From the NCBI RefSeq assembly GCF_913060805.1, contig NZ_CAJXTC010000038.1:1-47993 (forward strand): DNA of 47,993 nucleotides, in the 5' to 3' direction. Below are positions 1-47,993 of this stretch, one piece after another; positions within the stretch are counted from its first letter, which is position 1; every line of letters starts with the position of its first letter. A model generated the notes under the pieces. The model was not told the origin of the DNA, ran no database searches, and saw only the letters and a program-made list of their open reading frames with translations. The DNA is from an uncultured Draconibacterium sp. Its GTDB lineage: Bacteria > Bacteroidota > Bacteroidia > Bacteroidales > Prolixibacteraceae. A program made the position numbers and the translations under genes.

Positions 1-780
1 ATTCCGATCGACAAATACATGGTTGGGAACTGGGAATTGGATGAACAAAAGGATGTTACTCTTAAATTCTCTTACAAACACGATGAAAACGATTTGATAT
101 TTTCGGAGAGATGGACAGACATATCAGACCGTTTAAGCGATTTAAAGGAGCCGGTATATAACTGGTATGAATTGCCAAATGTAGAAGATCCTCAGCTGGG
201 GGATATCCGCTACCTGACAAGCCTGGATGTATATGCTGAATATAAACTAATGAATATATCAGATCCCGATCCAGTAGGTCAGAGTGAAGTAATAACCGAT
301 GCGCTTGGATGGCAACATTTCTCAATCGGATTTCAACCGGGTTTTTACAATCCGGATAAAACTGAAGAAGAAGAAATAAAAACTTGCTTCAGCACGATAA
401 TCTGTGATCCTTACCCAATGGTTTTTCAACCCGGCAACCTGGAAGGTATCAGGTTTGCGTTCCAGAAATTTGAACCGCGTCTGTTATTTTACAGAGGTAA
501 CAATATTGCATTAAATTCTACCTCCAACCTTTCGCTCTCATGGGATAAAGAAGAAGTAGGACTCTTTACAAAAAGGTGGGCACAATGGAATCGGTTCTGG
601 AGCAAAAGACAACCGGTCACAAGACAAGCTCAATTACCTCTTAATCTTATTACACACATAAAGGAGAACATTACAAGCAAACTGTCCAGCAATGAAGGAG
701 AATTCATTATTGAAGAAATGGAAACCGAGTTTTCCCTTCACAGCATTGGCCCAACTCTTATAAAAGGATATAAAATATAA
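1..780 (+). CDS. Unrecognised protein, 3' part only (5' end outside window)
   Basis: The reading frame is open from the first base of the window, so the true start lies upstream and only about 259 C-terminal residues are seen; the first in-frame ATG is at base 19. The protein is rich in aromatic and acidic residues and has no signal peptide or membrane segment in the visible part. A basic, Trp-rich stretch (KRWAQWNRFWSKRQPVTRQ) lies near residue 190 from that ATG, and the C-terminus ends in IGPTLIKGYKI. I do not recognise a family. The style recalls structural proteins of Bacteroidota prophages or conjugative elements, but that is only an impression. It is followed by more than 500 bases without a gene and then a tRNA. 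Confidence 0.6.
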   Translation: MPIDKYMVGNWELDEQKDVTLKFSYKHDENDLIFSERWTDISDRLSDLKEPVYNWYELPNVEDPQLGDIRYLTSLDVYAEYKLMNISDPDPVGQSEVITDALGWQHFSIGFQPGFYNPDKTEEEEIKTCFSTIICDPYPMVFQPGNLEGIRFAFQKFEPRLLFYRGNNIALNSTSNLSLSWDKEEVGLFTKRWAQWNRFWSKRQPVTRQAQLPLNLITHIKENITSKLSSNEGEFIIEEMETEFSLHSIGPTLIKGYKI

Positions 781-1266
781 CAATACCTGTACAGTCTTCC
801 CCAATAATCTCACACTACCATATTCGTCTCTCGGATTAACCTGTATTACCTCTGAGCCCTGATGACATTCATTTTTATATTCCCACAACCTAATCTGCAA
901 CACAGACAGAAGCCTTATTCATCAATACCAATACCATATTTCATTATAGAATAGATTGAAACAAAATTGAACATTCTCACAGCATATAAGGCAAAATCGA
1001 GAAACCGTAATTACGAAACAGTTTTAGGGCGGCGCAGGCTATTTATAAAGAGAATGACAGAAACACTCACCTTCCTAATAGCTAAAACGCTGATTTACAG
1101 ACATAACACTTTTTGCCCATGTCAGACGATATTTTTATTTAGAAACATTCTAAACAATGCGTTGATTTGCCGGAAATTTTAAAGAAAAATACTCTTAAAA
1201 AACACAGGAACAAGAGTGTAAGTATTACCAAAATCATACACCATTCTCTCTTTTAAACTCTCTTTT
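781..1266. other. Non-coding AT-rich stretch
   Basis: No convincing gene is present. The only longer open frame (967-1182, plus) starts with a non-ATG codon, has no plausible ribosome site and encodes a low-complexity basic peptide. A 12-bp tandem duplication (unit TCTCTTTTAAAC) sits near 1245-1270. The stretch separates the unrecognised gene from the 3' side of tRNA-Asn. Confidence 0.6.
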
Positions 1267-1301
1267 AAACAAAAATAGCGCACTGATAATCAGCACGCTA
1301 T
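1267..1301 (-). terminator. Intrinsic terminator of tRNA-Asn
   Basis: Read on the minus strand, ATAGCG and CGCTAT arms (1275-1301) enclose an inner CTGA/TCAG stem and are followed by a run of five T (plus-strand A run 1270-1275). It lies just 3' of the tRNA, as expected for the end of a single-gene tRNA transcript. Confidence 0.75.
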
Positions 1302-1313
1302 GAATTTAAAAAG

Positions 1314-1387
1314 CTCCCCAGGTTGGACTTGAACCAACGACCTACGGATTAACAGTCCGCCGCTCTAACCAACTGAGCTACTGGGGA
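1314..1387 (-). tRNA. tRNA-Asn (anticodon GTT)
   Basis: On the minus strand this 74-nt sequence folds as a cloverleaf. The acceptor stem is TCCCCAG paired with CTGGGGA, with a G discriminator at 1314. The D-arm contains AGCTCAGTTGGTTAGAGC, the anticodon loop is CTGTTAATC with anticodon GTT, and the T-arm carries GGTTCAAGTCC. The CCA end is not encoded, which is usual in Bacteroidota. A terminator follows at 1267-1301. Confidence 0.96.
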
Positions 1388-1592
1388 AGGTTTAATTCCC
1401 TTTTTGAGAACGTTTGCTTTTCAAAAGCGATGCAAAAGTAATAGCTTTTCTTAAAAGTCAAAACTTTTTTCTAAAAAAAATCAATTAAAAATTCTATTCC
1501 CTATCGAAGGAAAATATCAAACAAACTCAAACCATATTCTACTTTTATTGTTATACAGACAGTTATTAAATACAAACATTCAAAATAGAGAA

Positions 1593-2069
1593 ATGAAAAA
1601 AATTACAAAACTTTTTTCCGCGGCCTTAATCATGGGCATTATTGCACTTTCAAGTTTTCAGGCAAAAGCACATTGCGAAATTCCTTGTGGTATTTATGGC
1701 GACTCGGTTCGCATTGCCCTGTTATACGAACACATTGAAACCATTGAAAAATCGATGAACCAGATTAACGAATTATCGAAATCGGAAAATCCCGATTACA
1801 ACCAGTTGGTTCGTTGGGTAATGAATAAAGAAGAGCACGCCAAAGAAATGCAGGAAATTGTAAGCCAGTATTTTTTGCACCAACGTGTAAAAATTACTTC
1901 ATCGGCTGATGAGGCTGCCTACCGCAAATATGTAAAACAACTGGAATTGTTACACCACCTTTCGGTATTTGCAATGAAGAGCAAACAAAGCACCGATTTA
2001 AGTATTATTGATACGCTTCGCGAAAAGCTGCACCTTTTTGAGCATGCTTATTTTGGCGACGATCATTAA
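1593..2069 (+). CDS. sodN: Nickel superoxide dismutase, exported
   Basis: Converts superoxide to oxygen and hydrogen peroxide at a nickel centre. Residues 1-26 form a Sec signal peptide (KK, hydrophobic core, then FQAKA). Cleavage after AKA would expose a mature N-terminus HCEIPCGIYGD. This matches the nickel hook of known Ni-SODs (HCxxPCxxY), in which the N-terminal amine, His1, Cys2 and Cys6 hold the metal. The mature chain of about 132 residues is mostly helical and rich in His and Glu, near the family size. I prefer the ATG at 1593 over an in-frame start at 1548 because the signal peptide begins there. No sodX-type maturation protease lies next to it; signal peptidase could do the trimming. 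A terminator follows at 2093-2120. Function is confident from the hook; the periplasmic or extracellular location is inferred. Confidence 0.92.
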   Translation: MKKITKLFSAALIMGIIALSSFQAKAHCEIPCGIYGDSVRIALLYEHIETIEKSMNQINELSKSENPDYNQLVRWVMNKEEHAKEMQEIVSQYFLHQRVKITSSADEAAYRKYVKQLELLHHLSVFAMKSKQSTDLSIIDTLREKLHLFEHAYFGDDH

Positions 2070-2092
2070 TAAACACAATAACAAAACAGAAT

Positions 2093-2120
2093 AAAAGGGC
2101 CTTTAATAAGGTCCTTTTTT
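2093..2120 (+). terminator. Intrinsic terminator after sodN
   Basis: A 9-bp stem (AAAAGGGCC with GGTCCTTTT, one G-U pair) with an 8-nt loop and a T run ends the sodN transcript 23 bases after the stop codon. Confidence 0.85.
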
Positions 2121-2265
2121 GTATCTGTCATCCTCCACAACAAGCCGTTAAAACCCGGTGCAGGAAAAGTTATCCGATGAATTAACAATTCGCTGTCAAC
2201 TGTTTACTTCATTTCAGCCAAAACAACTTGTATTTAATCCTTATTTTAGCTTAAAATTTAAAACT

Positions 2266-3690
2266 ATGATCCCAAAAATATCCATTACCACCAAAATAGC
2301 GGAGGAGAGTTCTTTGGCCTGTTTGTGCACCGATTTAAAAGAAACAGCCTCAATCCAACTCGCCGAAAACGAAAAGACATTCCTGCAAAAGAAGTTTGAA
2401 AAAGAAGATACATGTACGATTACGCGCATTCCGAACCTTCTGTTTTTTGGCAAAATAAAAACCGATAAAGAAAACTACCTGCAGGCAGAGATGGCAAGAG
2501 TAGCCGGTACAAAACTTTACGATGCTCTTAAGTCGGCCGGAGAAACATCGGTTCAGCTAACCAGTTTTTGCGAAGCTGATCTTTTAGCTGATTTTCTAGA
2601 AGGATTACTGCTGAACACCTACACTTTCGATAAATACAAAAAAGAAAAAGAGGCATTTCAACTTGAAAATATTTTAATCGTTAGCGAGAAAATCACTGAC
2701 GAGAAGATCAACGAGATTGTAAATACAACCAAGGCGAATTTCGCCGCTCGCGATTTGGTTAACGAACCGCTGTCGTTTTTAACCGCCAGTCAGTTCTCAA
2801 AAGAAATTGAAAAACTAAGTAGCGAAGCCGGCTTTTCACTCGAGGTTTTTAATAAGAAAAAAATTGAAACCCTTAAAATGGGCGGACTTCTGGCAGTGAA
2901 TAAAGGCAGTATCGATCCGCCAACGTTTAACATCCTGGAGTGGAAACCTGAAAATGCCACAAACAAACAAGCCATTGTTTTGGTGGGAAAAGGTGTTGTT
3001 TACGACACAGGTGGTTTAAGCCTAAAACCTACACCAAACTCGATGGACTACATGAAATCGGATATGGGCGGAGCCGCCGCCATTGTTACGGCAATCTATG
3101 CTGCTGCGTTGAATAAACTTCCGCTACATATTGTTGGTCTCGTTCCGGCAACCGACAACCGCCCCGATGGAAATGCCTACGTTCCGGGCGATATCATAAA
3201 AATGTTCGACGAAACCACGGTGGAAATCAAAAACACCGATGCTGAAGGACGACTCATTTTGGCCGACGCATTGAGCTATGCAAAAAAATATAAACCACAA
3301 CTGGTAATTGATTGCGCTACTTTAACCGGATCGGCCGATATTATTGCAGGGCCGCATGCAGCAGTGGTAATGGGCAACACCGCTCAAAATGTGGAACAAT
3401 TGAAAGAGTCGGGATTAAACACCTTCGAGAGACTGATTGAAGTTCCGCTTTGGGAAGAATATGCCGCGCCGCTAAAATCGCCAATTGCCGACCTCAACAA
3501 CCTTGGCACCCGCGAGGGACAAACAACAATTGCCGGAAAGTTTCTGGAACATTTTACTGATTACAACTGGATACATGTTGATATGGCAGGCCCCGCTTTT
3601 AGAAAAGAAAAAGAGGCGTACCGGCCGGCCGGAGGAACAGGATTTGGTGCCCGATTACTTTATGATTTTCTGAAATCACAAGCAAAATAA
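2266..3690 (+). CDS. Leucyl aminopeptidase, peptidase family M17
   Basis: A two-metal aminopeptidase that removes N-terminal residues from peptides, expected to be cytosolic and hexameric. From the ATG at 2266 it is 474 residues. The M17 signature NTDAEGRL is at 323-330, giving metal ligands Asp325 and Glu327 and the conserved Arg329. GKGVVYDTGG supplies Lys242 and Asp247, and SDMGGAAA supplies Asp266. The spacing of these residues is close to that of E. coli PepA. There is no signal peptide. The frame is open upstream to a GTG at 2158, but that stretch overlaps promoter-like DNA and does not resemble the family N-terminus, so I take the ATG. It stands alone, between the sodN terminator and the pdxA promoter. 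Confidence 0.93.
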   Translation: MIPKISITTKIAEESSLACLCTDLKETASIQLAENEKTFLQKKFEKEDTCTITRIPNLLFFGKIKTDKENYLQAEMARVAGTKLYDALKSAGETSVQLTSFCEADLLADFLEGLLLNTYTFDKYKKEKEAFQLENILIVSEKITDEKINEIVNTTKANFAARDLVNEPLSFLTASQFSKEIEKLSSEAGFSLEVFNKKKIETLKMGGLLAVNKGSIDPPTFNILEWKPENATNKQAIVLVGKGVVYDTGGLSLKPTPNSMDYMKSDMGGAAAIVTAIYAAALNKLPLHIVGLVPATDNRPDGNAYVPGDIIKMFDETTVEIKNTDAEGRLILADALSYAKKYKPQLVIDCATLTGSADIIAGPHAAVVMGNTAQNVEQLKESGLNTFERLIEVPLWEEYAAPLKSPIADLNNLGTREGQTTIAGKFLEHFTDYNWIHVDMAGPAFRKEKEAYRPAGGTGFGARLLYDFLKSQAK

Positions 3691-3764
3691 AACCACGTGG
3701 CGCAAGCACGAAAAGCGTGGAAATCATGCATAAATAAGATCATGCTTATTTAAATTAATTAAAT

Positions 3765-3779
3765 TAACTTTGCGACACT
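3765..3779 (+). promoter_or_regulatory. Promoter -7 box upstream of pdxA
   Basis: TAACTTTG at 3765-3772 matches the Bacteroidota -7 consensus TAnnTTTG exactly and lies about 43 bases before the pdxA start. The -33 box is weak, so the call rests on the -7 element and its position. Confidence 0.5.
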
Positions 3780-3814
3780 TTATAATAAGGGCAAATTTTC
3801 TGAAATAAAATACA

Positions 3815-4921
3815 ATGGCAAAACAAGATACAATACGCATAGGAATCACTCACGGAGATATAAACGGAATTGGATACGAAGTAATCTTAAAAACGCTTTC
3901 CGATCCCCGTATTCTCGAAATGTGTACACCGGTTGTTTATGGCTCTCCAAAAGTGGCAGCCTACCACCGCAAAGCACTGGATATAAACGATGTAAGCTTC
4001 AACCACATTCGCAACACCAAAGAATTACTTCCAAGAAAAGCAAACATCATAAATTGTGTTGACGAGAATATTCGTGTGGAACTGGGAAAATCAACCACCG
4101 AAGCCGGAGTTTCGTCTTTTGATGCGCTTGACCGTGCTACCAGCGATCTTCAAAAAGGATACATCGATGCGCTGATCACTGCACCGATCAACAAAGACAA
4201 TATTCAAAGTGAAGAATTTAATTTTCCGGGACACACCGAGTTCCTGGCACAAAAATTCGACACAAAAGATTACGCCATGTTAATGGTGAGTGAGTCGCTG
4301 AAAATTGGTGTGGTAACAACCCACATTCCAATTTCAAAAGTTTCTGAAAGTTTGAATAAAGACATCATCCTTTCAAAGATCAGGATCATTGCAAAATCGC
4401 TTCAGCAAGACTTTGCCATTACCAAACCACGAATTGCTGTTTTCGGATTGAATCCGCATGCCGGCGACAATGGTTTGATCGGTAAAGAAGACAAAGAAAT
4501 TATTCTTCCGGCCGTTATTCAGGCTAAAAAAGAAGGCATTATGGCGCTTGGGCCATATCCTGCCGATGGTTTCTTTGGATCGGAAGATTACCGTAAATTT
4601 GACGCAATTCTGGCCATGTACCACGACCAGGGCTTAATTCCTTTTAAACTGGCCTCGTTCGAACGTGGCGTAAATTACACAGCCGGACTTCCAGCCATTC
4701 GCACATCGCCGGCTCACGGTACTGCATACGCAATTGCCGGAGAAGGAAAAGCATCACCCGAATCTTTCCGCCAGGCTTTGTACCTTGCTATCGATGTTTA
4801 CAAAAACCGGAATATTTACAGCGAGATCAGTAAAAATCCGCTGAGAAAATATGACATTAACCCGAACCAGGTTGATGAAAGTGTTGATATTGAAGCATCA
4901 GAAGAGGAAGATACATTATAA
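3815..4921 (+). CDS. pdxA: 4-hydroxythreonine-4-phosphate dehydrogenase PdxA
   Basis: NAD-dependent oxidation and decarboxylation of 4-phosphohydroxy-threonine in pyridoxal 5'-phosphate synthesis (DXP-dependent route). The 368-residue protein starts with the family N-terminus GITHGDINGIGYEV. It contains GHTEFLA, NPHAGDNGLIG, YHDQGLIPFK and the late motif TSPAHGTAYAIAG; the His residues in the first three are the metal-binding positions of the family. It is about 40 residues longer than E. coli PdxA, mostly an acidic C-terminal tail ending EASEEEDTL. ruvA follows after only 12 bases, so the two are probably co-transcribed. Cytosolic. Confidence 0.95.
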   Translation: MAKQDTIRIGITHGDINGIGYEVILKTLSDPRILEMCTPVVYGSPKVAAYHRKALDINDVSFNHIRNTKELLPRKANIINCVDENIRVELGKSTTEAGVSSFDALDRATSDLQKGYIDALITAPINKDNIQSEEFNFPGHTEFLAQKFDTKDYAMLMVSESLKIGVVTTHIPISKVSESLNKDIILSKIRIIAKSLQQDFAITKPRIAVFGLNPHAGDNGLIGKEDKEIILPAVIQAKKEGIMALGPYPADGFFGSEDYRKFDAILAMYHDQGLIPFKLASFERGVNYTAGLPAIRTSPAHGTAYAIAGEGKASPESFRQALYLAIDVYKNRNIYSEISKNPLRKYDINPNQVDESVDIEASEEEDTL

Positions 4922-4933
4922 AAAAGCTTTGCT

Positions 4934-5515
4934 ATGTACGAATTCATTAAGGGTAACATTGCCGAAATAAGCGCAACAAATGTTGTGATTGAAACTTCCG
5001 GCGTTGGCTACTTTGTTCATATTTCATTGAACTCTTACAGTGCGCTCAACGGGAAAAAAGAAGTGAAAGTTTTTTTACACCAGGTAGTTCGCGAAGATGC
5101 CCATACATTGTATGGTTTTGCCACCACCACCGAACGTGAATTGTTTCGCAATCTGATTTCGGTGAACGGAGTTGGTGCCAACACGGCAATTATGATGCTT
5201 TCGTCGCTAAATCCTGATGAATTAAAAGCCGCAGTAACCACCGAGAATGTGGCTGTTTTGAAAGCTGTAAAAGGTATCGGAGCAAAAACTGCACAACGTA
5301 TCATAATCGACCTAAAAGATAAACTCGGAAAAATACCCGATTCGGGGCAAATTTTAGCTGTTGCAGACAATACTATCAGGAATGAATCGTTATCTGCATT
5401 AGTCATGCTTGGTTTTGCGAAAAAAGATGCAGAAAAGATAGTATCGAAGATACTTCAGGAGCAACCTGACGCGAACGTTGAGAGCGTAATAAAACAAGCA
5501 TTGAAAAGGTTATAA
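4934..5515 (+). CDS. ruvA: Holliday junction DNA helicase subunit RuvA
   Basis: RuvA binds the four-way junction and loads the RuvB motor during recombination repair. The 193-residue protein has the three expected parts: an N-terminal OB-fold (MYEFIKGNIAEI to about residue 62), two helix-hairpin-helix motifs (SVNGVGANTA and AVKGIGAKTAQRI, about 73-125), and a C-terminal RuvB-contact domain from about 145. The length is normal for the family. It lies 12 bases after pdxA and 85 bases before sprA. A ruvA-sprA linkage is also known from other Bacteroidota and supports both names. Confidence 0.96.
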   Translation: MYEFIKGNIAEISATNVVIETSGVGYFVHISLNSYSALNGKKEVKVFLHQVVREDAHTLYGFATTTERELFRNLISVNGVGANTAIMMLSSLNPDELKAAVTTENVAVLKAVKGIGAKTAQRIIIDLKDKLGKIPDSGQILAVADNTIRNESLSALVMLGFAKKDAEKIVSKILQEQPDANVESVIKQALKRL

Positions 5516-5600
5516 ATTTACCATTTTCGAAAAAGAAAAACCTGACAAGAAGTAGCAACCATTTTTTTCGAAAAGCCTTTGTTGTAGTAATTTTAATGAA

Positions 5601-8600
5601 ATGACACTTAGCCGAAGTTTACCTAAAATATTCTTCATTCTATTCGTATTTTTTGCCCTTTCAGTTCCTTTCGAAGGAGAAGCTCAGGAAGTGCCTGAAA
5701 TAGATACAACGGGCACATTGCCCTACCCTTTCAAAGATCAGCCGGCATTTGGATATCCGGAACAGGATTCGTCGAAATTATACCTCAGTAAGCCCAACAA
5801 CATTAAGTACGAAATTGAGTACGACCCGATTACTGGTCAGTACGTTTTTTACGAAAAGGTGGGTTCGTTGAATTATCGTTTGCCACAAAGTATGTCGCTC
5901 AACGATTATTTGGAATACGATTTCGATAAATCGATTCAGGATTACTGGCGATCGAGAACGCAGCAGGAATCGATCGATGCCCGCGGCGGACTGCTCCCGA
6001 AACTAACAATTGGAAGCGAGGCGTTTAACCGTATTTTCGGAGGAAATACCATCAATATTCAGCCGCAGGGTTATGTTGAAGTAAGTTTTGGCTACCAGGT
6101 AAATAAAACCGAAAACCCATCGATTCCCGAACGTTTACGAAAAGTTCCAACTTTCGATTTTGACGAGAAAATTCAGATGAACGTAACCGGCCAGATCGGT
6201 ACAAAAATGAATATGCGGGTGAACTACAACACCGAGGCTACTTTTGATTACGAAAACAAAATGAACCTCGAGTACACCGGCGACGAAGACGAAATACTAC
6301 AACGCATTGAAGCGGGTAATGTGTCGTTACCGCTAAACGGTTCGTTAATAACCGGAGCCTCGAACCTTTTTGGTGTAAAAGCCGAAATGCAGTTTGGGAA
6401 ATTAACAGTTACAACACTTTTCTCGCAACACCGCGGCGAATCGAAAACCGTGGAAACCGAAGGAGGCGCGCAGGTTGCTACTTTCGATATTTCGGCGGCT
6501 AATTACGATGCCAACCGCCACTTTTTCCTGGCACAATATTTCCGCGATCACTACAACGAATGGCTACAAAGCACGGCTATTCCGCGTTCGCCCATCACCA
6601 TTAACAAAGTGGAAGTTTGGGTAACCAACAAATCAAACGATTTTGATGATTCGCGAAACGTTCTGGCTTTTCAGGATTTAGCCGAACACGATCCGCACAT
6701 TTACAACCCGATTCCGCAGTTTCAGCAAAATAACGGGCTGCCTTACCCGCAAAATTTATTCCCGAGCAACCAGGCCAACGGGCTTTACAATGAAATGAAC
6801 ACCACTTACAACAGTGTTCGTCAAGTACAGAACATCACTGGTGTAATGTCACAATTCGGGGACGATTTTAAAGGTGGAACCGACTTTGAAAAAATTGAGC
6901 AGGCACGCAAACTGAACGAATCAGAATTTACCATTAACAAACAGCTGGGATATATCTCGTTAAACAGTGCTTTGAACACGGATGAAGTTTTGGCAGTTGC
7001 CTTCAACTTTACCTACAACGGTCAGACCTTTCAGGTGGGTGAATTCTCAACCGATGGTATCGATGCACCGCAAACGCTGTTCATGAAATTGCTGAAAGGC
7101 ACCAACTTGTCGCCGGGTAAACCAACCTGGAACCTGATGATGAAAAACATTTATAACCTGAATGCCTATCAGTTAACCAGCGACGATTTTGAGTTGAATG
7201 TGGTTTACCAAAACGATTCTACAGGAACTTACATAAACTACCTGCCTGCATCACGAATTCAGGGACATATTCTTTTGGAAGTAATGCGGTTGGACATGCT
7301 CAATTCGCAGCTCGACCCGACAAAAGACGGGGTGTTCGACTATGTTGAAGGCATAACAGTGAACTCCAACACGGGGCGTATCATTTTCCCGGTGGTTGAA
7401 CCATTTGGTAGTCATTTGGCCGATTCCATTCAAAATCCGGCAGACATTGAGCAATACACTTTCCAAACCTTATACGACTCAACGCAGGTAAAAGCCGAGC
7501 AAGATGCCGAGCACAACAAATTCCGACTTACCGGTAGTTACAAAGGCTCGTCAAGTTCCGATATTGCACTGGGAACTTTAAACCTTACGCAAGGTTCGGT
7601 GACCGTTACTGCCGGCGGACAGGTGCTTACCGAAAATGTTGATTATACCGTTGACTACACGCTGGGACGAGTGAAAATTATAAACCAGGCACTGCTCGAA
7701 GCCGGAACTCCGATACAAGTTGCTACCGAAAGCGAGGATCTGTTTACCATGCAGCGCAAAACCTTGATGGGAACGCATGCCAACTATGCTTTCTCCGATA
7801 ATTTCAACATCGGTGCAACAGCCCTTTGGATGAACGAGCGCCCGTTAACGGAAAAAGTGGATTATGGTGAAGATCCGATTTCGAACCTGATGTACGGAAT
7901 GGATGCCCGTTACAACACCGAAGCGCCATTTATTACCAAAGCATTAGACGCGTTGCCGTTTTATAGCACAACCGCCACTTCATCAATTGATGTTGAGGCT
8001 GAATTTGCACAACTGGTTCCGGGAAGTTCAAAATCGATTGACGGAGCTGTTTATGTTGATGATTTTGAGTCGACAAAAACAGCTATCGATATGCGAACCC
8101 GCTCGTCGTGGATGCTGGCAAGTACGCCACAGAACCAAAACGATATGTTTCCGGAGGCCAACCTGAGCAACTCGCTCGAGTACGGTATGAACCGTGCAAA
8201 GTTGGCGTGGTACAATATCGATCCGCTATTCCTGAGAAATAATGCGCTAACGCCCGACCATATTAAAAACGACAGAGATTTACAATCGAACCACCTTGTG
8301 CGCGAGGTGTTCGAACAAGAGATATTCCCGGAACGTGAATTTACTACCGGCGAGCCAACAAACATTGCTGTGCTCGATCTGGCCTTTTATCCGTCAGAAC
8401 GTGGTCCGTACAACTACGACACCGGCAACTCGAATTTAACGGCAGGGATTAACACCGATGGTACCTTGCGCGATCCGGAATCACGTTGGGGTGGTATTAT
8501 GCGCGAAATTCAAACCAGCGACTTTGAAAATGCCAACATTGAATACATCGAATTCTGGATGATGGACCCGTTCGTTAACGACACAATGGGCGACGATTCT

Positions 8601-11600
8601 GGTGGTGACCTGTATTTCAACCTTGGAGAGATTTCGGAAGACGTATTAAAAGACTCGCGAAAATCGTTTGAGAACGGTTTGCCAACCACTGCCGAATTAA
8701 CCAATGTAGACACTACTATTTGGGGACGCGTTTCAACACAACAATCGTTGGTAAATGCATTCGATAACACCATCAGCTCGCGCCAGTACCAGGATATTGG
8801 TTTTGATGGATTGAACGATGACGATGAGCGCACACATTTTGAAATTTACCTGCAGGAATTGCAGCAAAAAGTAAGCGACGATGTGTACCAGCGTGCAATG
8901 AACGACCCGTCGTCGGATAACTTCCACTATTACCGCGGTTCGGATTACGACCAGCAGGAATTAGGAATTTTGGAGCGCTACAAACAATACAACGGCCCCG
9001 ATGGCAACTCGCCAACTTCGGAAATGTCGCCTGAAAGTTATCCAACTTCGGCAACTACTTTACCCGACATTGAAGACATTAACGACGACAATACACTAAA
9101 CGAATACGAACGTTATTTCCAGTACCGTGTAAGTTTGCGAAAAGAAGACATGGAGTTGGGGAACAACTACATTTCGGATGTACGACGTGCTCGCGTTGAG
9201 CTTAAGAATGGTGAAATTGGCGAAGTTGACTGGTACCAGTTTAAGATTCCGGTAAATGCACCGGAGTCGGTAATTGGAGATATCAACGATTTGAACTCGA
9301 TCCGTTTCATGCGTATTTTCATGCATGGTTTTGCCGATCCTACAGTTCTGCGTTTTGCCACACTCGACCTTGTTCGTGCCGATTGGCGTCGTTACACCGG
9401 CGATATTCTGGAAGACGGAGCAATTCCTTCAACAGACGCCAGTTTTGATATTTCGGCCGTTAGTATTGAAGAAAACTCAAGCCGCTCTCCGGTAAACTAC
9501 ATTTTGCCTCCGGGAGTTTCAAGGGTTATCGACCCTGCCAACCCGCAGTTGCGTCAGTTAAACGAGCAGTCGATTGAAATGAAAGTGACTGAGCTGGAAC
9601 AAGGCGACGCACGTGCAGCATACAAATCGTTGTACATGGATTTCAGAAGGTACAAAACCCTGAAAATGGAAGTTCACGCCGAAGAAATTGACGAGTACCC
9701 GCTGGAAGATGACCAACTGTATTTCTTTATTCGTTTGGGATCGGATTATAACTACAACTACTACGAATACGAAGTACCGTTAAAACTTACGCCCGAAGGA
9801 AATTACAATGGCGATATTGAAAGCGACCGCTATATGGTTTGGCCCGACGAAAACCGCCTAAATATTCCGCTCGAGCTGTTTACTAACCTGAAACTGGAGC
9901 GTAACGACGCCATGCGAATGGAAGGCTCGATTATTTCGATGCAGGATATTTATGAAGGTTCGCACAACGGCTGGAACGACGGTAAAAACCGGGTGAAAGT
10001 AAAAGGTAGCCCGAACCTTGGTAATGTGGAAGTAATGATGATGGGGGTTCGCAATAAACGGGGACAAGTAAACACCGGTCCGAAATCGGTTATTGTTTGG
10101 GCCAACGAATTACGCCTTACCGATTTTGACGACGAAGGTGGATGGGCCGCCAACGCACGTGTTTCAACACGTTTGGCCGACCTGGGTAGCGTGGTGGTTG
10201 CCGGACGTAAACGTACTGCCGGTTTCGGGAGCATCGACGAAAATATTAACAGCCGAATGATCGACGACCTGGATGAAATCGATGTGTCGGCATCAATCGA
10301 TTGGGGACGTTTCTTCCCCGAAAGAGCAGGTGTTCGTATTCCAATGTACTATGGCTACTCAAACAGTACGGCAACACCAAAATACGACCCGGTAAATCCG
10401 GATATTGAATTAAAAGAATCGCTGGCTCATGCGCGAACCAGCAGCGAAAAAGACTCGATAAAAAATATATCGCAGGATGTGATTGAGCGAAAAAGCCTCA
10501 ACTTTACCAACGTAAAAGTGGAGCCGCAGCGCCAAAAAGAAAAAACGCATTTGTGGGATCCGGAAAACTTTGCAGTTACCTATTCGTACAACGAAACTTC
10601 GAAACGAAACATTACAACCGAGTACAACGTGAACAGGACGCACCGTGTGATGTTCTCGTACAACTACAGCAACCGTCCGAAATTGATTCAGCCATTTAGC
10701 AAAGTTCAGTTCCTGCAAAAAGGACCTTTGAAACTGATTGGCGACTTTAATTTCTATCCGCTGCCAACGCAGATTTCGTATCGTACCGATTTGTATCGTA
10801 AGTACCACGAGCGTCAGTCACGGAATATCACGAATCCGAACCTGATATTACCGGCTACCTACGATAAAGATTTCCTTTGGAACCGTTACCTCGACATCCG
10901 TTACGATGTTACCCGTTCGTTGAAATTTGATTTCTCATCACGAGGAACTTCGCGAATTGATGAACCCGAAGGCCGGATAAATAAAAACGACGACGACTAC
11001 GAATGGAAGCGCGATTCGATTCTTACCAACCTGTGGAATTTAGGACGACCAACGCTTTACAATCATAGTTTTAATGCCACTTACCAGGTGCCTATCCGAA
11101 GTATTCGTGCATTGAATTTTATGAGTGGTACAGTTCGTTACTCGGGAACTTACGAGTGGGCTGCCGGATCGTTAACCAACGACGATATTAATGTGGGTAA
11201 CATTATTACCAACTCGCGCAACCTTACGCTCACCGGTAACGCCAACTTCCAAACCCTGTTTAACAAGGTGCCCTATTTTAAAGAGGTCGACCAGAAATTC
11301 AGGCGGACAGGACGTGGACGTGGCAGCTTAAACAGCCGGAGTACACGAGGAAGAACGAACCAGCAAGCCGAGCCACTGCAACGAAAACAGGAAGAAACGT
11401 TTAGCAGCAGTGCTAAATTTACAGCCGACCAGGGCCAACAATTTGCCCACAAGCTGAATACTAAAAAAGTAAAAGTTCTGGTAACCGATGTGGATGGTAA
11501 AACTGTTCCGGGCCGTACAAATATCATTGATGCCAATACTATTGAATTTGTTCCAACGGTTGATGTGCAGCAGGCAATGCTTACGGTTACCGGAAAACGC

Positions 11601-13070
11601 GGCGATCAGTCGTTCATGAAAGATATGTTGGATCTGACCACACGAATGGTGATCGGATTCCGTACCTTCTCGGTAAACTACAGTAAAAACGGTGGTACCG
11701 TATTGCCGGGCTTCCTGCCAGAACCAACATTGTTTGGAACTGGCAGATTTAGTGGCGATCCGGATTGGGGAACACAAACACTCGATCCGAAACTGGCTCC
11801 GGGACTTCCGTTCCTGTTTGGATGGCAAGACCGCGACTTTGCAGTGAAAGCGGCAGAAAACGGCTGGCTGACCATCGACTCAACATTGAATCAACCGTTC
11901 CAGATTATGGAAAACGAACGGATTAATTTCCGTGCGCTGTGGGAGCCTCTCCCCGACCTGCGTATTGATTTAACTGCTAACCGTTCGATGTCGAAAAATA
12001 TTACAGAGTTCTACAATTACGATACTAACTCAGGTAGTTTTGTTGCCAACAGCTACTCCGAAAGTGGAAACTTTAGCATGTCGACGTTGACCTTGGGAAC
12101 TGCGTTCTTCAAAATTGGAAAAGAAGAAGTAACCAGCTCCGATGCATTTGAAAACATGAAAGACTACCGCCGCGTAATTGCACATCGTTTGGCGCAACAG
12201 CGTGGTACCAGTGCAGGTTATGATCCGAATGCTCCGAACCAAAACTATCCGGGTTTCCCTGATGGTTACGGGCCGAACTCTGTAGAAGTTCTTGTTCCGG
12301 CATTCCTTGCGGCTTATCAGAATAAAGATCCTCAGGATGTTTCGCTGGGCTTGTTCCCGTCGTTAAAATACATCCGCCCGAACTGGAGTATTCGTTACGA
12401 AGGAATGGTTTCGCGAATTCCGGGACTGAATAAAGTTATGCGTTCGTTGAATTTCCAACATACCTACCGTTCAACTTACAACGTTGGATCGTATTCTACC
12501 AACCTGAATTTTATTGCTGCTGAAGATGGCTACACCATGGTGCGCGACCTGGCAGACAACTTTGTTCCAGCCTACGATTTTAATACCGTAAGTATTGTTG
12601 AGGCTTTCAACCCGCTGATCAATATCGACATCATGTGGTTGAGCGATCTTACTACACGCGGTGAGATTAAACGTGCTCGCAACCTGAACTTGTCGTTATC
12701 GAACAACCAGTTGACCGAGATACTGAGCAACGAATATATTTTAGGATTGGGGTATCGTTTTACGCGAATGGATTTGATCATTAAAACAAAGAATTCGCAA
12801 CAGGCTTACTCGAACGATTTAAATGTTCGTGCCGATATTTCGTACCGTAAAACAAAAACCATTTTGCGCCAGTTGGATGATGCCGCCGACCAGATTACTG
12901 CCGGACAAGGTAACTTTACCTTAAAAACCTATGCCGACTACCGCTTAAGTGATAAGTTTGAAATGCGTGTTTATTACGATCGTATTATTAACGATCCGTT
13001 TACCTCGCTTTCGTACCGTACAACCAATGCGAATTTTGGAGTGAGTTTCCGTTTCACGTTGGCGAACTAA
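5601..13070 (+). CDS. sprA: Cell surface protein SprA, type IX secretion translocon
   Basis: SprA (Sov in Porphyromonas) is the very large outer-membrane beta-barrel through which type IX secretion substrates leave the cell; in gliding Bacteroidota it is also needed for motility. The frame encodes 2489 residues without interruption, close to the roughly 2400 of the Flavobacterium johnsoniae protein. Residues 1-28 are a signal peptide ending in GEA. The rest is rich in Tyr, Asn, Asp and alternating aromatic residues typical of long beta-barrels, and ends in a strand finishing GVSFRFTLAN. A basic segment near 1910-1935 (RRTGRGRGSLNSRSTRGRTN) stands out as a probable loop. Upstream ruvA fits known gene order. 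Cargo proteins with type IX C-terminal signals would lie elsewhere; none is evident here. Confidence 0.95.
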   Translation: MTLSRSLPKIFFILFVFFALSVPFEGEAQEVPEIDTTGTLPYPFKDQPAFGYPEQDSSKLYLSKPNNIKYEIEYDPITGQYVFYEKVGSLNYRLPQSMSLNDYLEYDFDKSIQDYWRSRTQQESIDARGGLLPKLTIGSEAFNRIFGGNTINIQPQGYVEVSFGYQVNKTENPSIPERLRKVPTFDFDEKIQMNVTGQIGTKMNMRVNYNTEATFDYENKMNLEYTGDEDEILQRIEAGNVSLPLNGSLITGASNLFGVKAEMQFGKLTVTTLFSQHRGESKTVETEGGAQVATFDISAANYDANRHFFLAQYFRDHYNEWLQSTAIPRSPITINKVEVWVTNKSNDFDDSRNVLAFQDLAEHDPHIYNPIPQFQQNNGLPYPQNLFPSNQANGLYNEMNTTYNSVRQVQNITGVMSQFGDDFKGGTDFEKIEQARKLNESEFTINKQLGYISLNSALNTDEVLAVAFNFTYNGQTFQVGEFSTDGIDAPQTLFMKLLKGTNLSPGKPTWNLMMKNIYNLNAYQLTSDDFELNVVYQNDSTGTYINYLPASRIQGHILLEVMRLDMLNSQLDPTKDGVFDYVEGITVNSNTGRIIFPVVEPFGSHLADSIQNPADIEQYTFQTLYDSTQVKAEQDAEHNKFRLTGSYKGSSSSDIALGTLNLTQGSVTVTAGGQVLTENVDYTVDYTLGRVKIINQALLEAGTPIQVATESEDLFTMQRKTLMGTHANYAFSDNFNIGATALWMNERPLTEKVDYGEDPISNLMYGMDARYNTEAPFITKALDALPFYSTTATSSIDVEAEFAQLVPGSSKSIDGAVYVDDFESTKTAIDMRTRSSWMLASTPQNQNDMFPEANLSNSLEYGMNRAKLAWYNIDPLFLRNNALTPDHIKNDRDLQSNHLVREVFEQEIFPEREFTTGEPTNIAVLDLAFYPSERGPYNYDTGNSNLTAGINTDGTLRDPESRWGGIMREIQTSDFENANIEYIEFWMMDPFVNDTMGDDSGGDLYFNLGEISEDVLKDSRKSFENGLPTTAELTNVDTTIWGRVSTQQSLVNAFDNTISSRQYQDIGFDGLNDDDERTHFEIYLQELQQKVSDDVYQRAMNDPSSDNFHYYRGSDYDQQELGILERYKQYNGPDGNSPTSEMSPESYPTSATTLPDIEDINDDNTLNEYERYFQYRVSLRKEDMELGNNYISDVRRARVELKNGEIGEVDWYQFKIPVNAPESVIGDINDLNSIRFMRIFMHGFADPTVLRFATLDLVRADWRRYTGDILEDGAIPSTDASFDISAVSIEENSSRSPVNYILPPGVSRVIDPANPQLRQLNEQSIEMKVTELEQGDARAAYKSLYMDFRRYKTLKMEVHAEEIDEYPLEDDQLYFFIRLGSDYNYNYYEYEVPLKLTPEGNYNGDIESDRYMVWPDENRLNIPLELFTNLKLERNDAMRMEGSIISMQDIYEGSHNGWNDGKNRVKVKGSPNLGNVEVMMMGVRNKRGQVNTGPKSVIVWANELRLTDFDDEGGWAANARVSTRLADLGSVVVAGRKRTAGFGSIDENINSRMIDDLDEIDVSASIDWGRFFPERAGVRIPMYYGYSNSTATPKYDPVNPDIELKESLAHARTSSEKDSIKNISQDVIERKSLNFTNVKVEPQRQKEKTHLWDPENFAVTYSYNETSKRNITTEYNVNRTHRVMFSYNYSNRPKLIQPFSKVQFLQKGPLKLIGDFNFYPLPTQISYRTDLYRKYHERQSRNITNPNLILPATYDKDFLWNRYLDIRYDVTRSLKFDFSSRGTSRIDEPEGRINKNDDDYEWKRDSILTNLWNLGRPTLYNHSFNATYQVPIRSIRALNFMSGTVRYSGTYEWAAGSLTNDDINVGNIITNSRNLTLTGNANFQTLFNKVPYFKEVDQKFRRTGRGRGSLNSRSTRGRTNQQAEPLQRKQEETFSSSAKFTADQGQQFAHKLNTKKVKVLVTDVDGKTVPGRTNIIDANTIEFVPTVDVQQAMLTVTGKRGDQSFMKDMLDLTTRMVIGFRTFSVNYSKNGGTVLPGFLPEPTLFGTGRFSGDPDWGTQTLDPKLAPGLPFLFGWQDRDFAVKAAENGWLTIDSTLNQPFQIMENERINFRALWEPLPDLRIDLTANRSMSKNITEFYNYDTNSGSFVANSYSESGNFSMSTLTLGTAFFKIGKEEVTSSDAFENMKDYRRVIAHRLAQQRGTSAGYDPNAPNQNYPGFPDGYGPNSVEVLVPAFLAAYQNKDPQDVSLGLFPSLKYIRPNWSIRYEGMVSRIPGLNKVMRSLNFQHTYRSTYNVGSYSTNLNFIAAEDGYTMVRDLADNFVPAYDFNTVSIVEAFNPLINIDIMWLSDLTTRGEIKRARNLNLSLSNNQLTEILSNEYILGLGYRFTRMDLIIKTKNSQQAYSNDLNVRADISYRKTKTILRQLDDAADQITAGQGNFTLKTYADYRLSDKFEMRVYYDRIINDPFTSLSYRTTNANFGVSFRFTLAN

Positions 13071-13175
13071 TTGTTAAAGCAACTTTATTTGAGAAATAGT
13101 TTTTTGAAGCTTCTATCGACAATATTTTGATATTTCAAAAAAAACGTTTTTCTTGCAGAAGATTAAAATTAAAAA

Positions 13176-13226
13176 ATGCAAAAAATAAATACAATATGGC
13201 TTCCGTGGTGGGGTCTTCTTACGTAA
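13176..13226 (+). CDS. Trp-rich leader peptide 1 of the trp operon
   Basis: A 16-codon frame encoding MQKINTIWLPWWGLLT with Trp at codons 8, 11 and 12, which is a very high Trp content. An A-rich stretch precedes the ATG. The stop codon lies about 45 bases before a strong intrinsic terminator. The first Trp codon is inside the 5' arm of an RNA stem (13192-13202 with 13239-13249). It is read as a sensor: ribosome stalling at the Trp codons when charged tRNA-Trp is scarce would prevent that stem and favour anti-termination. Translation is inferred, not shown. Confidence 0.85.
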   Translation: MQKINTIWLPWWGLLT

Positions 13227-13299
13227 GTTAGGAGTTAAGAGCCATATTGCTATTTTTAAAGATATGACAGGCCTGCTTCTAACAAGAGCAGGTTTTTTT
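13192..13299 (+). promoter_or_regulatory. trp attenuator 1
   Basis: Three pairings are visible. Stem 1:2 joins CAATATGGCTT (13192-13202) to its complement at 13239-13249 and overlaps the first Trp codon. A candidate antiterminator joins GTTAGGAG (13227-13234), just after the leader stop codon, to CTTCTAAC (13276-13283). The terminator pairs CCTGCTT (13272-13278) with GAGCAGG (13286-13292), followed by seven T. The antiterminator and terminator share bases 13276-13278, so they exclude each other. A ribosome finishing the leader would cover 13227-13234 and allow termination. Pairings are read by eye, without energy calculations. Confidence 0.8.
13272..13299 (+). terminator. Attenuator 1 terminator
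   Basis: A 7-bp GC-rich stem (CCTGCTT with GAGCAGG, one T-G pair) with a 7-nt loop and seven consecutive T. It sits 20 bases before the second leader peptide and about 210 bases before trpE, so it can only act as an upstream attenuator. Confidence 0.88.
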
Positions 13300-13318
13300 G
13301 TTTAATAGAAAAATAATT

Positions 13319-13375
13319 ATGAGAACAAACAATAACATTTGGTGGTGGCGTAGCAACTTTTTACAAATATCGTGA
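13319..13375 (+). CDS. Trp-rich leader peptide 2 of the trp operon
   Basis: An 18-codon frame encoding MRTNNNIWWWRSNFLQIS with three consecutive Trp codons at positions 8-10. As in leader 1, the first Trp is codon 8 and follows Ile, which suggests a duplicated and diverged control element. It starts 20 bases after the T run of the first terminator and is followed by its own terminator at 13402-13438, before trpE. The Trp codons can pair with 13384-13394. Translation is inferred. Confidence 0.87.
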   Translation: MRTNNNIWWWRSNFLQIS

Positions 13376-13438
13376 AGAGAGGATACGTCATTGCATAAAT
13401 TAAAAGCGGCTCATCGGATTTCACGGTGAGCCGTTTTT
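13342..13438 (+). promoter_or_regulatory. trp attenuator 2
   Basis: A candidate stem joins 13342-13352, which contains Trp codons 9 and 10, to 13384-13394 (11 pairs, several G-U). A candidate antiterminator joins the leader stop-codon region 13368-13377 to 13419-13428 in the terminator loop and 3' arm. The terminator stem is CGGCTCA (13407-13413) with TGAGCCG (13427-13433). The logic matches attenuator 1: stalling at Trp leaves the stop-codon region free to break the terminator, while complete translation masks it. Pairings were found by eye. Confidence 0.75.
13402..13438 (+). terminator. Attenuator 2 terminator, 70 bases before trpE
   Basis: A perfect 7-bp GC-rich stem, CGGCTCA with TGAGCCG, extendable by AAAAG with TTTTT on the outside and TCG with CGG on the inside, followed by a T run (13434-13438). 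It is the last structure before trpE. Confidence 0.87.
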
Positions 13439-13508
13439 AGTTTAAACACCTTGCTAACAGCATTTTTAGAATAGAAATACAAACAAGAACAAAACATAAA
13501 AAAACAAA

Positions 13509-14918
13509 ATGGAAAAACTCAATTTTAAACCAGTCGTTCGTAAAATACTTGCCGACACCGTAACTCCGGTAAGCATTTATTTACGACTTCGCACGCTTTA
13601 TCCAAAGTCGATATTGCTGGAAAGTTCCGATTACCACGGAGTTGAAAATGCCTACTCATTTATTGCTTTTAACCCGATCGCCAATTTTAAAGTCACAAAC
13701 GGCGAGGTTGGCATCGATTTGCCGGGCAGAGAGAAAGAAAATTTCAGTCTTTCTCCCGAAAAGAAGTTGCACGATGAGCTGGACAATTTCTTTAAAACAT
13801 TTAATGTTGATTCGGACGAGATTGAATTGCCGGCCAACGGTTTATTTGGCTACCTGAATTTCGATGCCATTCAACATTTCGAAAGCATTCGTTTTTCATC
13901 GCCAAAAACCGAAGAATACCAAACACCGGAAGTACACTACAGTTTTTATAAATATGTAGTAGCCATCGATCACCACAAAAACCAGATCCACATTGTAGAA
14001 AATTTGCTGGAAGGCGAAGAATCGCAAATGGATTACGTGCATCATTTATTGGTGAATCTGAACTTTTCAACCGCAAGTTTCGATGTACGTGGCGAAGAGA
14101 AATCGAATATCACCGACGAAGAATACATGCACATGGTTACTAAAGGAAAAGAGCACTGCTACCGTGGTGATGTTTTCCAAATCGTACTGAGCCGCCAGTT
14201 CTCGCAGGAATTTGTTGGCGACGATTTTAATGTTTACCGCGCACTTCGTTCGATAAATCCATCGCCATATCTTTTCTATTTTGATTACGGAACTTACAGT
14301 ATTTTCGGATCGAGTCCGGAGGCTGAAATCAGGATAAAAGACAATAAAGCTTATATTCATCCAATTGCCGGAACATTTAAACGAACCGGAAATGATGACC
14401 AGGATCGCGAACTTGCAGAGAAATTGAGCAAAGATCCAAAAGAGAATGCCGAGCACGTGATGTTGGTAGATCTTGCCCGTAACGATTTAAGTAGAAACGC
14501 CGACAATGTAATTGTTGAAACTTACCGCGAGGTACAGTTCTTCTCGCATGTAATTCACCTGGTTTCGCAGGTTTCAGGGGAAATTACCGACGATACCAAC
14601 CTGATAAAAGTACTGGGTGAAACTTTCCCGGCCGGAACACTTTCGGGGGCACCTAAGTATAAAGCAATGGAACTGATCGACAAATACGAAAACCAGAACC
14701 GTGGTTACTACGGTGGTTGTATTGGTTATCTTGGTTTTGATAATTCGGTAAACCATGCGATTATGATCCGCTCGTTTTTGAGCAAAGACAAAAAACTGTT
14801 TTACCAGGCGGGTGCCGGAATTGTTGCAGACTCGCAGGAAGAGAGTGAATTACAGGAAGTGAATAACAAACTGGCCGCATTGAAAAATGCGATTGAAATG
14901 GCTAAAGGAATAAGTTAA
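13509..14918 (+). CDS. trpE: Anthranilate synthase component I
   Basis: Makes anthranilate from chorismate using ammonia delivered by TrpG, the first committed step to tryptophan. The protein is 469 residues. Near the N-terminus it has LLES (36-39), the classical tryptophan-binding feedback motif, and later NPSPYLFYF, which contributes to the same site, so it is probably inhibited by tryptophan. Catalytic-domain landmarks include HPIAGTFKRTG, DLARNDLSR, FPAGTLSGAPK and YYGGCIGYLG. It is the first structural gene after two attenuators. A repeat (14924-14996) fills the gap to trpG. Cytosolic. Confidence 0.97.
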   Translation: MEKLNFKPVVRKILADTVTPVSIYLRLRTLYPKSILLESSDYHGVENAYSFIAFNPIANFKVTNGEVGIDLPGREKENFSLSPEKKLHDELDNFFKTFNVDSDEIELPANGLFGYLNFDAIQHFESIRFSSPKTEEYQTPEVHYSFYKYVVAIDHHKNQIHIVENLLEGEESQMDYVHHLLVNLNFSTASFDVRGEEKSNITDEEYMHMVTKGKEHCYRGDVFQIVLSRQFSQEFVGDDFNVYRALRSINPSPYLFYFDYGTYSIFGSSPEAEIRIKDNKAYIHPIAGTFKRTGNDDQDRELAEKLSKDPKENAEHVMLVDLARNDLSRNADNVIVETYREVQFFSHVIHLVSQVSGEITDDTNLIKVLGETFPAGTLSGAPKYKAMELIDKYENQNRGYYGGCIGYLGFDNSVNHAIMIRSFLSKDKKLFYQAGAGIVADSQEESELQEVNNKLAALKNAIEMAKGIS

Positions 14919-14923
14919 CCAAC

Positions 14924-14996
14924 TGTCATTTCGACGAGGAACGAGGAGAAATCTTTGACTTCAAAAGACAGTCTTCTCACTTTGTTCGAAATGACA
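14924..14996. repeat. Interspersed palindromic repeat, copy 1 (trpE-trpG spacer)
   Basis: A 73-bp element with terminal inverted repeats TGTCATTTCGA (14924-14934) and TCGAAATGACA (14986-14996) around an inner GAGAAATCTTTG segment. A related, partly decayed copy lies at 17519-17597. Elements with these TGTCATTTCGAC...GAAATGACA ends are common between genes in Bacteroidota. It could fold as a long hairpin in the trp mRNA. Confidence 0.8.
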
Positions 14997-15013
14997 ACTA
15001 ATTTGAAAAAAAA

Positions 15014-15589
15014 ATGAAGATATTAGTTATCGATAATTACGACTCATTTACCTACAACCTGGTACATGCCATAAAAAAGATTTCCGGCCAGCCGGTTGAT
15101 GTGTTTCGCAACGACCAGATTGCCTTGGAAGAGATTGACAAATACGACAAGATCGTTCTTTCTCCGGGCCCCGGAATTCCTGAAGAGGCAGGTCTTTTAC
15201 TCGACATTATAAAAGCATACGCTCCAAAGAAAAGTATGCTGGGAGTTTGTTTGGGCCATCAAGCCATTGGCGAAGCTTTTGGTGGTAGTCTGCACAATAT
15301 GAACCGTGTTTTGCATGGAATTGCTACACCCGTAAAACAAACCGGAATTAAAGCCCAATTATTTGAAGGTTTGCCCGAATCATTTGATGTGGGTCGTTAC
15401 CACTCGTGGATAGTTCAGGACGAGCAATTACCCGAATGTTTTGAAGTAACCAGTTATGATGAAGACGGATTGGTAATGTCAATGCAGCACAAAGAATACG
15501 ATGTACAAAGTGTGCAGTTCCACCCCGAATCGGTACTTACTCCGCTGGGCGAAAAAATGATCGAGAACTGGTTGTATCCAAACAAATAG
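15014..15589 (+). CDS. trpG: Anthranilate synthase component II, glutamine amidotransferase
   Basis: Hydrolyses glutamine and passes ammonia to TrpE. At 191 residues it is a single class I amidotransferase domain. It has the oxyanion motif SPGPGIPEEAG, the nucleophile Cys79 in GVCLGHQ, and His170 and Glu172 in QFHPES, completing the triad. MKILVIDNYDSFTYN is the standard TrpG/PabA N-terminus. Some bacteria share this subunit with PABA synthase; here its position between trpE and trpD points to tryptophan synthesis first. It is separate from TrpE rather than fused. Confidence 0.96.
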   Translation: MKILVIDNYDSFTYNLVHAIKKISGQPVDVFRNDQIALEEIDKYDKIVLSPGPGIPEEAGLLLDIIKAYAPKKSMLGVCLGHQAIGEAFGGSLHNMNRVLHGIATPVKQTGIKAQLFEGLPESFDVGRYHSWIVQDEQLPECFEVTSYDEDGLVMSMQHKEYDVQSVQFHPESVLTPLGEKMIENWLYPNK

Positions 15590-15718
15590 TTAATCAAATT
15601 CAAAAAACTCAACTGCTTAAAAAAATGAAACGAGCATAGTTAGAAGCCTTTTTAGGACACTGAAGAACGCCTATGCGAGTTACATGAGTTACCATAAAAA
15701 ATAAACAATATTAAACGA

Positions 15719-16714
15719 ATGAAAGAAACATTACAATACCTTTTTGAAGGAAACACCCTCACCCGCGAAGAAGCAAAAGCGGCCTTAACCGGCGTTGGAA
15801 AAGGCCTGTATTCGGAAGCTGAATTTGCCGCATTTCTAACCGTTTTTAAAATGCGTCCGTTGCAGTCGGAAGAATTGGGAGGCTTTCGCGATGCCATGGT
15901 GGAACTCAGTAAAAAAGTTGATCTCTCGGATTACAATGCAATTGATATTGTGGGTACCGGCGGCGATGGCAAAAACACTTTCAACATCTCCACACTATCC
16001 TGTTTTATTGTTGCAGGAGCAGGTGTAAATGTCACCAAACATGGTAATTATGCTGCCACTTCAACCAGCGGTTCGTCGAACGTTTTGGAATTTCTGGGAT
16101 ACAAATTCAGCAATGAGATCGACAAATTAAAAAGCGACCTCGAAAAAGGAGGATTCTGCTTTTTACATGCTCCGCTATTCCATCCGGCAATGAAACACAT
16201 TGCTCCGGTGCGACGGGCATTAAAAGTGCCAACCTTCTTTAATATTCTTGGGCCGATGATCAATCCGTCGGAACCCAAATACCAGGTGCTTGGCGTTAAC
16301 AACAGTTTAAATTTCGAGCACTACAAGAACGTGTACAAAACAATGGATGTTAACTTTGCCATTGTAAACAGTGTTGATGGTTACGACGAGATTTCGCTGA
16401 CTGCCGACACACACTTTGCCACACAATCGGAAGACAAACTGGTGTCTCCATCAGAATTTGGATTGCCACAGATTGCTCCTGAAAAACTTTTTGGTGGCGA
16501 ATCGGTGGAAGACGCCGCTAAAATATTTATCGATGTTCTGAAAGGCAATGGTACTACAGAGCAAACCAATGTTGTTCTTGCCAATGCGGCTGTTGCATTG
16601 CAGGTTGTTTTTTCGGAAAAAACATTAACGGAATGTGTTGAAATGGCACGCGAATCTTTACTCAGCGGAAATGCGTTGAAAAAGTTGGAAGCAGTAACTA
16701 ACAAGTCCTTTTAA
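15719..16714 (+). CDS. trpD: Anthranilate phosphoribosyltransferase
   Basis: Transfers phosphoribosyl from PRPP to anthranilate. The 331-residue protein shows the PRPP-binding motif GTGGDGKNTFNIST near 80-93 and, about 20 residues later, KHGNYAATSTSGSSNVLE. The usual KHGNR has Tyr in place of Arg; from memory this variant is familiar in Bacteroidota. No TrpG fusion is present, unlike E. coli TrpD. A 129-base spacer without clear features separates it from trpG; trpC follows 20 bases later. Cytosolic. Confidence 0.95.
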   Translation: MKETLQYLFEGNTLTREEAKAALTGVGKGLYSEAEFAAFLTVFKMRPLQSEELGGFRDAMVELSKKVDLSDYNAIDIVGTGGDGKNTFNISTLSCFIVAGAGVNVTKHGNYAATSTSGSSNVLEFLGYKFSNEIDKLKSDLEKGGFCFLHAPLFHPAMKHIAPVRRALKVPTFFNILGPMINPSEPKYQVLGVNNSLNFEHYKNVYKTMDVNFAIVNSVDGYDEISLTADTHFATQSEDKLVSPSEFGLPQIAPEKLFGGESVEDAAKIFIDVLKGNGTTEQTNVVLANAAVALQVVFSEKTLTECVEMARESLLSGNALKKLEAVTNKSF

Positions 16715-16734
16715 GGCCGAGCAAATAATAGACA

Positions 16735-17517
16735 ATGAATATTCTTGATAAAATAGTAGCAACAAAAAAACAAGAAGTAGCTGCCCAGAAAAAAGAAGTT
16801 AGCGTTGAGCAGTTGGTGAACTATCCGGCTTTTGCAAGAAAATGCAACTCGCTAAAAGAAAACCTGCTGAAAGAAGGTGTTTCCGGTATTATTGCAGAAT
16901 TCAAGCAAAAATCACCTTCAAAAGGAGAGATCAATTTTTCGGCAAAAGTGGAAGAAGTTACCAAAGCTTACAATGCTGCGGGTGCTTCGTGTCTTTCGGT
17001 TCTTACAGATTTTGAATACTTTGGCGGAACATTAGCCAACCTGGCGAAAGCACGTGAAGCCAATCCCGATATCCCGATTTTGCGTAAAGATTTTATGATC
17101 GACACCTACCAGATTGTGGAAGCCAAAGCTTTTGGTGCAGATGTGATTCTTTTAATAGCGGCATGTCTTTCGAAAGAAAAGGCGCTGGAACTAGCAAAAA
17201 AATCAAAAGAACTGGGATTGGATGTTTTAATGGAAATCCACAATGCTGAAGAACTGGAGGTCGTAAACGACTACGTTGATGTTGTTGGGGTAAACAACCG
17301 CAACCTGAAAACTTTTGAGGTGAGCGTTGAAACTTCGGTGGAGCTTTCGAAACTTATTCCGGCCAGATTTGTAAAAATATCGGAAAGTGGGTTGGCAGGA
17401 GCTGCCGAGATCAAATATTTGAAAGAGCATGGTTTTAAAGGCTTCCTGATTGGTGAGACCTTTATGAAAACGGATGATCCGGGTGCGGCTTGTAAAAAGT
17501 TAATTGATGAATTATAA
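16735..17517 (+). CDS. trpC: Indole-3-glycerol phosphate synthase
   Basis: Closes the indole ring by decarboxylating and dehydrating CdRP. The 260-residue (beta/alpha)8 protein has the hallmark EFKQKSPSKG (catalytic Lys region), LRKDFMID with the second catalytic Lys, GVNNRNLKTF and SESGL. It is monofunctional, with TrpF encoded separately downstream, unlike the fused E. coli enzyme. It begins 20 bases after trpD and is followed directly by a palindromic repeat that occupies most of the spacer to trpF. Confidence 0.96.
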   Translation: MNILDKIVATKKQEVAAQKKEVSVEQLVNYPAFARKCNSLKENLLKEGVSGIIAEFKQKSPSKGEINFSAKVEEVTKAYNAAGASCLSVLTDFEYFGGTLANLAKAREANPDIPILRKDFMIDTYQIVEAKAFGADVILLIAACLSKEKALELAKKSKELGLDVLMEIHNAEELEVVNDYVDVVGVNNRNLKTFEVSVETSVELSKLIPARFVKISESGLAGAAEIKYLKEHGFKGFLIGETFMKTDDPGAACKKLIDEL

Positions 17518-17518
17518 A

Positions 17519-17597
17519 TGTCATTTCGACGAAGAATGAGGAGAAATCTTTTGCTTCGAAGCTCAAATGTTACAGATTTCTCTCTGCGTTCGAAATA
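17519..17597. repeat. Interspersed palindromic repeat, copy 2 (trpC-trpF spacer)
   Basis: Starts one base after the trpC stop with TGTCATTTCGACGAAGAATG, closely matching copy 1. Inner arms GAGAAATCT (17541-17549) and AGATTTCTC (17574-17582) pair perfectly. The right end has decayed from CGAAATGACA to CGAAATAAAA. Same family as 14924-14996. Confidence 0.8.
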
Positions 17598-17613
17598 AAA
17601 GAAATGGAACGTG

Positions 17614-18243
17614 ATGACAAAAAATCTAAAAATAAAAGTGTGCGGGATGAAATTCACCCAAAACCGGGAGCAGGTGGAGGCACTTGGAGTCGATCTACTG
17701 GGCTATATTTTTTACGGCCCATCAAAACGATTTGTTGGTGACACACCAGATTCCGGACTCTTTCAATCTGATAAACCCAAGGTGGGTGTTTTTGTAAACG
17801 AGAATGCTTTTGAAATTCTTGGTTTGGCTAAAAACTTTGGTTTCGAATACATTCAATTACACGGCAAGGAAAATCCGAAAACCTGTGGATTGTTAAAAAA
17901 CCAGGGGCTGCGTGTTTTAAAAGCCTTCCCAATAGATGATGATTTTAAATTTGCGACAACAGCGGCTTTTGAGGGACATGTGGATTATTTTTTATTCGAT
18001 ACCAAAACCAAACAACATGGTGGTTCGGGTAAAAAATTCAACTGGCAGATCCTGGAAAACTACACCGGGAATACGCCCTTTTTCCTGAGTGGAGGAATTG
18101 GCCCTGATGATGCAGCAGAGATAAAAGAATTAAATCATCCGATGCTTGCCGGAGTAGACCTGAACAGTGGTTTCGAAGACGACCCCGGATTAAAAAACAT
18201 TGAAAAACTAAAACATTTTATTGCGCAATTAAAGGCAGAATAG
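17614..18243 (+). CDS. trpF: Phosphoribosylanthranilate isomerase
   Basis: Isomerises PRA to CdRP, the step between TrpD and TrpC. About 209 residues from the ATG at 17614; a GTG directly before it (17611) is the alternative start. Motifs are KVCGMK with the catalytic Cys near the N-terminus, GYIFYGPSKRFVG, the catalytic Asp in FDTKTKQHGGSGKKFNW, and the phosphate loop LSGGIGPDDA. It is a stand-alone (beta/alpha)8 enzyme. trpB follows after 29 bases. Confidence 0.95.
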   Translation: MTKNLKIKVCGMKFTQNREQVEALGVDLLGYIFYGPSKRFVGDTPDSGLFQSDKPKVGVFVNENAFEILGLAKNFGFEYIQLHGKENPKTCGLLKNQGLRVLKAFPIDDDFKFATTAAFEGHVDYFLFDTKTKQHGGSGKKFNWQILENYTGNTPFFLSGGIGPDDAAEIKELNHPMLAGVDLNSGFEDDPGLKNIEKLKHFIAQLKAE

Positions 18244-18272
18244 ATGCTGATTGCGCCAAAGCAATAAAGATT

Positions 18273-19454
18273 ATGAAATATCAAGTAGACGAAAAAGGAT
18301 ATTACGGCGAATTTGGCGGGGCATGGATCCCCGAAATGATGTTCACCAATATTGATGAACTCAAGCGCCGTTACCTGGAAATTATAGAATCAGAAGCATT
18401 CAAAAAAGAATTTGATCAACTGTTAAAAGATTATGTGGGGCGTCCGTCACCGCTGTATTATGCCAGCCGCCTGTCGGAGCATTACGGCAGCAAAATCTAC
18501 CTGAAACGGGAAGATTTGAATCACACGGGATCGCACAAACTAAATAACACCATCGGACAAATTCTGTTGGCACAGCAGCTGGGAAAAACTCGCATTATTG
18601 CCGAAACAGGTGCAGGCCAGCACGGTGTGGCAACAGCAACAGTTTGCGCACTAAAAGGCATTAAATGTATCGTTTACATGGGAGCGCTGGATGTTTCACG
18701 CCAGGCACCTAACGTGAAAAAGATGAAGATGCTTGGAGCTGAAGTAATTCCGGTTCACAGTGGTAATAAAACATTAAAAGACGCCACCAACGAAGCTATG
18801 CGCGACTGGATCAACAATCCGGAAGATACACACTACATTATTGGCTCGGTGGTTGGGCCGCACCCCTACCCTGATATGGTTGCACGTTTCCAATCAGTCA
18901 TCAGTGCCGAGATGAAAAAGCAATTGCTAGAACAAACAGGCTCCGAATTTCCAACACGAATTTTGGCATGTGTTGGCGGAGGAAGTAACGCCGCCGGCGC
19001 TTTTTATCATTATCTTGATGATGAGCAGGTGGAACTGATCGGTGTAGAAGCTGCCGGAAAAGGAGTCGACACCGATGAAACTGCAGCTACCTTAACGGTT
19101 GGAACTCCCGGCGTATTACACTCGAGCAGAACTGTGTTAATGCAGAATGAAGACGGGCAAATTACCGAACCGTATTCAATTTCTGCAGGATTGGATTACC
19201 CGGGAATCGGTCCATTGCATGCGCACCTTTTTAAAACAGGTCGTGCGAAGTTTTTGGCTGCTACCGACGAGGAGGTATTACAAGCCGTGCTGCTTTTAAC
19301 ACAAAAAGAAGGTATTATTCCTGCACTCGAATCGGCTCACGCACTTGCCGCGCTGGATAAAATAAAAATGAATCCTGACGATGTGAATGTGATTAACCTT
19401 TCGGGTAGCGGAAACAAGGATATGGAAACCTACCTGAATTATTTTGGATACTAA
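18273..19454 (+). CDS. trpB: Tryptophan synthase beta chain
   Basis: PLP enzyme that condenses indole with serine to give tryptophan. The 393-residue protein starts with the typical YGEFGGAWIPE. Lys89 in HTGSHKLNN is the PLP Schiff-base lysine. GAGQHGVATA, the phosphate-binding GGGSNAAG and the late LSGSGNKDM are all present. This is the standard TrpB1 type that pairs with TrpA, and trpA follows. The 102-base gap to trpA holds a degenerate repeat. Confidence 0.97.
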   Translation: MKYQVDEKGYYGEFGGAWIPEMMFTNIDELKRRYLEIIESEAFKKEFDQLLKDYVGRPSPLYYASRLSEHYGSKIYLKREDLNHTGSHKLNNTIGQILLAQQLGKTRIIAETGAGQHGVATATVCALKGIKCIVYMGALDVSRQAPNVKKMKMLGAEVIPVHSGNKTLKDATNEAMRDWINNPEDTHYIIGSVVGPHPYPDMVARFQSVISAEMKKQLLEQTGSEFPTRILACVGGGSNAAGAFYHYLDDEQVELIGVEAAGKGVDTDETAATLTVGTPGVLHSSRTVLMQNEDGQITEPYSISAGLDYPGIGPLHAHLFKTGRAKFLAATDEEVLQAVLLLTQKEGIIPALESAHALAALDKIKMNPDDVNVINLSGSGNKDMETYLNYFGY

Positions 19455-19460
19455 AAAAAC

Positions 19461-19540
19461 GAACACTGATAACACAGATTTAAATGATCTCCACAGATAA
19501 TAATCAACGAAAATCTTCAAAATCAGCGTCACCTGCGTTC
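19461..19540. repeat. Degenerate repeat in trpB-trpA spacer
   Basis: Contains iterated words of the type ACACAGATTTAAA, CCACAGATAATAATC and AATCAGCGTCACCTGCGTT. They resemble widespread intergenic repeats built on CACAGAT and ATCTGCG units. No clean palindrome remains. The call is by resemblance only. Confidence 0.4.
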
Positions 19541-19556
19541 TATTAAAACTATTATC

Positions 19557-20339
19557 ATGAACAACAGAATCAATCAACTTTTCGAAAGAAAAAAAGAAAA
19601 CATACTCTCGGTATATTTTACTGCCGGGTTCCCCAACCTGAACGATACCGTTGAAATTATTCAGCAGCTGGAAAAAAATGGCGTCGACCTCATAGAAATT
19701 GGAATGCCTTTTTCCGATCCTACTGCCGACGGGCCAACCATTCAACGCACCAGCGAAATTGCCTTAAAAAATGGCATGTCACTCAAAGTGCTTTTCGAGC
19801 AATTAAAAACCATTCGCGAATCGGTTTCTATCCCGCTGGTTTTAATGGGCTACCTGAATCCGGTTTATCAATACGGCGTAGAGAAATTCTGCCAGAAGTG
19901 TAATGAAATTGGCATTGACGGCACGATCCTGCCCGACCTTCCGTTGGATGAATTTGAAGCAGAATACAAAACTATTTTCGAGCAGAACAACCTGCATAAT
20001 ATTCTGCTGATTACGCCACAAACGTCGGAAGCACGAATTCGCCAGATCGACGATGCCAGTGAAGGATTTATTTACATGGTTTCATCGTCGTCGACAACCG
20101 GTGCCGGCAAAAAAGTGGAAGATTTCCATGCCGACTATTTTGAACGCATTCAGGCCATGAACCTAAAAAATCCACGCCTCATCGGATTTGGAATTTCGGA
20201 CAATGCCACTTTTACGAATGCTTGTAAGTATGCCAGCGGAGCTATTATCGGAAGTGCCTTTGTAAGCTCATTCAGCGAGAAGGCAAAAATTGCCGATTCG
20301 GTTGCACAATTTGTTAAGAACATGCTTAATCCTGCTTAA
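19557..20339 (+). CDS. trpA: Tryptophan synthase alpha chain
   Basis: Splits indole-3-glycerol phosphate into indole and glyceraldehyde 3-phosphate; indole tunnels to TrpB. In this 260-residue (beta/alpha)8 protein, Glu47 and Asp58 in EIGMPFSDPTADGP are the catalytic acids. VSSSSTTGAG forms the phosphate loop and GFGISD is the late conserved motif. It is the last gene of the trp operon. A 9-bp inverted repeat lies 29 bases after the stop. Confidence 0.96.
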   Translation: MNNRINQLFERKKENILSVYFTAGFPNLNDTVEIIQQLEKNGVDLIEIGMPFSDPTADGPTIQRTSEIALKNGMSLKVLFEQLKTIRESVSIPLVLMGYLNPVYQYGVEKFCQKCNEIGIDGTILPDLPLDEFEAEYKTIFEQNNLHNILLITPQTSEARIRQIDDASEGFIYMVSSSSTTGAGKKVEDFHADYFERIQAMNLKNPRLIGFGISDNATFTNACKYASGAIIGSAFVSSFSEKAKIADSVAQFVKNMLNPA

Positions 20340-20367
20340 TGCAGAGACCGTAAATGTTCAACAATAA

Positions 20368-20404
20368 AGGATGTTTTGAAACACAATTTAGATATAAACA
20401 TCCT
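20368..20404 (+). terminator. Possible hairpin at the end of the trp operon
   Basis: AGGATGTTT (20368-20376) and AAACATCCT (20396-20404) are perfect inverted repeats with a 19-nt loop. There is no T run, so it may be a Rho-type or processing end rather than an intrinsic terminator. Confidence 0.3.
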
Positions 20405-20539
20405 AAGCAACACTCGTTCAGCGGGATAGAAAATTGGAGCGAAAAAAGGCTCAGTTAATTAGTGTTAAAGGATATTTTACAGCATACTTTAATTCAATTT
20501 TGGATGTTATTTTTAGTAGCGAACAATAAAAATTAAGCC

Positions 20540-20731
20540 ATGTTTGAATACGCAAAAGTAATTCTACCCAAAGTTAGTTTTAGCAAAGAATTGTTCAGTA
20601 AAGAGTTAGCCAAATGCATTAACTGGGTGGAGCCCGATCAGTTGCACAACTTACGCAACTGGTGCTATGAAAATTTTAAAGAGATGTACCCCGATGTACT
20701 GGCAGACGCGTTTGCCGACATCGCGGCTTAA
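20540..20731 (+). CDS. Small hypothetical protein, 63 aa
   Basis: A 63-residue soluble protein (MFEYAKVILPKVSF...) with three Trp/Tyr-rich short helices, two Cys and an acidic, Ala-rich end (VLADAFADIAA). It has no signal peptide or membrane segment. I do not recognise a named family. Support for a real gene is the ATG after an AT-rich promoter-like leader, good amino-acid composition, and a strong terminator directly after the stop. It forms a single-gene transcript. Confidence 0.75.
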   Translation: MFEYAKVILPKVSFSKELFSKELAKCINWVEPDQLHNLRNWCYENFKEMYPDVLADAFADIAA

Positions 20732-20743
20732 AAGTATTAACCG

Positions 20744-20768
20744 GGCGGGATTTTATCCCGCCTTTTTT
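20744..20768 (+). terminator. Intrinsic terminator after the 63-aa gene
   Basis: A 7-bp stem GGCGGGA with TCCCGCC, a 5-nt TTTTA loop and six T. It lies 12 bases after the stop codon. Confidence 0.9.
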
Positions 20769-20794
20769 ATAGCAAATTTTTTCAACAACTAGTT

Positions 20795-20860
20795 GACCCC
20801 ACTTGGTCTTCCGCCAGCCGGTGGAGAGGAAATATCCCCCTTTGGGGGATTATAGGGGTC
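20795..20860. repeat. Cruciform-type repeat, outer stem around two hairpins
   Basis: Outer arms GACCCC (20795-20800) and GGGGTC (20855-20860) enclose two hairpins: CCGCC with GGTGG at 20811-20824 and ATCCCCC with GGGGGAT at 20834-20850. It lies between convergent genes. The layout matches the element at 31950-32016. Confidence 0.6.
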
Positions 20861-20883
20861 TAAACTGATTCGCTAGACGAATT

Positions 20884-21360
20884 TCAAAGCCGCTTAATCA
20901 TCCAAATATCACACCCAGTATGTCCCGAATCTCCCAGAGGCTTTTCCAGTTTTTCAAATCCTGCCCTTTCGTACATTCCTACCGCGTTGTCAAACTCGGG
21001 TAAGGTTTCAATGTAAATTTCGGAATATCCCAGTTCTTTAGCCGACTCGATACTTTGTTTCATTAATTGAGTGCCCAAGCCATTTCCACGAGCCTTTGCC
21101 AGCAGGTAGAATTTTACCAACTCAGCACAACCTTTTGGTAAACCATCGGTAGGATAAATGCCGCAACAACCTAAGATCTCTCCCTCGTTTTCGGCTACCC
21201 ATAAAATCGATTTTTCATGCTGAAACAACTCAAATAAATTATCGGTAGTTGGATCGGAAAAAACGGTTCCTTCGCGCGGCGCATCATACTCCACAAAAGC
21301 AGCTCTTATTAAATCGGCTAAGTGTTTATTATCGGATTTCTTTACTTTTCTAATCTTCAT
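20884..21360 (-). CDS. GNAT family N-acetyltransferase
   Basis: A 158-residue acetyl-CoA-dependent acyltransferase. The acetyl-CoA motif A is KARGNGLGTQLMKQSI near 88-103 (R-x-x-G-x-G form), preceded by the strand AELVKFYLL. A late ERAGFEK motif is typical of the fold. The substrate cannot be told from sequence; the C-terminal GHTGCDIWM segment gives no specific clue. It points toward the 63-aa gene (convergent), and its upstream side faces the long non-coding region before susC. Cytosolic. Confidence 0.88.
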   Translation of the reverse strand: MKIRKVKKSDNKHLADLIRAAFVEYDAPREGTVFSDPTTDNLFELFQHEKSILWVAENEGEILGCCGIYPTDGLPKGCAELVKFYLLAKARGNGLGTQLMKQSIESAKELGYSEIYIETLPEFDNAVGMYERAGFEKLEKPLGDSGHTGCDIWMIKRL

Positions 21361-21859
21361 ATTTTCTCAATCATCATTAAAACAACATCTGGCCTACCGG
21401 CACCCTAGTTCTTTTCTGATTTAAAAATAACGGATTTTATGATAGCACAAAAAACATCGTCGGCATGTGTTCCCGACCATGGAAAACATTCCAGCTTTTC
21501 TTTTCTGCCAAACAACTAACATAAAAACACCGTTTTTTGACAATTACCGCCGGTCTTTCGTCTGCCAATTACTTCATTTTATCTGCAAACAACATTCATT
21601 ACACCAATAACGCTCACATCTACAGATCATTGACATTAATCGCTCTATGCTTACCGTTGGTTGATAAAAATCTCGTCGTATTTCCTCTTTCTGTAAGTTT
21701 GATCAAAAAGCTAAAAATCCGGCAAACGCTAAACAGCTATTTCCGGCATGTAAACAACATTAAACAGGGGAATTCGGGGAATTAGAAACGTTAACAGCGG
21801 CACTCCATTTATTTTACATAGAAACAGAATTAAACAGCATTTAAAATGTAAAAAGTGCA
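21361..21859. other. Long non-coding region upstream of susC
   Basis: No gene is supported. A plus-strand frame at 21537-21785 begins with a non-ATG codon, has biased composition and no ribosome site. The DNA is AT-rich and probably holds the promoter of the GNAT gene on its left and the regulatory region of the susC operon on its right. Structured DNA begins at 21860. Confidence 0.5.
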
Positions 21860-21917
21860 ATTATCTGGCCGGCTGGCGGATAATAAACTCCCGTTTCCCC
21901 GACGGGAGTTTTCTTTT
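21860..21917 (+). terminator. Double hairpin with terminator in the susC leader region
   Basis: First, ATTATCTGGCC pairs with GGCGGATAAT (21860-21884, one bulge). Directly after it AAACTCCCGT (21885-21894) pairs perfectly with ACGGGAGTTT (21902-21911), followed by TCTTTT. It lies about 150 bases before susC with no gene in front of it on this strand. It may end an upstream leader or antisense transcript, or act as an attenuator for the SusC operon. Confidence 0.65.
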
Positions 21918-22062
21918 GAAAAATAACGAAAGCGAAGGGTAATAACGCTTGAGTATGAATATAAGTTTTTGTCTGTGAAACGATCATGAAATCCTCTCCC
22001 AATAAGGCAAGGATCGAAATACACGTTCCATGACATAAGTTAAAATCTACAATTTGAATCAT

Positions 22063-25000
22063 ATGAAAAAACTACTTCTATTAGTTGTGGCTTTGTTCTG
22101 TGGAGTGAGTATGTTATTCGCACAAACAAAGCAAATTAGGGGAACGGTTACTTCATCCGAAGATGGACTGCCCATTCCCGGTGTTTCGGTTGCCGTAAAA
22201 GGAACTACTACCGGAACAACCACCGACCTGGACGGTAACTACACGTTAACCGTGCCTGACGATGAAATCCTTATTTTCTCCTTTGTTGGAATGAAAAGAG
22301 AGGAAGTGCCCATTACCGACGCCACGGTTTACAACGTAACACTCGAATCTGATGTGATTGGTGTTGATGAAGTTATGGTTGTAGCCTACGGCACCGCGAA
22401 AAAGGAATCGTTTACCGGTTCGGCCGGAGTAGTCGACAACGAAGTGCTGCAAAAGCGGCCTGTTGCCGATATCTCGAAAGCATTGGAAGGACAGGTAGCC
22501 GGTGTTCAAACCACCTCAGGAACCGGCCAACCCGGCGAAGGAGCGGAAATCGTTATTCGTGGTTTTGGGTCCATCAATTCAAGCAACAATCCGTTGTACG
22601 TGGTTGATGGTGTACCTTTCGACGGGAACCTGAACTCGATAAATCCGGGCGATATTGAGTCGATGACCATTTTGAAAGATGCTTCGGCGGGTGCGCTATA
22701 CGGATCACGCGGAGCAAACGGGGTGGTAGTAATTACCACTAAAAAAGGTCAGTCGAAACAATTGTCGGTGGAACTAAAAGCCACTTACGGATTTTCGAGC
22801 CGTGCTATTAAACCATACGAAACACTGGGTACTGCCGACTTTATCGAGGCTTCGTTTCAGGGTTATAAAAACGCGTTGATCTACACCGACGGTGTTCATC
22901 CTGATTTGGCCGGCCCGATGGCTGTTGAAGCCTTAAGAGGAAGCACCGGTATTTTCGGGGCCAACGAAATGTATAATCCTTACGACATGCCCGTTGCTCA
23001 ATTAATCGATCCACAAACCGGACAGGTGAATCCTTCGGCGAAACTGCTTTACGAGTCGGACTGGCTCGACGAAGTGACCAACGACAATGCTACACGCCAG
23101 GAATACCAGCTGTTTATAAATGGCGGCTCCGACAACTCGCAGGTATACGCATCGGTAGCCTACCTAAAAGATGAAGGTTTGCTGAAAACCACCGACTTCG
23201 AACGTATTTCAGGAAGAATTGGCGCTGAACTTACTCCTAAAAACTGGTTTAAATACGGTGGTAATGTCAACTTCTCGAAAACAGAAACCAATTATCTGGG
23301 CTACGACGGCACCACTTCAAACTCAAACGTTTGGTATTCGGCGCAGTTTATGGCACCAATTTACCCGATTTATCTGCAAGACGAAAATGGCAATCCCATT
23401 CTTTCAGAAACCGGCGAGAAGCAGTTCGACTACGGTTTAACCCGTCCGGCTGGTGCCAACCCGAACTGGAACCCTGTAGCAACATTATATGAAGATTCGT
23501 ACGAAACTACTGCAGATAACCTGTCGGGAAGATTTCATTTGAATTTATTGGGCCTTGGACTTGGCAGTTCGTTCGACGGTTTGTCATTCACTACAAACGT
23601 TGGTTTCGATTACATTAACACGAACCAAACCATATACTGGAATCCGGAGTTTGGTAACGCTGCCAACATTGGCGGATACCTGGATAAAACCAACATTCGA
23701 AGCCTTTCATACACTATTAACCAACTGTTACGTTACGAAAAAGACTTTGGCAAGCACAGTATTAATGTGTTGGCTGGTCACGAGTTTTACAAACTTACCA
23801 TTAACGAAATGGAAGGTTCAAAATCGGGCTTCCCCTACTCAGGAATTAAAGAACTGGCACCGGGTTCTACAACTTCGGGGCTTACCTCGTTCGAGGATAA
23901 TTATTCCATCGAGTCGTTCCTGAGCAATGTTACCTACGACTATAACGATAAATATTACCTCTCGGCAAGTTTCCGTACCGATGGTTCATCGCGTTTCCAC
24001 GAAGATTTCCGCTGGGGTAACTTCTGGTCGGTTGGTGGATCGTGGCGCATCAGCGAAGAAAGCTTTATGGAAGAGATGACTTTTATCGACCACCTGAAAC
24101 TGAAAGCCAGTTACGGAAAACAAGGTAACGACAATATTGGAACTTACTATGGCTGGCAGTCGCTGTACAACCTCGATTGGGCAAACGCCAACCTGAACGG
24201 TGCGTTACTTTCATCGCTCGAAAATACATCGATAAAATGGGAAGAAAACAACAACTTCAACGTGGGAGTCGATGCGGTTCTTTTCGAACGCTTTGATATT
24301 AGTTTTGAATATTACCGTCGTCGCACCGTGGATATGCTGATGGAAAAACCAATGGCAACATCGCTTGGTTTCGATAGCTACTGGGCTAACGTTGGCGAGA
24401 TGCTGAATACCGGTTTTGAATTTAATGCAAACCTGAACCTCATTACAAATCCGAATTTTGTTTGGAACGCCAACCTGAACCTGACTACCTTAACAAACGA
24501 AATTGTTGAGCTGGATGGCGAAACAGATCAGATTGTAAACGGTAATATCATACAGCGTAAAGGCGAAGAGATCAATTCGTACTACCTGGCACAATCGGCC
24601 GGAGTTGATGCAGCTACCGGAGCACAGTTGTACTGGGTTTACGACCTTGGCACTGATGGATTCCCTGGCGAACCATACCTCTCTGACGATTACCAGAAAG
24701 CCTCGCAAAGCAAACTGATATCCGGCAGCCGGATCCCCGACTTTTATGGTGGCTTTGGCAGTAGTTTCAAGTTGTTTAAAAACTTCGATATGTCATTCAT
24801 GACCACTTTTTCGGTGGGTGGAGAAGTTTACGAGAGTGTTTATTCAAACCTGATGAACCCGGTTTACATTGGTACTAATTACGCAGCCAATGTTGAACGT
24901 GCCTGGAGAAATCCCGGCGATATAACTGATGTTCCGCGTATTCAGAACGGAACCGGTTTTTCGCGTCCGTTTACCGACAGCCAGCTGATCGATGCATCGT

Positions 25001-25218
25001 ACTTTGCCATAAAGAATGTAACGGTTGGTTATACGCTTCCTAAAACCATTCTGCAAAATGTGGGAATTGAAAGCGTTCGCGCTTATGTGGCAGTCGACAA
25101 CCTGGCCATTTTCTCTCATCTCGATGGTATGAATCCGCAGTTTGATTTCTCGGGAACTACCGATTTCTCATACACTCCGGTTAGAACGAGTCTTTTCGGA
25201 ATTGAATTAAAATTTTAA
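22063..25218 (+). CDS. SusC-like TonB-dependent outer-membrane receptor
   Basis: An outer-membrane transporter that imports oligosaccharides or other large nutrients using TonB energy. From the ATG at 22063 (a TTG at 22054 is upstream in frame) it is 1051 residues. The order is: signal peptide MKKLLLLVVALFCGVSMLFA; a carboxypeptidase-D-like regulatory domain (about 25-100, with GTTTGTTTDLDGNYTL); a TonB-box-like segment VDEVMVVAYG; the plug (about 115-225, with LEGQVAGV, IVIRGFGS, NPLYVVDGVPF); and a C-terminal 22-strand type barrel ending FGIELKF. SusD follows 12 bases after the stop. No sigma/anti-sigma pair or hybrid sensor is beside it, and no glycoside hydrolase is in the operon, so the substrate is unknown. 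Confidence 0.95.
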   Translation: MKKLLLLVVALFCGVSMLFAQTKQIRGTVTSSEDGLPIPGVSVAVKGTTTGTTTDLDGNYTLTVPDDEILIFSFVGMKREEVPITDATVYNVTLESDVIGVDEVMVVAYGTAKKESFTGSAGVVDNEVLQKRPVADISKALEGQVAGVQTTSGTGQPGEGAEIVIRGFGSINSSNNPLYVVDGVPFDGNLNSINPGDIESMTILKDASAGALYGSRGANGVVVITTKKGQSKQLSVELKATYGFSSRAIKPYETLGTADFIEASFQGYKNALIYTDGVHPDLAGPMAVEALRGSTGIFGANEMYNPYDMPVAQLIDPQTGQVNPSAKLLYESDWLDEVTNDNATRQEYQLFINGGSDNSQVYASVAYLKDEGLLKTTDFERISGRIGAELTPKNWFKYGGNVNFSKTETNYLGYDGTTSNSNVWYSAQFMAPIYPIYLQDENGNPILSETGEKQFDYGLTRPAGANPNWNPVATLYEDSYETTADNLSGRFHLNLLGLGLGSSFDGLSFTTNVGFDYINTNQTIYWNPEFGNAANIGGYLDKTNIRSLSYTINQLLRYEKDFGKHSINVLAGHEFYKLTINEMEGSKSGFPYSGIKELAPGSTTSGLTSFEDNYSIESFLSNVTYDYNDKYYLSASFRTDGSSRFHEDFRWGNFWSVGGSWRISEESFMEEMTFIDHLKLKASYGKQGNDNIGTYYGWQSLYNLDWANANLNGALLSSLENTSIKWEENNNFNVGVDAVLFERFDISFEYYRRRTVDMLMEKPMATSLGFDSYWANVGEMLNTGFEFNANLNLITNPNFVWNANLNLTTLTNEIVELDGETDQIVNGNIIQRKGEEINSYYLAQSAGVDAATGAQLYWVYDLGTDGFPGEPYLSDDYQKASQSKLISGSRIPDFYGGFGSSFKLFKNFDMSFMTTFSVGGEVYESVYSNLMNPVYIGTNYAANVERAWRNPGDITDVPRIQNGTGFSRPFTDSQLIDASYFAIKNVTVGYTLPKTILQNVGIESVRAYVAVDNLAIFSHLDGMNPQFDFSGTTDFSYTPVRTSLFGIELKF

Positions 25219-25230
25219 AACAAACAGATC

Positions 25231-26811
25231 ATGAAAATAGATAAGATCCTTATCCTCTTATTTCTGGTAGTTGCAGGATTTGCCTGCCAGGATGAACTGG
25301 ACACAAACCCTACAGACAGTACGTCGGGCGATGTTTTATTCTCCGATGTTCAGAAAGCGAATGTGGCGCTTAACGGAATTTACCGCGCTATGTACGTGGC
25401 CGAAGAGTGGTCGGTAAACTGGGCCGACGAAGAGTTCGGAGTTACCGCGTTTTTACTCACCTACGACCTTATGGGCGAAGATATGGTACAAAACGAAGGC
25501 GGTAGCGGCTGGTTCTGGTTCGATTACATGTACAATGTAAAATCGGATTACACGCACAAAAGCGGCCGTCCTTATTCGGTGTGGTTTTTCTACTACACGG
25601 TAATTTCGAATGCCAACTCTATTATTGCGGCACAAGAAAATATCACCGGTGCACCATCAGAAATTAGCAGCCTAATCGGGCAGGCTTATGCATTGCGCGC
25701 TTACGCTTATTTCAGCCTCATCCGTTTCTATCAGCAAACTTATGTGGGTAACGAAAGTGCTCCCGGAGTTCCGATTTATACCGAACCAACAACCAATGCC
25801 TCGGAAGGAAGTGCAAGAGGCACAGTAGCCGATGTTTACACACAAATTGAGGCGGATCTTCAGCAGGCTCTGACTTTGCTTGATCCTGATGTAGCTGCAC
25901 CGCGTACTCATCCATCGCACATCGATTACTACGTAACTAACGGATTGAAAGCACAGGTAGCTTTGGAGAAGCAAGATTGGGCAACCGCCGAATCAGCAGC
26001 AACAATTGCCATGAGCGGAGGAACTGCAATGCTTTCGCGCGAGAACCTGGCAAATGGTTTTGCATTTAACGATGCCAACTCGGGAACTGTACTTTGGGGC
26101 TTGCAGATCATTTCCGAACATATAAGCGATACAGAATCGTTATTTGGACATATGGATGCCAGCACATCGTCGTATGCTGAAAATGCACGAAAATGTGTGA
26201 GTTCGTGGCTATACAACCAAATGGCCGACACCGATGTAAGAAAACAAATGTGGTGGAATGGCCCGCTGGAAGAAGACTTACCTTTGGGAACACAGCTGAG
26301 CTACAACCAGTTTAAATTTCAGTTCTCAGATCCTACAAATGCCTTGGGCGATTATATTTTGATGCGTCATGAAGAAATGATGCTGATTAAAGCTGAAGCA
26401 CTTTGTATGCAAAACCGATATGGAGAAGCCCGAACAATTCTTGCTGAACTCATGGCTGAACGCGATCCGGATTACGATATTTCGGGATTGACAGATGCCA
26501 ATACACTTACTGTAAACGACGCAAACGGCCCAACAACTCCACTGAATGGTTCGTCAACTTTGCTCGATGAGATTATTCTGCAACGACGCATCGAATTGTG
26601 GGGCGAAGTAGGCCGCATTCTTGATATTAAACGATTAAAAACGGGATTCTCCCGCGATTTCGAGGGCAGTAATCACACACAAAAACTACTGTCGCGCAAT
26701 ACGCTCGATCCTGAATATCCTGATTTTGTAATGTCGATACCGCAATCGGAATTTGACGGAAATAACAACATGGACGAGGTTAATGATCAAAATCCATGGG
26801 CAGACAATTAA
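25231..26811 (+). CDS. SusD-like nutrient-binding lipoprotein
   Basis: A surface lipoprotein that forms the lid of the SusC transporter and binds the incoming nutrient. Its 526 residues begin with a lipoprotein signal (KILILLFLVVAGFAC, lipid-modified Cys19), followed by acidic QDELDTNP, a typical surface-export signal. The N-terminal SusD/RagB helical repeats (about 60-330) include GQAYALRAYAYFSLIRFYQQTY. The C-terminal part contains LMRHEEMMLIKAEAL and RRIELWGEVGRILDIKRL, both typical of the family. It lies 12 bases after susC and 11 bases before the next lipoprotein gene, so all three are one operon. Confidence 0.95.
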   Translation: MKIDKILILLFLVVAGFACQDELDTNPTDSTSGDVLFSDVQKANVALNGIYRAMYVAEEWSVNWADEEFGVTAFLLTYDLMGEDMVQNEGGSGWFWFDYMYNVKSDYTHKSGRPYSVWFFYYTVISNANSIIAAQENITGAPSEISSLIGQAYALRAYAYFSLIRFYQQTYVGNESAPGVPIYTEPTTNASEGSARGTVADVYTQIEADLQQALTLLDPDVAAPRTHPSHIDYYVTNGLKAQVALEKQDWATAESAATIAMSGGTAMLSRENLANGFAFNDANSGTVLWGLQIISEHISDTESLFGHMDASTSSYAENARKCVSSWLYNQMADTDVRKQMWWNGPLEEDLPLGTQLSYNQFKFQFSDPTNALGDYILMRHEEMMLIKAEALCMQNRYGEARTILAELMAERDPDYDISGLTDANTLTVNDANGPTTPLNGSSTLLDEIILQRRIELWGEVGRILDIKRLKTGFSRDFEGSNHTQKLLSRNTLDPEYPDFVMSIPQSEFDGNNNMDEVNDQNPWADN

Positions 26812-26822
26812 AAATTACGACT

Positions 26823-27581
26823 ATGAAGAAAATACAATTAGCATTATTGGTTTTTGTTCTGGCCCTTGCAGCATGCGACCAGGACAATATCGGAGAACTT
26901 TACGAAACCGATGCGTATGTAGCTTTTAGCTCCTCCATTGTGGTCGACAATCTCCTTACAGCCGAGAATAATTATTCAGTAAACGTACAGGTTGTGCGCA
27001 CTGACGGAACAGGAACTGAAACGGTTGGGATAAACCTTGAACCGAATGACAACATTGATGGCGTTTTTGAGCTTGAAAGTAATACGGTTACTTTTAACGA
27101 TGGCAAAACAGTTGCATATGCCAAAATAGTTCCGCTGGTGCCTCCTACCGGAATTGCACCGGGTGTTACCTTTAATTTTAACCTGAATTTAAGTGATGCC
27201 ACCGTATCGGAGTTTTTCGGTACTTCTACTTACAAGGCTACACTGAAACTGGATTTCTCATCTATTGGTACGGGAACATTCGACTCGCCATTTTGGGGAG
27301 AAGTTTTGTCACCTGAAATATACGAAGCCAGCCTCGGTTCAGTACAACTCTACAAAGCAACAGGACTGTACGAAAGTGGTTACGATATAATTTTCATCGT
27401 TGACGGAACTACGGTAACTGTAAATGCCCAGCCGGCCTGGTACTACGACGATGAATACGGCGAAGTTTATGTAGAAGGCAGCGGAACCATTGACGGCAAT
27501 GTCATTTCTGTAACGCTAACACACTTTATTCCTGATGTGTATGCCTGGGATCCTTCGGTTGAAATTTTGACTTTACCATAA
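26823..27581 (+). CDS. Surface lipoprotein of the SusC/D operon, unknown role
   Basis: From the ATG at 26823 it is 252 residues with a lipoprotein signal (LALLVFVLALAAC) followed by DQDN. The middle (about 30-145) looks like a beta-sandwich of the DUF4843/Calx-beta kind common in the third gene of Sus-like operons. It has AYVAFSSSIVVDN near its start and the motif FDSPFWGEVLSPE near 155-167. The C-terminal part is also all-beta. The in-frame start at 26796 overlaps susD and gives a longer, less signal-like N-terminus, so I reject it. Its role is probably surface binding or stabilisation of the SusCD complex. A terminator follows. Confidence 0.82.
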   Translation: MKKIQLALLVFVLALAACDQDNIGELYETDAYVAFSSSIVVDNLLTAENNYSVNVQVVRTDGTGTETVGINLEPNDNIDGVFELESNTVTFNDGKTVAYAKIVPLVPPTGIAPGVTFNFNLNLSDATVSEFFGTSTYKATLKLDFSSIGTGTFDSPFWGEVLSPEIYEASLGSVQLYKATGLYESGYDIIFIVDGTTVTVNAQPAWYYDDEYGEVYVEGSGTIDGNVISVTLTHFIPDVYAWDPSVEILTLP

Positions 27582-27603
27582 CAAATCGAACCAAAGAAAA
27601 CAC

Positions 27604-27635
27604 AAAAAAGGGTTGCCTGCAGGCAGCCCTTTTTT
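27604..27635 (+). terminator. Intrinsic terminator of the SusC/D operon
   Basis: GGGTTGCC pairs with GGCAGCCC around a TGCA loop (one G-U pair), with A and T runs on the two sides. The flanking runs let it work in both directions; on the minus strand it lies just after the stop of the next gene. Confidence 0.9.
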
Positions 27636-27652
27636 ATTCCGGAAAGTTCTTT

Positions 27653-28051
27653 CTATTTAGCCGATTGAGTTACTCTAATATGATCGAAATAATCACCTGC
27701 TTCCAATCCAATCCCCAGCACTCTGGATGTATCGCCAAGGTTTTCACTCATTGAAATATAAATCTCAGTAATATTTTTTCGCTCAATTTTAAATTCAGTT
27801 TCTTCAATTATAAAGTCATCCGCATTAGTATCAATGTCTTCAAGATTTATGATCGAATCATTCAAACTAACCTCAGTGATCCACCACCACTCTCCTTCTG
27901 TAGTTATTGTAATAGTATTTTCGTTGGCATCAAATTCAACTTCTTTTTGCGACAGTTTAATGTTATCATCCCAAATGCCAATAGGCGAATCTTTGTCTTT
28001 TGAACACGAAATTATTGTGAATAAACTAATAACTAAAAGCAATTTTTTCAT
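27653..28051 (-). CDS. Small lipoprotein, unknown function
   Basis: A 132-residue lipoprotein from the ATG at 28051: signal MKKLLLVISLFTIISC with lipidated Cys16, then SKDKDSP. The rest is beta-rich with a conspicuous EGEWWWITEV run and an end motif YFDHIRVTQSAK. The pattern loosely resembles BACON-type beta-sandwich domains of Bacteroidota surface proteins, but I cannot confirm that. An in-frame start at 28084 would add 11 hydrophilic residues and spoil the signal peptide. It is convergent with the SusC/D operon and shares its terminator. Confidence 0.75.
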   Translation of the reverse strand: MKKLLLVISLFTIISCSKDKDSPIGIWDDNIKLSQKEVEFDANENTITITTEGEWWWITEVSLNDSIINLEDIDTNADDFIIEETEFKIERKNITEIYISMSENLGDTSRVLGIGLEAGDYFDHIRVTQSAK

Positions 28052-28222
28052 ATGATTTAAATTGTTTGTTTTCTGCTGTATCATATGGAATTCGCATGAA
28101 CTTGTATCACTTAATGGAGTGAATGAATTATCATGCTCATTTCATAACAGCAATTTTTGAGTTTTATGTTTATTACTTGATGGGGGCAAGACTGAAATGG
28201 TTGCGTGAACCTTTGGAATTTT

Positions 28223-28838
28223 TTAATAATCGCGCGGATCGTCTTCTACAATGGCGTAATGGAAATTGTCTTTCCAATCTCCGCGGATCGGCAATATTTT
28301 CCTCCGCAGTCCTTCGCGGGTCATGCCAATCTTCTCGAGTACTTTTACTGATTTTGTGTTTTCTGTTGCTACTCCTGCCTCCACTTTGTGTAAGCCCAAA
28401 GTATCAAAACCGAGCACAACCAACCTTTTTGCCAATTCCGTGGCATAACCTTTTCCCCAATAAGCAGGATCGAGTTTGTAGTAAATTTCACCGAGCTTAA
28501 ATTTATTGTTCGACAAAGAAAATCCGGCTACACCAATAAAATTCACCGAGCTTAAATTTATTGTTCGACAAAGAAAATCCGGCTACACCAATAAAAGCTC
28601 CTGTTTCCTTCAATACTACTTTCCACATGTATGAACTTCGTGGCGTTTTGCTTTTGGCGGCTATCTGTTGTTGTAAAAATTGCTCTGTTTCTTTAATCGA
28701 TTTGGGAACGCCAAGCGTGTTAAATTCGTCCACTTCGGGAATAGAATGCAGGCGGTGGAGTTTTTCAAGATCGTCCATTTCAATCTCGAATAAACTCAGT
28801 CTTTCTGTTTGTATTCTATTTATGTCAGAATTACTCAT
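28223..28838 (-). pseudogene. GNAT acetyltransferase (RimJ/RimL type) broken by a 55-bp duplication
   Basis: Two overlapping frames together make one acetyltransferase. The first (28838-28503) encodes the N-terminal half, from MSNSDINRIQTERLSL to FSLSNNKFKLGE, then reads into a wrong frame. The second (28546-28223) repeats GVAGFSLSNNKFKLGE and continues with the acetyl-CoA motif YWGKGYATELAKRL and the family end. The cause is a perfect tandem duplication of 55 bp (28487-28541 and 28542-28596). Since 55 is not a multiple of 3 it shifts the frame. Removing one copy restores an uninterrupted 186-residue protein. It lies 10 bases after the cyclophilin gene and was probably co-transcribed. It may be a recent null allele, a reversible switch, or an assembly artefact. 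Confidence 0.85.
28487..28596. repeat. Perfect 55-bp tandem duplication
   Basis: Two identical adjacent copies, 28487-28541 and 28542-28596, each starting TTCACCGAGCTTAAATTTAT. No mismatch is seen, so the event is very recent or artefactual. It lies inside the GNAT gene. Confidence 0.95.
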
Positions 28839-28848
28839 TCCTCCGTTT

Positions 28849-29427
28849 TTACTGCACCCGCATTTCTGTAATCTTCACTTTTTCAACAAGTGTTTGCTGC
28901 TTATCCTTTTGTTGCTGGATTTTACGTACCACATCCATTCCTGAAACTACCTGCCCGAAAGCTGCAAAACCTTGTCCATCGGGATTTCGTTTGCCACCAA
29001 AATCCAGTTCCGGCTGATCGCCCACACAAATAAAAAACTCGGTTGATGCTGTTCCCGGCTCGCTTCTCGCCATCGACAATGTTCCGTCCAGATGTTTTAA
29101 TCCCGTGGTTTCGGTTGTTTCGTGTTCGATTGGTTTTATGGTCTCAAAGCGCGGTTCCGTGTACATTCCTCCCTGAATCACGTCAATTTTTACATCGTTA
29201 TTGGGCTGGTTATCCATCTGCACCACCCGGTAAAAACAGGCATTTTTATAGGTTCCCGCCTCAACGTGCTTTAAAAAGTTTTTAGCACTAATAGGTGCAT
29301 TTATTGTATCTATTTCAACGACAATATTCCCAAGGTCAGTCTGCATTTTTACACGGGGAAGTTCCTCGGCTGTGGTTTGAAACGCGAACAGCAGCGCAGC
29401 AATAAAAAAGATTATAGCATTCCTCAT
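28849..29427 (-). CDS. Peptidyl-prolyl cis-trans isomerase, cyclophilin type, exported
   Basis: Speeds prolyl bond isomerisation during folding of exported proteins. The 192-residue protein has a signal peptide (MRNAIIFFIAALLFAFQTTA) and then a cyclophilin domain. Domain landmarks are MQTDLGNIVVEID, the FYRVVQ active-site strand, an IQGG-like motif, GTLSMAR, STEFFICVGDQPELD and FAAFGQVVSGMDVV. A short insertion around the EPRFETIKPIEHE segment is seen in many Bacteroidota homologues. It is probably periplasmic. The broken GNAT gene follows 10 bases downstream in the same operon. Confidence 0.93.
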   Translation of the reverse strand: MRNAIIFFIAALLFAFQTTAEELPRVKMQTDLGNIVVEIDTINAPISAKNFLKHVEAGTYKNACFYRVVQMDNQPNNDVKIDVIQGGMYTEPRFETIKPIEHETTETTGLKHLDGTLSMARSEPGTASTEFFICVGDQPELDFGGKRNPDGQGFAAFGQVVSGMDVVRKIQQQKDKQQTLVEKVKITEMRVQ

Positions 29428-29519
29428 AATTTTTGTTGAATATTATTTTTTATTTGCAATCAAATGTACAAAAAACGGTTTTGGTTAACCAAAGCCAAGC
29501 TCAATAGAAAATAAAGCTC

Positions 29520-30821
29520 ATGAAAAAATTTCAAATCTTACTGGTTCTGCTGTTGCTGTCGGCACTAACTTTTTCGCAAACCACGCTAAAAGCCTTTCTC
29601 GAAAGTCAACCTGAGATTAAAAGTGTTGAACAAATGGACTGCAACGACTTTTTTGCAACCAAATACAAAATTATGGTTGAGCAGCCTGTTGATCATTCTG
29701 ATGCGTCGAAAGGCACCTTTTTGCAGCGTGTTCTGATCGCTGATAAAGGCATCGACCAACCTGTGGTTTTTATAACCGAAGGATACAATGGCGGTTATTC
29801 CGAAAATCCAAATTACATAAACGAACTGTGCCCGATTCTGGGAGCCAACCAGATTTGTATGGATCACCGTTATTTTGGCGAATCGATGCCGGAGCCACTG
29901 TACTATGATTACCTGACCGTGCGCAATGCCGCCGCCGATCATCACCACATTATTCAGATGATGAAAAAGTATTACACCGGGAAATGGGTAACCACCGGCA
30001 TTAGTAAAGGCGGGCAAACAACTGTTTACCACCGCTGGCTTTACCCCGATGATGTTGACGTTTCAGTACCATATGTTGGTCCACTGAACTTCGGAGTTGA
30101 AGATGGCCGTCATGAGCCATTTATTGATAATATCACAGGCACACCTGAAGGCCGTGCAAAAGTACGCGCATTCCAGTTACATATCCTTAAAAACCGTGAC
30201 ACTTACCTACCTCTTCTTGAGGAATACTGCGCTGACAAAAAATTGCATCCACTACTAAATAACGACGAAATGTTGGATTATGTGGTGCTCGAATTCTCTT
30301 ACGGCTTTTGGCAGTACGACAATTCATTGGATGATATTCCGGCATTGGATGCGCCTGCAGAAGATTTATTTGCTGAGTTGGTTAAGGTGTCGTCGCCCAT
30401 GTACCTGGCAAGCGAAGGAGTGAATATTTTTAAATCGTTTTATGTGCAAGCGGCACACGAACTGGGTTATTATGGTTACGATGTAAAACCTTTTAAAGAC
30501 TATTTGTCGATTAAAAGTGCAGAAGGTTGGCTGAACCGTATTTACCTGCCCGAGTTGGATATTAAATACAATAAAAAGACTGCCAAAGAGGTGGAAAAAT
30601 TCATCAAAAAAACCGATGCTAAAATGCTGTTTATTTATGGGGAGTGGGATCCGTGGTCAGCTTCAGCATTCGAAGTTCCGAACAAACCAAACTTCCTGAA
30701 AATTGTAAAACCAAAAGGAAGCCACAGCACCCGAATCGGAAATTTACCAAAGGATCAAAAACAGCAGGTTAAAGAAACGCTGGAAGATTGGCTGGATATG
30801 GATGTTAATATTGAGCTATAA
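29520..30821 (+). CDS. Exported serine aminopeptidase, S37/S28 type
   Basis: An alpha/beta-hydrolase peptidase of the tripeptidyl/prolyl aminopeptidase kind (PS-10/S37, related to S28). The 433-residue protein has a signal peptide (KKFQILLVLLLLSALTFSQ). Ser162 in TGISKGGQ is the nucleophile. The Asp in YGEWDPWSA and the His in KGSHSTR near the C-terminus complete a likely triad. The early HRYFGES motif is shared by S28 and S37 families. It probably trims peptides in the periplasm or outside the cell. It is transcribed alone, divergent from the cyclophilin gene, and ends at a palindromic element before the convergent permease gene. Confidence 0.88.
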   Translation: MKKFQILLVLLLLSALTFSQTTLKAFLESQPEIKSVEQMDCNDFFATKYKIMVEQPVDHSDASKGTFLQRVLIADKGIDQPVVFITEGYNGGYSENPNYINELCPILGANQICMDHRYFGESMPEPLYYDYLTVRNAAADHHHIIQMMKKYYTGKWVTTGISKGGQTTVYHRWLYPDDVDVSVPYVGPLNFGVEDGRHEPFIDNITGTPEGRAKVRAFQLHILKNRDTYLPLLEEYCADKKLHPLLNNDEMLDYVVLEFSYGFWQYDNSLDDIPALDAPAEDLFAELVKVSSPMYLASEGVNIFKSFYVQAAHELGYYGYDVKPFKDYLSIKSAEGWLNRIYLPELDIKYNKKTAKEVEKFIKKTDAKMLFIYGEWDPWSASAFEVPNKPNFLKIVKPKGSHSTRIGNLPKDQKQQVKETLEDWLDMDVNIEL

Positions 30822-30855
30822 GAGTAATCACCAAATTAAACGTGATTATTATAGT

Positions 30856-30910
30856 CACACTGAGCGAAGTTGAAGTGTTGTTTTAACAGTCTTCGACTTC
30901 GCTCAGAGTG
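30856..30910. repeat. REP-like palindrome between convergent genes
   Basis: Arms 30856-30875 (CACACTGAGCGAAGTTGAAG) and 30891-30910 pair over 20 bases with one mismatch and one G-U pair, enclosing a 15-nt loop. The CACTGAGCGAAGTCGAAG word is a common interspersed repeat in Bacteroidota. It may terminate both convergent transcripts. Confidence 0.8.
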
Positions 30911-30915
30911 CCACT

Positions 30916-31827
30916 CTACAAAAAGAACATTGCCACACCTCCAACAGTAATTACTGCCCCCAGAATTTCTTTCCAGTTCACCTTTTCTTTAAACAACAGA
31001 ATTGAAGGTCCGATGATCAACACCGGAACAATGGCCATAAGCGTTGCTGCAATTCCGGCTTGCGTATGTTGAACCGCCAATAACGAAAACGAAACACCGA
31101 GAAAAGGCCCAAAGAAAGCCCCCAGGGTTATCCGTTTCATAGCCGGGCCATTTTTTAAAGCTGCCCAAACACGAGGCCAGCGTTTTATAAAAACAAATAG
31201 GACGGAGAATCCAACAGTACCAGCCAAAATACGTATCTGTGTAGCCGAAAAAGCATCATAATCGCCCATTCCCTTCTTGCTAATAACCAAACCGGCCGCT
31301 TGCCCCATGGCGCCGCCCAAAGCCAGCAAAATTCCTTGAATGGGATACGACGATTTAAACCTTCGGATTTTGACTCCATTTTCTTCCGACTTTTCACGTT
31401 TCAGGATTACGATAATAATCCCGGTCATGGTAACAGCCATTCCCAACCAACTTTGAGGCGCAAGTACCTCGCCCAAAAGCAACCATCCGATAAGCGCCGC
31501 AAAAGGCGGTGCCAGCGCCATTAACAACATGGCAATTCGTGCACCTATTAAAACAAACGACTGAAAAAGCAGTAAGTCGCCAATTACAAAACCAACCAAT
31601 CCGGAAAAAGCCAGCCATTTCCAGGCGTATAGGCTTGCGTCGCTTGGAAAGAAAAAACCACGGGTTATCCAACTGTAGGTTCCAACCAGAAAAAAGGCAA
31701 TTACCAAACGAATGAGATTTACCGCGAGCGAACCAACCTTTTTTCCGGCCGATTCGAATGCCAGTGATGTTACTGTCCAAAATACGGCAGTTAATACACC
31801 GGCTATTTCTCCAAAATGATTTTGCAT
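30916..31827 (-). CDS. EamA/DMT-superfamily permease
   Basis: A 303-residue inner-membrane protein with about ten transmembrane helices in two EamA repeats, roughly residues 5-137 and 160-300. They are joined by a charged loop (LKREKSEENGVKIRRFKSSY). The first repeat starts with GEIAGVLTAVFWTVTSLAFES, and the second ends with the typical LIIGPSILLFKEKVNWKEILGAVI pattern. Members export amino acids, metabolites or drugs; the substrate here cannot be told. It is monocistronic, with a long structured intergenic region upstream. Confidence 0.9.
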   Translation of the reverse strand: MQNHFGEIAGVLTAVFWTVTSLAFESAGKKVGSLAVNLIRLVIAFFLVGTYSWITRGFFFPSDASLYAWKWLAFSGLVGFVIGDLLLFQSFVLIGARIAMLLMALAPPFAALIGWLLLGEVLAPQSWLGMAVTMTGIIIVILKREKSEENGVKIRRFKSSYPIQGILLALGGAMGQAAGLVISKKGMGDYDAFSATQIRILAGTVGFSVLFVFIKRWPRVWAALKNGPAMKRITLGAFFGPFLGVSFSLLAVQHTQAGIAATLMAIVPVLIIGPSILLFKEKVNWKEILGAVITVGGVAMFFL

Positions 31828-31949
31828 GCGGCAAATGTACTAAATCGTATTGATGTATTTATCGATTTGTTTTGGCAGAAAAGATCAGATAAACATTCAT
31901 GATTCCCGGGAATCACCAACAGGAATGAAAGAGAAACAATATTCGAAAA

Positions 31950-32016
31950 ACTCTCCCTCACTCCCTCTCTTCGCGAAGAGAGGGACGATTGTGTCAAAGA
32001 CACAATCAGGGTGAGT
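31950..32016. repeat. Cruciform-type repeat, outer stem around two hairpins
   Basis: Outer arms ACTCTCCCT (31950-31958) and AGGGTGAGT (32008-32016) enclose two hairpins. One is a perfect 22-bp palindrome, CCCTCTCTTCG and its complement (31963-31984). The other pairs GATTGTGTC with GACACAATC around AAA (31987-32007). The layout is the same as at 20795-20860. Confidence 0.75.
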
Positions 32017-32066
32017 CAATAAATTTTGAAGCATATTCTGCTATTGATTTTCAATTGACTTTCAAA

Positions 32067-32100
32067 AAAAAGATCCTGGCAATATTGCCAGGATCTTTTT
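32067..32100. terminator. Bidirectional terminator, perfect palindrome
   Basis: Seventeen bases AAAAAGATCCTGGCAAT are followed by their exact complement, giving A and T runs on the two ends. It can terminate transcription from either strand. Confidence 0.88.
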
Positions 32101-32231
32101 CTCCTCTCTAGTCCTAAAAAAAAAACAACTTTTAATTGGTCACACATTCATAATTGGTCCTTCACCTCTTCCCTTTATCACAACTTAACCAATTCTAAAT
32201 CTTTTCTACTCTTCAATACTCTTATGGTTTG
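32067..32231 (-). ncRNA. Candidate small RNA with own promoter and terminator
   Basis: On the minus strand a perfect -7 box TATATTTG (complement of 32238-32245) would start transcription near 32231. The first strong terminator is a 34-bp perfect palindrome with T run at 32067-32100. Between them there is no protein-sized frame. Visible features are two direct repeats of ACCAATTA (in GGACCAATTATG and GTGACCAATTAAAAG) with a three-codon ATG-AAT-GTG-TGA frame between them, and a long U run. It could be a small RNA or a relic of a leader region. No known family is recognised. Confidence 0.4.
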
Positions 32232-32237
32232 TAGGTA

Positions 32238-32245
32238 CAAATATA
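32238..32245 (-). promoter_or_regulatory. Candidate -7 box on minus strand
   Basis: TATATTTG on the minus strand fits TAnnTTTG exactly. A TTTTGG stretch about 23 bases upstream could serve as a poorly spaced -33 box. It would drive the candidate small RNA. Confidence 0.4.
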
Positions 32246-32361
32246 TATTGCAAAAAGGAATGAAGCGCCAAAACCATTGCTGATTCAGGCTGCCTAAAAC
32301 GCTGATTTTTAACTTCTTTTTTGCTGACCAAGATCAATTATTGTCCGACAATGAGGCACAA

Positions 32362-32399
32362 AAAAACCGTTTTAACCTGTAATCGTTAAAACGGTTTTT
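32362..32399. terminator. Bidirectional terminator after the thioredoxin-like gene
   Basis: AAAAACCGTTTTAAC (32362-32376) pairs perfectly with GTTAAAACGGTTTTT (32385-32399) around an 8-nt loop. On the minus strand it lies 21 bases after the stop of the thiol-disulfide lipoprotein gene. Confidence 0.9.
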
Positions 32400-32420
32400 C
32401 GTTATCGAACTTAACTCGTT

Positions 32421-33518
32421 CTATTTGTTTAGGAACTCGGCAACGGTTGCTCCCAGTTCTTCGCCTCGTTTATTTTTGGCAATAATTACTCCGTTTTTGT
32501 CAACCAACAAACTCGATGGAATTGAATTAACAGCATAAATTTTTGCAGCCGCATTGTTCCAGTATGCCAGGTCAGAAACATGATCCCATGTTAAACCATC
32601 ATCCTCGATAGCTTTTAACCATGCATCTTTATCGCGGTCGAGCGAAACGCCAAATACGCTAAATCCCTGATCTTTGTATTTATTGTAAGTAGCAACTACA
32701 TTCGGATTTTCCTGACGACATGGTCCGCACCACGATGCCCAGAAGTCAAGCAAAGTCAACTCGTTTTTTGAATAGATATCAGAAAATTTAACCGGATTGC
32801 CATCCGCATCGTTTTGAGTAAAATCAGGAGCAGTTTTTCCAACAGCTACTGTTTTCAGCTTCTCGATTTTTTCTTTTAAATCAACAATTGCAGGAACCGC
32901 ATCTAATTTTGGATCCAAAGCAGTAACAAGGGCTTCCAGTTCGTCAACCTCTTTTTCGTACTGAATTTGGCTCAAAAGTAACGGAGTAACATACGACGCA
33001 GGATTTTCTTTCACAAATTCTTCCTGAATTGCGCCAACGCTGGCGTACAGGTCTTCAACTTGTTTCATCAATTCGTTGGCTTTTGCAGTATCACCGGCGG
33101 CACTTGCTGTACGCGCTTCCTGGTAAATCGCCATATACTCTTCGCTAATTTTTTGTATCTCGTCGTTTATGGTTTTAAACTCATCGTGTGTAGTCGATCC
33201 ACTAACCTGAACGCCTGCAATAGAATCTGCTTTTCCGGTAATCGTCATGTTCGTGTTTTCAACAAACACAACAGCTTTGTTACGCTGCCCGTTAACCGAC
33301 AAATAATAAACACCCGGGAAATCCAATTCTCCCTCAAGAACAGCAACACCATCAACCACCTCGGCAGTATCGATACCAATCCATTGGCTGGCTCCGCGTT
33401 GCTCCAACATCACATTTCCTTCAGCACCATCAAGTTTAACGGTAATTTTATAACCATCCTGCGGCTGCGAGCAGGCAAACAAGGCAATTCCTAAAACAAT
33501 TACTAATAACTTTCTCAT
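32421..33518 (-). CDS. Thiol-disulfide oxidoreductase lipoprotein, DUF4369 plus AhpC/TSA-thioredoxin
   Basis: A 365-residue lipoprotein: signal MRKLLVIVLGIALFAC, then SQPQDG. Residues about 20-120 form the DUF4369 beta domain usual in these Bacteroidota proteins. Residues 125-180 are helical and charged. The C-terminal thioredoxin-like domain (about 225-365) has WASWCGPCRQ with the redox CxxC and a cis-Pro-like SIPSSLLVD. It probably reduces or exchanges disulfides, or supports cytochrome c maturation, in the periplasm (ResA/TlpA-like). It is divergent from the patatin gene and ends at a strong terminator. Confidence 0.93.
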   Translation of the reverse strand: MRKLLVIVLGIALFACSQPQDGYKITVKLDGAEGNVMLEQRGASQWIGIDTAEVVDGVAVLEGELDFPGVYYLSVNGQRNKAVVFVENTNMTITGKADSIAGVQVSGSTTHDEFKTINDEIQKISEEYMAIYQEARTASAAGDTAKANELMKQVEDLYASVGAIQEEFVKENPASYVTPLLLSQIQYEKEVDELEALVTALDPKLDAVPAIVDLKEKIEKLKTVAVGKTAPDFTQNDADGNPVKFSDIYSKNELTLLDFWASWCGPCRQENPNVVATYNKYKDQGFSVFGVSLDRDKDAWLKAIEDDGLTWDHVSDLAYWNNAAAKIYAVNSIPSSLLVDKNGVIIAKNKRGEELGATVAEFLNK

Positions 33519-33642
33519 TGTACAGTTTTTCTTTTTATTGAATTCTGGTCGAATATAATCATTCTGCGCCTACCTGAAAAGTGAATAGTTTGAATTATAC
33601 TATAGAATTTAACTAAATTGCATCGGTTAAATAGAATAGCAA

Positions 33643-34524
33643 ATGAGTAAAAACGTTGCCCTTGTACTTTCGGGCGGAGCTGCCCGCGGAATGGCACATA
33701 TTGGCGCAATTGAAGAATTAGAAGCACGCGGATACAACATCACCTCAATTGCCGGCACATCGATGGGCGCGCTGGTTGGAGGAATTTATGCCCTCGGGAA
33801 ATTACCGGAGTTTAAAGAGTGGGCCATTTCGTTGGATCGGCACGATATGTTTCGCATGGTAGATTTTTCGTTTGGCGGAAACGGCCTGATAAAAGGCGAT
33901 AAGGTATTGTCGAAAATCAAGGAGTTTGTACCCGACGCGCTTATCGAAGACTTACCGATTGCATTTTCGGCTACTGCTGTCGATTTAAAACATCGCGAAG
34001 AGGTGGTGTTTACCAAAGGTAGTTTGTTCGATGCTATTCGGGCATCAATTGCCATTCCTTCGGTTTTTACGCCCATAACAAGCGACAACACAGTTTTAGT
34101 TGATGGCGGCGTGATGAACAACCTTCCCATTTCGAATGTACAACGCACCGATGGCGACATGCTGATTGCCGTTCATGTAAATGCAGCCATTCCGGTTCCT
34201 CATCATTTTTATGAAAATGAAGACCGGATAGAAAAGGAGTCGAAATACAAAAAATGGATGAGCGAGTTTTACGACTTTCTGCACATTAACCATCCGAAAG
34301 AGAAAAAAGAGCAGCTCGGATTTCTTTCGCTTATGGATCAGGCCTTATCTACCGGAATGTTAAGACAAGTAGAATATTCGATTGAAAAAGGGAAACCCGA
34401 TTTGGTTATTAACGTTTCGCGCGATGTTTGCGGAACCTACGATTTTTACAAAGCAAAAGAAGTGATTGAAGTCGGACGTTATTCAGCTATTCTCGAACTA
34501 GACAAAGTAAAATTCAATGTCTGA
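33643..34524 (+). CDS. Patatin-like phospholipase, RssA type
   Basis: A 293-residue lipid acyl hydrolase with the full patatin set: oxyanion loop LSGGAARGMAHIG (9-21), nucleophile Ser40 in GTSMG, and Asp154 in VDGGVMNNLP, forming the Ser-Asp dyad. There is no signal peptide, so it is expected to be cytosolic or membrane-associated, like E. coli RssA. Its stop overlaps the start of the next gene by 8 bases (34517-34524), a sign of translational coupling with the amidotransferase. Confidence 0.93.
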   Translation: MSKNVALVLSGGAARGMAHIGAIEELEARGYNITSIAGTSMGALVGGIYALGKLPEFKEWAISLDRHDMFRMVDFSFGGNGLIKGDKVLSKIKEFVPDALIEDLPIAFSATAVDLKHREEVVFTKGSLFDAIRASIAIPSVFTPITSDNTVLVDGGVMNNLPISNVQRTDGDMLIAVHVNAAIPVPHHFYENEDRIEKESKYKKWMSEFYDFLHINHPKEKKEQLGFLSLMDQALSTGMLRQVEYSIEKGKPDLVINVSRDVCGTYDFYKAKEVIEVGRYSAILELDKVKFNV

Positions 34525-35080
34525 AATACTGGTTGTAAATAATGCTGAGCCCGGGATTCGGGAATTTGCCGAACCGATATTGAAACTTATTTCGGAAGCC
34601 GGTTCTACACCAACTTTTATTGAATATGCTGCATGCCCAACTGCAAATTTGAATGCTTTTGACGGCATAATTTTAACGGGCTCGCCACAAGGCGACGATA
34701 TTGTTGAGCATCATGCTCCCTATTTCGAATGGATTAAGGACTTTGAAAAACCGGTGCTTGGAATTTGCGCCGGACACCATGTTACCGGTTATTTGTACGG
34801 CTCGGAATTACTGCGAAGCCAGGAACCGGAATCGGGCGATTTTGAGGTGGAGATCGTTAAAGCCGATCCCCTTTTTAATGAACTTCCACAGAAGTTTACG
34901 GTGAGGCAAATGCACAACGACTCTATAACTTTACCCAACGATTTTGAATTGCTGGTTACATCGGCAACCTGCAAAAATCAACTCATGAAACACAAAAACA
35001 AACCGTTATACACCAGCCAGTTTCACCCGGAGTTTTATAACCATCAACTTATTCGGAATTTTATAGCCTTATGCGAATAA
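34517..35080 (+). CDS. Class I glutamine amidotransferase-like protein
   Basis: A 187-residue single-domain amidotransferase. LTGSPQGDD is the oxyanion-side loop, Cys84 in GICAGHHVTG the nucleophile, and His170 and Glu172 in QFHPEFY complete the triad. It resembles stand-alone GMP-synthase-type or gamma-glutamyl hydrolase-like domains; no synthetase partner is encoded beside it, so the ammonia acceptor is unknown. Its ATG overlaps the end of the patatin gene, so both are one transcript. Confidence 0.88.
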   Translation: MSEILVVNNAEPGIREFAEPILKLISEAGSTPTFIEYAACPTANLNAFDGIILTGSPQGDDIVEHHAPYFEWIKDFEKPVLGICAGHHVTGYLYGSELLRSQEPESGDFEVEIVKADPLFNELPQKFTVRQMHNDSITLPNDFELLVTSATCKNQLMKHKNKPLYTSQFHPEFYNHQLIRNFIALCE

Positions 35081-35195
35081 GTTTTGTTTTGCGCGCAAAA
35101 TGTCCATTTCGAAAATTCAGATGCTTGTTTTTTTTGTAAAACACCCATCCGGATAATTTTTTTTCATGTTTTGTGCGCAAAACAACCATCCTAAC
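35081..35195. other. Paired palindromes before the MITE-like element
   Basis: TTTTGCGCGCAAAA (35087-35100) and GTTTTGTGCGCAAAAC (35168-35183) are near-identical palindromes 81 bases apart. A CCAT word follows an A-rich stretch three times (near 35103, 35146 and 35186). No gene is present. Confidence 0.5.
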
Positions 35196-35524
35196 ATTTC
35201 GTCCGGGATAACGAACAATCTCGGTGCAACTTTCTTCGCCGAACAAGATTGATTTTTATTCTCCTTTTTCCTGCCTTCGCCCCCTTGGGGCTTACCCCCG
35301 GGTTTCACCCGAGGTTAGTCACATTTTATCCCTTTGGGATATTAAACCGAATTACAACTTTAAGACGAGTTTATTGGCCTGCAATGTCGGAATTGCAAAC
35401 TTTTCATGACGCTGTAAGCGTCGAATGTGAATAACCCGGTGCGTAGCACCGGGATGAAATGACCAAAGGGAAATCGTCCGGCGAAGAAAGGCGATCGTAG
35501 CCAGATGGTTCACCCGGACGAAAT
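35196..35524. repeat. MITE-like element, copy 1 (329 bp)
   Basis: Ends are inverted repeats ATTTCGTCCGG (35196-35206) and CCGGACGAAAT (35514-35524). A second inverted pair lies inside: CTTTCTTCGCCG near 35232 against CGGCGAAGAAAG near 35480. Internal hairpins include GACGCT/AGCGTC (35408-35422), CCCGGTGC/GCACCGGG (35435-35453) and ATCCC/GGGAT near 35327-35340. No transposase is encoded. A diverged, shorter copy is at 46684-46870, sharing the ends, the CTTTCTTCGCCG block, an ATTCTC...TTCCTG block and the TTCGCCCC...TTGGGGCT hairpin. Confidence 0.65.
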
Positions 35525-35618
35525 TTAAACGGCAATACACATAAAAAGATGGAGCAACAAAAAAAAGCCATCCGTATAAAACGAATGGCTTTCTGAGTTG
35601 ATCGATAATAAATTAAAA

Positions 35619-37307
35619 TTATTTCTTTTTAATATCCTTAAATGTCGCTCCTTGCGAGTGAACAGTGTTAACCGCACGACCTGATGGATCGGCATTACCC
35701 TGGAAAGAAGCATCCCACTCAAGAGCAGCAGCAGTACTACATGCAATTGACGCTTCAGACGGCACACAAGCTGCGGCCGCATCCGATGGGAAGTGTTCGC
35801 TGTAAATTTCGCGGTACACATATTCTTCTTTGTTCATAGGTGGGTTCACCGGGAAACGATATTTCGCATTTTCCATCATTTCATCGCTCACCTTATCTTC
35901 TGCAATTTGTTTCAGTGTATCAATCCAGCCGTAGCCAACACCGTCAGAGAATTGCTCTTTCTGGCGCCATGCCACTTCTTCGGGTAGGTAACTGGCAAAT
36001 CCTTCGCGCAAACAGTGTTTCTCCATTTTTCCGTCTTTTGCCATTTTGGCTTCCGGATTAAAACGCATTGCAATGTCAATAAATTCTTTGTCAAGGAAAG
36101 GCACACGACCTTCAACACCCCATGCAGCCAACGATTTATTGGCACGCAGGCAGTCGTACATATTCAGACGGCCAACTTTACGCACGCACTCTTCGTGAAA
36201 TGCCTGAGCATCCGGTGCTTTGTGGAAATAAAGGTAACCACCAAAAATCTCATCGGCACCTTCGCCGGTAAGTACCATTTTAATACCCATCGACTTAATT
36301 ACACGCGAAAGCATGTACATTGGAGTTGATGCACGAACAGTAGTTACATCGTATGTTTCAATATGATAAATTACATCGCGGATGGCATCCAAACCTTCCT
36401 GGATAGTATAATTAATTTCGTGGTGAACCGTTCCGATATGATCGGCAACTTTACGTGCAGCAGCCAAATCGGGAGAACCTTCCAAACCAATTACAAACGA
36501 GTGTAACTGTGGCCACCAGGCGTCTTTTTCACCTTCATCTTCAATTCGTTTCGATGAGAATTTTTTTGCCAGAGCCGAGGTGATCGATGAGTCTAAACCA
36601 CCCGACAACAACACTCCGTATGGTACATCCGACATTAACTGACGCTGAACAGCATCTTCTAACGCTTGCGACAATTCTTCAACACTTGCCGGATTATCTT
36701 TTACTGCATCAAATTCCTGCCAATCGCGAACATACCATTTTTTAATTTCGCCTTCTTTACTGTACAAGTAATGTCCCGGAGGAAATTCCTCGATCTTGGT
36801 ACAAAATCCTTCCAACGATTTTAATTCAGATGCTACATAGTAAGTACCCCATTTGTCCCATCCCTGGTACAATGGAATAATACCAATATGGTCGCGACCG
36901 ATTAAATAGGCATCATTTTCTTCGTCGTACAAAGCAAAAGCAAAAATACCGTTCATCTCATCCAGGAACTTTTCCTTTTTGTCGTTGTACAAGGCTAAAA
37001 TTACCTCACAGTCCGATTTGGTTAAAAAATCGTATTTCCCTTCGTAACGCTTACGAATTTCGCGATGATTATAAATTTCGCCATTAACTCCCAGAATAAG
37101 TTTTCCATCTTTACTATATAAAGGCTGTCCACCCGACTCCGGGTCAACAATTGAAAGACGCTCGTGAGCGATTACTGCTTTTTCGCCACAATAAATTCCA
37201 GACCAGTCTGGTCCGCGGTGACGAACTTTCTTACTCATCATCAGCACCTGAGGGCGCAGATCCTCGGCTTTAACTTTTAAATCAAATGCTCCAACAATTC
37301 CACACAT
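35619..37307 (-). CDS. asnB: Asparagine synthase B, glutamine-hydrolysing
   Basis: Makes asparagine from aspartate, ATP and glutamine. The 562-residue protein starts MCGIVGAF, with Cys2 as the glutaminase nucleophile after Met removal. It then has HRGPDWSG, GVNGEIYNH and, in the synthetase half, the ATP pyrophosphatase loop LLSGGLDSSI near 230-240 and LTGEGADEIFGGY. The length is typical of the E. coli AsnB class. The C-terminal end is unusually Ala/Ser-rich but follows known AsnB tails. A well-placed promoter lies 37 bases upstream. The last gene of the NifX-like cluster ends about 460 bases upstream in the same direction. Confidence 0.97.
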   Translation of the reverse strand: MCGIVGAFDLKVKAEDLRPQVLMMSKKVRHRGPDWSGIYCGEKAVIAHERLSIVDPESGGQPLYSKDGKLILGVNGEIYNHREIRKRYEGKYDFLTKSDCEVILALYNDKKEKFLDEMNGIFAFALYDEENDAYLIGRDHIGIIPLYQGWDKWGTYYVASELKSLEGFCTKIEEFPPGHYLYSKEGEIKKWYVRDWQEFDAVKDNPASVEELSQALEDAVQRQLMSDVPYGVLLSGGLDSSITSALAKKFSSKRIEDEGEKDAWWPQLHSFVIGLEGSPDLAAARKVADHIGTVHHEINYTIQEGLDAIRDVIYHIETYDVTTVRASTPMYMLSRVIKSMGIKMVLTGEGADEIFGGYLYFHKAPDAQAFHEECVRKVGRLNMYDCLRANKSLAAWGVEGRVPFLDKEFIDIAMRFNPEAKMAKDGKMEKHCLREGFASYLPEEVAWRQKEQFSDGVGYGWIDTLKQIAEDKVSDEMMENAKYRFPVNPPMNKEEYVYREIYSEHFPSDAAAACVPSEASIACSTAAALEWDASFQGNADPSGRAVNTVHSQGATFKDIKKK

Positions 37308-37343
37308 ATTCGTAAATTTTCTTAGCTGTCAAATATTTTGTGT

Positions 37344-37374
37344 CAAAAATAATCACTTTGTCAATACGGCAAAA
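37344..37374 (-). promoter_or_regulatory. asnB promoter
   Basis: On the minus strand a -7 box TATTTTTG (complement of 37344-37351) fits TAnnTTTG exactly. TTTTG (complement of 37370-37374) lies 18 bases upstream as the -33 box. The predicted start is about 30 bases before the asnB ATG. Confidence 0.55.
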
Positions 37375-37769
37375 TAATTATTGACAAATTTCTATCTAAA
37401 TTAACAATTATCTATCTTTTTAGGACTTTAATAGCAATTAACGAAACATTTTAATAATCAAAGATTATACAATTACCCCCTTTCGGATAAGGTAATATTG
37501 CCACGTTTTATTTCTTTTTTCATTAACCCCCTATAAAATGACAGTATAGCGATCAAAAAAAGGGTATATTTTTATAACACACCCTAACAGAGATCACAAA
37601 TAAAAAGTTTTAATTAACACCCCTGTATTAATCAATCTGTTAACAAATAGGCAACATTTTTGACAATTCAGTTGCCGGCAAGCAGCTATATTTTCGAATA
37701 TGTAAGAAAATTACGTCGTTTTGGCCCTATGTATTAGTAACCAACAGTGTAGAAATATTTGATTTTTAG
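37375..37769. other. AT-rich non-coding stretch
   Basis: No gene is seen. The stretch is very AT-rich with scattered C-runs on the plus strand (TTAACCCCCTATAAAATG, ATTACCCCCTTTCGG, TTAACACCCCTG). I see no clear hairpin terminator for the gene ending at 37770. It probably holds upstream control sequence of asnB. Confidence 0.4.
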
Positions 37770-38069
37770 CTATAAAAAGCGAATTTGTATGTTTTCTCCA
37801 ACCTGCTCGAAATTGTAAGCTCCCTCGCGCTGAAGCTCGCATTTACGTTTTTCGGTCTCGTTTTTAAGGTTGGCAAAAATATTTGTAGCATCCTTTGCTG
37901 TACAGTCTTCGTGAAAGTAACAATGCAGTTTATCGGTGCTTTCTTCGTTAAACTGTATTATAAATGCACCATGCTCCGGAAAAACAAGGTCTTCGTAAGC
38001 ATAGCTAATATCTAATCCGGTTGCATCGTTTACAATTTGCCTAACGGCTTCCAGGTCTCTGTAATTCAT
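37770..38069 (-). CDS. Hypothetical protein, 99 aa, in NifX-like cluster
   Basis: A 99-residue soluble protein with no signal peptide. It begins MNYRDLEAVRQIVNDATGLD and has a central HGAFIIQFNEESTDKLHCYFHEDC segment with two Cys and three His that could bind metal or redox partners; that is only a possibility. I recognise no family. It lies 55 bases after the 73-aa gene in the same orientation and is probably the last gene of that three-gene unit. Confidence 0.7.
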   Translation of the reverse strand: MNYRDLEAVRQIVNDATGLDISYAYEDLVFPEHGAFIIQFNEESTDKLHCYFHEDCTAKDATNIFANLKNETEKRKCELQREGAYNFEQVGENIQIRFL

Positions 38070-38124
38070 AGTATAAAATTTTGTCCGAAGTCCAGCTGTT
38101 CCGTTCTTCGGTATCGTTTAATAA

Positions 38125-38346
38125 TTATAAGGATAAAAACCACATGCGTATCTGCTGATACACTTCGGCCTGCTCGTAGGTCTGGCATTTTACCAGCTGC
38201 ATATTTATCGCGTCGTCAAACTCTACTTCGGTAAAGTCTTTTTCTTCCATCAAACTTTCTCTCGATGGGGCCCGGTAACATGCTTTCCTGAAATCGCTTT
38301 CGGAAGTTGCCCGTTTTACAAATTTTATTGCTTTATCGATTGCCAT
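38125..38346 (-). CDS. Small protein, 73 aa, possibly Nif11-like
   Basis: A 73-residue protein with a pattern loosely like the Nif11 domain: an N-terminal helix AIDKAIKFVKRATSESDFRK, a Cys-Tyr turn, then SLMEEKDFTEVEFDDAIN. Nif11 domains occur next to nitrogen-fixation genes and also as leader parts of peptide natural products. No Gly-Gly leader cleavage site or modification enzyme is seen here. It starts 6 bases after the NifX-like gene, so the two are co-transcribed. The family call is tentative. Confidence 0.65.
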   Translation of the reverse strand: MAIDKAIKFVKRATSESDFRKACYRAPSRESLMEEKDFTEVEFDDAINMQLVKCQTYEQAEVYQQIRMWFLSL

Positions 38347-38352
38347 AAGCCA

Positions 38353-38751
38353 CTAGTTTTTGCATGATGTTGAACTACACGAATGACAGCCACTCTCGCA
38401 TCCCCACAATTCGCGTGCTGCCTGCGAGGTAAACGACTCCAGTTGGTTTTGGGTAAAAAAGCTGATGTTTTCCTGCACGTTTCGGCCGCGTGCTTTTAAT
38501 ACTGAAAAACCGTTGCGGGTAAAAATTTGCAAAACCATGGGCGGAATATAACCGCTGATGATGGTATTTATTTGCAAACGTTTTAACTCGTGGGTAAGAT
38601 TCCCCGGGTTGGCACTGATTTCTGAAGTCTCCTTCCACTCAAACACTTTCGACTCCGAATCGTAAATACACACCAATTTAGCATTATGAAAACCCCGTGC
38701 GATTTTCTCACTTCCTGTCTCTTTTCCGGCAACTGGTAATAGCACTCTCAT
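38353..38751 (-). CDS. NifX/NifB-C-like (dinitrogenase iron-molybdenum cofactor domain) protein
   Basis: From the ATG at 38751 (preceded by AGGA) it is 132 residues; an in-frame ATG at 38778 is the alternative. The N-terminus MRVLLPVAG followed by KIARGFHNAKLVCIYD matches the NifX/NafY/NifB C-terminal fold, which binds iron-sulfur or FeMo cofactor precursors. The central LQINTIISGYIPPMVLQIF also fits. The C-terminus adds a Cys/His-rich tail (CESGCHSCSSTSC) that could hold a metal or cluster. No nitrogenase gene is in the window, and many such proteins work outside nitrogen fixation. It heads a three-gene unit with the 73- and 99-residue proteins. Confidence 0.82.
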   Translation of the reverse strand: MRVLLPVAGKETGSEKIARGFHNAKLVCIYDSESKVFEWKETSEISANPGNLTHELKRLQINTIISGYIPPMVLQIFTRNGFSVLKARGRNVQENISFFTQNQLESFTSQAARELWGCESGCHSCSSTSCKN

Positions 38752-38876
38752 ATCCTGCACATTTAAATTGTTTGGCATGAACAGGGCAAATGAAATACCA
38801 AAAAAATCAGATTACTGGAAACCAGCCATTTGAGAAAACCGAAACACCGCTCAACATTTCTTTTTTGTAAGAAAAA

Positions 38877-38910
38877 TGTAGCAATCCTACAAAAATGTAG
38901 TGTTTTCTAC
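38877..38910. promoter_or_regulatory. Iterated TGTAG/CTACA inverted repeats
   Basis: Four half-sites alternate: TGTAG (38877-38881), CTACA (38887-38891), TGTAG (38896-38900), CTAC (38907-38910), spaced 5, 4 and 6 bases. On the minus strand two of the possible hairpins are followed by ATTTTT. They may therefore form the terminator of the esterase gene, or an operator upstream of the NifX-like unit. Confidence 0.45.
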
Positions 38911-40199
38911 TTCAGAAAATCATTGATGAAACGCATTTTGGGTTGGTAGACATTTTTTTCCCAGTCGCTTTGAAACTGTTGCTGATCAAGATGATGCCCA
39001 CGATATGGATCGGCATGGATAATTTTCCTTCCTTCGGCCTGGTTAATGGCCGCATAAATAGCATACGACGGACAAGTAAAATCTATCAAACCGATTTCGG
39101 TTACGATTGTTGCTTTACTCCCTTTTAACAAATGCGCCGTATCGAAATAAGGAACGGTTTCCAAAACTTTTTGTTGGTCGGCATCAAACGAAACTGGATT
39201 TGGCCAGCCGCCAATTGCATTATCGAAACGACTTACCATATCCGACATGGCAGGAACAGTAGCCACCACGGCACTTACCCGATGATCGAGACCGGCAGCT
39301 GCCAAAGCTTGTCCTCCGCCCTGGCTTTCTCCGTATACTAAAATACGTTTTCCGTCCCACTCAGGCTGACTGGTTAAAAAGTCGAGCGTGCGCATCAACC
39401 GAAGATACATACCTTTAAAATAGTACTCATCACGGCTTTCAACGCCTTGCGCCCAATATCCTTTTAGTTCTCCTTCTTCCAGTGCATCGTAATATTCCTG
39501 CGGCTGACCGTTAAGCATTCCGTGCGCATTCAAATCGAAAGCCAAAGCGCCCTTCCCCATTTTTGCGTATTTCAAGGCCTCATCAGCACGCGACAAACAC
39601 CACGATCCTTTTACACCTGCTGCGTGCACATACAACACGATAGGTAACGATTTCGCCTCCGCATTTTCTGGTTTGGCAAAATACCCGCGAGCCGGTTTTG
39701 GTCCGGTACAATTTAACTCCACATCCCAACATACAAATCCATCTTCGGCGGCGGCAGCTTCCTTTTTAACCTCTATCGGTAAAGCCCGCAGTTCACTCTT
39801 TTGGTTAGCCCAAAATTGATCAAAATCTTCGGGGCGTGTAGTTCCGGGATTGAATTTCTCCGGCTCAATAATAGCACCTAACTCTGCATAGGTATCACCT
39901 GCTTCAACTTTTACAATTACCGTTGCTGGCTCTGTAAACATTTCGCTAAACACAATAAGTTCGCCTCCGGGATTCTTACGAGTGGTCTCTACAATTTCGT
40001 TGCTGTAGTTTTTTCTCACTTTCACGGAAATCGAATCCGACTTTACACCTTCCAGGTTGGCCGTAAAAATTACCTGTTCACCCGTTTTATAAATTCCACT
40101 TTTATAACTTTGTGTAAGCTGAATTTGCTGCGCGCCGCAAGTTGCTGCAACGAAAACAGACAAGATCGTTAATGCTAGAAATCGTTGAAAATTAGTCAT
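38907..40199 (-). CDS. Exported acetylxylan esterase-like hydrolase (AXE1/CE7 type)
   Basis: Removes acetyl groups from xylan-like or other acetylated sugars. The 430-residue protein has a signal peptide (MTNFQRFLALTILSVFVAATCGA), an N-terminal beta domain (about 25-115), then an alpha/beta-hydrolase. Ser292 in YGESQGGGQA is the nucleophile, Asp in IGLIDFTCPSYAIYAAIN and His in YRGHHLD are the likely partners, and TRPEDFDQFW is the usual CE7 entry motif. It is periplasmic or cell-surface. No other xylan gene adjoins it. It is divergent from the SDR gene. Confidence 0.9.
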   Translation of the reverse strand: MTNFQRFLALTILSVFVAATCGAQQIQLTQSYKSGIYKTGEQVIFTANLEGVKSDSISVKVRKNYSNEIVETTRKNPGGELIVFSEMFTEPATVIVKVEAGDTYAELGAIIEPEKFNPGTTRPEDFDQFWANQKSELRALPIEVKKEAAAAEDGFVCWDVELNCTGPKPARGYFAKPENAEAKSLPIVLYVHAAGVKGSWCLSRADEALKYAKMGKGALAFDLNAHGMLNGQPQEYYDALEEGELKGYWAQGVESRDEYYFKGMYLRLMRTLDFLTSQPEWDGKRILVYGESQGGGQALAAAGLDHRVSAVVATVPAMSDMVSRFDNAIGGWPNPVSFDADQQKVLETVPYFDTAHLLKGSKATIVTEIGLIDFTCPSYAIYAAINQAEGRKIIHADPYRGHHLDQQQFQSDWEKNVYQPKMRFINDFLK

Positions 40200-40305
40200 C
40201 GATAATGGTTTAAATTGAAATACCCTGTAAATGTAATCTCATTTTGTAAAAAGAACAAAATGAAACAATTGAAATTTGATTAACTTTATTGTAGAAGAAC
40301 AAGCT

Positions 40306-41052
40306 ATGAAAAAACATGTAATTGTAACCGGAGGCGCCCAGGGAATTGGCAAACACCTGGTTCTTGAATTGCTGAACAACAATTATGCAGTATCGGTTTT
40401 TGAAGTTGATGAAGAAGCCATCACTGAATTTCATGAGGAATTTACGGATGAAATAGTGCAGGTTTATCATGTTGATGTGTCTGATGAAAAATCGGTTGAG
40501 GCAGCAGTAAACGAATCGATGAAACATCATGGAAATATATATGCACTGGTAAATAATGCCGCAATTAGTATCAACAAACCACTGGAAGAACTTTCGTTTG
40601 AGGAGTGGAACAAAGTAATTGGCACCAATCTTTCCGGCGCTTTTTTGTGCTCGAAATATGTATCGCCGTTTATGAAACCATATGGCGGAAGGATCATTAA
40701 CATGGCGTCCACCCGCGCGTTACAATCGGAGCCGGATACCGAGGCTTACTCAGCCAGTAAAGGCGGGATTCTTGCACTTACTCATGCGCTGGCTGCAAGT
40801 CTTGGTCCGCAAATAAAAGTGAACGCCATTAGCCCCGGTTGGATCGATGTGTCGGCAGCAAAAAAGCGCTCCATCGCTCAACAGGAAAAACTAACAATAG
40901 AAGACCACGCGCAACACCCGGCAGGGCGCGTTGGAAAAGCAGAGGATATTGCCGGCATGGTTCTTTTCCTGCTAAAAAAGGAAAATGATTTTATTACCGG
41001 TCAGAATTTTGTAATCGACGGCGGCATGACTACGAAAATGATTTATGTGTAA
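40306..41052 (+). CDS. Short-chain dehydrogenase/reductase
   Basis: An NAD(P)-dependent oxidoreductase of 248 residues from the ATG at 40306; an in-frame non-ATG start at 40276 is less likely. Classical SDR motifs are TGGAQGIG (8-15), NNAA (83-86), and the catalytic Ser135, Tyr148 and Lys152 (YSASK), with the FVIDGGMT end near the C-terminus. No acidic residue pattern settles the cofactor with certainty. The substrate is unknown; the family includes 3-oxoacyl-ACP and sugar dehydrogenases. It is transcribed alone and converges with a small exported protein gene 2 bases away. Confidence 0.93.
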   Translation: MKKHVIVTGGAQGIGKHLVLELLNNNYAVSVFEVDEEAITEFHEEFTDEIVQVYHVDVSDEKSVEAAVNESMKHHGNIYALVNNAAISINKPLEELSFEEWNKVIGTNLSGAFLCSKYVSPFMKPYGGRIINMASTRALQSEPDTEAYSASKGGILALTHALAASLGPQIKVNAISPGWIDVSAAKKRSIAQQEKLTIEDHAQHPAGRVGKAEDIAGMVLFLLKKENDFITGQNFVIDGGMTTKMIYV

Positions 41053-41054
41053 TA

Positions 41055-41564
41055 TTATTGAGCGGTTAGCGTAACCTCGTATAAACCATCGGTATCCTTG
41101 TACGAGAAATTGGCTTTCATATGATTAGCAACTGCTTTCATGAGTCCGTCGGAACAAGCCAGAAACTCGTTGTATGTGATTCCATAAGCCGGCCCCTGTT
41201 TAAAAAGCATATTCATATTACTCATCGTAAACCGGATCATCTTTGCATTTTGCTCCTTAATTTCCATTTCGCTGTATGGATTTACTCCTTGCAGAATAAA
41301 CATGATCTGGTTCACGAAAAATGGGAAACCTGCTTCCGGATCCCAAAATACCTGAAACTGTTCGCCAATATATTTGCCATACGCTTCCGGCGAAACTCCT
41401 TTTTCCTTTGCCATGCTTAATCCTGCGGCAAAATAGGCGTAGACATGATTATAAAGCACTTCCTTTTCCTGTTCCGGAGTAAGTTGAGGGACTGTAAATG
41501 ATTCCTGTGCATAAAGAGTGGAGGCGGACAATAACGCCGCAAAAACGATAGTTAGAATTTTCAT
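41055..41564 (-). CDS. Exported hypothetical protein, 169 aa
   Basis: A 169-residue protein with a signal peptide (MKILTIVFAALLSASTLYA, then QESF). The mature part is mostly helical and rich in Met and aromatic residues (FTMSNMNMLF, YAYFAAGLSMA). I recognise no family. It is probably periplasmic. It ends 2 bases from the stop of the SDR gene, so the two transcripts converge. Upstream, 139 bases separate it from the next exported lipoprotein gene in the same direction. Confidence 0.72.
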   Translation of the reverse strand: MKILTIVFAALLSASTLYAQESFTVPQLTPEQEKEVLYNHVYAYFAAGLSMAKEKGVSPEAYGKYIGEQFQVFWDPEAGFPFFVNQIMFILQGVNPYSEMEIKEQNAKMIRFTMSNMNMLFKQGPAYGITYNEFLACSDGLMKAVANHMKANFSYKDTDGLYEVTLTAQ

Positions 41565-41703
41565 AAGTCTGGTTTTAGTTTGAAATTGGAATTAAGAAAC
41601 CCGCCCTGCGCGCTACAGGACGAGTCTCATGTTGCGATTTTTAATAAACATGGAGGAATACGTAATTCATGAGTAAAAGTTATACTGTTGAATTATTTTA
41701 CGC

Positions 41704-42381
41704 CTATTTTTTGTGTTTACCCAGTCCCGGGAACAAGGGACTTTTATAAGTTTCAAGCAAGTAAGGAGGAATATTTCCAGCATTCTGAACCTGAATTAAA
41801 ACACGGTCGGGCCACAGGTAGTAGTAACCAACTTCTTCTCCTTCTCCGGTATACCAAATACCAAAACCATTAACCGGATCTATCATTTCTAGAATATACG
41901 AGGATTTTGCTGCCACAAATTTTTGGTATTGCGACCACTTGTTTTTGCCTTCACCCTGGCTGTAATGGAAAGTAATCCACGCTTCTGAATCAAGGATTGG
42001 ATACTGATAAACTCCTTCGGTGGAAATACAGGCCTCATTCCAGTGCATCACCAGTTTCATATCGCCATACCCCCAAAAAGGATAATCAAGTACCTCGGGG
42101 TGTGCTTCCTGATAGGCAATTACATCTCCTTCAAATGGTGGCTCTTTTTTATACCAATCAGCATCGGGATAAAGCTCATCGCCAAACCAGGCATTCATCA
42201 GATAACCATTAAAATGGTGAGCATTCCAGTTATATCCCCACTGATCGAATCCGGTTAGTTTGTCATTTCCTGAATTACCACTTTTTAGCTCAGTGTTGTC
42301 GGTTGGATCTTCAACAAAGTCCTTTTCGCAGCCGGCAAAAACCAGTGCAATTGCAATTACTATTAAGATTGATTTTTTCAT
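41704..42381 (-). CDS. Lipoprotein, unknown function, 225 aa
   Basis: A 225-residue lipoprotein: MKKSILIVIAIALVFAGC, lipidated Cys18, then EKDFVEDPTD, an acidic export-type start. The mature part is unusually rich in Trp and Tyr, including WGYNWNAHHFNGYL, WFGDELYPDADWYKK and VGYYYLWPDRVLI. Such composition suggests carbohydrate or other ligand binding, but I recognise no family. The 53-base gap to the next upstream exported protein gene suggests one transcript. Confidence 0.75.
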   Translation of the reverse strand: MKKSILIVIAIALVFAGCEKDFVEDPTDNTELKSGNSGNDKLTGFDQWGYNWNAHHFNGYLMNAWFGDELYPDADWYKKEPPFEGDVIAYQEAHPEVLDYPFWGYGDMKLVMHWNEACISTEGVYQYPILDSEAWITFHYSQGEGKNKWSQYQKFVAAKSSYILEMIDPVNGFGIWYTGEGEEVGYYYLWPDRVLIQVQNAGNIPPYLLETYKSPLFPGLGKHKK

Positions 42382-42434
42382 ACTTCGATTTTTGAGAATT
42401 CTGTTATAATCATCATCAATTAATTAGGGTCGAT

Positions 42435-42872
42435 TTAATAGCACTCAAACCACCCTCTTTCAAACCATACGACCAATCTCTCATTTGCATCCTCTGTTCC
42501 GTGTATCGTATGATGATATTCTCCGACTACCATGCCTGTTGATTCACTTACAATGCTCATTGTTAACGTCTGGGTTCCATTATGAGAGATTCCCATTCCC
42601 CAACGGGATAAGTTGCAGTTAAAAACCTGACTTAAATAGTAGGTATCATCAGCGCCATAGAATACGCCCTTGTATTTTTCCTGGATTTTCCCATTACCAA
42701 AATCCGTCCAACTGTAATCTATAACACCATCAACTAAACCAATGCAATCTAGATTAAAATCTGTAACAGGAACTGTCACTTTATAAACATCCTTTTTATT
42801 TTGAGAGTAAGTACTGCCAACCATTAAACAGCAAACAGTAAGGAGCGCAATAAAAAATTTCATAGTTTTCAT
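42435..42872 (-). CDS. Exported hypothetical protein, 145 aa
   Basis: A 145-residue protein with signal peptide MKTMKFFIALLTVCCLMVGSTYS, then QNKKD. The mature domain is beta-rich with four Cys (DLDCIG-like NLDCIG, FNCNLSRW and a C-terminal WFECY) that may form disulfides. The family is unknown. It is the first of two, possibly three, small exported protein genes on this strand, directly downstream of the AraC-type regulator gene (156-base gap). Confidence 0.7.
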   Translation of the reverse strand: MKTMKFFIALLTVCCLMVGSTYSQNKKDVYKVTVPVTDFNLDCIGLVDGVIDYSWTDFGNGKIQEKYKGVFYGADDTYYLSQVFNCNLSRWGMGISHNGTQTLTMSIVSESTGMVVGEYHHTIHGTEDANERLVVWFERGWFECY

Positions 42873-43028
42873 AACAATTAGTTTTAAAGTTTATGCTACA
42901 AAGTTCCCATGAAAAGGCTTTTACAACTTATCAGCGATGAAGCATAAACTTTAAAAATTGGCGCACCTCTTATAATTTTGCAGCATCCGCATACAATCAA
43001 TCTATGAAATAAGAATTTGAGTTATGAG

Positions 43029-44906
43029 TTAAAGAGGATTCGTTTGTGGTAAAACAATACCAATATCGTTTACCAGTTTCTGAAATTCGGGATAATTATG
43101 CAGCGGATAATAAAGCGGGTATGACAATACAAAAGGCAGGTCTTCATTCCGAACCTCGTAGGCAACTTTCAAATAATCAATAGTCCCCTGAGGATCGTCA
43201 ACCATCATAAATAAACCAGATACCACGGCCTGGTTACAACAGTATTTATCTTGTCCCTTTAATGCCCCATCCATATAAAATTTTACACAGTCTTCAAACG
43301 AAGCACCTGTTCTATAATACTCGGCTACAGCTTTATTCCGCATCAGATCCTGCAGTTCGGTCCAAATTTCAATGGTTTTGTCCAATGCTCCCTGTTGCAG
43401 ATATACATAGCCCAAACCGTGCATGGCAAAACCAAAAGTTGGAAATAATTCAATCACCTCGCGATAAGAATCAACCGCCTTTTCGTACTCTCCTACAATG
43501 TAATAGCGTTCGGCCAAAAAACTTAGCGTTCGTGGATTCAACGGGTCTAACGACTTTGCGGTTAACGCCTCGCTAATTGCATTATTATAGTCGCCCTTTA
43601 CCGTATAATAGTTCGACAGAACCAAATGAGCATCCGAATTACTGGGTTGCTGTTCCAGTGCCTTTTCAGCAAGTTTTTTCATTTGCTCCCAATCCCAGTC
43701 GAGTTTACCAACGAGGTTGGCTTTTGTTGTGTAGGCATCAGCAAGCGTGTTATCCAGCTCCAAAGCTTTGTCGACTGCAGCCCTTGCGTTTGAGCGATAA
43801 ACCTGTTCTTCTGCATGGTCATAAACCAAGCGGTCGAGCGCCATATAACATTCGGCCAGGGTTAAATAGGCCGGCGCAAAATCGGGGTCGATCGCAACAG
43901 ATGACGAAAGGTATTCAACGGCATCCTTCATTTTATCTTTCCTGATATCCTGTGTTAACCACAACATTCTGCCTTTCTGGTACAATTCATGGGCTTCTCC
44001 ATTTACCTCAGGCAATTCCTGCGGCTGTGCTGGTTGGGTCGCATTCAAGATTTCAGTTGCAATATTATAACTCAGGTCGCTAACCACCTGCAATATCTTT
44101 GTCGATCGCTGATAATATTGATTAGCCCAAATGTGTTCTTCCTCCGGAAAAGGATTTATCAGCTGCACATTCACGAGCATACTGTCGTCTTCGGTTAACA
44201 CACTGCCTTCCAGCAACAGATCTGCCCCGAGGTATTCTGCGATCTCAGAATATATTCGTACCGAGTCGCGAAAGATCATTGCCGATCCCCTAGAAGTTAC
44301 CCGAAATCCTTTCATTTTCGAAAGTTCTGTAATCAGGTTATCGGTTAATCCCAAAGCCAGATGCGAACGGTTATTCATTTCCGACAGATCTAAAAAAGGC
44401 AACACGGCTATCGCTATTTCTTCGGGTTCAGATTGTGCAGGTTTTGCCATCTTCGATCCCCAGTAACCAAATCCTACCGTTACAATTATGAATACCAAAA
44501 ACATTCCCACCACCTTCATTCGGTTATTTGGTTTTGGAGGTGCTTCCGTTTCAATCGCTGAAACTGCTTCCTCCCCCGCTTGCTTTTTATAATCACCCGG
44601 TGTACATCCGTATTTATCGTGAAAACATTTATTAAAATACGACGGACTGCTAAATCCAACCTTATAGGCAATTTCGGAGGCGGTGTGATCGTCTTTTTCG
44701 ATTAAAGCGATAGATTCTTCCAAACGAATATCGCGAATAAACTGGTTGGCAGATTTTCCGGTAACTGATTTTATTTTGCGTAGAAATTGTGAACGGCTCA
44801 ATCCCATTTCGGCGGCCAATTCACTAACACCGAATTTATCATTCTCCAGGTTGTCGAGGATTGATTGTTTGGCTTTATTAATGAAAAGCTCAGGCATAAG
44901 GCTCAA
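43029..44906 (-). CDS. Membrane-anchored AraC-type regulator with TolB-N-like and TPR domains
   Basis: A 625-residue one-piece sensor-regulator. Residues 1-110 form an AraC helix-turn-helix pair (VSELAAEMGLSRSQFLRKI and ASEIAYKVGFSSPSYFNKCF). One transmembrane helix follows at about 131-149. Residues 161-295 resemble the TolB-N/FlgO-like domain seen in CadC-type and adenylate-cyclase-like regulators (AIAVLPFLDLS, LGADLLLEGSVL, HIWANQY). From about 300 to 600 there are tetratricopeptide repeats. The N-terminus should be cytoplasmic and bind DNA, with the TPRs outside the membrane sensing a protein or cell-envelope cue. Two or three exported-protein genes lie downstream and may be targets. Confidence 0.88.
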   Translation of the reverse strand: MSLMPELFINKAKQSILDNLENDKFGVSELAAEMGLSRSQFLRKIKSVTGKSANQFIRDIRLEESIALIEKDDHTASEIAYKVGFSSPSYFNKCFHDKYGCTPGDYKKQAGEEAVSAIETEAPPKPNNRMKVVGMFLVFIIVTVGFGYWGSKMAKPAQSEPEEIAIAVLPFLDLSEMNNRSHLALGLTDNLITELSKMKGFRVTSRGSAMIFRDSVRIYSEIAEYLGADLLLEGSVLTEDDSMLVNVQLINPFPEEEHIWANQYYQRSTKILQVVSDLSYNIATEILNATQPAQPQELPEVNGEAHELYQKGRMLWLTQDIRKDKMKDAVEYLSSSVAIDPDFAPAYLTLAECYMALDRLVYDHAEEQVYRSNARAAVDKALELDNTLADAYTTKANLVGKLDWDWEQMKKLAEKALEQQPSNSDAHLVLSNYYTVKGDYNNAISEALTAKSLDPLNPRTLSFLAERYYIVGEYEKAVDSYREVIELFPTFGFAMHGLGYVYLQQGALDKTIEIWTELQDLMRNKAVAEYYRTGASFEDCVKFYMDGALKGQDKYCCNQAVVSGLFMMVDDPQGTIDYLKVAYEVRNEDLPFVLSYPLYYPLHNYPEFQKLVNDIGIVLPQTNPL

Positions 44907-45062
44907 TTCATTTTGGTTTTCGAACGTATCACAATCACTTAAATATACGATTTTTACAACACATTGAAAAACAATTACCTAACTCGCCATTATGACATTT
45001 ATCAATTTCGAACGTATGTAATTTAATCGCAAAAAGGGAGTACGATATTATTTGACTATGAG

Positions 45063-46481
45063 TCAATGCATTCTTTTTAGGGTGTAGTCTCCATAAGAAT
45101 CTTCGATACCCAAAAGTTTAACATGCATTTCATCATCCTGAATAGTACCTTTAACTTCCAGAATTTTACCCGACTTTGTTTGAAATGTAAAACAGAACTT
45201 ATTACCCGTCATTCTTAGGTTATCAACCTCGTAATGTTCATCTTTGGCATCCTGCGCAATGGAGGCTGTAACAGCATTCCCTTTCACCTGAAATTTAATG
45301 GAGAAATCAATCTCATCTTCCGCCCCTGTTTGTACACTTTTCCACGTTCCCAGAAAGAAGTGGCTTGCGTTATTGGCATACGAATCAGTATGATCAACAA
45401 TTCGCTCGGTAAACTCATTGCCGGTTAATCCACCATGCGTATAAAAATCTTCGGGAAGAACGGGCAACAACTCAAACCTGATAAAATTCTGTATAATTTT
45501 TTTGGTGTAGGATTCAAACGACGACAGCACATTGCCTTTCAAACTAGTGGCAATATTCAATACCTGCGCCGGTTCGCTGTTACTAAAATCAATCTCATCC
45601 ATTGCCAGCGACTTTCTTCCGGGATTCATACGGGTACGAAAATGAACCGTACGATTAGCCACATCGAAGAGGATAGACCATTCAGGATCGTCGAAAACAC
45701 GCAAGGTTTTCAGCATGTAAAAACCATAATCAACGGGGTCGTCATCTTTTTTAAAGTTATCGATCATAACAGCCGTACGCACAAAACGGGGTACATTCGG
45801 GTCCTCAACATTGGGTTGGTACTCGCCACCAAATCCACGGAAATATTTCAGCAACTCCAGCTCACGATCATACGGAGCATTAAAAAGCGCCGGAACCGGC
45901 ATTTCATCTCCCGAGTGTACAACTACTTCGCCATTTATAAAGGCAATTGCGGCAGTGTTCCCATCGGCATCACCTACAAAAAAGTGACAGCTCCAGCCAT
46001 CAATCTGAAATTCCGAGGCGCTTTGAATAGCCTCTTCTGTAGTTGAGAAATTATCGAGAATATACTGCATCCAGTTCATCTGGTTTAGCTTGGGCAAACT
46101 ATCGTTTCTCGGATAATCGGCCTCTTCGTTCATCGCCCAAATGAATAAACCTGCCTCGTTCATTCCTCCATCCGGAAAGTCCTTACCGAAATTGTTGAAG
46201 GTAACCGATCCGTAGCGTGAAATCCAGCTGAGCGACGAGGGATTAAGCTGCGCCAGTGTAATGATTTCGGTCCATGTGCGGCCTGTTTTAAACATTCCGC
46301 GTTTGTTGATAAACACCAGCCCCGGCACACCAATATCGCCTTCGTTGAGGTTGTGCCCGTAAATAAGCGTATTTCCTTTTTGCAGTTTAAAAGTTGAGCT
46401 GGCCAGAGCAGCCTTGTGTAACGTCGGAAATAAAAACAAAGAAGTAACAAACAGTGCAATTATAGTTTGTCGAATTTTCAT
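45063..46481 (-). CDS. Linear amide C-N hydrolase-like Ntn protein (choloylglycine hydrolase superfamily)
   Basis: From the ATG at 46481 it is 472 residues; an ATG four codons upstream (46493) is equally possible. A signal peptide (KIRQTIIALFVTSLFLFPTLHKAALA) is followed by SSTFKLQKGNTLIYGHNLN. This aligns with the start of choloylglycine/penicillin V acylase-type Ntn hydrolases, where the first residue after cleavage is a catalytic Cys. Here that position is Ser (AGC codon). NFGKDFPDGGMNEAGL is the family's N(x)GMNExGL-type motif. A C-terminal beta domain (about 380-472) is extra. It may be a Ser-nucleophile acylase or inactive. A MITE-like repeat lies upstream. Confidence 0.8.
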   Translation of the reverse strand: MKIRQTIIALFVTSLFLFPTLHKAALASSTFKLQKGNTLIYGHNLNEGDIGVPGLVFINKRGMFKTGRTWTEIITLAQLNPSSLSWISRYGSVTFNNFGKDFPDGGMNEAGLFIWAMNEEADYPRNDSLPKLNQMNWMQYILDNFSTTEEAIQSASEFQIDGWSCHFFVGDADGNTAAIAFINGEVVVHSGDEMPVPALFNAPYDRELELLKYFRGFGGEYQPNVEDPNVPRFVRTAVMIDNFKKDDDPVDYGFYMLKTLRVFDDPEWSILFDVANRTVHFRTRMNPGRKSLAMDEIDFSNSEPAQVLNIATSLKGNVLSSFESYTKKIIQNFIRFELLPVLPEDFYTHGGLTGNEFTERIVDHTDSYANNASHFFLGTWKSVQTGAEDEIDFSIKFQVKGNAVTASIAQDAKDEHYEVDNLRMTGNKFCFTFQTKSGKILEVKGTIQDDEMHVKLLGIEDSYGDYTLKRMH

Positions 46482-46493
46482 TTTTTCCGGCAT

Positions 46494-46683
46494 TGAATTA
46501 TTTGTTTTATAAGGCGTAAATCCTTAGGCGGTTACGCTTGTCTTCTTTAACAAATAACGAATGTTGCTTGTTCGACTTTTGTTTTGTGGCTCTGTTGGGA
46601 GTACTCCCAAAGGCTCCCTAACGCATGTTTCTTGCTTTGGGAGTATTCCCAAAAGAAAACAAATGCGCAATTGTTTTTTTCTG
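46494..46683. other. Non-coding stretch with paired GGGAGT palindromes
   Basis: GGGAGTACTCCC (about 46599-46610) and TGGGAGTATTCCCA (about 46639-46652) are two short palindromes 40 bases apart. No gene is supported: all frames here are short and run through repeat DNA. It probably contains the promoter of the Ntn-hydrolase gene. Confidence 0.5.
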
Positions 46684-46870
46684 AGCTTTTTCGTCCGGGG
46701 CAACGTACAAACGCTGATCGGCTTTCTTCGCCGGACGAGTGCATTTACATTCTCTTCTTCCTGGCGCTTCCTGACATTCGTCAGTCGCACCGGGTTATTG
46801 CCTTCGCCCCTTTGGGGCTGTTAACGAAAGCGCTGAAAGTGCTTGTTGGTTATACCGGACGAAAAAAGCT
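46684..46870. repeat. MITE-like element, copy 2 (187 bp)
   Basis: Ends are inverted repeats AGCTTTTTCGTCCGG (46684-46698) and CCGGACGAAAAAAGCT (46855-46870). Internal blocks CTTTCTTCGCCGGACGAG, ATTCTCTTCTTCCTG and TTCGCCCCTTTGGGGCT match the copy at 35196-35524 in the same order and orientation; the right half differs. No coding capacity. Confidence 0.65.
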
Positions 46871-46896
46871 GTCTTTCCTTTTATGGAATTTCAAAC

Positions 46897-46930
46897 AAAA
46901 AGCCACCTCCCGTTAACCGGAAAGTGGCTT
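46897..46930 (-). terminator. Intrinsic terminator of the acyl-CoA dehydrogenase gene
   Basis: On the minus strand AAGCCAC...GTGGCTT arms with an inner TTCCG/CGGGA stem are followed by TTTTTG. It lies 44 bases after the stop codon. Confidence 0.85.
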
Positions 46931-46973
46931 AATTATTTCTTGCTAAAAGCTAATAGCTCGTGGCTCGTAACTT

Positions 46974-47993
46974 TTATTGCAACTCAAATTTATAATCGCC
47001 CATGTCGCTTAATTCCGATGCACGGATAAACTCGGCATGTGCTTTAACCTGTGCTTTTGCAAAAGCAACATAGTTTTTGGTCGATTTCAGGAACGAAGCC
47101 TCGCGGTTGGTATCCAGTAACAACAGGTAGCTCATAATAATGTGGCCTGCCATTTCAACCAAACGACGTGCATGGAGATCAACAAACTCGTTGTCGCCAG
47201 CAGAAGTTACTTTCTTAACTGCTTCTTCGTAATCGGCAGTCAAGATGATAAGCGTACGCTTCAGGTATTCCAGTGTTGGCGATACTTTCTCAGCCTCGTA
47301 TGCACGAATCTGGTTCAGATAACCGCCGGTAGTTACACCGCGGATAGCAGCAACAACCTGCAGCTGAGTAGTTCCTTCGTAGATTGAAGTAATACGCGCA
47401 TCGCGGTAGATACGTTCAACCGGGTAGTCTTTCATAAAACCCGAACCACCGTGAATCTGTACCGCATCGTAAGCCAGCTGGTTACTGTATTCGCTCGACA
47501 TACCTTTTACAAGCGGCGTGAAGATATCGGCTAAACGCTGGTATTTTTTCATTTCGTTGCGCTCATCTTTTTCCAGTTTGCGCTCTTCGGCAATGTGCAT
47601 GTAAGTTTTGTACATATCAACAAAACGCGAAGTTTCGTACAACAACGTACGCGACGCATCCAATTTGGCTTTCATCAACGAAAGCATTTCGTAAACTGCA
47701 GGGAATTTGATGATCGCTTTTCCGAACTGCATACGTTCTTTGGCGTATTCCATCGCTTCGCGGTAAGCTGCTTCGCAAACTCCTACCGACTGCGCTGCAA
47801 TACCCAAACGAGCACCGTTCATCAATGCCATTACGTATTTGATCAATCCCATTTTACGCGATCCGACCAATTCGGCAGGAGCATCTTTGAATACCAGCTC
47901 GCAGGTTGGCGAACCGATAATACCCATTTTGTGCTCGATACGACGAACGGTTACACCACCCGATTGTTTGTCGTAAATATACATCGACAAACC
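46974..47993 (-). CDS. Acyl-CoA dehydrogenase, C-terminal part (5' end outside window)
   Basis: A flavoenzyme that oxidises acyl-CoA to enoyl-CoA. The frame stays open to the last base, so the N-terminus is beyond the window; about 339 residues are seen. They begin in the middle beta-domain (EHKMGIIGSPTCELVFKDAPAEL) and continue through the helical C-terminal domain. AMEYAKERMQFGKAI and AYDAVQIHGGSGFMKDYPVERIYRDARITSIYEGTTQLQ are clear; the Glu in YEGTT is the usual catalytic base. About 100 residues follow as an extra helical extension, typical of the longer (about 570-600 residue) Bacteroidota forms. Confidence 0.95.
   Translation of the reverse strand, partial: GLSMYIYDKQSGGVTVRRIEHKMGIIGSPTCELVFKDAPAELVGSRKMGLIKYVMALMNGARLGIAAQSVGVCEAAYREAMEYAKERMQFGKAIIKFPAVYEMLSLMKAKLDASRTLLYETSRFVDMYKTYMHIAEERKLEKDERNEMKKYQRLADIFTPLVKGMSSEYSNQLAYDAVQIHGGSGFMKDYPVERIYRDARITSIYEGTTQLQVVAAIRGVTTGGYLNQIRAYEAEKVSPTLEYLKRTLIILTADYEEAVKKVTSAGDNEFVDLHARRLVEMAGHIIMSYLLLLDTNREASFLKSTKNYVAFAKAQVKAHAEFIRASELSDMGDYKFELQ

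Follow-up and report, generated by a model that had tools for sequence, protein, structure and literature searches.

Serial tryptophan leader units and a conserved RNA core upstream of trpE in the Prolixibacteraceae

Can a trp operon of the Bacteroidota carry two attenuators in series, and is attenuation all that its leader encodes? The locus that raises this question lies in the genome of an uncultured Draconibacterium sp. (Bacteroidota; Prolixibacteraceae), within a stretch of 47,993 nt that was analyzed as a whole (contig NZ_CAJXTC010000038.1, positions 1 to 47,993; hereafter, the window). Two tryptophan-rich leader units are flanked by sprA (5601-13070) and trpEGDCFBA (13509-20339), the genes downstream of the leader being matches to trpE, trpG, trpD, trpC, trpF, trpB, and trpA models. 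Among named relatives, those closest in TrpE sequence are Draconibacterium mangrovi, D. sediminis, and D. orientale (98-99% identity). We consider it likely that this leader contains two serial transcription attenuators, and that the first of them holds a core under nucleotide-level selection beyond that exerted through its peptide and its terminator.

Two leader units in the Draconibacterium window

The features of the leader are as follows.

13124..13158, + strand: Bacteroidota-type promoter-like element pair (TTTTG ... TTTTCTTG), about 40 nt 5' of the first UGG block
13176..13226, + strand: leader ORF L1, MQKINTIWLPWWGLLT and stop (sequence; comparison across the family)
13187..13255, + strand: conserved RNA core, consisting of P1, UGGUGGGG, and P2
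13187-13201 with 13240-13255, + strand: helix P1 of the core (predicted pairing)
13206-13213, + strand: UGGUGGGG of the core, conserved bases between the two helices
13215-13222 with 13227-13234, + strand: helix P2 of the core (predicted pairing)
13227..13234, + strand: GUUAGGAG, both the 3' strand of P2 and the T1 antiterminator strand; can pair with 13276-13283 (computed)
13269..13299, + strand: predicted intrinsic terminator T1, AGGCCTGCTTCTAACAAGAGCAGG plus T7 (terminator scan, hairpin search)
13276..13283, + strand: CUUCUAAC, 5' side of T1 and partner of 13227-13234 (computed)
13319..13375, + strand: leader ORF L2, MRTNNNIWWWRSNFLQIS and stop (sequence)
13369..13376, + strand: AUCGUGAA across the L2 stop, the T2 antiterminator strand (read by eye)
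13403..13438, + strand: predicted intrinsic terminator T2, AAAGCGGCTCATCGGATTTCACGGTGAGCCG plus TTTTT
13420..13427, + strand: UUCACGGU in the T2 loop and 3' side, possible partner of 13369-13376 (by eye only)
13509..14918, + strand: trpE, first gene of trpEGDCFBA (model match)

The original prediction had proposed two Trp-rich short frames upstream of trpE, each followed by its own hairpin with a T run and each provided with a competing antiterminator. These parts are present: the frames at exactly 13176-13226 and 13319-13375, the hairpins at 13269-13299 and 13403-13438, and both antiterminators, the L1/T1 pairing being computed and the L2/T2 pairing read by eye. There are six ATG-started ORFs of 8-40 codons with at least three Trp codons on the two strands of the window, and only L1 and L2 have a terminator-like hairpin within 75 nt. 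T2 is absent from the terminator-scan output that lists T1, probably because its first T's were counted into the stem.

As expected of leader-peptide attenuators, L1 and L2 both place codons for the regulated amino acid before the operon, and each ORF has a terminator and an antiterminator, although the T2 pairing loses in folding. Folds were computed with a masked ribosome of standard footprint size; these are equilibrium folds and a poor model of folding during transcription. With the ribosome at the second Trp pair, the L1 antiterminator is the minimum fold, and with the ribosome at the L1 stop, the minimum fold is T1. With the ribosome at the first Trp codon, T1 forms as well and the L1 antiterminator does not. 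The L2 antiterminator is never the minimum, and T2 stays the minimum in both ribosome states tried.

The promoter-like pair is putative and was assigned from what we take to be the Bacteroidota promoter consensus. A similar pair was seen by eye at about the same place in most rows printed, with or without T1, and a simple promoter score often chose places other than 13124..13158.

Transcription would start about 15 nt 5' of L1, and both leader units are probably on one transcript. When Trp-tRNA is scarce, a ribosome held at UGG UGG would leave GUUAGGAG available for pairing with the T1 5' side, and T1 would not form; a ribosome reaching the L1 stop would cover GUUAGGAG, and T1 would form. A polymerase that has passed T1 would then meet an ordinary Bacteroidota-type L2 and T2, where the decision would be repeated. 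We infer ribosome stalling, this order of events, the shared transcript, and an effect on trp expression. Serial attenuators might also multiply repression, as had been proposed.

The tandem pair across the family

We collected 140 genomes of the family, with a trpE match in 127. Upstream DNA was read for 125, leaving out G079 and G123 (partial trpE matches). A search pattern found the L1 core in 95 of these 125; seven of the 30 core-negative genomes (G014, G022, G026, G053, G054, G070, and G086) have less than 420 nt upstream. The exact core pattern also occurs in 95 of all 140 genomes, a set that shares 89 members with the upstream-read 95 and adds G008, G132, G014, G022, G059, and G097. The core thus lies in the DNA read 5' of trpE in 89 of 95 pattern-bearing genomes. 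It lies about 1 kb upstream of trpE, beyond a gene insertion, in two more (G008 and G132), and the remaining four have their match on a contig without a listed trpE match. Second matches to the core pattern were noted at G014:C509, G093:C298, and G094:C40.

In a draw of 393 genomes from the order, the exact pattern gave four matches: three of the five family members drawn, including the window's own genome, and a chance coding match in G209. An RNA covariance model run on 295 genomes of the class found only the window's genome, although its filters were strict enough to miss weak matches. The viral contigs searched did not contain the 20-nt core. By these searches, the core was found in one family only, and before trpE wherever neighboring DNA was read.

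At least 300 nt of upstream DNA was available for 122 of the 125 genomes, and one or more Trp leaders with a hairpin occur in 110 of them. The 12 others are G053 and G054 (short contigs), G115 (leader starting with GTG), G101, and eight genomes of group g3 (L198-L205), where two scans revealed no Trp leader and terminator unit 5' of trpE.

T1, that is, a hairpin and T run behind the core, is present in 78 of the 95 core-bearing genomes (T1+), with predicted energies of -5.8 to -25.3 kcal/mol. The other 17 are T1-less. These 17 were first picked out by eye, and the assignment was then tested against distances and a hairpin search: core and L2 are separated by at least 86 nt in the 76 T1+ genomes with L2 placed, and by 44-51 nt in the 16 T1-less genomes with L2 placed. 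The pattern missed the L2 position of G073, G082, and G084, and G073 was judged by eye. A second leader and terminator unit follows the core in 77/78 T1+ and 17/17 T1-less genomes, so that the predicted series of two units is kept in 77 of the 95. The remaining T1+ genome, G084 (L225/L183), has L1 and T1 and several changes in P1, and its L2/T2 unit was not found by the scan.

A simple scan of named trpE loci gave a similar picture. There were 77 loci with at least 300 nt upstream (3 of 80 were dropped for short upstream DNA): all 43 without the core have one unit, and of 34 with the core, 31 have two units and three have one. Two serial units are the usual state in core-bearing family members and were not seen in the 43 core-less loci.

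The reading frame of L1 is kept together with T1. A Trp-frame AUG lies within 11 codons, with no stop between, in 78/78 T1+ and 0/17 T1-less genomes; T1 and the in-frame AUG are thus jointly present or jointly absent in all 95 core-bearing genomes. Neither of the other two frames has an AUG there in the T1+ genomes (0/78 and 0/78), where the nearest AUG is 21, 24, or 30 nt from the first UGG, always a multiple of three. The UGG blocks are 6 or 3 nt apart in 78/78 T1+ genomes, whereas two of the 17 T1-less genomes have frame-breaking gaps of 8 and 2 nt. The L1 stop falls 2-19 nt 5' of the P1 3' strand in 78/78 T1+ genomes, just where a classical attenuator requires it, and past that strand in 8/17 T1-less genomes. 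Start, frame, and stop of L1 are therefore kept in 78/78 T1+ genomes, and the AUG is missing in 17/17 T1-less ones. None of the 78 T1+ genomes keeps the terminator without the Trp codons. L1 looks to be translated where T1 is present, judging from these patterns.

Over 29 codons upstream in the 17 T1-less genomes, a single ATG, GTG, or TTG was reached ahead of any stop: a TTG in G076, 10 codons upstream in the Trp frame. In G100 (L230/L185), an AUG inside P1 sets UGGUGG in the L2 frame, so that one fused leader with six Trp codons runs through the core into L2. The leader could be translated in both of these T1-less genomes. Separately, an AUG inside P1 (around 13195 in the window) was seen by eye to open a frame MASVVGSS... 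in type A cores; this frame has no Trp codons and no conserved length, and its AUG accompanies the core.

The competing pairing also follows T1 between clades. In genus groups with a different T1 (the GGCUUACC type, g9 and g17), the region-2 strand differs too. Strands of a clade paired better with their own T1 arms than with those of one foreign clade: -13.6 versus -9.3 (g9 arms), -14.2 versus -10.1, and -17.8 versus -10.3 kcal/mol. Type A strands reached -12.2 with g17 arms, a fairly good fit. Between genera, the own arm was better in 64-98% of swaps, less clearly so for near genera and by statistics that ignore relatedness. Comparison at the level of sequence shows that the parts exist and are conserved jointly, that frame, start, and stop are kept, and that a predicted competing pairing is re-created in clades with other T1s.

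Conservation of the first leader as RNA

The conserved block inside L1 is AAUACAAUAUGGCUUCCGUGGUGGGG. We find that the L1 core is conserved at the nucleotide level, third codon positions included. Within the genus, the probability that two genomes use the same codon is 0.992 for L1 (n = 32), 0.812 for L2 (n = 35), and 0.547 for the first 33 codons of trpE (n = 35); the corresponding probabilities across six genus groups are 0.965, 0.816, and 0.493. Selection of the leader peptide for its amino acids, on the model of TnaC-like arrest, was rejected as the main cause: third positions are equally conserved, and the core persists without a start.

In 12 T1-less genomes of type A (g2, g7, g15, and g21), the 32-nt 5' strand of the core is 99% identical and the 16-nt 3' strand 100% identical, whereas identity is only 46-52% in the 5' leader, in the P2 loop, and in the spacer before L2. 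The P2 hairpin is in the minimum fold of all 52 distinct loop sequences, 16 of them T1-less, and by eye its stem is kept in T1-less genomes with partly different bases. Some P2 hairpins are weak (G114, -0.6; G045, -1.2 kcal/mol), and shuffle P values range from 0.003 to 0.395. All six cores tested fold stably (z -2.3 to -3.5).

Covariation within the stems had been suggested as a check. In P1, pairs are kept in 95.0% of cases versus 94.6% in shuffles, and two pairs changed on both sides versus 1.1 expected; with so little variation in P1, covariation is not shown. These counts come from 24 type A rows only (alignment A2), the g9 and g17 rows being misplaced in A1; the model-made alignment A3 was left out because it includes antisense hits to P1, which is palindromic.

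In a phylogeny of 57 TrpE proteins, which is the tree of one gene and not of the species, a minimum of three changes is required for the T1-less state, and groups g4, g5, g18, g19, and g20, which have no core, fall with the outgroup. Whether T1 was lost or gained repeatedly, the core was retained without it. Because the core persists where both the peptide and T1 are absent, we conclude from these sequences that it is under nucleotide-level selection explained by neither. The original interpretation as Trp leader units agrees with the units in series and the kept L1 frame, start, and stop, but it missed the constraint on L1 as an RNA sequence and the 17 of 95 core-bearing genomes that keep the core with neither T1 nor an in-frame AUG.

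A conserved downstream partner for UGGUGGGG was not found: the search used returned none for 67 of the 95 genomes, and where partners were printed for other genomes, their positions were scattered. Nor was an expression platform found for the core in T1-less genomes.

Divergent first leaders occur in group g23, where most members have an L1 that departs from the strict core. L131/L250 (G137, g23) has a WWW-type first leader (UGGUGGUGGCC), and a T1-like hairpin is still there.

Known leaders and readings of the core

At its cutoffs, Rfam gives no match to the window's trp leader. The Escherichia coli type of trp attenuator (RF00513, Trp_leader) shares the logic of Trp codons, antiterminator, and terminator and matches L1/T1 weakly (23.7 bits; cutoff, 41). 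It consists of one unit, unlike the leader in the window, and we know of no RNA core there that outlives the peptide. Bacteroid-trp (RF01692), which Rfam names as a Trp peptide leader of Bacteroidetes, shows AUG, UGGuGGUG, and a long stem in its printed consensus, and it scores 53 bits (cutoff, 49) on the single leader of a relative, G117 (L189). That locus alone among 20 family loci, and none of 10 named loci, reaches the cutoff. The L1 of the window scores 27.8 bits, below the cutoff, and its L2 gives no match; UGGUGGGG is absent from the RF01692 consensus, and no tandem form is seen in the RF01692 material consulted. Bacteroid-trp is an already known Trp leader of the Bacteroidota (PMC2864571).

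Several other systems can be compared. The Salmonella mgtCBR leader has two leader ORFs with attenuators, which sense different signals, ATP and proline (PMC3641672), whereas both leaders of the window are Trp-rich. Tandem T-box riboswitches precede trp genes, with three before the Streptococcus macedonicus trp operon, and likewise sense one amino acid more than once in series (PMC12452182); they belong to another phylum, and the window has no T-box match. The trpB motif (RF04312) is a riboswitch candidate with a terminator and with its antiterminator in the right shoulder of P1, for which its authors leave classic attenuation possible (PMC11109978). It is known from Firmicutes and Fusobacteria, and its best match in the family loci is 30.1 bits against a cutoff of 59. 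Two tryptophan riboswitches have been varied in laboratory circuits (PMC11126579), and another study reports none predicted in alpha-proteobacteria (PMC2245857). The open literature, mostly without subscription papers, yielded neither a tandem leader-peptide attenuator for one amino acid nor a description of this RNA core. That the core represents a new class of RNA is a real possibility.

Most likely, L1/T1 is a leader-peptide attenuator superimposed on an RNA element that has a function of its own, as an aptamer or a protein site. That is, the core would most likely be a structured RNA recognized by a ligand or a protein, to which a leader ORF and terminator were added, or with which they were kept, in most lineages. 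A more specific version can be offered tentatively: the core may be an undescribed cis-regulatory RNA that responds on its own to tryptophan, to a pathway compound, or to a regulator, fused with a leader-peptide attenuator in most core-bearing Prolixibacteraceae, such that a single hairpin would sense a ligand as well as Trp-tRNA charging ahead of the second attenuator. If serial attenuators for one amino acid are real, they would be a familiar switch stacked to widen or sharpen the response, and the family supplies natural single and double versions for comparison. The core hairpin is kept without a start codon or terminator of its own in at least two parts of the TrpE tree. These T1-less cores are a clean way to ask whether an attenuator has grown on, or is hiding, a ligand- or protein-sensing RNA.

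Could the core be a riboswitch aptamer, with tryptophan or a compound of its pathway as ligand? The ligand would then stabilize P1 and P2 so that T1 forms, and in T1-less genomes it would act on access to L2. Invariant bases between two helices, the stable folds of all six cores tested, and the position upstream of trpE agree with an aptamer, as does the use of the P2 3' strand (in g9 and g17, also the P1 3' strand) as antiterminator. The restriction to one family and the lack of any route found to L2 in T1-less lineages speak against it, and we regard this function as possible but somewhat doubtful. Recognition by a protein, either of the RNA or of a DNA operator beside the promoter, would account for the strict sequence conservation, the inverted repeat, and the position soon after the promoter-like element. 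The kept P2 stem and the separation of the arms by about 40 nt favor RNA over the DNA form; overall, a protein site is a doubtful candidate.

Alternatively, L1 might be a classical leader-peptide attenuator and nothing more, the overlap of Trp codons, P1, P2, and antiterminator conserving the core and the T1-less cores being relics. Coding and pairing demands do share bases in the 78 T1+ genomes, and the joint presence or absence of T1 and in-frame AUG in 95/95 would follow. A relic, however, should not retain core strands at 99-100% identity beside a loop, leader, and spacer near 50% (12 T1-less genomes, four genus groups), nor a P2 stem kept with partly other bases, and no conserved downstream partner of UGGUGGGG was found by the search used. 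We find this explanation unlikely. Direct, T-box-like binding of tRNA-Trp is highly improbable: T-boxes bind tRNA without translation, and the core has three UGG triplets, of which UGGC could in principle pair with the GCCA acceptor end, but the genome's tRNA-Trp ranks only 6th to 12th of 14 tRNAs in predicted pairing with core pieces, and neither window nor leader has an Rfam T-box match, so membership among T-box riboswitches was rejected.

In L051 and L052 (G132 and G008, respectively), two ORFs are inserted between T1 and L2, the second frame being interrupted in L052; they resemble what is presumably an MNT/HEPN (mntA-hepT type) toxin-antitoxin pair. Short stretches in group g16 resemble a remnant of the same ORF pair. 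In L003, L006, L117, and L151, C- and G-rich stretches (CCTCCCC and GGGGAGG like) were seen by eye to extend the gap between T2 and trpE, as if a small repeat family had inserted there.
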